DNA from: a virus
Strand: one strand, 5' to 3'
Virus record (IMG/VR): IMGVR_UViG_3300020408_000039
Location: 1 to 23,635 of that record
DNA length: 23,635 bases
The position numbers and the translations under genes are program-made. Of the stretch, positions 1-23,635 are shown piece by piece. The notes under the pieces were generated by a model that had not been told where the DNA came from, ran no database searches, and saw only the letters and a program-made list of their open reading frames with translations. Within the stretch, counting starts at the first letter, position 1. Every line of letters begins with the position of its first letter.

Positions 1-96
1 ACTTACTGGCAACCGCTAGTTAAGGTGATGAGTCAGAGGTGGTGCTCGCTGTCAGAAATGGCAGAACTACTCAACCAAGTAGGACTCAGGCAATGA
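1..96 (+). CDS. C-terminal end of an upstream gene (partial), unknown function
   Basis: Frame 1 is open from the first base to a TGA at 94-96 and gives a 31-residue C-terminal fragment that ends in an amphipathic, helix-like stretch (SEMAELLNQVGL). The stop overlaps an ATG (ATGA at 93-96) that opens the next mini-ORF, the coupling style used throughout this genome. I do not recognise the protein, and the fragment is too short for a family call. It is called coding because of the open frame, its plausible composition and the ATGA junction. Confidence 0.45.
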   Translation, partial: TYWQPLVKVMSQRWCSLSEMAELLNQVGLRQ

Positions 97-167
97 CGTA
101 TTTTACTTCTGTAGTAATGCCCGTTATTTGTTGGTACACAGGAATCCAACCTCCCTTTCAATCTTAA
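93..167 (+). CDS. 24-aa hydrophobic mini-ORF, unknown
   Basis: The ATG at 93 overlaps the TGA of the preceding frame as ATGA, and the ORF runs to a TAA at 165-167. The peptide is hydrophobic and aromatic (MTYFTSVVMPVICWYTG at the start). Its stop codon touches the A-tract of the intrinsic terminator that follows, so it would be the last cistron of the upstream transcription unit. No function can be given. At this size it could be a chance ORF; the coupled start and the exact fit before the terminator are the only support. Confidence 0.3.
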   Translation: MTYFTSVVMPVICWYTGIQPPFQS

Positions 168-208
168 AAAAGGATCTGCTTTATTGGTGTTTTGCAGGTC
201 CTTTTTTT
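166..208 (+). terminator. Strong intrinsic terminator
   Basis: GGATCTGC (172-179) pairs with GCAGGTCC (194-201), with one G-U pair, across a 14-nt loop. The stem is flanked by A6 on the left (166-171) and T7 on the right (202-208), which can extend it as A-U pairs. It ends the upstream plus-strand unit. Because the left flank is an A-tract, the reverse-complement RNA also ends in U6, so it could act in both directions. Confidence 0.85.
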
Positions 209-218
209 ATGTTATAAT
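191..218 (+). promoter_or_regulatory. Probable early sigma-70 promoter with extended -10
   Basis: A perfect TATAAT (213-218) is preceded by TG in extended -10 position (TGTTATAAT, 210-218). A weak -35, TTTGCA (191-196), lies 16 bp upstream and falls inside the 3' arm of the terminator. Transcription would start near 225, almost on the ATG at 226. The layout, terminator then host-type promoter then small genes, fits a phage early unit. Confidence 0.6.
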
Positions 219-225
219 ATATTCT

Positions 226-330
226 ATGGTAAATACAGAACTACTACTACGCATTTACAAAGCGGTCAAGCAGAGGAAACCAAAGTATCCTCCATCTAGA
301 AAAACTTATAACGTACATTTATACGGATGA
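226..330 (+). CDS. Small basic 34-aa protein, unknown
   Basis: The ORF runs from ATG 226 to TGA 328-330. An in-frame TAA two codons upstream fixes the earliest possible start. The product is basic, with a Lys/Arg core (KAVKQRKPKYPPSRKTYN), and could bind nucleic acid, but that is inference. The stop overlaps the next gene's start as ATGA (327-330), which suggests translational coupling. There is no Shine-Dalgarno sequence, and the predicted transcription start from the TATAAT at 213 falls at or beside the ATG, so translation may be leaderless. I do not recognise a family. Confidence 0.5.
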   Translation: MVNTELLLRIYKAVKQRKPKYPPSRKTYNVHLYG

Positions 331-521
331 AAAAACTTTGGAGAATCTGGGCAAAGGCACTCGGAGACAAATCAGGTAAGAACGATAGAGAAGCAGACAT
401 CATTGCTATGATAAGAACCTTTATCTTTTTACAACTCATAATCACAAACTGTTTTATTGTTGGTGGTAACATTAGACATTGGAATGATCATCATATACCA
501 CCTACATACCTTAATAAATAA
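327..521 (+). CDS. Small conserved-looking cyanophage membrane protein, 64 aa
   Basis: The protein has a basic N-terminus (MKKLWRIWAKALGDKSGKN) and then one hydrophobic segment at about residues 31-47 (RTFIFLQLIITNCFIVGG), so it is probably a single-pass inner-membrane protein with its N-terminus inside. I recall similar short proteins in marine T4-like phages but know no function. Its ATG overlaps the stop of the preceding 34-aa ORF, so the two are probably co-translated. The last codons (AAT AAA TAA) coincide with a late-promoter-like sequence for the large structural gene that follows. Confidence 0.7.
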   Translation: MKKLWRIWAKALGDKSGKNDREADIIAMIRTFIFLQLIITNCFIVGGNIRHWNDHHIPPTYLNK

Positions 522-523
522 CT
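514..523 (+). promoter_or_regulatory. Candidate T4-type late promoter (ATAAATAACT)
   Basis: ATAAATAACT lies at the end of the 64-aa gene and matches the core of the T4 late promoter (TATAAATA). It is one of four copies of (A/C)TAAATAA(C/T)T at gene junctions here. A start about 6 nt downstream would leave only 3-6 nt of leader before ATG 532. Either the large gene has a very short leader, or this copy is chance overlap with stop-codon sequence. Confidence 0.4.
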
Positions 524-531
524 AAAAAGAT

Positions 532-3500
532 ATGTCAGGTGACAACGGTTGGTTTCAACAAAACTGTGACCCCTCGGACGATCAGTCTCAGGGGCAACAG
601 GAGGTGCCTTCTGGTGGCGGTGGTTCCAATGTAAAAGGTGATGGTACTCCTGCTGATGCAACAGTAAATCAAATAATAGAAAACTTAGTAGGTCAGTGTT
701 ACCCTTCACAACAGACACAGACCATACCTAACTTTGGTGAACCAGATACAGGTCTTGAGAATCTACCACCAATAGAATATGATATTGGATATATTGTAGA
801 TCATTTAAACGGTCTTGGACTAGAAGATATAGGTGTACCAAGTAAAATTAGAATAGAATTAGAGGACCCAAGAGATCCTTCAGCAGGTAAAGAATGTCAG
901 AATGATGAGTATGATACACAATCAGATGTAGATTGTAATCCAGATATAGGACAGGTTCCTCAATGTATGTTAGATCACATCGAGTGTATGTTAAAACCAT
1001 ATGCAGGTGGTGACTGGAAACCTCCTATGCCAGACTGTGAAAACTTTATTACTAGAGAGTTCAATAGAAAAACAAATAGAATATGTGTAAAGAACTGTGT
1101 TCCAGAACGTAGAGCAGTGTATGAACACGTGTCACCTACAAACCATCACTATAGTTTATCTGAGACACCTCCTGACAGTTCATATACATCTTCAAGTATT
1201 ATATTCTGGGGTCACAATAAACAAGAACCTAGATCATCAGAGTTGTTTGTCTCATATAGTGCTAGTCAGACAGATACTATGTTAACTATGAACCCAGAAG
1301 GAGAGAAGTCTTCTATGGATGCTTATGGTATGGGATCTAGAACTGATGTTATTTCTTACATTTTCCGTGAGAAAATTGATGGGATTAGTTCCCTAGGTGA
1401 TGGAGAAAAACTATCAACTTTATACAGATACTGGAATCCTACAACAGGTGATCATAGATATTCTTTGACACCTCTCGGTGGAGAGTTAATAGAACCTGTT
1501 TTAACAGGAGGATTTTATAGGATCGGAGGTAGAGTTGACGCTGATATATTAATTGAGTTTAATTGTCAACGTGGTAGTGCAGCATATAAAAATGTTTTTG
1601 GATATTATATTACTGATGCAAATGATAACCCTGCATATGGTCAAGTCATTCTTCCTAATGCTACAGACGCTTCTGGGTATCACTCACACGTAGTTTCAAA
1701 GACAGTTCTAAATCAATACGCTCCTTGTAAAATAGGATTTGTCTTAGTTCCTAATGGTTTTGATGCAGGTCAGAATAATGGAACTATAAATCAGGGTGAT
1801 CTTCTTACCTTTAGTCAGACAACAAACAATGGTGCTTGGAGAACGAATCTAAATTCACAGCAACAAAACCTCAGTATGTTTAGTGAGAGAAGACTAAACT
1901 GGAAGCAGAAGAATTTTACAAGATGGACATCACGTTGGTGGCAGTGGTGGGAAGACTTACTGGATGGTGATGAGGACTATAACGATGTTAAAATATCATA
2001 TCGTATGAGTTATAATGGATCTCCTTGGTTCTATGAAGGCATCACAGGTTATGTTTTTGGACAGTTAGTTGAACCTGAGTACGAAGTATTGGAATCAATC
2101 AAATCTTGTGAGGACTTCTTGTTTGATCCTACAGGATTTAAAGGAGTCAATATGATGCGTTCGGGTTGTGGACAAGTTGTAGAAGGAGAAGTAATCTCAG
2201 GTGGATGTGGTGATTGTACTGGTGATTATCTAGTCAGAGACAATACAGCACAAACAATCACCTGCATACAAGATGCAACAGTAAGTCTAAGATCACACGG
2301 TGGTATGACAGGTGGTCTTGGTGAGTGTACAGTATTTAAGTATGAGTTGTATAAGAATGGTGTAAAAATATTTGAGGATGAAGCACACATAGATGAGTGG
2401 ACAAAAATTGGTACACCATTACATACATTCGACATCGTGAGAGGTGATGATATATCATTTAGAGTTGACAGTATAGTAAGTGGTCACTTTGCTGCATCAG
2501 TATCACCACACTTTGCCATACACAATGAAGGTACAAAACAGATTGTCAATATATGGGAAGTCAACTTAACTACAGTGTCACATAACGTTACCAATCAGGA
2601 CTTCCAGTGTGGTATGCCTGGATCATTCTCTTTATATGATCTAAATGATTCTAGTAACGTGGTGTCTGCGTGGTCAAGTGGTGGTGGATTTACTAATAAC
2701 TGGTTGACAACAAGTCCACGTCCTATGTTTGTAAATCAAACTAGAACTCTTGATGATAGTACAGGATATATTGTGAGGTCTATAGGTGATGGTGGTTTAT
2801 CACTTAATATTAGATATGAATCAGTAACTGATGGTATGAGATACCGTGTAGAAGGTATTATTGATGAGGGTAAGGGTGGATATAATACAGGAGAACTGTA
2901 TAAGTTTTTTGTAGGAAAAGATAAAGTATTAGGTACAATGTTTAGACAAGGTATTCGTATTGATACTCTTGATACATCTGCTTGCACATCAGGTGGTGCT
3001 GTAAATCAATTATCATTCGGAACTTTGAATGAGGACATAGAGGTAGGTGCCTATGGTGTTCCTAGTCCTGTGATTATGATTCAATCAGGTTCACCAACAG
3101 CAAACTATTTTGACAGTCAAGTTAGTGATCTAGTAGAGAAACTATTTACTGTGAGTGTAGAAGATACATCTAACTCAGTTCTTATGATGTATAGAGAACC
3201 TGCTACTCTCATACAATATTGGCAGAGAAAAAATGCAGCAGGAGAACCAGTTTATTTTTATCACGATTTTGATTTAGGTAAAACTAATGGACTCAAGTTA
3301 AGAATGAGAGGTGAGTTGATATTTAAGGCAACAGATACTCAAACAGCACCAGAGACTAAGAAAGGATACCAGTTTAGGTGGACAGTAGATTCTATTCTCA
3401 ATGCAGGTCAGGGATATGTAGACGGTATGGAGTTTACGTGGGAGTATCCTACAAGAAACGAAGATGTTGTAAACAATGAGGGTGTAGAAATTGTTACACC

Positions 3501-3699
3501 ATACTATCCATCAGAAAAAACACTACCTCAAAGAATAAGATTAAATAACTCAGAGACATCTATCAATACTAGAACTGCTAAGTGGGCAATGTACCAGTCA
3601 TCACACGACAGAGACTCAACTATATGGTATAGTAATGATACGAGGTCAAAAAACAACCACTTTAGAACCTTTAGATTAATTATTGACGACGCAGTATGA
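532..3699 (+). CDS. Large virion structural protein (fibre/decoration type) with DUF5648-like and DUF4114-like regions
   Basis: This 1055-aa protein has a Gly/Gln/Ser-rich, disordered-looking N-terminus (about residues 1-55). Two DUF5648-like motifs follow: VYEHVSPTNHHYSLS near residue 200 and LYRYWNPTTGDHRYSL at about 297-312. These Tyr/His repeats are known from secreted and surface proteins. Residues about 340-490 look like DUF4114: a beta-rich region ending in a Trp-rich segment and the acidic loop WEDLLDGDEDYNDV (473-486), the family's probable calcium site. The remaining ~550 residues are beta-rich, with Cys-containing segments near 550-565. There is no signal peptide, as expected for a virion part. 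Host binding is inferred from domain type and size. It overlaps the next gene by ATGA. It could be a tail fibre, whisker or capsid decoration protein. Confidence 0.75.
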   Translation: MSGDNGWFQQNCDPSDDQSQGQQEVPSGGGGSNVKGDGTPADATVNQIIENLVGQCYPSQQTQTIPNFGEPDTGLENLPPIEYDIGYIVDHLNGLGLEDIGVPSKIRIELEDPRDPSAGKECQNDEYDTQSDVDCNPDIGQVPQCMLDHIECMLKPYAGGDWKPPMPDCENFITREFNRKTNRICVKNCVPERRAVYEHVSPTNHHYSLSETPPDSSYTSSSIIFWGHNKQEPRSSELFVSYSASQTDTMLTMNPEGEKSSMDAYGMGSRTDVISYIFREKIDGISSLGDGEKLSTLYRYWNPTTGDHRYSLTPLGGELIEPVLTGGFYRIGGRVDADILIEFNCQRGSAAYKNVFGYYITDANDNPAYGQVILPNATDASGYHSHVVSKTVLNQYAPCKIGFVLVPNGFDAGQNNGTINQGDLLTFSQTTNNGAWRTNLNSQQQNLSMFSERRLNWKQKNFTRWTSRWWQWWEDLLDGDEDYNDVKISYRMSYNGSPWFYEGITGYVFGQLVEPEYEVLESIKSCEDFLFDPTGFKGVNMMRSGCGQVVEGEVISGGCGDCTGDYLVRDNTAQTITCIQDATVSLRSHGGMTGGLGECTVFKYELYKNGVKIFEDEAHIDEWTKIGTPLHTFDIVRGDDISFRVDSIVSGHFAASVSPHFAIHNEGTKQIVNIWEVNLTTVSHNVTNQDFQCGMPGSFSLYDLNDSSNVVSAWSSGGGFTNNWLTTSPRPMFVNQTRTLDDSTGYIVRSIGDGGLSLNIRYESVTDGMRYRVEGIIDEGKGGYNTGELYKFFVGKDKVLGTMFRQGIRIDTLDTSACTSGGAVNQLSFGTLNEDIEVGAYGVPSPVIMIQSGSPTANYFDSQVSDLVEKLFTVSVEDTSNSVLMMYREPATLIQYWQRKNAAGEPVYFYHDFDLGKTNGLKLRMRGELIFKATDTQTAPETKKGYQFRWTVDSILNAGQGYVDGMEFTWEYPTRNEDVVNNEGVEIVTPYYPSEKTLPQRIRLNNSETSINTRTAKWAMYQSSHDRDSTIWYSNDTRSKNNHFRTFRLIIDDAV

Positions 3700-3983
3700 C
3701 CCCTCTAAACAAAGATGCCTTCTGGGATAGAAGACTAAAGCAATCTCACGATGAACTACAACGTATCGTAAAAATAGGTACAAAATATAAGGATGATCCT
3801 GCAACTCTTCGTAAGAAAATGAAGAAGGAAAAGAAATATCAAAAAAGTTTGCTCGGAGAACTTGCAAAATTAGATGATTCCATATATAATGTTAAGAAAC
3901 CATCACAAGATGCAGATGACACAGGAATCAGAGAAGAAACACAGGGGACTGACCCTATTGATAGAGAGTCTTCACAAACCTGA
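3696..3983 (+). CDS. Small charged helical protein, 95 aa, unknown
   Basis: The start is coupled to the end of the large structural gene (ATGA, 3696-3699). Residues 1-65 are strongly basic and helical, with a Lys-rich core (LRKKMKKEKKYQKSLLGELA) that could form a coiled coil. The last 25 residues are acidic and polar, look disordered, and overlap the next gene in another frame. I recognise no family. Its place after a fibre-like gene would fit an assembly helper or a small virion part, but nothing in the sequence proves that. Confidence 0.65.
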   Translation: MTPLNKDAFWDRRLKQSHDELQRIVKIGTKYKDDPATLRKKMKKEKKYQKSLLGELAKLDDSIYNVKKPSQDADDTGIREETQGTDPIDRESSQT

Positions 3984-4098
3984 TCATAAATTGAGGTCTT
4001 GTGCATACAATCAAGATTGTTTCAACGAGTTAATGTTTTATAGACAAGAGATCATTGATCATTGTTATGAAAAACTCAAGGAGTTGAAGAATGAATAG
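3916..4098 (+). CDS. Small protein, about 46-60 aa, unknown
   Basis: This frame is open to a TAG at 4096-4098. The protein-like part is the C-terminal 45 residues (SLHKPDHKLRSCAYNQDCF, then an amphipathic helix). The start is uncertain: ATG 3916 gives 60 aa inside the tail of the preceding gene, while TTG 3958, preceded by AGGGG at 3943-3947, gives 46 aa and begins just where the convincing sequence starts. The two Cys could form a disulphide or metal site. The next gene starts 8 nt before this stop. I recognise no function. Confidence 0.55.
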   Translation: MTQESEKKHRGLTLLIESLHKPDHKLRSCAYNQDCFNELMFYRQEIIDHCYEKLKELKNE

Positions 4099-4303
4099 TC
4101 ACACATATAAAAACAATACCAATAGAATGGTGATGTTTAAATGTATGTCACAACATACGTGGATAGAAAAAGTATTAATGCCCTTTGAGTTATACATATT
4201 TGATGCACCAGATGATGCTGTTGTAGAGATTCATACTTTAGATCAGCAACTTGTAAGACATTACAGAATCAAAGAATTAAATGATGCAACTATTCCCCAT
4301 TGA
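4091..4303 (+). CDS. Small protein, 70 aa, unknown
   Basis: ATG 4091 is supported by a good Shine-Dalgarno AAGGAG (4078-4083) seven bases upstream, which lies inside the preceding gene. After a polar N-terminus the sequence looks like a small alternating beta domain (TWIEKVLMPFELYIFDAP, then VVEIHTLDQQLVRHYRIKEL). An in-frame ATG at 4127 would give a 58-aa form that keeps this whole domain. It overlaps the 2OG oxygenase gene by 23 nt. I recognise no family and can infer no role beyond co-expression with its neighbours. Confidence 0.65.
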   Translation: MNSHTYKNNTNRMVMFKCMSQHTWIEKVLMPFELYIFDAPDDAVVEIHTLDQQLVRHYRIKELNDATIPH

Positions 4304-4901
4304 AATATTTCCATCGCAACATAGTGATCCTGCTATAGTAGAAGAGATAGATAACACAATAAAATACTTAGAGGAGACAGGTGACTGGTCTGACAGTTCA
4401 TACTTGTCTCCTTATGCTTTGCAAGAAACTTTGCACGGTACTCACGAGAAGCAACATTTATTACAGATGTTTAAGAAACATCCAATGCCTAAACTTGAAA
4501 CATTTTTAGGTAACGCAATAGAAAAATATGTTGGTTCTCAAAAATTACCTGTTCCAGATAGTGCATCAGCATACATAGAACCGTTGAGAGGATCGTGGAC
4601 AATTTCTCAATCGTGGATTAATGTAGTAGGTAGAGGTAAGTCACAACAGAGACATACACACGCAGGTCATCAGGTATCGGGTGTGTATTATCATAAGACA
4701 ACTCCTGATATGGGTGGAATACTATTTTACAATCCAAATATGTATGCTAAGATGTGTATGTTTGGAACTGAAGAAGGTATTTACTTTGAACCTACTCCAG
4801 AATCTGTTATACTATTTCCATCGTGGTTGGAACACGCTACAGAAAAGAACAACACAGATCACTCTCGCTATTCAATCGCATTTAACGTACACCTTTACTA
4901 A
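4281..4901 (+). CDS. 2OG-Fe(II) oxygenase, TIGR02466-like (first copy)
   Basis: This 206-aa protein begins like the family (LFPIEIFPS; start ATG 4281 or 4284) and carries the non-haem iron site. HTHAGHQVSGVYY supplies the proximal His, and FPSWLEHATEKN supplies the distal His. The Arg in SRYSIAFN would bind the 2-oxoglutarate carboxylate. Such enzymes hydroxylate or demethylate a substrate using O2 and 2-oxoglutarate; the substrate of the phage versions is not known. The domain fills the protein. It overlaps the glutaredoxin gene by one base (TAATG). A second member with low similarity lies at 11775-12374. Confidence 0.85.
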   Translation: MMQLFPIEIFPSQHSDPAIVEEIDNTIKYLEETGDWSDSSYLSPYALQETLHGTHEKQHLLQMFKKHPMPKLETFLGNAIEKYVGSQKLPVPDSASAYIEPLRGSWTISQSWINVVGRGKSQQRHTHAGHQVSGVYYHKTTPDMGGILFYNPNMYAKMCMFGTEEGIYFEPTPESVILFPSWLEHATEKNNTDHSRYSIAFNVHLY

Positions 4902-5146
4902 TGACTCCTAAACAAACTACAATCTATACCAGAAATGGTTGCCCTTATTGCTCTAAGATCAAAGAATTTTACAACTTAAAGGGGTGGAGTTATCGAGAAT
5001 ATAAACTCGATGAAAATTTTACAAGAGACCAATTCTATAAAGAGTTTGGTAATGGGTCCACCTTCCCACAGTTAGTCGTAGACGGACAGAAAACAGGTGG
5101 TTGCAATGAATCAATCTCACATTTTAAATCAAGAGGTATTATTTGA
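4901..5146 (+). CDS. nrdC: Glutaredoxin (NrdC-type)
   Basis: This 81-aa protein has the whole glutaredoxin fold: beta strand TTIYTRNG, active site CPYC (residues 14-17), the cis-Pro motif TFPQLVVDG (about 54-62) and the glutathione-site GG in TGGCNES. It would reduce disulphides using glutathione or thioredoxin reductase. In T4 the equivalent NrdC feeds electrons to ribonucleotide reductase, and that role is likely here although no RNR gene lies in the window. Its TGA overlaps the next gene's TTG start as TTGA. Confidence 0.93.
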   Translation: MTPKQTTIYTRNGCPYCSKIKEFYNLKGWSYREYKLDENFTRDQFYKEFGNGSTFPQLVVDGQKTGGCNESISHFKSRGII

Positions 5147-5508
5147 CTACAATGATAAACCAACAGAACAAAGTTGATGAACTTTGTTCTCTAGTTGAGA
5201 GGGCAATGGATGCTGCAATGGGTGAGGGTAGATTCTTAATGAAGGTCTACCCTCTACTAGAAGCACAGAAATTCACTCGAAGAGAAGTAACAGAGTTCAT
5301 CGAGAGCAGTACAGCAGCAAGCGTTTCAGAGATGTGTCTGGAATTACAAGGGTACATTAAGGGTGGTGATCCATACCTAAGAGAATCCTTTGGACATATC
5401 CCTAAACCACAAGCAAGAAAGATACACAAGTATCTGTATGCTCTATTAGAAGATGCGTGGAAGTACGAGCAAACTCGTAGACCTGGACGCAAAAAAAAGT
5501 CTAAATAA
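5143..5508 (+). CDS. Helical protein, 121 aa, unknown
   Basis: The TTG at 5143 overlaps the glutaredoxin stop (TTGA) and sits five bases after an AAGAGGT Shine-Dalgarno (5131-5137). The alternative ATG at 5152 would be too far from that site. The protein is all-helical in appearance, with a conserved-looking centre (TASVSEMCLELQGYIKGGDP) and a strongly basic C-terminus (RRPGRKKKSK) that may bind nucleic acid. I know similar unnamed proteins in cyanomyophages but no function. Its last codons overlap a candidate late promoter. Confidence 0.7.
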   Translation: MTTMINQQNKVDELCSLVERAMDAAMGEGRFLMKVYPLLEAQKFTRREVTEFIESSTAASVSEMCLELQGYIKGGDPYLRESFGHIPKPQARKIHKYLYALLEDAWKYEQTRRPGRKKKSK

Positions 5509-5510
5509 TT
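5501..5510 (+). promoter_or_regulatory. Candidate T4-type late promoter (CTAAATAATT)
   Basis: CTAAATAATT spans the stop codon of the 121-aa gene, 20 bases before ATG 5531. A start near 5514-5517 would leave a short leader holding the strong AAGGAG Shine-Dalgarno at 5519-5524. It shares the 10-mer seen at 514, 10753 and 16610. It would drive the small membrane protein. Confidence 0.5.
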
Positions 5511-5530
5511 TTAATTACAAGGAGTTTCCT

Positions 5531-5767
5531 ATGGCAGAACAAGCGGTTATTTTTGCATCATTAATCATAGGAGCGTTCCTGATGGGTGCTGTTGTTGCTT
5601 GGTATGTAAAAGATTATGTTGATACTTATCTTGAGAGTGCAGCGTATGCAAAAGCAGTTATTCACCCAGAAATGTTAACTGATGATGGCAGAGTAGACCC
5701 CGAAGAACTATTGTACTTGCGTTTGAGTGAGGAAAATGATATAATAGATGACGAAGATGATGACTAA
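5531..5767 (+). CDS. Small membrane protein with acidic tail, 78 aa
   Basis: ATG 5531 is chosen over an upstream in-frame ATG (5453) because a textbook AAGGAG (5519-5524) lies six bases before it and the upstream sequence overlaps the previous gene. Residues about 4-26 form one membrane helix (VIFASLIIGAFLMGAVVAWY). The rest is soluble and acidic, with a HPEMLTDDGRVDPEELLYLR block and a run of Asp/Glu at the end. I recognise it as a recurrent cyanomyophage membrane protein without known function. The end of this gene contains a candidate early promoter for RNase H. Confidence 0.75.
   Translation: MAEQAVIFASLIIGAFLMGAVVAWYVKDYVDTYLESAAYAKAVIHPEMLTDDGRVDPEELLYLRLSEENDIIDDEDDD
5717..5745 (+). 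promoter_or_regulatory. Candidate early sigma-70 promoter before RNase H
   Basis: TTGCGT (5717-5722), a 17-bp spacer, and TATAAT (5740-5745) with an extended -10 TG (TGATATAAT, 5737-5745) lie inside the end of the membrane-protein gene. Transcription would begin near 5752, about 18 nt before the RNase H ATG. The -35 is poor, but the extended -10 is a full match. Confidence 0.5.
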
Positions 5768-5769
5768 AA

Positions 5770-6648
5770 ATGATTCTTGTAGATATGAATCAGGTGATGA
5801 TAGCAAACCTTATGGTTTCGCTTTCACAGACTGAGAAGTTACAAGAAGGTTTAGTCCGACATATGGTTCTTAATTCTTTGCTCAACTATCGATCAGAGTT
5901 TAAGAAAAAGTACGGAGAATTTGTTCTCTGTTATGACAACAGACATTACTGGAGACGTGATGAGTTCCCTCACTATAAGGGTACACGTAAACGTGACAGA
6001 GAAAAGTCTAAACATAACTGGGATAATATTTTTGAACTCCTTAATAAACTTAAGGCAGAGTTCTTAGAACATTTACCGTACAAAGTTGTAGAGGTTGACG
6101 GTGCAGAAGCAGATGACATCATCGCTGTTCTCTGTAAACAACAAGGTCTTGCAAACATAAGATTGCAAAACAATATGCAACCACCAGTGAAGACTTTAAT
6201 ACTCTCTGGAGATAAAGACTTCATTCAACTTAAAAGATATGGATATGTAGATCAATACAATCCTTGTCTTAAGAAATGGGTAGAAGGACTAGACCCTAAA
6301 CTGTATATCTCAGAGCACATTCTTAAAGGTGATAGATCTGATGGTATTCCAAACTTCTTATCTGATGATAGTTGCTTGGTTGAAGGACGCAGACAGAAAC
6401 CATTACGCAAAGTATTAATTGCAAAGTGGTCTACGCAAAGTCCAGAAGACTTCTGTACTACACCAGAACTTATGGATCAGTATGAACGTAATCGTAAACT
6501 CATTGACTTTGAGTGTATTCCAAAAGAGATGAGTGAAAAGATTATAGATACATATGAATCCTTAGTTCCTGCTAACAGGAGCGACCTCTCTTCTTACTTT
6601 GAAGAGAATGAATTGAATGACCTAGTGTCAGCAGTAAACTATTTTTAA
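5770..6648 (+). CDS. rnh: RNase H / 5'-3' exonuclease (T4 Rnh-like, FEN family)
   Basis: The 292-aa length is close to T4 RNase H (305). The acidic metal-site residues of the flap-endonuclease family are in order: Asp near the N-terminus (ILVDMN), CYDNRHYWRRDEFPHYKGTR, VDGAEADDIIAVL, LSGDKDFIQL and LKGDRSDGIPN. The enzyme removes RNA primers and some adjacent DNA from lagging-strand fragments, in T4 with the help of gp32. It heads the replication block that ends in gp32, as in T4 where rnh precedes 33, 59 and 32, but here many genes are inserted between rnh and 33. A candidate early promoter lies just upstream. Confidence 0.92.
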   Translation: MILVDMNQVMIANLMVSLSQTEKLQEGLVRHMVLNSLLNYRSEFKKKYGEFVLCYDNRHYWRRDEFPHYKGTRKRDREKSKHNWDNIFELLNKLKAEFLEHLPYKVVEVDGAEADDIIAVLCKQQGLANIRLQNNMQPPVKTLILSGDKDFIQLKRYGYVDQYNPCLKKWVEGLDPKLYISEHILKGDRSDGIPNFLSDDSCLVEGRRQKPLRKVLIAKWSTQSPEDFCTTPELMDQYERNRKLIDFECIPKEMSEKIIDTYESLVPANRSDLSSYFEENELNDLVSAVNYF

Positions 6649-6651
6649 GTT

Positions 6652-7086
6652 ATGAAACTTACTATTGCAGAGATTTTGCAGAAAGCACACAACGCAAAGA
6701 CAAAATCACAGAAGGTGAAAATCCTTCAAGAGAATAATAGTCAAGCACTACGTTCTCTATTCATATGGAACTACGATGACTCTGTAGTTTCAGCATTACC
6801 AGATGGTGATGTACCTTACAGACCAAACCCTGCACCTATGGGTACAGAACATACACTTCTTGAGAAAGAAGCACGTAAATTCTATTACTTTATTAAGGGT
6901 GGAGCAGACAATCTTCCTTCTATGAAGAAAGAGAATATGTTTATCCAAATGTTAGAAGGGTTACACGAAGAAGAAGCAAAGGTTTTATGCCTTGTCAAAG
7001 ATAAACAACTTGGCAAACGCTATAGAATTACTAAAGCAGTTGTCCAAGAAGCATTCCCTACAATCCAGTGGGGTAATCGGAGTTGA
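6652..7086 (+). CDS. DUF6433-like conserved phage protein, 144 aa
   Basis: It starts three bases after the RNase H stop. The mostly helical sequence, with the pattern LRSLFIWNYDDSVVSALPDG, VPYRPNPAP and later IQMLEGLHEEEAKVLCLVKD, matches my memory of the DUF6433 family found beside replication genes in T4-like phages. The function is unknown. The position between RNase H and nucleotide-metabolism genes suggests a DNA-replication role, which is inference. No catalytic motif is visible. The TGA at its end overlaps a TTG start of the next gene. Confidence 0.75.
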   Translation: MKLTIAEILQKAHNAKTKSQKVKILQENNSQALRSLFIWNYDDSVVSALPDGDVPYRPNPAPMGTEHTLLEKEARKFYYFIKGGADNLPSMKKENMFIQMLEGLHEEEAKVLCLVKDKQLGKRYRITKAVVQEAFPTIQWGNRS

Positions 7087-7364
7087 ATACATTGAACGTC
7101 CTAAAAGAGAAGTGTCAGGTTGCTGATGCTAACGACAAAACATTACCATATACAGCATATCTTGTTCATTACATAGAAAATGGGCAGGAATGTTATGATA
7201 TTGCCATACCGCAGTCTCAAGTGGAGATGTTTGACTATTATTATGATAAGTATAAGAAGGACTTCAAATGGTTTAAACAATCAGAAGGTATAGTCAACCC
7301 TAAATTATGGAAAAATCAACAGGAAGCAACAGAAAAGACGAACAAAAAAAGAAAAAGAAGATGA
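7083..7364 (+). CDS. Small protein, 93 aa, TTG start, unknown
   Basis: No ATG occurs before residue 49, so the start must be TTG: either 7083 (TTGA overlap with the previous stop) or 7092, which lies nine bases after GGAG (7079-7082). The protein has a compact alpha/beta-looking core (TAYLVHYIENGQECYDIAIP, then a Tyr/Asp-rich helix) and a very basic C-terminus (KTNKKRKRR). I recognise a cyanophage-type hypothetical protein but no function. Its stop overlaps the next gene as ATGA. Confidence 0.65.
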   Translation: MNTLNVLKEKCQVADANDKTLPYTAYLVHYIENGQECYDIAIPQSQVEMFDYYYDKYKKDFKWFKQSEGIVNPKLWKNQQEATEKTNKKRKRR

Positions 7365-7606
7365 CGATTTACACCGTCAATAAAATACAAGAACCTAAGA
7401 AACCAGAGGAAGAACCTCCAAAGGAATCTAAAGTTCCAGAGGTCACACCAGAACAGGTGGGAGCATTTATTGGCGAACTAATTCTAACTCCTTTAGTATT
7501 AATGTTTGCTTGGAACTTTACTATCCCTGCTTTGTTTGGATTGACAACTATATCTTTCTTACAAGCATTTGGACTTCTTATAATCGCTAGATGTTTTCGA
7601 CAATGA
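7361..7606 (+). CDS. Membrane protein with Pro/Glu/Lys-rich N-terminus, 81 aa
   Basis: The start at ATG 7361 is chosen because it forms ATGA with the previous stop; an in-frame ATG at 7307 would only add a Lys-rich stretch already coding in the other frame. Residues about 1-38 are Pro/Glu/Lys-rich and probably disordered in the cytoplasm. Two hydrophobic segments follow (LILTPLVLMFAWNF and LTTISFLQAFGLLIIARCF), probably a membrane hairpin. The function is unknown. It ends in an ATGA junction with thyX. Confidence 0.7.
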   Translation: MTIYTVNKIQEPKKPEEEPPKESKVPEVTPEQVGAFIGELILTPLVLMFAWNFTIPALFGLTTISFLQAFGLLIIARCFRQ

Positions 7607-8334
7607 CCAGTACAATGAAACCTCTGTCTCACGCATCAGTGTGCCTCGTAAGCACAACACCTGACGCTGAGAAAACAATAGGATATATCGCAAGAGTATC
7701 TAATCCTAATAATCAAGACAATCCTAAAGTTGAAAAACTATTAGAGTATTGTATTAAGCACGGTCACTGGTCTGTATTTGAGCAAGCAACTATGACTCTT
7801 GAAATTAATACAACAAGAGCAATCGCTGCACAGATACTAAGACACCGTTCATTTACTTACCAAGAATTTTCTCAAAGATATGCAGATACAAATCTGTTGA
7901 CAGATAAAATTCCTGTACCAGATCTACGTCGTCAAGATGATAAGAATCGTCAAAATTCTATTGATGATCTTGATCCTGTGGAAGTAGGTAAAATGAATCA
8001 CATTGTTGAAGAGTTATTTAAAGATGCTCAGGATGTATATGCTATGCTATTAAAGAAAGGTGTAGCAAAAGAGTGTGCGAGATTTGTATTGCCACTGGCA
8101 ACACCGACTCGTATCTATATGACAGGTTCACTTCGTTCTTGGATACATTATATCGAACTACGAACTGGACACGGTACACAGAAAGAGCATATGGACATTG
8201 CAAAGTTATGCAAAGATCACTTTGTTTGTAACTTCCCTACTATTTCTAGAGCACTAGGATGGTGTAAGGAAGATTGTGATTGTCCCGAAGAAGACTACTG
8301 GCGAGACCTCCAACCTTGTCTCAGAATAGACTAA
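7603..8334 (+). CDS. thyX: FAD-dependent thymidylate synthase ThyX
   Basis: The ThyX signature RHR-x7-S is present in RHRSFTYQEFSQRYA, with HWSVFEQATMTLEI and TRAIAAQILRHR before it and a C-terminal ELRTGHGTQKEHMDIA that fits the dUMP/FAD site. The enzyme makes dTMP from dUMP with methylenetetrahydrofolate and reduced FAD, supplying thymidine for phage DNA. The start at 7603 (ATGA junction) gives 243 aa; ATG 7591 and ATG 7615 are alternatives. The length is normal for the family. Cyanophages commonly carry thyX instead of the T4 td gene. Confidence 0.95.
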   Translation: MTSTMKPLSHASVCLVSTTPDAEKTIGYIARVSNPNNQDNPKVEKLLEYCIKHGHWSVFEQATMTLEINTTRAIAAQILRHRSFTYQEFSQRYADTNLLTDKIPVPDLRRQDDKNRQNSIDDLDPVEVGKMNHIVEELFKDAQDVYAMLLKKGVAKECARFVLPLATPTRIYMTGSLRSWIHYIELRTGHGTQKEHMDIAKLCKDHFVCNFPTISRALGWCKEDCDCPEEDYWRDLQPCLRID

Positions 8335-8525
8335 TGTACACACTCTATACTTTTTTGTTAGTTGTAATGCTCATCGCTATCACAGATGGGTTTGATCCGT
8401 TCTACAAATTTGTAGACTACGTGAAACTAGAACTAAAGTATGCTATAATACGAACACGACTTAACTTAATTAATGTTCAAGTCAGATACATCAGACACAA
8501 AACTAAAAAACTAAGAAAACATTAA
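8334..8525 (+). CDS. Small single-pass membrane protein, 63 aa
   Basis: ATG 8334 overlaps the thyX stop by one base (TAATG); an in-frame ATG at 8280 lies wholly within thyX and was not used. Residues about 2-19 form a membrane helix (YTLYTFLLVVMLIAITDG), and the rest is basic (RHKTKKLRKH at the end), so the tail should be cytoplasmic. I recognise no family. Its TAA overlaps the next ATG (TAATG at 8523-8527). Confidence 0.6.
   Translation: MYTLYTFLLVVMLIAITDGFDPFYKFVDYVKLELKYAIIRTRLNLINVQVRYIRHKTKKLRKH
8441..8449 (+). promoter_or_regulatory. Weak candidate extended -10 promoter
   Basis: TGCTATAAT (8441-8449) is a full extended -10 inside the end of the 63-aa membrane gene, about 75 bp before the FmdB-like gene. 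No convincing -35 lies at the right distance. In AT-rich DNA this can occur by chance. Confidence 0.28.
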
Positions 8526-8755
8526 TGCCCTCATACGATTTTAAAAACAAGGAAACTGGTGAGATTATCGAGTTAAAAATGTCTATGACAGAACTCGATA
8601 AATACAAAGACGAGCATCCAGAAATGGAAAGGTATTTTGGTAATCAAGCACCTGCAACAATGTATGGTAAACCAAAACAATCTGATGGATTTAAAGAAGT
8701 AATGTCTAAAATCCAAGCAGAACATCCTGCTGCTAATTTGTCAAACTACACTTAA
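8525..8755 (+). CDS. FmdB-like small protein without zinc cysteines, 76 aa
   Basis: The N-terminus MPSYDFKNKETGEIIE resembles the start of FmdB-type zinc-ribbon proteins (MP-Y-(Y/F)-...). The Cys pairs that hold zinc in that family are absent: there is no Cys in the protein. The middle (SMTELDKYKDEHPEMERYFG) matches the form I know from cyanomyophages. The function is unknown; the family is often called regulatory on weak evidence. It lies between a membrane gene (TAATG overlap) and phoH, two bases downstream. Confidence 0.65.
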   Translation: MPSYDFKNKETGEIIELKMSMTELDKYKDEHPEMERYFGNQAPATMYGKPKQSDGFKEVMSKIQAEHPAANLSNYT

Positions 8756-8757
8756 TT

Positions 8758-9510
8758 ATGCCTGTCAAAAAGCGAAAGACAACATCTCAAAACAACAGCA
8801 GAAGTGCTAAATTTATGAGAAGAAAGAAACCTATCAATATGGATCACCTCAAGGTGATCGAACCCATTGGGGACAACCAAGAGATAGTCTTCAAGTCTTA
8901 TGCTGAAGGAAAGAATCTAGTTTTACACGGTGCTGCGGGTACTGGTAAGACTTTTATTAGTTTGTACTTAGCACTCAAAGAAGTGTTAGAACCTACTACT
9001 CCATATGAGAAAGTATATATGGTTAGATCTCTCGTACCTACGAGAGAGATTGGTTTTCTACCTGGAGATCACGAGGACAAGTCAAACTTATATCAAATAC
9101 CATACAAAAATATGGTAAAGTATATGTTTCAGATGCCAGATGATGCTGCGTTTGAAATGTTGTACGACAATTTAAGATCACAGGAGACAATATCCTTTTG
9201 GTCTACATCATTCATACGTGGAACGACATTAGATAATTGTGTAATAATCGTTGATGAGTTCAGTAACTTGAACTTTCACGAATTAGATAGTATAATAACT
9301 CGTGTTGGTCAGAATGCTAAGATTATTTTCTCAGGTGACTACACACAATCTGATTTGATTAAAAGCAATGAACGTAATGGAGTCTTAGACTTTATGAAGA
9401 TCTTGCAAACGATGCCATCATTTGATACGGTTGAATTTGGCATAGAAGATATTGTTAGATCAGGACTCGTAAGAGAATACTTAATTTCAAAGGTGAATCT
9501 TGGTCTCTAA
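8758..9510 (+). CDS. phoH: PhoH-like P-loop ATPase
   Basis: This 250-aa protein has Walker A GAAGTGKT (residues 58-65) in the PhoH context NLVLHGAAGTGKTFISLYLA and Walker B CVIIVDEFSNL (residues 161-171), followed by the sensor-like KIIFSGDYTQSD. PhoH proteins are ATPases related to the N-terminal half of superfamily 1 helicases. They are phosphate-starvation-linked in bacteria and near-universal in marine phages, with a likely role in RNA or phosphate metabolism. The first ~28 residues are basic and probably flexible. The gene contains an inverted repeat near its start. The next gene's TTG start lies inside its last codons. Confidence 0.92.
   Translation: MPVKKRKTTSQNNSRSAKFMRRKKPINMDHLKVIEPIGDNQEIVFKSYAEGKNLVLHGAAGTGKTFISLYLALKEVLEPTTPYEKVYMVRSLVPTREIGFLPGDHEDKSNLYQIPYKNMVKYMFQMPDDAAFEMLYDNLRSQETISFWSTSFIRGTTLDNCVIIVDEFSNLNFHELDSIITRVGQNAKIIFSGDYTQSDLIKSNERNGVLDFMKILQTMPSFDTVEFGIEDIVRSGLVREYLISKVNLGL
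8842..8859 (+). repeat. Inverted repeat in the 5' part of phoH
   Basis: GATCACCT (8842-8849) and AGGTGATC (8852-8859) are perfect 8-bp arms separated by two bases. As RNA they form a 7-bp stem with a TCAA tetraloop. The repeat begins one base after an in-frame internal ATG (8839-8841), so it could affect internal initiation or serve as a protein site. It may also be chance codon choice. Confidence 0.4.
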
Positions 9511-10180
9511 AACTGTATTTAAAACTGTAGGTCCTCCAAAACCTATTAATGAAATAAATTCTGTGACAAAGAAGTCTGGTTTAAGACTCTATGAAGTTGC
9601 AGAGAACAAATGGTATCCTTCTATCACGACTATTACAAGTCATCGTAAGAAGGATTCTATTATTAAATGGAGAAAACGTGTCGGTGAAAAGCAAGCAACA
9701 AAAATTTCAACTGCTGCTGCATCACGTGGCAATAAGTTTCATAGTATGGTAGAATGTTATTTGAAGAACGAACCAGTTGCATTCGATGAAACTAATCCTC
9801 TTGCTACTTATCTTTTTCAGTCCTCCCGTGAGGAACTTAATAGGATCAATAACATACACCTTCTGGAGAGTTGTCTCTTCAGTGATTATCTACGCATTTC
9901 TGGTCGCGTTGACTGCATAGCAGAGTTTGACGGTGAACTATCTGTCATTGACTTTAAAACGTCAACGAAACCTAAGAAAGAAATGTGGATTGAAAATTAC
10001 TTCGTTCAAGAAACTGCTTACGCAGTTATGTACTATGAAAGATGTGGTGTTCCTATCAACAAGATCGTTACTATTGTTGCAGTAGAAGATGGTACTGTTC
10101 AAGTCTTTGAAAAGAATCCTGATCACTACTATGACCTTCTTAGATCTTATATCGATGACTTTATGTCTACAATCAAATGA
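9500..10180 (+). CDS. PD-(D/E)XK exonuclease (RecB/MGME1-like)
   Basis: The 226-aa product shows the nuclease core in order: RGNKFHSMVE (helix motif with His, about 77-86), GRVD (135-138), VIDFKTSTK (149-157, with Asp151 and Lys153 as the D-x-K pair) and QETAY (170-174). This pattern is typical of RecB-family and MGME1-like single-strand exonucleases that act in DNA processing or recombination. The start is TTG 9500, supported by AAGGTGA (9490-9496) just upstream and by the lack of any early ATG. It overlaps phoH by 11 nt and joins gp33 by ATGA. Confidence 0.88.
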   Translation: MVSKTVFKTVGPPKPINEINSVTKKSGLRLYEVAENKWYPSITTITSHRKKDSIIKWRKRVGEKQATKISTAAASRGNKFHSMVECYLKNEPVAFDETNPLATYLFQSSREELNRINNIHLLESCLFSDYLRISGRVDCIAEFDGELSVIDFKTSTKPKKEMWIENYFVQETAYAVMYYERCGVPINKIVTIVAVEDGTVQVFEKNPDHYYDLLRSYIDDFMSTIK

Positions 10181-10422
10181 AAGAATTTAAAGACAAATTT
10201 ATGACACAAGCGAAATTCTCAGGAATGGTAGAGGAAGTTGTCAAGAATAGCAATGGACTTACCAACTACATTGATGCAGTTGTAGTTGTCTGCGATGAAT
10301 ACGACATCGAGATTGAAACTGTAAACAAATTAATTTCTCGTCCACTTAAAGACAAAATTAAATACAATGCACAACAATTAAATTACGTTAAAAAAACTAG
10401 CAGAGGAGTATTACCATTATGA
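10177..10422 (+). CDS. 33: Late-transcription co-activator gp33
   Basis: The 81-aa product is small and mixed-charge, with the pattern TNYIDAVVVVCDEYDIEIET, VNKLISRPLKDKIKYNAQQLN and YVKKT near the end, matching cyanomyophage gp33. In T4, gp33 binds the RNA polymerase beta flap and links it to the sliding clamp gp45, so that polymerase carrying the late sigma gp55 starts at late promoters. Its presence fits the T4-like late promoter sequences in this window. It lies upstream of gp32, as in T4, and is coupled at both ends by ATGA. Confidence 0.85.
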   Translation: MKEFKDKFMTQAKFSGMVEEVVKNSNGLTNYIDAVVVVCDEYDIEIETVNKLISRPLKDKIKYNAQQLNYVKKTSRGVLPL

Positions 10423-10760
10423 CACAACCATTTTACGAGTCGGATGTAATCAAAGAAGAGTTGGAAAATATGCAACAACTCTATAAAGATTTGTATGATC
10501 TTTCTGTTAGATTTCCTTTGATGAAACCAGAGGAAAAGAAAGAACACATTGTAAAAACATTAGAACTTATTGCTAAACAAAAGATCTTCTACGGTAGGTT
10601 ACAGTTGATGGCATTAGAAGATCAAGAGGCAGCAGAAGTCAAGATTCGTATAGATCAAATGACTGAAATCTATAGTGGTGGTAAGCAAATTCAAGAAGTC
10701 TTAGAAGATATGGAGAAACGCTTACACTCTTGGAGAAGGGAACTTGACGCACATAAATAA
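10419..10760 (+). CDS. DUF1825 family protein, 113 aa
   Basis: This helical protein begins FYESDVIKEELENMQQLYKD and continues with a long charged helix region (KPEEKKEHIVKTLELIAKQK), matching the cyanobacterial DUF1825 family in pattern and length. That family is almost limited to cyanobacteria and their phages, so the gene was probably gained from a host; its function is unknown. It sits between gp33 and gp32, the slot T4 uses for the helicase loader gp59. It is much shorter than gp59 (217 aa), and I see no sequence reason to call it a loader. Confidence 0.8.
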   Translation: MTQPFYESDVIKEELENMQQLYKDLYDLSVRFPLMKPEEKKEHIVKTLELIAKQKIFYGRLQLMALEDQEAAEVKIRIDQMTEIYSGGKQIQEVLEDMEKRLHSWRRELDAHK

Positions 10761-10762
10761 TT
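10753..10762 (+). promoter_or_regulatory. Candidate late promoter for gene 32 (ATAAATAATT)
   Basis: ATAAATAATT, preceded by C, covers the stop of the DUF1825 gene. It contains the T4 late core ATAAATA and the shared 10-mer (A/C)TAAATAA(C/T)T. A start 5-8 nt downstream would place the RNA 5' end at the base of the gene 32 leader pseudoknot. Confidence 0.55.
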
Positions 10763-10765
10763 ATG

Positions 10766-10792
10766 TTACCCTTATGGGGTAGTAAAAACATA
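10766..10792 (+). promoter_or_regulatory. Candidate H-type pseudoknot in the gene 32 mRNA leader
   Basis: Stem 1: TACCC (10767-10771) pairs with GGGTA (10777-10781), and T10766-G10782 adds a wobble pair. Stem 2: TATG (10773-10776), in the loop of stem 1, pairs with CATA (10789-10792). Loop 1 is one nucleotide (T10772). The second loop is 6-7 nt and A-rich (10783-10788). These are the proportions of the T2/T4 gene 32 pseudoknot. The 26 bases from 10793 to the ATG contain one G, fitting an unstructured gp32 loading tract. Stem 2 is short (4 bp), so folding needs proof. Confidence 0.6.
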
Positions 10793-10818
10793 CAACACAC
10801 AAAAACAACAGACTAATT

Positions 10819-11760
10819 ATGTCATTCGCAAGTTTAAAAAAATCATCTGGTAACTTTGCATCTCTTACAAAAGAGATCAACAAAATGAACAGTAAAGGAA
10901 ACAAATCTGACGAACGTTTCTGGAAACCAGGTGTTGACAAGTCAGGAAATGGTTTTGCTATCATTCGTTTTGTACCACCACAAGGAGAGAGTGAACTCCC
11001 TTGGGCACAGGTTTGGAGTCACGCATTCCAAGGACCTGGTGGTTGGTTTATTGAAAATTCTTTGACTACTTTAGGTAAGAAGTGCCCTATTAGTGCACAC
11101 AATTCTATGCTTTGGAATAGTGGAAAAGAATCAGACAAAGAGATAGCACGTAAGCAAAAGAGAAAACTTTCTTACTATACAAACATCTACGTTATCAAAG
11201 ACCCTCTGAATCCAGAGAATGAAGGTCAAGTATTCTTATACAAATTTGGTAAACGTATCTTTGATAAACTTACTGCACGTATGCAACCAGATGAGAATGA
11301 TTACGATCCACAACCCGCAATCAATCCATTTGACCTTTGGAAAGGTGCAGACTTTAAATTAAAGATCAAACAGGTTGCAGGTTACTGGAACTATGATGAC
11401 TCATCATTCAATTCACCTAGCACATTAGGTAACTTTGATGACTCTAAGTTAGAGGAGATTTATAACAGTAGTTACTCTCTAAAGGAGTTTACTGATGAAT
11501 CTAATTTCAAAACTTATGAGGAGTTGGAGGAACGTCTTAAGACAGTTCTTGGACAGTCAGTTCAACCAACCTCATTCGACACAGACAAATACGATCACGC
11601 ACCAAGTATCACAGAAACCCCTGTTCCAAACACAAATTGGAAGGAAGAGGTTGAGTCGTTCTCAGCAACAAAAACTGCTGCGTCTGCAACAACTCCTGCT
11701 GCTAAAGAGGAGGAGGACGATGCGTTAAGTTTCTTCCAGAAACTCGCAGAGGAAGATTAA
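10819..11760 (+). CDS. 32: Single-stranded DNA-binding protein gp32
   Basis: This 313-aa protein (T4: 301) shows the gp32 plan. It has a basic N-terminal domain for cooperativity (MSFASLKKSSGNFASLTKEI), an OB-fold core (FWKPGVDKSGNGFAIIRFVP, then AQVWSHAF) and an acidic C-terminal tail (AAKEEEDDALSFFQKLAEED) for partner proteins. It coats ssDNA during replication and recombination. The T4 zinc site (His64, Cys77, Cys87, Cys90) is not complete: only His68 and Cys89 have plausible counterparts and there is no other Cys, so it probably binds no zinc. The start has no strong Shine-Dalgarno but follows a pseudoknot and an open leader, as expected for autogenous control. Confidence 0.95.
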   Translation: MSFASLKKSSGNFASLTKEINKMNSKGNKSDERFWKPGVDKSGNGFAIIRFVPPQGESELPWAQVWSHAFQGPGGWFIENSLTTLGKKCPISAHNSMLWNSGKESDKEIARKQKRKLSYYTNIYVIKDPLNPENEGQVFLYKFGKRIFDKLTARMQPDENDYDPQPAINPFDLWKGADFKLKIKQVAGYWNYDDSSFNSPSTLGNFDDSKLEEIYNSSYSLKEFTDESNFKTYEELEERLKTVLGQSVQPTSFDTDKYDHAPSITETPVPNTNWKEEVESFSATKTAASATTPAAKEEEDDALSFFQKLAEED

Positions 11761-11774
11761 TAGTTTGATACCCT

Positions 11775-12374
11775 ATGATGCACGAGTTATTTCCAACTCC
11801 TGTCTTTGAAGAAAATATTGGGGTGCCAGAAGGCACCCTTTCTATTCTCGATACAATGGAGTGGGACAGGTTTGAAACCAAAAGTATTACAAAAGAAAAA
11901 AATATTTTAAACTTTCTACCTTCTGTTTACAACAGGATACAGAAGCAGATAGAAGACTGGTGCTACAATACATTACTCATCAAGACTACAAATGAACTAG
12001 AGATAGTAAGATCTTGGGCAGCATCACATAAAACTGGAGACAGTTGTGATTGGCATTCACATACTAATGCTGTAATGAGTGGTGTTTACTATATAATGTG
12101 TAACCCTGACAGTGGAAGGTTGTTCTTTAACAAGGGAGCACATTATCAGAACTGTTTTGTTCCTACATTGGAACCAGACACAGTAGGATTTGTTCCTGCA
12201 ACTGCCAAACAATTTTCTATACTACCCGAACCTGGAACTCTGTTGATGTTTCCATCACAGTTAGTACACAGGGCAGAACGCAACCAGTCTACAAACTGGC
12301 GACTATGTATTGCATATGATGTGTTCATTCGTGGTAGAATAGGTACAGATCACGGTAATGAAGTTACATTATGA
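11775..12374 (+). CDS. 2OG-Fe(II) oxygenase, TIGR02466-like (second copy)
   Basis: This 199-aa protein starts like the family (ELFPTPVFEENIG) and keeps the iron and 2-oxoglutarate residues: WHSHTNAVMSGVYY (proximal His), FPSQLVHRAERNQS (distal His) and the Arg of WRLCIAYDV. A substrate cannot be read from sequence. It is the second member of the family in the window, and overall identity to the copy at 4281 looks low outside the motifs. The start is ATG 11775 or 11778. A gp32-type terminator hairpin lies inside codons about 16-22, so transcripts from gene 32 must read through it to express this enzyme. It is ATGA-coupled to the next gene. Confidence 0.85.
   Translation: MMHELFPTPVFEENIGVPEGTLSILDTMEWDRFETKSITKEKNILNFLPSVYNRIQKQIEDWCYNTLLIKTTNELEIVRSWAASHKTGDSCDWHSHTNAVMSGVYYIMCNPDSGRLFFNKGAHYQNCFVPTLEPDTVGFVPATAKQFSILPEPGTLLMFPSQLVHRAERNQSTNWRLCIAYDVFIRGRIGTDHGNEVTL
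11821..11847 (+). terminator. Terminator-like hairpin after gene 32, inside the oxygenase ORF
   Basis: GGGTGCC (11821-11827) pairs perfectly with GGCACCC (11832-11838) around an AGAA tetraloop and is followed by TTTCTATT, a modest U-rich tail. It lies 60 bp after the gp32 stop. T4 gene 32 also has a terminator close behind it. The tail is weak, so partial termination is likely. Confidence 0.6.
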
Positions 12375-12661
12375 AACTCTTTCCTTTAATGCTTGTAGCA
12401 GCAATCGCTACACCTCAAGTTGCATCAGCACATACTAGACTAAAAAGCGGAGAATTTGAAGTCGAACCTTCTCATTGTGCTTTTGATAAGACATTTGAAA
12501 AGTGGAACTGTTGGTATCGTCCTGCACCCAGACCAGAATGGGGAGATTATCATCACCATCACTACGGTTGGGTACCAAGAGTACCATACTTCAGACCAAA
12601 TGAGCACAACGAACACGGAGTTCCCTGTTACATTTACAAAGACGATAACTGGTGTTTTTAA
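12371..12661 (+). CDS. Secreted or periplasmic His/Cys-rich small protein, 96 aa
   Basis: A clear signal peptide (MKLFPLMLVAAIATPQVASA, residues 1-20) ends in an A-S-A cleavage site, giving a mature protein of about 76 residues. The mature part has four Cys (in SHCAF, WNCWY, PCYIY and NWCF), enough for two disulphides, and a HHHH run followed by Tyr and Trp residues, which could bind metal. The lack of Lys-rich or membrane segments fits a periplasmic or released protein. I recall similar small exported proteins in cyanophages but no function. It is coupled by ATGA to the 2OG oxygenase and followed directly by another gene. Confidence 0.72.
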   Translation: MKLFPLMLVAAIATPQVASAHTRLKSGEFEVEPSHCAFDKTFEKWNCWYRPAPRPEWGDYHHHHYGWVPRVPYFRPNEHNEHGVPCYIYKDDNWCF

Positions 12662-12907
12662 ATGAAACTAATCGACGGATGCTACTCTCTCAAACTAGAA
12701 TGTGCATTGAGAGGGTTGGGATTTGTCGATGTTAATCAATGGAAAGTAATAGCAAGAGCAGGTATATTTTTTGTTGAACCAATAGGAATCCCAGAGGACC
12801 CTGATGCGGATCTTCTGGGATTTTTAGTGACTATTCCTTATGCTTCGTGGAAGAGACCAAGATTAAAAGATACTGCTAAAAAAGCGTTGGACTACTGTTT
12901 GGATTAG
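12662..12907 (+). CDS. Protein of 81 aa, unknown, with embedded terminator
   Basis: ATG 12662 follows the previous stop without a gap. The sequence looks like a small folded protein (YSLKLECALRGLGFVDVNQW, then two beta-like segments and a C-terminal helix KDTAKKALDYCLD) and has no recognised family. Codons about 42-55 form a strong terminator hairpin with a U5 tail, so most full-length message would need read-through, or the terminator may end part of the upstream unit. It is the last plus-strand gene before the minus-strand baseplate genes, and its stop overlaps the gp53 stop by three bases. Confidence 0.6.
   Translation: MKLIDGCYSLKLECALRGLGFVDVNQWKVIARAGIFFVEPIGIPEDPDADLLGFLVTIPYASWKRPRLKDTAKKALDYCLD
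12787..12825 (+). terminator. Strong intrinsic terminator inside the 81-aa ORF
   Basis: AATCCCAGA (12787-12795) pairs perfectly with TCTGGGATT (12814-12822); three further pairs (GGA with TCT, one wobble) extend the stem inward around a 12-nt loop. The 3' arm runs into TTTTT (12821-12825). It would stop plus-strand transcription before it collides with gp53/gp48 transcription from the other strand. Confidence 0.75.
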
Positions 12908-13923
12908 TACCCTCCTCCGTAGTATCCACCCCCACTTGATCCCGAAGACCCGCTAGAACTAGAAGAACCACTAGAAGAACTAGAACTACTTGATCCACTT
13001 GAGGATGAAGAACTGCTTGACGAACTTGACGAACTTGATGAACTGCTCGACGAGGAACTTGTATCAGTAGATGATGTACTACTATAAGTGGTAGAGGAAG
13101 AGGCATTTGAATCTGTTGTACTTAATGTGACACCAGTTGATGTCGCAGTGCTTGCTGTTTCTGTTGTTGATGCTGATCCACCACCTGATGCTATTAATCC
13201 AGTAGAAGAACCACCACCTGATGCAGAACCTGTGGAAGCAGTGCTTTGTCTAGGTCTATTGTATCTAGGTAATCCTATGAATTCTTCTGCGAGTGATCCT
13301 TCAGTCTTCTTGTTGCCATCCATATCTACTTCAGCATTAGGTAGATACCTTGCTAATCTTCTAAACTCTGAGATAAAGTCTGTTAGATATTGTGGTTTTA
13401 AAATGTAAATATTTCTTTTAGTATCATTTATTTTGGACTCGTAGTCGTAGTAGGATATTGCATTTCTAGACGCGGATTTTGTAAGGACGGTGCCATCGGG
13501 TTTCGTATATTGGAAAGACTCCGAAACAGTAATCCCACTAGGAAGTAGGACGAGATCAAGACTAGGACTCTTATACTCCTTTGTTTCATAGTGACTAACT
13601 CCTTCTACTGAACCATATTTATCTCGAACATAACCCAACAAATCCTCACGATTCATTGGCCAGTCCTCATTAACATTTATAATATTATTTACTAAGAGAA
13701 GAACCCAATCAAGTCCTGCATCTTTATAAAGATTAAATGCAACTTGATCTGGTCTCTCTCCATCTTGTATTTCATATTGTATAAAACCAAGTAATGAACC
13801 TTGCAAGTCATCTCTTACTTTAATACGTCTAAAAATGTTTACTGCTAGTTCATATGGTTGAGTACCATCAATTCTAGTTTTGTTTCTTACGTAAACTTTA
13901 GGTAGGAATTTAAAATATGCCAT
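12904..13923 (-). CDS. 53: Baseplate wedge protein gp53 with a Ser/Gly-rich extension
   Basis: Residues 1-226 match T4-type gp53: the start MAYFKFLPKVYVRNKTRIDG, then NIFRRIKVRDDLQGSLLGF, DGERPDQVAFNLYKDAGLDW and WPMNREDLLGYVRDKYGS, a LysM-like wedge protein that joins wedges around the hub. T4 gp53 is 196 aa. Here residues about 227-339 are an added Ser/Thr/Gly tail with a run of 21 Ser and a GGGYYGGGY end. The tail is probably disordered and may lie on the baseplate surface or act as a linker. The gene is transcribed leftward after gp48, with which it shares one base, and converges on the 81-aa gene. Confidence 0.9.
   Translation of the reverse strand: MAYFKFLPKVYVRNKTRIDGTQPYELAVNIFRRIKVRDDLQGSLLGFIQYEIQDGERPDQVAFNLYKDAGLDWVLLLVNNIINVNEDWPMNREDLLGYVRDKYGSVEGVSHYETKEYKSPSLDLVLLPSGITVSESFQYTKPDGTVLTKSASRNAISYYDYESKINDTKRNIYILKPQYLTDFISEFRRLARYLPNAEVDMDGNKKTEGSLAEEFIGLPRYNRPRQSTASTGSASGGGSSTGLIASGGGSASTTETASTATSTGVTLSTTDSNASSSTTYSSTSSTDTSSSSSSSSSSSSSSSSSSSSSGSSSSSSSSGSSSSSGSSGSSGGGYYGGGY
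12907..13245 (-). repeat. Low-complexity Ser/Thr/Gly-coding tract in gp53
   Basis: This tract encodes the last 113 residues of gp53. The longest run, 21 Ser codons at 12997-13059, uses all six serine codons (AGT 6, TCA 6, TCG 4, TCC 2, AGC 2, TCT 1). The tract is therefore repetitive in protein but only loosely repetitive in DNA. Confidence 0.85.
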
Positions 13924-15002
13924 TAGATGTCTGCTATTGATGCTTTAGTTAAGAATGCTGTCTCATCAAACGTTAGAGTCATTTGAAAATTAGCAGGACC
14001 ATAATCCACACCTGTATCAAGAGCATCTTTCAATGAATTGTATGGACCGTTAGGTGATAGGTTTAAATTTAGATCTTTCAATACTAATTTAGTAGGGAAT
14101 TGCATAATTCTTTTCAAACCCATTGGAGATGAACCTGTCATCTCTACCTCACCATCTGCATTTGCTCTTCCTTCTACACGAATAATATCTAGTCTAAAGT
14201 AGTCAGGTATAGTTAACCAACGACCTGACCCAGAAGCACCACCCCTAAATGCTGCATTAACTATGTTTTGATTAGTTTCCCCTTCAACATCTTCAGATAC
14301 TCCTCCTCCTGCACTTGGATCTTCATCTGTTGAATCTTGTAATCCAGGTAGCATTGCTTTACGAAGTGCTGCAATTATATTGAATAGTTCTTGTGCTTCT
14401 TTTGGATTTCTTGCTTGGCATTGAAAGGTAAAAGTATGAGAGCGATAGTTTGTGCCACGAAATGTTGTCTCTTGATATGGGTTAAATATTTTTCTTTTAG
14501 TCAACGCACCGATACTATTGGCATCTAAATTACCTGCATTACCTGCACCCATCACAGCACTGTTGACAGTACCTACAGCAGATGCAATTTTATCCATAAC
14601 AAATTGAGGAGTTACATTTTTAGCAGTGCTTTGTATTTTCTTAATTAAATCATCCTCTTGACCTGCTGCTGCATTAGCAAATGCGTCTAGTGCTGCCATA
14701 CCCGCAGCACCAACAGTTGTCTTCTGATATTGTGTCGAATATGACTCTTTTAATTGTGGAGGTAAGTATAAATAAATAGTTTCATTAATACTACCTTCTG
14801 CTTCTCCACCACCCCCAATGACTTTACCTTCTCCATAGTTGGTATTGGTTCCAGAACCTTGACCGATGTAACTATATGGATTTCCTCTTTCGGAACTATA
14901 TATTTTTATCTGTAGGTAATCAACGAAAGCAGACTCGAAAGAATCACGACCCGTGATACCGAGAGAACTACCTGTTATTGATCTAGGATATACTAATGGC
15001 AT
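13923..15002 (-). CDS. 48: Baseplate tail-tube cap protein gp48
   Basis: This 359-aa protein matches T4-type gp48 (364 aa) in plan. The N-terminus MPLVYPRSITGSSLGITGRD is followed by a membrane-active-looking helix region (residues about 120-180, Ala-rich) and the tail-tube-fold section NPYQETTFRGTNYRSHTFTF, with QARNPKEAQELFNIIAALRK. gp48 sits on the hub and starts the tail tube together with gp54. It is the first gene of a two-gene minus-strand unit with gp53. Its ATG lies 6 bases from the divergent gp4 ATG, so promoters for both genes must sit inside the opposite coding regions. Confidence 0.88.
   Translation of the reverse strand: MPLVYPRSITGSSLGITGRDSFESAFVDYLQIKIYSSERGNPYSYIGQGSGTNTNYGEGKVIGGGGEAEGSINETIYLYLPPQLKESYSTQYQKTTVGAAGMAALDAFANAAAGQEDDLIKKIQSTAKNVTPQFVMDKIASAVGTVNSAVMGAGNAGNLDANSIGALTKRKIFNPYQETTFRGTNYRSHTFTFQCQARNPKEAQELFNIIAALRKAMLPGLQDSTDEDPSAGGGVSEDVEGETNQNIVNAAFRGGASGSGRWLTIPDYFRLDIIRVEGRANADGEVEMTGSSPMGLKRIMQFPTKLVLKDLNLNLSPNGPYNSLKDALDTGVDYGPANFQMTLTFDETAFLTKASIADI
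14767..14774 (+). promoter_or_regulatory. Candidate late promoter for the gp4 unit, inside antisense gp48
   Basis: TATAAATA is an exact T4 late-promoter octamer on the plus strand, inside the minus-strand gp48 gene and about 235 bp before the gp4 ATG. The gp4-gp48 gap is too short for a promoter, so an upstream site like this is needed for gp4. The motif could also occur by chance in AT-rich DNA. Confidence 0.4.
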
Positions 15003-15008
15003 TTGTTT

Positions 15009-15449
15009 ATGACTAAAAGTTACTCAGGAAAATTCAAACCAAGTTACCCTGGAAAATACAAAGGGGATCCTACTAACATTATTTATAGAAGTTTATGGGA
15101 AAGAAAGTTTATGGTCTGGTGCGACCGCAATATAAACGTAGAGGAATGGGGCAGTGAAGAAATTATCATCCCGTATATTAGTCCTGTGGATGGTAGGGTT
15201 CATCGCTATTTTCCAGATTTTTACGTCAGAGCAAGGACCAAAACTGGGGGGAAGACGAGACTTATTATCGAGGTCAAACCTCTTAAGCAGACACAGACAC
15301 CTAAGAAACAACAGCGACGTACAAAGAAATATTTGAATGAGGTAAGAACATATGCTGTTAATGATGCAAAGTGGAAAGCAGCAAGAGAATATTGTAAGGA
15401 TCGTCAAATGGTATTTATGATACTAACCGAGAAAGAGTTACAAGTATGA
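15009..15449 (+). CDS. 4: Head-completion protein gp4 (nuclease fold)
   Basis: The 146-aa product matches T4 gp4 (about 150 aa) from the start (SGKFKPSYPGKYKGDPTNI) through YRSLWERKFMVWCDRN, WGSEEIIIPY, YFPDFYV and LIIEVKP. The last three carry Glu, Asp and E-x-K in a PD-(D/E)XK-like, TnsA-like nuclease fold. gp4 acts late in head maturation and is needed before tails join. ATG 15009 is preferred to an upstream in-frame TTG at 15003. The gene diverges from gp48 and is ATGA-coupled to the next gene, probably the gp2 homologue, as in T4 where genes 2 and 4 are neighbours. Confidence 0.92.
   Translation: MTKSYSGKFKPSYPGKYKGDPTNIIYRSLWERKFMVWCDRNINVEEWGSEEIIIPYISPVDGRVHRYFPDFYVRARTKTGGKTRLIIEVKPLKQTQTPKKQQRRTKKYLNEVRTYAVNDAKWKAAREYCKDRQMVFMILTEKELQV
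15080..15087 (-). promoter_or_regulatory. Candidate late promoter for gp48-gp53, inside antisense gp4
   Basis: The minus strand reads TATAAATAATG from 15087 leftward, an exact T4 late-promoter octamer located in the gp4 coding region. Transcription would start near 15073, giving a leader of about 70 nt before the gp48 ATG at 15002. It mirrors the plus-strand site at 14767. Confidence 0.5.
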
Positions 15450-15919
15450 GCACCTTCACCGATATAAAAGCAAAACAAACTGGTGGTAGAACTAAACAGT
15501 GGTGGAGAAACAGGTTAAGAACTACTCTCAATACTTACGTTCAACCAGAGATAGGTAGGATGGTGTTCTTTGACTATCCAAACCCAAAGTTTAAAGAAAA
15601 GATGTTTCATTGGGATGCGTTTCCATTGGTGTACATTATGAATGAAGATGCTAATCATTTCTGGGGTGCTAACTTACATTACGTGATGCCATTGGAACGT
15701 ACAGCGATGGGTGAAGCATTAGCAGCAGGTAATTCTATATCAAGTGATGTTTTTGCTCTTACCGTGCATAAATACTTGAGGAATAGAGTGCGTGGTGCTT
15801 TATTAGACATACCAGAATCTGATTGGGCAGATATAGGTTTGATGCCCTTAGAACAATTTTATGTAACTATTAATGGAAGAGATAAACCTATGCCAACGCA
15901 ATTAGCACTAAAAAGATGA
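15446..15919 (+). CDS. Probable DNA-end protector-like protein (gp2-like), 157 aa
   Basis: The core MVFFDYPNPKFKEKMFHWDAFPLVYIMN, here described by its ends (MVFFDYPNPKF and HWDAFPLVYIM), with WGANLHYVMP after it, matches a phage family usually labelled DNA end protector in T4-like genomes (a Tyr-Asp/FPL motif followed by a GxNxHY motif). T4 gp2 is longer (274 aa), so this would be a core version. T4 gp2 binds DNA ends in the head and shields them from host RecBCD. The support is synteny with gp4 and this motif; a neck or baseplate structural protein is an alternative. It is coupled to its neighbours by ATGA at both ends. Confidence 0.5.
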   Translation: MSTFTDIKAKQTGGRTKQWWRNRLRTTLNTYVQPEIGRMVFFDYPNPKFKEKMFHWDAFPLVYIMNEDANHFWGANLHYVMPLERTAMGEALAAGNSISSDVFALTVHKYLRNRVRGALLDIPESDWADIGLMPLEQFYVTINGRDKPMPTQLALKR

Positions 15920-16605
15920 GAAATTTTAGAGGTTTTCAAAATTTTATAGGAACAGGAGCATATGAACCCACAAAGACTAATCTCTTTGAGGTACATATAG
16001 ATACTCCTCGTTTTGTATTTGCAGGACCTGATAATACATTGAGTCCTAGTGGATCAATAGAGTTAAGAGAATGGTCAGATGCAGTAGACTATCTCGCAGA
16101 TGAAGTGGTGATACCGTCAAGAGCATTGATGACAGGAGATGTTCAGAACTTTGGTATCCAAAGAAAGTTTGCTACGCAACAGCAACCACAGGAAATGAAT
16201 ATACAATTTCTAGTTCCAAGAAACCAGTGGACAAGATATGTTTTTGATCGTTGGATTCAAATAATCAGCAGAGATAGTGACAATAGAACTATGTTTTATG
16301 ATGATTACGTGGCAGACATACAGATAACTAAGTATGAAAGTGGTTCTAATGAGATATTAAGAGCAATAGATAATAACGGAAAGATAGTAGGAAAAACTAG
16401 ATTAAATAAACCAACAGCAGTATGGACTGCATTTAATTGTTTCCCAGTTAATGTAAGTACAATGAAATTTAATAATGGACCTCAACAACTAATGAAACTA
16501 GATGTTCAGTTCAGAATAGAGAGACTACGTATGGAAGCACTACTAAGAACAACTGGAGATTGGACTGTAGATACATTTACAGATGAGAAGGTAGTTCTAG
16601 GTTAG
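15916..16605 (+). CDS. Tail-tube-fold baseplate protein, probably gp54-like tube initiator
   Basis: This 229-aa protein has the pattern of the tail-tube superfamily. An N-terminal strand (TNLFEVHIDTP) is followed by LADEVVIPSRALMTGD and FATQQQPQEMNIQFLVPR, then YVFDRWIQIISR with MFYDDYVADIQITKYE, as in gp19, gp48 and gp54. Because gp48 lies nearby and gp19 is usually elsewhere in cyanophages, the tail-tube initiator gp54 is the best guess; T4 gp54 is longer (320 aa). A late-promoter-like site follows its stop. It could instead be another tube or completion protein of the same fold. Confidence 0.55.
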   Translation: MRNFRGFQNFIGTGAYEPTKTNLFEVHIDTPRFVFAGPDNTLSPSGSIELREWSDAVDYLADEVVIPSRALMTGDVQNFGIQRKFATQQQPQEMNIQFLVPRNQWTRYVFDRWIQIISRDSDNRTMFYDDYVADIQITKYESGSNEILRAIDNNGKIVGKTRLNKPTAVWTAFNCFPVNVSTMKFNNGPQQLMKLDVQFRIERLRMEALLRTTGDWTVDTFTDEKVVLG

Positions 16606-16609
16606 GGTG

Positions 16610-16619
16610 CTAAATAACT
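16610..16619 (+). promoter_or_regulatory. Candidate late promoter before gp26 (CTAAATAACT)
   Basis: CTAAATAACT lies in the 38-bp gap before gp26, one of the few true gaps in the window, and continues as CTAAATAACTATATAC, close to the extended T4 late consensus. A start near 16623-16626 gives a leader of about 20 nt. It would drive gp26, the frameshift ORF, the tape-measure-like genes and the hub gene. Confidence 0.6.
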
Positions 16620-16643
16620 ATATACTGAGTTGAATTTAAAACT

Positions 16644-17354
16644 ATGCCAATGCCATTACCGACCCTCGTGGTCCCTGAGTATGAATGTACCTTACCATTC
16701 GGTCAAAAGGTAACATATCGTCCATTCCTAGTTCGTGAAGAGAAATTGCTTTATATGGCAATGGAATCTCAAGATCAAAAGGAAATGATCAAGGCAGTAA
16801 AAGAGATTATTAAAAATTGTACAAGTGTAAAGAAGATAGAATCACTTGCTACATTTGATATTGAATATTTGTTCTTACGTATTCGTGCTAAGTCAGTAGG
16901 TGAAGTCAGTGAGTTTAAAGTGACTGCTCCTGATGATAATGAAACACAAGTTGATGTTGAAGTCAATCTTGAGGAAGTTGAGGTTGTTGTTCCTGATAAC
17001 CATACAAATAAAATAAAAATTACTGATGATGTCACACTTGTAATGAAGTATCCTTCTATCGATACTTTTGTAAAGAATAATTTAGCAGATGAACCTAAAC
17101 TTGATGACATTTTCCAACTTGCAGCAGATTGTGTTGACAAAATTGCCAACGGTGATGAAGTAGAAAACGCAAAAGCATACAAGAAGGCAGAACTCATAAG
17201 TTTCTTTGAAGGTATGAATAATATGCAGTTTCAGAAAGTACAATCTTTCTTTGAGACAATGCCTAAAGTATCTCACACTATTGAAATTTTCAATCCTAAG
17301 ACTGAGAAAAAGAGTGAGATGTTATTAGAGGGGATGGCAAGTTTTTTCGCATAG
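16644..17354 (+). CDS. 26: Baseplate hub / tail-assembly chaperone gp26 (short, non-shifted product)
   Basis: This 236-aa protein fits the T4 gp26 baseplate family (T4: 208 aa): VPEYECTLPFGQKVTYRPFL, VREEKLLYMAMES and IKNCTS in the first 70 residues, then a central acidic beta region and a C-terminal helix ending in LEGMASFFA. The N-terminal part is the same type as proteins that act as tail-assembly chaperones in other phages. The gene ends at TTTTTTC GCA TAG, and the -1 frame stays open for 66 more codons, so part of the ribosomes probably make a 301-aa form. It lies directly before two tape-measure-like genes. The T4-based name gp26 and the chaperone role are both inferred. Confidence 0.85.
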   Translation: MPMPLPTLVVPEYECTLPFGQKVTYRPFLVREEKLLYMAMESQDQKEMIKAVKEIIKNCTSVKKIESLATFDIEYLFLRIRAKSVGEVSEFKVTAPDDNETQVDVEVNLEEVEVVVPDNHTNKIKITDDVTLVMKYPSIDTFVKNNLADEPKLDDIFQLAADCVDKIANGDEVENAKAYKKAELISFFEGMNNMQFQKVQSFFETMPKVSHTIEIFNPKTEKKSEMLLEGMASFFA

Positions 17355-17361
17355 CCCTCTC
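17328..17361 (+). promoter_or_regulatory. Predicted -1 programmed ribosomal frameshift site
   Basis: The slippery heptamer T_TTT_TTC (17342-17348) is in the correct phase of gp26 (AGT TTT TTC). An SD-like GAGGGG (17328-17333) lies 8-10 nt upstream, the place where internal SDs stimulate -1 shifts. Six bases downstream, CCCTCTC (17355-17361) is perfectly complementary to GAGAGGG at 17456-17462 and could form a long-range stem. P2 uses the related heptamer T_TTT_TTG for its E/E' frameshift. Confidence 0.7.
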
Positions 17362-17548
17362 ACACGATACATTGATGAATCTATATGAAGTGAACTTTGC
17401 ATTGATGCAGCATCACAAGTATAGTCTGACTGAATTAGAACAAATGATGCCTTGGGAGAGGGATGTCTATGTAAATATGCTCATACGACATCTTCGTGAA
17501 GAAGAAGCACGTCAGAAACAAGCGAACGCACAACACCAATCATTGTAA
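17348..17548 (+). CDS. Frameshift extension of gp26 (tail-assembly chaperone C-terminal part); 57-aa ORF if started at ATG 17375
   Basis: After a -1 shift at 17342-17348 the frame reads CGC ATA GCC CTC and so on without a stop to TAA 17546-17548, adding 66 residues to gp26 residue 235. From ATG 17375 the same frame could also make 57 aa alone, although no Shine-Dalgarno precedes that ATG. The sequence (HHKYSLTELEQMMPWERDVY, then a charged helix MLIRHLREEEARQKQ) resembles the short T-type extensions of tail-chaperone fusions, which carry a Leu-Pro/Met-Pro-Trp segment. Such extensions recruit the tape measure protein for chaperone binding. The next gene starts at GTG 17549, one base after the stop. 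Confidence 0.7.
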   Translation, partial: RIALSHDTLMNLYEVNFALMQHHKYSLTELEQMMPWERDVYVNMLIRHLREEEARQKQANAQHQSL

Positions 17549-19849
17549 GTGGCAAAAACAGCATCACCATTAAAGATTAAAAAGTTTCTTGCACCCACCC
17601 CAGGTGGACCGCAAGGAGATCCTGTTAAGACTCTAACTTTTGCTATCAACAGGATGGGTTTTGCTGTGGCAGATATTGGTCAGTTGATGGTTGATGACTT
17701 GGCAGCAGCACAGGGAAGTCTAATTAATGCAGAGAATGATCGTAAGAAACAGTTAGAAATAGATAGGAAGGCAGAAGAGCAGTACGAAAAAGATCTAGAC
17801 AAAAAAGACATCGAAGATGGTGCTAAACAAGGAATCAAAAAGGCACCTAAGAAAATTGGGTGGATAGAAGCACTTTTAAAACCCCTAAAGTGGTTAGCAA
17901 AAGCATTTCTTGGTTGGGGTGTCTTAACTTTCTTACAACAACCTGGAAAAAGAAATGATTTAAGAATAGGATTAGCGGTCATAGGTGGGTGGTTCAAAAC
18001 TCTCTACAAAGTAACCACAGGAAGCATAGGACTAATACTTGATGGACTTGGAACAAAGAGTCCACTTATGGCAGTTTTAAAAATTGTCAGTGGTATTGGA
18101 GGATTATTTTTAGCAACTAGAATATTACGACCTTGGAAATTAATTGGTGATTATAAAAGATTAGAGAAATATTATAAAGCGTTCAAATATCGTAAACCTG
18201 GATCTAAATTTGCAGAAGGTAGGAGAATAGTAAAACAGAGACAATTAAATAAACAATTACGTGCCAGAAAACTCCTTCGTATGAAACGTCTGGCAAAAGT
18301 CAGGAGTGGTAGATTTTTACAAAGAGGAGGTAGGTTCCTAAAAGGTCCTGGTGTTAGTAAATTTATGAAAGTGGGTGGTAAGTTCCTCAAAGGTGGAGGA
18401 ATGTCAGTATTAGCAGGTGCATTCTCATTTGGAAACAGATTAGCATCTGGTAAGTCAATGCAAAACGCAGTTGGAGGTGGTGCAGGTGCTGTTATTGGTG
18501 GTTTGGCATTGTCAGCACTACTTACACCTATTCTTGGTCCATTTGGTCCTATTGTTGGTCAACTTGTAGGATCATTCCTTGGAGACAAGATAGGTGCCTT
18601 CGTAGGTGATGCTATGACACCTCTTTTCAAACCTATAAAAAGAGCATTTGGTATGTACTTTAAGATCTTCAAGGCATATTATAGTGGAATAGCAGAAGCG
18701 TTTGCTGACCTATGGAATGATGGGATAGCACCACTTTTCGCCAGAATGCAAGAAATATTTAAACCCCTTATAGATGCAGGAATACAAAGGATTACTGATA
18801 CGTTTAATAGTCCTTGGGCACAAGAAGCAATGTATAATTTAGTTAGATTAGTCAATTCTGGTAAAAGATTAATGAATAAAACCTTAAATGCGTTAAACAT
18901 AGGTACAGATGAGCAGAAAATAACTAGAGAAGTAGAAAATAAACAGTTAGATATAGCAGACAGTCTAGCAAAAATAAAAATGCTAGAAAAAATTCAAGAA
19001 GAGAAAGGTGAAGACTATAAAGGACCTTGGTTTAACAAATGGAGATTTTCTGTCTCAGAACGTATTGAGAAAGAAAAGGAATATCTAGCAAAATTACAAT
19101 CAAAAGAAAGTGAACTAATAGCAGAGCAAACAGCACAAAGAAATGAAGAGATAACAGGAGCACTTCCTGCTGTATTCCCACTAAAAGATGGATTCTTAGA
19201 TAAAAGTGCAGGAACATATACAGCGGGAGGATTAAAAGAAGGTATGGTCATAAGACCTAGAAATCCAGAAAGTTTTCCTATAGATGTTTTTGCTATAAAA
19301 GCAGGTAAGATACGTCAGTATAATTATAAACCAAAAGGATATATGAAAGCAGGGATGATTATTGAGGGTGATGGTGAAAATCCAGATATTAACTACAGAA
19401 ATGTGAACCCTACTGTTCCTCATAAAACAAGGGTAAAACCTGGTGATAAAATAGGTGAGTTAATAGATGCTAGAAAACATATTAACTATGCTAATCCCCT
19501 TTTAGGTATGATGGATTCGTCAATGACATTTCTTGTAGCACAGGCATATAAAAACCATAAAAAAGAACCTAAAGGAAAATATAATAAGAACATAATTCCA
19601 TTGGATAGTCTATATCCTGAGATATTCTCTTCACAAGAGGAAAACGACATTGTAAGTAACACAGTTAACCCCGAAGAAATAAATAACAGTGATACCGTCA
19701 ACGCAAATGATCTGGTTAATGAAAAAGAGTATGTAGTTGATGATAACTCAGGTGAAATAACTATTGTTCAACCAGTAAATCAACCTGTCGTTATCACAGG
19801 TAATGAAACGATTGTGGCATACACACAAAATGACGCGACAGTTTACTAA
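17549..19849 (+). CDS. Tape-measure-like tail protein 1, 766 aa, GTG start
   Basis: The gene starts at GTG right after the frameshift ORF stop. Features in order: a short N-terminal motif (KKFLAPTPGG), a heptad-rich coiled coil (about residues 55-100, with QLEIDRKAEEQ), hydrophobic segments near 110-160, a basic stretch (about 205-265), and a Gly-rich hydrophobic hairpin (about 290-345, AGAVIGGLALSALLTPILGP). Another coiled coil follows. Residues about 575-650 (VFAIKAGKIRQYNYKPKGYM, then VKPGDKIGELID) look like an M23 peptidase fold without its zinc-binding His residues. Large size, hydrophobic segments and position after the chaperone suggest a tape measure or internal hub protein (gp29-like). 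It shares the N-terminal pattern with the next gene. Confidence 0.6.
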   Translation: MAKTASPLKIKKFLAPTPGGPQGDPVKTLTFAINRMGFAVADIGQLMVDDLAAAQGSLINAENDRKKQLEIDRKAEEQYEKDLDKKDIEDGAKQGIKKAPKKIGWIEALLKPLKWLAKAFLGWGVLTFLQQPGKRNDLRIGLAVIGGWFKTLYKVTTGSIGLILDGLGTKSPLMAVLKIVSGIGGLFLATRILRPWKLIGDYKRLEKYYKAFKYRKPGSKFAEGRRIVKQRQLNKQLRARKLLRMKRLAKVRSGRFLQRGGRFLKGPGVSKFMKVGGKFLKGGGMSVLAGAFSFGNRLASGKSMQNAVGGGAGAVIGGLALSALLTPILGPFGPIVGQLVGSFLGDKIGAFVGDAMTPLFKPIKRAFGMYFKIFKAYYSGIAEAFADLWNDGIAPLFARMQEIFKPLIDAGIQRITDTFNSPWAQEAMYNLVRLVNSGKRLMNKTLNALNIGTDEQKITREVENKQLDIADSLAKIKMLEKIQEEKGEDYKGPWFNKWRFSVSERIEKEKEYLAKLQSKESELIAEQTAQRNEEITGALPAVFPLKDGFLDKSAGTYTAGGLKEGMVIRPRNPESFPIDVFAIKAGKIRQYNYKPKGYMKAGMIIEGDGENPDINYRNVNPTVPHKTRVKPGDKIGELIDARKHINYANPLLGMMDSSMTFLVAQAYKNHKKEPKGKYNKNIIPLDSLYPEIFSSQEENDIVSNTVNPEEINNSDTVNANDLVNEKEYVVDDNSGEITIVQPVNQPVVITGNETIVAYTQNDATVY

Positions 19850-22041
19850 TGGCAGAAAAAAAGACTATACGATTTTATAAATTTATTGCACCACCAAAAG
19901 ATGAGGGTGCAAAAATTTCGATTGGCGGTAAACAAGTATCGGGGTCAAGTTTTTCCACAACCATTAAAGCAATTAATTCCCTAGGGATAACAGTTAATAG
20001 TATAGGTGTAGCAGTACAAGCAGCAAGAGCACAACAGACTGCTCAAATGCAAGAAATATCGAGAAGAAATCAACTTGAAATTGATAGAGCAAATGCTCGT
20101 AAGATGAAGAAAGGTAATAAAATGGGTATTGGTTTAGCAGTTGGTGCATTAATGGCAAAAGCAGCACCTACATTCTTCGGATGGTTAGGTAAGTTGTTTA
20201 CAGGTCTTATGACCTTTGCTGCTCTTAAATGGTTAGGTAATAAGGAGAATCAAGAAAAATTAACTCTTGCAATGAAACGAATAGGAGGATTTTTCAAGGC
20301 AGTATGGGGATTGATGTCTGGAATTGTAAGTTGGATAGGAAAGTCGTGGAATCAATTATTTGGTGAAGATAAGTCTTTCTTGGACAGAATTGAAGGTGCT
20401 ATGAAGTTGATAACAGCGGGAGTTGTTGCTGCATTAGGATTAAAAATATTGAAGAATCCTGCATTGATGGTGAAAGGATTTACCAGTATGCTAAGTCTGG
20501 TTGGTAAAGGTATTATGAACCTAGGTAAATTCCTAGGTGGTAATTTCTTGGGTCAAGCAGGGTTAGGTATAGCACAAGGGTTTATGGCATATAATGATAT
20601 AATGGAAGATGAGGGTATAGATGAAGAATATAGACAGTCAGCAGCAATAGGTGGATCGGTAGGAGCAACAACAGGTGCAATAGGTCTTGGAATGATAGGT
20701 AATCAAATAGCAGGTCCTATCGGTGGTTTAATTGGTAATGCTCTTGGTGGATTTTTAGGAAAAAATGTAGGTAAATTTATTGGTCCTATGGTAAAGAAAA
20801 TCATAGATCCGATAAAAAAATGGTTTGGTATGGTTGCAGATTTTACTAAAAAATTACTGAAACCAGTTGGTGATGCAGTCAAAGACTTTTTTATAGCGTA
20901 TGGTGATCTTATGAGTAGGATTCTTGATATGATAGAACCACATATGCCAAAGATATTAAAAGCAGCAGAGATAATAGGTAAATACGCATTTGGTCCTGCA
21001 ATTTTGCTACTAAACACTCTTACGAAAGTTTTATCGTGGGTAGCAGGAAGTGGAAATCAAGATGAAACAGAGGAAACCTCTAACACTTCTACATTTAACG
21101 GAACTCCTTCAAATATTAATGGAGACCCCTTTAAAGGAGAAGGTGGTTCTACATATCCATTAAAAGGTTCTAATTTCTTAGGTGATTTTGTTGCGTCAGG
21201 CAGCAAATATGATGATACAGGAGATGGTACTGATACTTCCTTAATTTATCAGACTGTTGAAGAGTTAATTCAAACATATGGTGAAGGTGCAGAGTTAGGT
21301 CGTTATAGCATAAAACTCTCTGATGCTTTGGCAGCACTGAAGAGTATGGGTAAAGACCCTAAAACTTTCAAATTCAGTCCCGCAGGTCAAGATACTATCT
21401 TCAAAGAACTGAAGAATATGGCGGGATACCAAGATTTCTTGGGTGAGAAAATAGATGCAAGTCAATTTGCTTTAAATTTATCAAAATTCTTTGATGAGAT
21501 ACCTAGTTCAGAAGGGTCCGTAAATAACCAAACTAGAAGTTGGAAAGACACACTTGCAATGCTTGAAAGTTTGAAAGGTGGTAGAAGTAAAGGTGGTATC
21601 ATAAGTGGACCGCAATCAGGTTATCCCGTAGGGTTCAATCAAACATCATTTATTAATAGATCTAACGGTGGATTTGTAGGTCACGGAACAGAGTTTGTAG
21701 TACCTATAGACACACCTGATACCCGTAAAGATCCTAATCTTACAACACAAAGATTATTACAAGCAGTTGGAATTATATCAAAAACAACTAATGCTTCTGG
21801 TATATTAAAGAATCTACTAGACGTTACAACCGCAGGTGAACAGGAATTAGATAAAATGATGCAAAAACAACAGGTTCAGACTATCGTATTAGATGCAATA
21901 GAAAAACCTGTAATAGAAAAAGATGGTGGAGAAGGACAGTTAGTTACCCTCCCAGGGGATGAAAATCCTGTTACACCATATATACAAAGTAGATTTGGTT
22001 ATCTAGCAGAATCAAACACATCACCAAGTAACTTCTTATAA
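19849..22041 (+). CDS. Tape-measure-like tail protein 2, 730 aa (tandem paralogue)
   Basis: The start overlaps the previous stop (TAATG). It shares with protein 1 the N-terminal plan: RFYKFIAPPK, TIKAINSLGITVNSIG, then the motif QLEIDR, also found in protein 1, and a Gly-rich membrane-like hairpin (about residues 265-315, GPIGGLIGNALGGFLGKNVG) followed by the same IKKWFG-type helix. Hydrophobic segments near 95-125 and 140-160 fit the membrane-spanning parts of tape measure proteins. The C-terminus carries GGIISGPQSGYPVGF and GGFVGHGTEFVVP, short Gly motifs I associate with phage tape measure tails. One of the two may set tail length and the other may be a hub or ejection protein; sequence alone cannot tell which. 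Confidence 0.6.
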   Translation: MAEKKTIRFYKFIAPPKDEGAKISIGGKQVSGSSFSTTIKAINSLGITVNSIGVAVQAARAQQTAQMQEISRRNQLEIDRANARKMKKGNKMGIGLAVGALMAKAAPTFFGWLGKLFTGLMTFAALKWLGNKENQEKLTLAMKRIGGFFKAVWGLMSGIVSWIGKSWNQLFGEDKSFLDRIEGAMKLITAGVVAALGLKILKNPALMVKGFTSMLSLVGKGIMNLGKFLGGNFLGQAGLGIAQGFMAYNDIMEDEGIDEEYRQSAAIGGSVGATTGAIGLGMIGNQIAGPIGGLIGNALGGFLGKNVGKFIGPMVKKIIDPIKKWFGMVADFTKKLLKPVGDAVKDFFIAYGDLMSRILDMIEPHMPKILKAAEIIGKYAFGPAILLLNTLTKVLSWVAGSGNQDETEETSNTSTFNGTPSNINGDPFKGEGGSTYPLKGSNFLGDFVASGSKYDDTGDGTDTSLIYQTVEELIQTYGEGAELGRYSIKLSDALAALKSMGKDPKTFKFSPAGQDTIFKELKNMAGYQDFLGEKIDASQFALNLSKFFDEIPSSEGSVNNQTRSWKDTLAMLESLKGGRSKGGIISGPQSGYPVGFNQTSFINRSNGGFVGHGTEFVVPIDTPDTRKDPNLTTQRLLQAVGIISKTTNASGILKNLLDVTTAGEQELDKMMQKQQVQTIVLDAIEKPVIEKDGGEGQLVTLPGDENPVTPYIQSRFGYLAESNTSPSNFL

Positions 22042-23429
22042 TGGCAGATATTACCCAACCAAAAGGATATGAAATACAAGAGTTTGGTCTTTTAGTTTTA
22101 CCTGCTGACACATCTCCTAGAGAGGATTTGTCTGGATTACAATTTAGTGGTGATAATGCTTTTGATCTTCGTGGATTATGTTCACAATTTAAAATTATAC
22201 AGTCTGTAGATTCTCCTACAATGAGAATGGAGATTTTAATATATGATACTGCTGATATGGCAAGATTATTGAATGGTAATGAATATGTTAAACTTACCAT
22301 AAAGACTGATTCATCAGGAGATGAAGAACTTGAAATTATACAAAAAGTATTTAAAATTGGTGAAGTTACAAAGTCTGAACGTGCACAAACTTATATTTTA
22401 TATACCACATCACCTTCTACAGCATTGAATGAGACTAATCGTGTTTTTGAAGCATTTGTTGATAAACCTGGATCTGTTAGTATTGAGGATATAGAGAAAA
22501 AATATTTAAAAGAAACAAAGCACAAATTCTGGGAACCTGCTTCTGGTAATTTTAACTTTATATCTACATCTTGGAGACCTTATGATGCTATTTCATACAT
22601 TCAAGATAAAGTAGTTGGTTCAGTATCTAAAAGACCAGGATATTTGTATTGGCAAACACGTCAAGGTATGAGTTTTGCTACTATGGATTACTTGTGTTCT
22701 GAAAAAAACCCATCTTTTACAAATCCTAAAGTATTCACATATGTACAAGCAAACTTGACAGATGATTCAAATAATGCTTATAATATAGAGACATTGAACT
22801 ATCCAGATCGTGCAAATCACCTAGAAAGGATGCGTACTGGTCTGTATAGCAACGTTGTTATTGGAATATTATTGCCCGCCTTAACTGAAGGACATTTACC
22901 TTCTAATGGTGGAACTGAAACAACTGGGGAAGAGGACTCATCACCTGCGGGATCTATAAATCCTCCAATAAATATGGGTGCTAAAAAAGTATTTGATCTA
23001 GCAAATACTCTTAACTCTGGATTCCCCTTTTTCAGAGCGAATGACGAGTATTTCTCAGAAGAGAAACCAACTCGTATAAAACTAAGAGCACTTCCAGGAA
23101 TGAAAAATGCTGAGAGTGCTGAAAATCCAGAGGGAACATCTGCAAATATGAATTTCGACACTGTTTTGTGTTCGGCATACGCTGCATCACGTTGGCAATT
23201 ACTTAACGCAATTCGCCTAGATATAATAGTCCCTGGAAATATTGCTTTAGATGCAGGTGACATTATCGAGGTTAGGATACCTCTTTCCAATCCCGAAGGA
23301 CAATCCGAGAGATTGGAACTTGATCCAGTTTATTCTGGTAAGTATATGATTCTGGGTATAACACATAGTTGGCAACCCGCAGGTATTACCTCAAGATTAA
23401 ATCTATCAAAGGACAGTATCGACCAATGA
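22041..23429 (+). CDS. Baseplate hub protein, gp27-like, 462 aa
   Basis: The start overlaps the previous stop (TAATG). This length is near T4 gp27 (391 aa) and related hub proteins. The N-terminal half has a hub-like beta domain (FKIIQSVDSPTMRMEILIYD, then LTIKTDSSGDEELEIIQKVF). The C-terminal end has DIIEVRIPLSN and YSGKYMILGITHSWQPAGIT, the late strand pattern of hub proteins of the gp27/gpD family (SGKYxIxxxxH). A Gly/Ser/Glu-rich linker (about residues 290-315) divides two domains. The hub trimer sits at the centre of the baseplate below the tail tube. It ends with an ATGA junction to CP12. Confidence 0.72.
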   Translation: MADITQPKGYEIQEFGLLVLPADTSPREDLSGLQFSGDNAFDLRGLCSQFKIIQSVDSPTMRMEILIYDTADMARLLNGNEYVKLTIKTDSSGDEELEIIQKVFKIGEVTKSERAQTYILYTTSPSTALNETNRVFEAFVDKPGSVSIEDIEKKYLKETKHKFWEPASGNFNFISTSWRPYDAISYIQDKVVGSVSKRPGYLYWQTRQGMSFATMDYLCSEKNPSFTNPKVFTYVQANLTDDSNNAYNIETLNYPDRANHLERMRTGLYSNVVIGILLPALTEGHLPSNGGTETTGEEDSSPAGSINPPINMGAKKVFDLANTLNSGFPFFRANDEYFSEEKPTRIKLRALPGMKNAESAENPEGTSANMNFDTVLCSAYAASRWQLLNAIRLDIIVPGNIALDAGDIIEVRIPLSNPEGQSERLELDPVYSGKYMILGITHSWQPAGITSRLNLSKDSIDQ

Positions 23430-23635
23430 AAAGCATAGAAGACCACATCCAAAAAGACAAGGACATCATTGATGATCCATTAGCAAATCCTGCTGCACGT
23501 AGACACGCAAAAGTAGAACTTCACGATTTAGAGGAGTATGCGGAGCATCACAAAGAAGAGATTGAAGCAGGAGATCACCACGACCCTAACGCTTTAGAAC
23601 TATTCTGTGATCAGCATCCAGATGAACCAGAATGT
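23426..23635 (+). CDS. cp12: CP12-like Calvin-cycle inhibitor (C-terminus cut by window end)
   Basis: ATG 23426 is coupled to the hub gene by ATGA. Seventy codons are present without a stop. The end, LELFCDQHPDEPEC, is the C-terminal CP12 motif (E-FC-x2-P-x-x-x-E-C), where the two Cys form the redox-controlled disulphide. The N-terminal part (IEDHIQKDKDIIDDPLANPA) and the lack of the N-terminal Cys pair fit the cyanophage type. CP12 binds GAPDH and phosphoribulokinase and shuts down carbon fixation, which in phage infection is thought to push host carbon into the pentose-phosphate pathway for dNTP production. Only a few residues are likely missing. Confidence 0.88.
   Translation, partial: MKSIEDHIQKDKDIIDDPLANPAARRHAKVELHDLEEYAEHHKEEIEAGDHHDPNALELFCDQHPDEPEC

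Follow-up and report, generated by a model that had tools for sequence, protein, structure and literature searches.

A covarying leader hairpin interlocked with a putative double promoter upstream of gene 32 in T4-type marine cyanophages

In T4, gp32 binds a pseudoknot located 67 nt upstream and spreads along an unstructured, A+U-rich tract, and a review of T4 called for study of gp32 autocontrol across the diverse relatives of T4 (PMC3014915). The RB69 gene 32 leader keeps the mechanism despite sequence divergence (PMC535899), and the conserved pseudoknot is absent from RB49 (PMC3014915). What stands in its place in a T4-type marine cyanophage is the question raised by the window, as the whole stretch of DNA analysed here is called, which is an entire viral contig of 23,635 bases (IMGVR_UViG_3300020408_000039). 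The named relatives of its gene 32 product came mostly from Kyanoviridae cyanophages. Upstream of gene 32 lie a gp33-like late-transcription gene, at 10177, and then a phrog_468 gene that shares its 3' end and stop codon with the promoter motifs listed below. The gp59 helicase-loader gene was absent between the gp33 and DUF1825-type genes (window 10177–10819); at that place it is present in Syn33 and S-RIM2 and absent in P-TIM40. A manA RNA (RF01745, 142 bits, + strand), a known cyanophage-associated RNA family, occupies window positions 1–160, with its 5' end lost at the contig edge. The leader and its flanking genes comprise the following features:

10419–10760, + strand: upstream gene of the DUF1825 type, 113 codons, phrog_468 match (the DUF1825 name comes from syntenic GenBank genes)
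10744–10749, + strand: TTGACG, −35-like element of a predicted sigma70 promoter
10752–10759, + strand: CATAAATA, late-promoter-like element within the spacer
10766–10782, + strand: RNA hairpin (energy versus shuffles, p = 0.010; covariation among relatives)
10766–10771, + strand: hairpin 5' arm TTACCC, with the core TACCC at 10767–10771
10767–10772, + strand: TACCCT, −10-like element 17 nt past TTGACG, overlapping the hairpin 5' arm
10772–10776, + strand: hairpin loop TTATG
10777–10782, + strand: hairpin 3' arm GGGTAG, with the core GGGTA at 10777–10781
10773–10792, + strand: proposed stem 2, TATG (10773–10776) with CATA (10789–10792), an unconserved chance match (p = 0.53)
10784–10818, + strand: A/C-rich, nearly G-free tract from the hairpin to the start codon, 1 G in 35 nt
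10819–11760, + strand: gene 32, single-strand DNA-binding protein gp32 (phrog_224, E 8.6e-118)

The sequence-only reading had placed in this leader a conserved RNA structure, namely a pseudoknot built of stem 1 (TACCC/GGGTA) and stem 2. The letters of stem 1 were confirmed and form a hairpin conserved across relatives, so the conserved structure stands, as a hairpin. The pattern TTACCC(N3-8)GGGTA occurred once in the window against 0.01 expected, and the stem may be extended by a G.U pair (10765/10783) and a U-A pair (10764/10784). An intrinsic terminator was ruled out, as the T run is missing 3' of the hairpin. No Rfam covariance model matched the window leader at the gathering score, and the T4 leader likewise fell below it. 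A general repeat or promoter element was rejected because GTTACCC(N3-7)GGGTAGTA also turns up outside gene 32 leaders, in unrelated settings that lack the TTGAC/TAAATA flank; among the matches listed for this pattern in IMG/VR, 50 of 120 were gene 32 leaders.

Gene 32 leaders were taken from IMG/VR and GenBank relatives and 123 distinct ones were kept; most of their loci are metagenomic, and they are related among themselves. The late-promoter motif and the hairpin occurred together in 86 distinct leaders. Among the hairpin leaders 28 different stem sequences were found, for example TGCTAC/GTAGCA, TGTTAC/GTAACA, TTGGTAC/GTACCAA, TGCCATC/GGTGGCA, and TGCTATG/CATAGCA. One stem pair was C-G, G-C, U-A, or U.G in the 86 leaders and never unpaired, and the pair at position −1 required at least 15 changes on the gp32 tree. 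Covariation was scored on 27 leaders, all with 9-nt loops and aligned without gaps; columns 9 and 25 held C-G in 17, G-C in 7, and U-A in 3 of them, with no failures. The score was 0.275 against a shuffled mean of 0.104, slid versions reached at most 0.070, and RNAalifold recovered the identical four core pairs. Stem 1 withstood the refuting observation named beforehand, homologous leaders without both stems, to which stem 2 succumbed. The core arms are invariant within the TACCC clade to which the window belongs, so the support there derives from the wider family.

The hairpin folded better than shuffles (p ≤ 0.05) in 86 of the 91 leaders with the late-promoter motif and in 1 of the 27 leaders without it. 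This link is weak because the tree shows only about three joint changes of the two features, and few pairs were found in an independent-pairs test of motif against hairpin. In these sequence comparisons, covariation is the stronger evidence for the hairpin than its association with the late motif. Loops were mostly 3–9 nt long and conserved across relatives neither in sequence nor in length, so specific recognition is not evident. In the leaders L255, L257, L243, and L247 a larger hairpin was seen by eye further downstream (e.g., GTTGGG/CCCAAC), possibly a replacement form.

The hairpin is interlocked with promoter-like elements. The TTGACG/17 nt/TACCCT geometry, in which the −10 element doubles as the 5' arm of stem 1, had gone unnoticed in the first reading. 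TTGAC was present at this place in 109 of the 123 distinct leaders, and TAnnnT followed at the 17-nt spacing in 94 of these 109; no other spacing tested gave more than 4. The late-promoter motif, which had been claimed to start RNA at the leader structure, was confirmed: T4 late promoters carry TATAAATA at −13 to −6 (PMC1524935), and with the same geometry the late +1 is predicted at about 10765. The first nucleotide of the hairpin falls at −3 to +1 relative to the predicted late start. Start sites were predicted by T4 and E. coli rules; the one set by the −10 element would fall near 10779, within the 3' arm, and would leave the early RNA without the 5' arm. One gene is thus preceded by sigma70-like −35 and −10 elements, a 17-nt spacer, and a late motif. 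In the clade L040–L080 nearly all leaders had TTGACA, 17 nt, and TATAAT at the same place, and both the hairpin and TAAATA were absent.

Overlapping early and late promoters have already been proposed for T4-middle homologues in RB49 and S-PM2 (PMC2984593), where, as here, sigma70-like and late motifs lie upstream of a T4-middle-gene homologue. The double promoter is therefore a known idea and the hairpin is the addition: in the present leaders the promoters are interlocked at a fixed spacing and the early −10 lies within a covarying RNA stem.

A search of the whole Syn33 genome for TTGAC, TAAATA, and TAnnnT in combination found them once, at gene 32, and 4 of the 34 other late-like sites there had a hairpin of −4 kcal/mol or below. 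In kyanovirus contigs the hairpin was present at 29 of 29 gene 32 sites, a figure biased upward by the many sites fetched with the hairpin pattern; of the other late-like sites, 4 of 42 had one. This bias does not affect the Syn33 and protein-fetched sets. At Syn33 position 113291 (near 13291 in L303) a late-like TATAAATA is followed by a GTTACC/GGTAAC hairpin, which sits just 5' of where an annotated HNH endonuclease gene starts.

Downstream of the hairpin, the nearly G-free tract up to the AUG described from the window's letters proved to be a family trait. In the 86 leaders G made up on average 1% of the tract up to −14, with zero G in 69 of 86, and a stable fold was absent from the tract. 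In the window clade a clear Shine–Dalgarno sequence is absent before gene 32 (window 10800–10818, CAACAGACTAATT); most relatives have GGAG or GAGG at that place. The zinc site, said to be lost from the protein, was found to be lost in part: cyanophage gp32s lack most of the Cys ligands, with Ser facing the T4 Cys of IETC and the second Cys of CPVC in the alignment, and they retain the His.

Judged from its sequence context, the hairpin probably serves to regulate the late gene 32 message or to shield it. The likeliest function, to which we would give a little less than an even chance, is that of a double promoter whose late RNA carries a 5' hairpin as a simplified T4-type gp32 operator. From a host-sigma70 promoter (TTGAC, 17 nt, TAnnnT) the early mRNA would begin within the 3' arm or close to it and could not form the hairpin, and a gp55-type late promoter in the spacer would start the late RNA at the hairpin foot. 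The late mRNA would then consist of a 5'-terminal hairpin and a nearly G-free single-stranded tract running through the ribosome-binding region. When in excess of the available single-stranded DNA, gp32 would nucleate beside the hairpin and spread along the tract, blocking translation of the late gene 32 mRNA, and the hairpin might perhaps also protect the 5' end. Autoregulation by gp32 through this leader is plausible.

The main alternative, possible but in our judgement somewhat doubtful, is that the hairpin acts as a cap shielding late gene 32 mRNA from 5'-end-dependent decay, and that gp32 binding plays no part. A structure kept at the predicted 5' end without conservation of its sequence is what a stabilizer would look like, and in T4 the gene 32 mRNA is the most stable of all T4 mRNAs and has an RNase E-made end at −71, just 5' of the pseudoknot (PMC3014915). 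The absence of a hairpin from 38 of the 42 other late-like sites is unexpected for a general stabilizer; the few such sites that do have one count against the operator reading. Autoregulation was placed modestly ahead of pure stabilization because the hairpin is largely gene 32-specific and a nearly G-free tract follows it. The L040–L080 clade, which keeps the G-poor tract and lacks the hairpin, weakens this argument.

The inverted repeat might instead act as DNA, an operator over the −10 element that binds a regulator shutting the early promoter off. The repeat overlies the −10 in most hairpin leaders, and T4 offers precedents for autorepressor operators lying over late promoters (I-TevI, PMC2988022), but the arm sequences and loop lengths are highly variable. 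Moreover, among non-Watson–Crick stem pairs the G.U type outnumbered the A.C type 61 to 11, in counts that ignore relatedness and were made with a register rule giving G.T and A.C equal treatment. Such a strand bias favors RNA, since a DNA dyad should show none, and we consider the DNA operator quite unlikely.

In the window and its closest relatives (the L003 and L009 groups) the letters permit a T4-like H-type pseudoknot made of TACCC/GGGTA and TATG/CATA, placed in the leader much as in T4, but this reading is highly improbable, because the pairing of stem 2 is unconserved and at chance level. A pairing of at least 4 bp between the window loop and the downstream tract was reached by 53% of shuffles. 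TATG/CATA at this place was confined to the window and those nearest relatives; the pairing fails in L002, a relative with 97% gp32 identity, L005 has a different loop, and most relatives lack it. Pairing from loop to downstream sequence reached p ≤ 0.05 in 1 of 87 hairpins. When the window contig was cut into 120-nt tiles, H-type candidates (thresholds of at least 9 bp and at least 4 GC pairs) appeared in 57 of 472 tiles (12%), and the same search recovered the T4 and Cronus pseudoknots. In an H-type pseudoknot, moreover, a 1-nt loop would have little steric room to cross a 4-bp stem 2. A T4-type stem 1, with an upstream strand pairing with the loop, was sought by eye in the cyanophages and was not evident.

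Set beside the T4, T2, and RB69 gene 32 operators, the simplified-operator reading involves the same gene and the same order of an upstream RNA structure and an unstructured G-poor tract leading to the AUG. The covarying cyanophage hairpin lies 24–42 nt 5' of the AUG, the corresponding distance in T4 being about 39 nt by our count. The two conserved stems of an H-type pseudoknot were not found: the cyanophages have a single hairpin in contrast to two stacked stems, and their tract is A/C-rich rather than A+U-rich. Their 5' arm is also a −10 element, and their gp32 is without most zinc ligands. The leader layout, as read from sequence, is thus like that of the T4 gene 32 operator, a hairpin taking the pseudoknot's place. 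In Erwinia phage Cronus (L306) the leader before 323 has a T4-like pseudoknot (TACC/GGTA and GATGCAA/TTGCATC) directly 3' of a TATAAATA late motif. After the pseudoknot, CACCAACTGTTAA is common to T4, Cronus, and Acinetobacter phage Maestro. No obvious counterpart was seen in a small sample of other leaders, namely those of RB49, Aeromonas Riv-10, Klebsiella 05F, Vibrio phages, Pseudomonas Milchi, and Stenotrophomonas YB07.

Two further T4 systems offer partial parallels. For the I-TevI-type homing endonucleases (PMC2988022), as proposed here, the choice of promoter decides whether the mRNA contains a regulatory structure. The logic is reversed, since there the early/middle RNA has an inhibitory hairpin over the RBS from which the late RNA escapes, whereas here the late RNA would bear the hairpin and the RBS would be left uncovered. 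The T4/RB69 gene 43 operator (PMC3014915) likewise places a replication protein under autogenous control through a pseudoknot-free leader hairpin, but it belongs to a different gene and has a conserved loop sequence, which the present hairpins lack. No description of the cyanophage hairpin was found in the literature covered; subscription papers lay mostly outside the search, and an earlier mention is possible.

A broader and rather unlikely extension is that translational control depends on which promoter is used, and that the pseudoknot of T4 and the hairpin of the cyanophages are variants of one operator layout in T4-like phages. If this were true, early gene 32 mRNA would escape gp32 autorepression and late mRNA would be subject to it, with the early −10 element serving a second time, as the 5' arm of a hairpin found only at the 5' end of the RNA from the late promoter. 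One short sequence may serve two promoters plus an RNA structure, and the conserved hairpin offers a concrete, testable site in abundant marine phages.

Follow-up and report, generated by a model that had tools for sequence, protein, structure and literature searches.

The T4-like cyanophages count among the commonest viruses of the ocean, and their gene 51 has been listed as a stub. The stretch of DNA analysed here, 23,635 nucleotides from the IMG/VR virus record IMGVR_UViG_3300020408_000039 and referred to below as the window, raises the question of what that stub is. Its gp26 gene ends in a run of T residues, and a short ORF lies open in the -1 frame just beyond. Is this ORF a small gene of its own, or is it the C-terminal part of a second, longer gp26 product made by -1 ribosomal frameshifting, in the manner of the phage lambda G/GT tail-assembly chaperone (TAC)?

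The gp26 junction and its conservation

The product of the upstream gene matches the Pfam family T4_baseplate (PF12322) with E=2e-66 and 224 bits, above the cut-off of 24.5, and also matches phrog_150 (E=9.4e-73). The 3' end of the gene reads AGT TTT TTC GCA TAG, and so contains the heptamer T_TTT_TTC in the gp26 phase (Table 1). The -1 frame matches phrog_634 (E=2.5e-29) and in addition covers positions 231-279 of phrog_150, a family whose 282 positions already span both frames; when joined to gp26, it gives a predicted fusion of 301 aa. A preliminary description of this locus had proposed the frameshift, and the coordinates that it gave for gp26, the heptamer, the -1 frame and an upstream GAGGGG all proved correct when the sequence was read again. 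Its statement that the downstream ORF has a start without a Shine-Dalgarno sequence also held in the window, and the relatives described below have no conserved start.

Table 1. Features of the gp26 region, in window coordinates
Feature	Position	Strand	Basis
Tail tube or tail-tube-initiator-like protein, 229 aa	15916..16605	+	phrog_45 tail tube, E=8.8e-35; Pfam Phage_TTP_2, 2.7e-5
gp26 homologue, 236 aa; putative short chaperone form, equivalent to lambda gpG	16644..17354	+	PF12322; phrog_150; AlphaFold
GAGGGG, Shine-Dalgarno-like; proposed stimulator	17328..17333	+	8 nt upstream of heptamer; GAG codon bias
Slippery heptamer T_TTT_TTC, in gp26 phase	17342..17348	+	T_TTT_TTN in 268/283 junctions
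-1 frame tail, 66 codons (17348-17545) and stop TAA (17546-17548); gp51 C-terminal domain, putative equivalent of lambda T	17348..17548	+	phrog_634; phrog_150; hhalign
Possible long-range stem, 17349-17361 with 17456-17462 and 17467-17472	17349..17472	+	Fold and covariation
gp26 zero-frame stop TAG	17352..17354	+	Single codon (GCA) between heptamer and stop
TTG (17372) and ATG (17375), the first codons, and near the head of the tail ORF the sole ones, that could serve as independent starts; both without Shine-Dalgarno	17372..17377	+	Sequence
Tape-measure candidate, 766 aa	17549..19849	+	Weak tape-measure PHROG matches, e.g. phrog_167, 6.7e-7; directly after tail
Paralogue of the 17549..19849 ORF, 730 aa	19849..22041	+	27% identity over 422 columns, E=3e-22

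Relatives of gp26 were gathered from viral contigs and phage records, and the junction was read in each, giving a set of 283 junctions with 108 representatives below 90% nucleotide identity. The first 77 relatives, which are about 50-100% identical, all have T_TTT_TTC, a stop one codon further on and a -1 frame that is open into the same tail. Across the full set an in-phase T_TTT_TTN heptamer is kept in 268 of the 283 junctions, and among 230 distinct sequences it is written TTTTTTC 213 times, TTTTTTT 16 times and TTTTTTG once. The distance from the heptamer to the stop is 0-3 sense codons in 105 of the 108 representatives and 8 codons in the remaining three. Complete -1 tails measure 55-73 codons in every case, whereas the +1 frame is shut within 35 codons.

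Conservation of the site extends to positions that the encoded peptide leaves free. The base preceding TTT TTC is a T in every representative, even though the codon to which it belongs may specify Ser, Asp, Asn, Ala, Thr or His. Given the amino acids, the invariant T has a log10 P of -25.7, or -46.5 when the first Phe codon is added; because this calculation treats related sequences as independent, the values serve as a guide and not as a probability. With the amino acid given, codon identity reaches 1.00 for the first Phe, against 0.54 expected, and 0.81 for the second; the codon before the Phe pair scores 0.61 against 0.32 expected, while most neighbouring codons stay near expectation. The maximum of synonymous conservation falls exactly on the heptamer. 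It is therefore very likely that the heptamer and the -1 frame are real and under selection, and the conservation tests suggested in the preliminary description came out in its favour.

Genes 26 and 51 in T4 and other phages

Phage T4 provides a natural control. T4 and its close relatives keep the Phe-Phe pair in gp26, but its usual spelling there is TTC TTT, preceded by GAG or GAA, and the heptamer is absent; the peptide by itself thus does not dictate a heptamer. The T4 genes 26 and 51 lie divergently on opposite strands, and both products carry PF12322, so the two are paralogous; gp51 consists of a gp26-like domain with a C-terminal extension. An hhalign comparison of a T4-type gp51 profile with the predicted 301-aa fusion gave a probability of 99.7% over 242 columns running across the junction, at 16% identity, a match that bears on the sequence of the predicted fusion rather than on its production. 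The would-be frameshift product of the window phage is thus homologous, over nearly its full length, to a protein for which T4 has a separate whole gene.

In the tree of the domain shared by gp26 and gp51, the gp26s of T4 type form one clade and the gp51s of T4 type a second, and carriage of the heptamer is the widespread condition. We infer a single gp26/gp51 duplication in the T4 lineage, from a sequence tree whose root is not fixed. A broader proposal, possible but on balance doubtful, is that frameshifting is the ancestral and still dominant TAC route in T4-like phages, new for cyanophages, with stimulators swapped between lineages and with the two-gene state of T4 as a derived duplication.

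Reading gp26 and the tail as one frameshifted gene would also account for two older puzzles of annotation. Cyanophage gp51 was noted to reach about 20% of the length that gp51 has elsewhere, marine vibriophage gp51 was likewise shortened, and gp51 was listed as missing in phage Aeh1 (Sullivan et al. 2010, PMC3037559). The cyanophage protein would appear truncated because the missing part comes from gp26 via the frameshift. In Aeh1 the heptamer is present, followed by an open tail that belongs to the same family and lies in the gap between annotated genes after gp26; its gp51 would appear missing because the tail is present but unannotated, and joined to gp26 by the frameshift. The gp51 tail is likewise unannotated after gp26 in S-WAM1 and ACG-2014d.

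The main alternative sees in the downstream ORF a small, independent gene 51 that is translated through reinitiation or from its own start; the heptamer would then be incidental. Public annotations do list gp51 as a gene of its own, and in none of those examined are the gp26 and tail frames joined in one product. Moreover, about half of the representatives have an ATG within the first four tail codons, and reinitiation may add free tail in these many relatives. However, 44 of the 108 representatives have no ATG, GTG or TTG within the first 8 tail codons, yet the stretch is conserved, and tail conservation begins at the slip site, ahead of any start codon. The heptamer is also conserved at the nucleotide level, and T4 has one fused protein as the counterpart. 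We consider a separate gene 51 very improbable on this evidence.

The junctions that lack the heptamer bear on the same question. Outside the T4 clade there are four of these, in phages IME-SM1, BX-1, D506 and Cygsa01. Stenotrophomonas phage IME-SM1 (NC_054952, near 3230) has a run of five T residues, one base shorter than in its sister Ps15, and its annotated gp26 continues in another frame as a result. Since Ps15 has the canonical GAT TTT TTC GGC TGA (within 3180-3260), the shortened run is likely a homopolymer error or a recent mutation, and IME-SM1 was rejected as a firm exception. The other three, BX-1 and D506 from Vibrio and Cygsa01 from Pseudomonas, group in a single clade of the gp26 tree and have TAATG at the junction, where the gp26 stop overlaps an ATG of the tail. 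This clade has lost the heptamer, which counts against a frameshifted gp26 and speaks for a separate gene 51 in these distant phages; their long form may arise through translational coupling or through a slip of another kind.

Possible stimulators and the mode of slippage

The GAGGGG upstream of the heptamer, singled out in the preliminary description as a possible stimulator, fits a codon bias in the relatives. Where the fifth codon before the first Phe specifies Glu, it is GAG in 69 of 81 representatives; the GAG share is 29% over gp26 as a whole and 22% at other sites that precede Gly. This bias keeps a Shine-Dalgarno-like string, GAGG, about 8-10 nt ahead of the heptamer. A Shine-Dalgarno-like element at such a spacing is of a kind known for E. 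coli dnaX.

RNA structure on the 3' side differs between lineages. The fold z-score, averaged over 106 relatives, has its minimum in the 60 nt directly 3' of the heptamer, at -1.28, compared with about -0.25 for the rest of gp26. Against controls in which the codons are randomised and the protein is unchanged, the overall value is -1.77, and the P-SSM2-type group reaches -3.8. The hairpin of this group has a two-sided change in 1 of its 11 pairs, and with covariation so thin the case for hairpins rests on the energy z-scores. The clade of the window itself has no local downstream hairpin by codon-randomised controls (mean z -0.2), and RNAalifold found no conserved local hairpin in it. A long-range stem is possible in this clade instead: the candidate in Table 1 has a fold z of -1.2 and two-sided changes at two pairs, and is 82% paired versus 80% in shuffles.

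These features also bear on whether it is the ribosome that would slip. Transcriptional slippage on the T6 run could make a fused mRNA with no ribosomal event, and a T6-T7 homopolymer does lie at the exact site. In most members, however, a C ends the run after six T residues, which makes it short for such slippage; known bacterial transcriptional slippage sites usually have longer runs. The fixed phase of T_TTT_TTN also argues against it, whereas the Shine-Dalgarno-like codon bias and the downstream hairpins fit stimulation of a ribosome. Slippage by the polymerase is accordingly a slim prospect, somewhat behind a separate gene 51. As for the notion that the T run is merely a conserved Phe-Phe in an AT-rich genome with a -1 frame open by chance, the Phe pair is indeed conserved even in T4 gp26, but the comparative data already exclude it for practical purposes, given T4-type phages that encode the pair without the heptamer, a third-base T that is invariant across six different preceding amino acids, and a tail that belongs to a PHROG family.

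The reading of gp26 and the -1 ORF as one gene, encoding a lambda G/GT-like TAC pair by -1 frameshifting, is one to which we assign a probability of roughly 0.9 on the sequence evidence, and use of the frameshift in vivo is, we infer, highly probable as well. Conservation and homology to T4 gp51 thus support the original suggestion of a frameshifted chaperone with predicted forms of 236 and 301 aa. Most ribosomes would terminate at the TAG and release the short form. A minority would slip by -1 on T_TTT_TTC, with both Phe tRNAs re-pairing on UUU, probably aided by GAGGGG and, in many relatives, also by a hairpin. The slipped ribosomes would then read the 66 further codons, and so add the gp51 C-terminal domain to make the long form. 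If lambda G/GT is a guide, the tape measure protein would be coated by many molecules of the short form and few of the long one, with the C-terminal domain recruiting tail tube or hub subunits.

The putative chaperone and its known counterparts

The position of gp26 may match that of known TAC genes. In lambda (G/GT) and P2 (E/E+E') the locus has the tail tube gene on one side and the tape measure gene on the other, a -1 frameshift occurs near the end of a short ORF, and the long form carries a small C-terminal domain. In the window, the gene for a tail-tube-like protein adjoins gp26 on its upstream side, and two large ORFs follow downstream. The preliminary description called both of them tape-measure-like, a label backed by weak profile matches. 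The lambda slippery site and its stimulators differ from those in the window, and no sequence similarity was found between the putative window chaperone and solved TACs. In lambda, which is the model system, the -1 shift yields about one gpGT for every 30 gpG, and the tape measure is the target of both proteins (Atkins et al. 2016, PMC5009743).

The fold was compared as well. AlphaFold modelled the short form of gp26 with a pLDDT of 89 when 50 relatives were supplied, whereas the model made without an alignment (pLDDT 35) was unusable. A profile search of gp26 against PDB sequences gave nothing relevant, and Foldseek found no significant match to the model in the PDB. The top probability among the matches listed, 0.54, was for the HK97 gp13 TAC (2ob9_B), a weak match with E=1.6, a TM score of 0.40 by target and an rmsd of 3.2 Å over 62 columns. 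The viral models that the gp26 model matches make up a broad family of T4-like gp26 proteins. The putative tail chaperone role is thus well supported by gene arrangement and literature, and weakly by fold.

The idea of frameshifting in this family is not new for T4-like phages, as later papers make clear. The TAC genes of these phages were identified by Vladimirov, Gautam and Davidson 2022 (Virology 566:9-15), according to PMC10885494 and PMC12846349. Citing that study, the first of these papers reports that some T4-like phages have one short and one fused gene in place of frameshifting, and the second that T4-like TAC genes have poly-T slippery sites. As far as these citing papers show, the genes concerned are 26 and 51, the same protein family as in the window, so that the predicted frameshifted TAC of the window is not a new kind. 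No description of a gp26 frameshift in cyanophages was found in the literature searched, in which the 2022 study is represented by the papers that cite it.

A further parallel comes from the Vandenendeviridae, a different virus family that is likened to the window by description. Its TAC locus, described for phage Adele, has a conserved GTTTTT at the end of TAC-N and an open -1 frame, and annotations usually give the tail as a hypothetical gene of its own (PMC12846349). Novelty here is accordingly moderate to low, and consists of the breadth of the survey, the upstream Shine-Dalgarno-like codon bias and the lineage-specific downstream hairpins; to the survey and the lineage-specific stimulators, the analysis adds the T4 control and an explanation for truncated and missing gp51.

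If gp26 and gp51 are indeed one frameshifted gene, the annotation of hundreds of genomes would be corrected and the gp51 reported missing in Aeh1 would be recovered. The same reading would support the view that the T4 hub genes 26 and 51 encode short and long tail chaperones. Frameshifting and gene duplication would then be a natural pair of solutions to the same need.

Two minor observations concern other genes in the window. The ORFs at 17549-19849 and 19849-22041 are tandem paralogues; as each is a tape-measure candidate, it may be asked whether tail length is set by one of them or by both. On the minus strand, positions 12904-13923 encode a gp53-like baseplate wedge protein whose C-terminal tail is long, of low complexity and rich in Ser and Gly.
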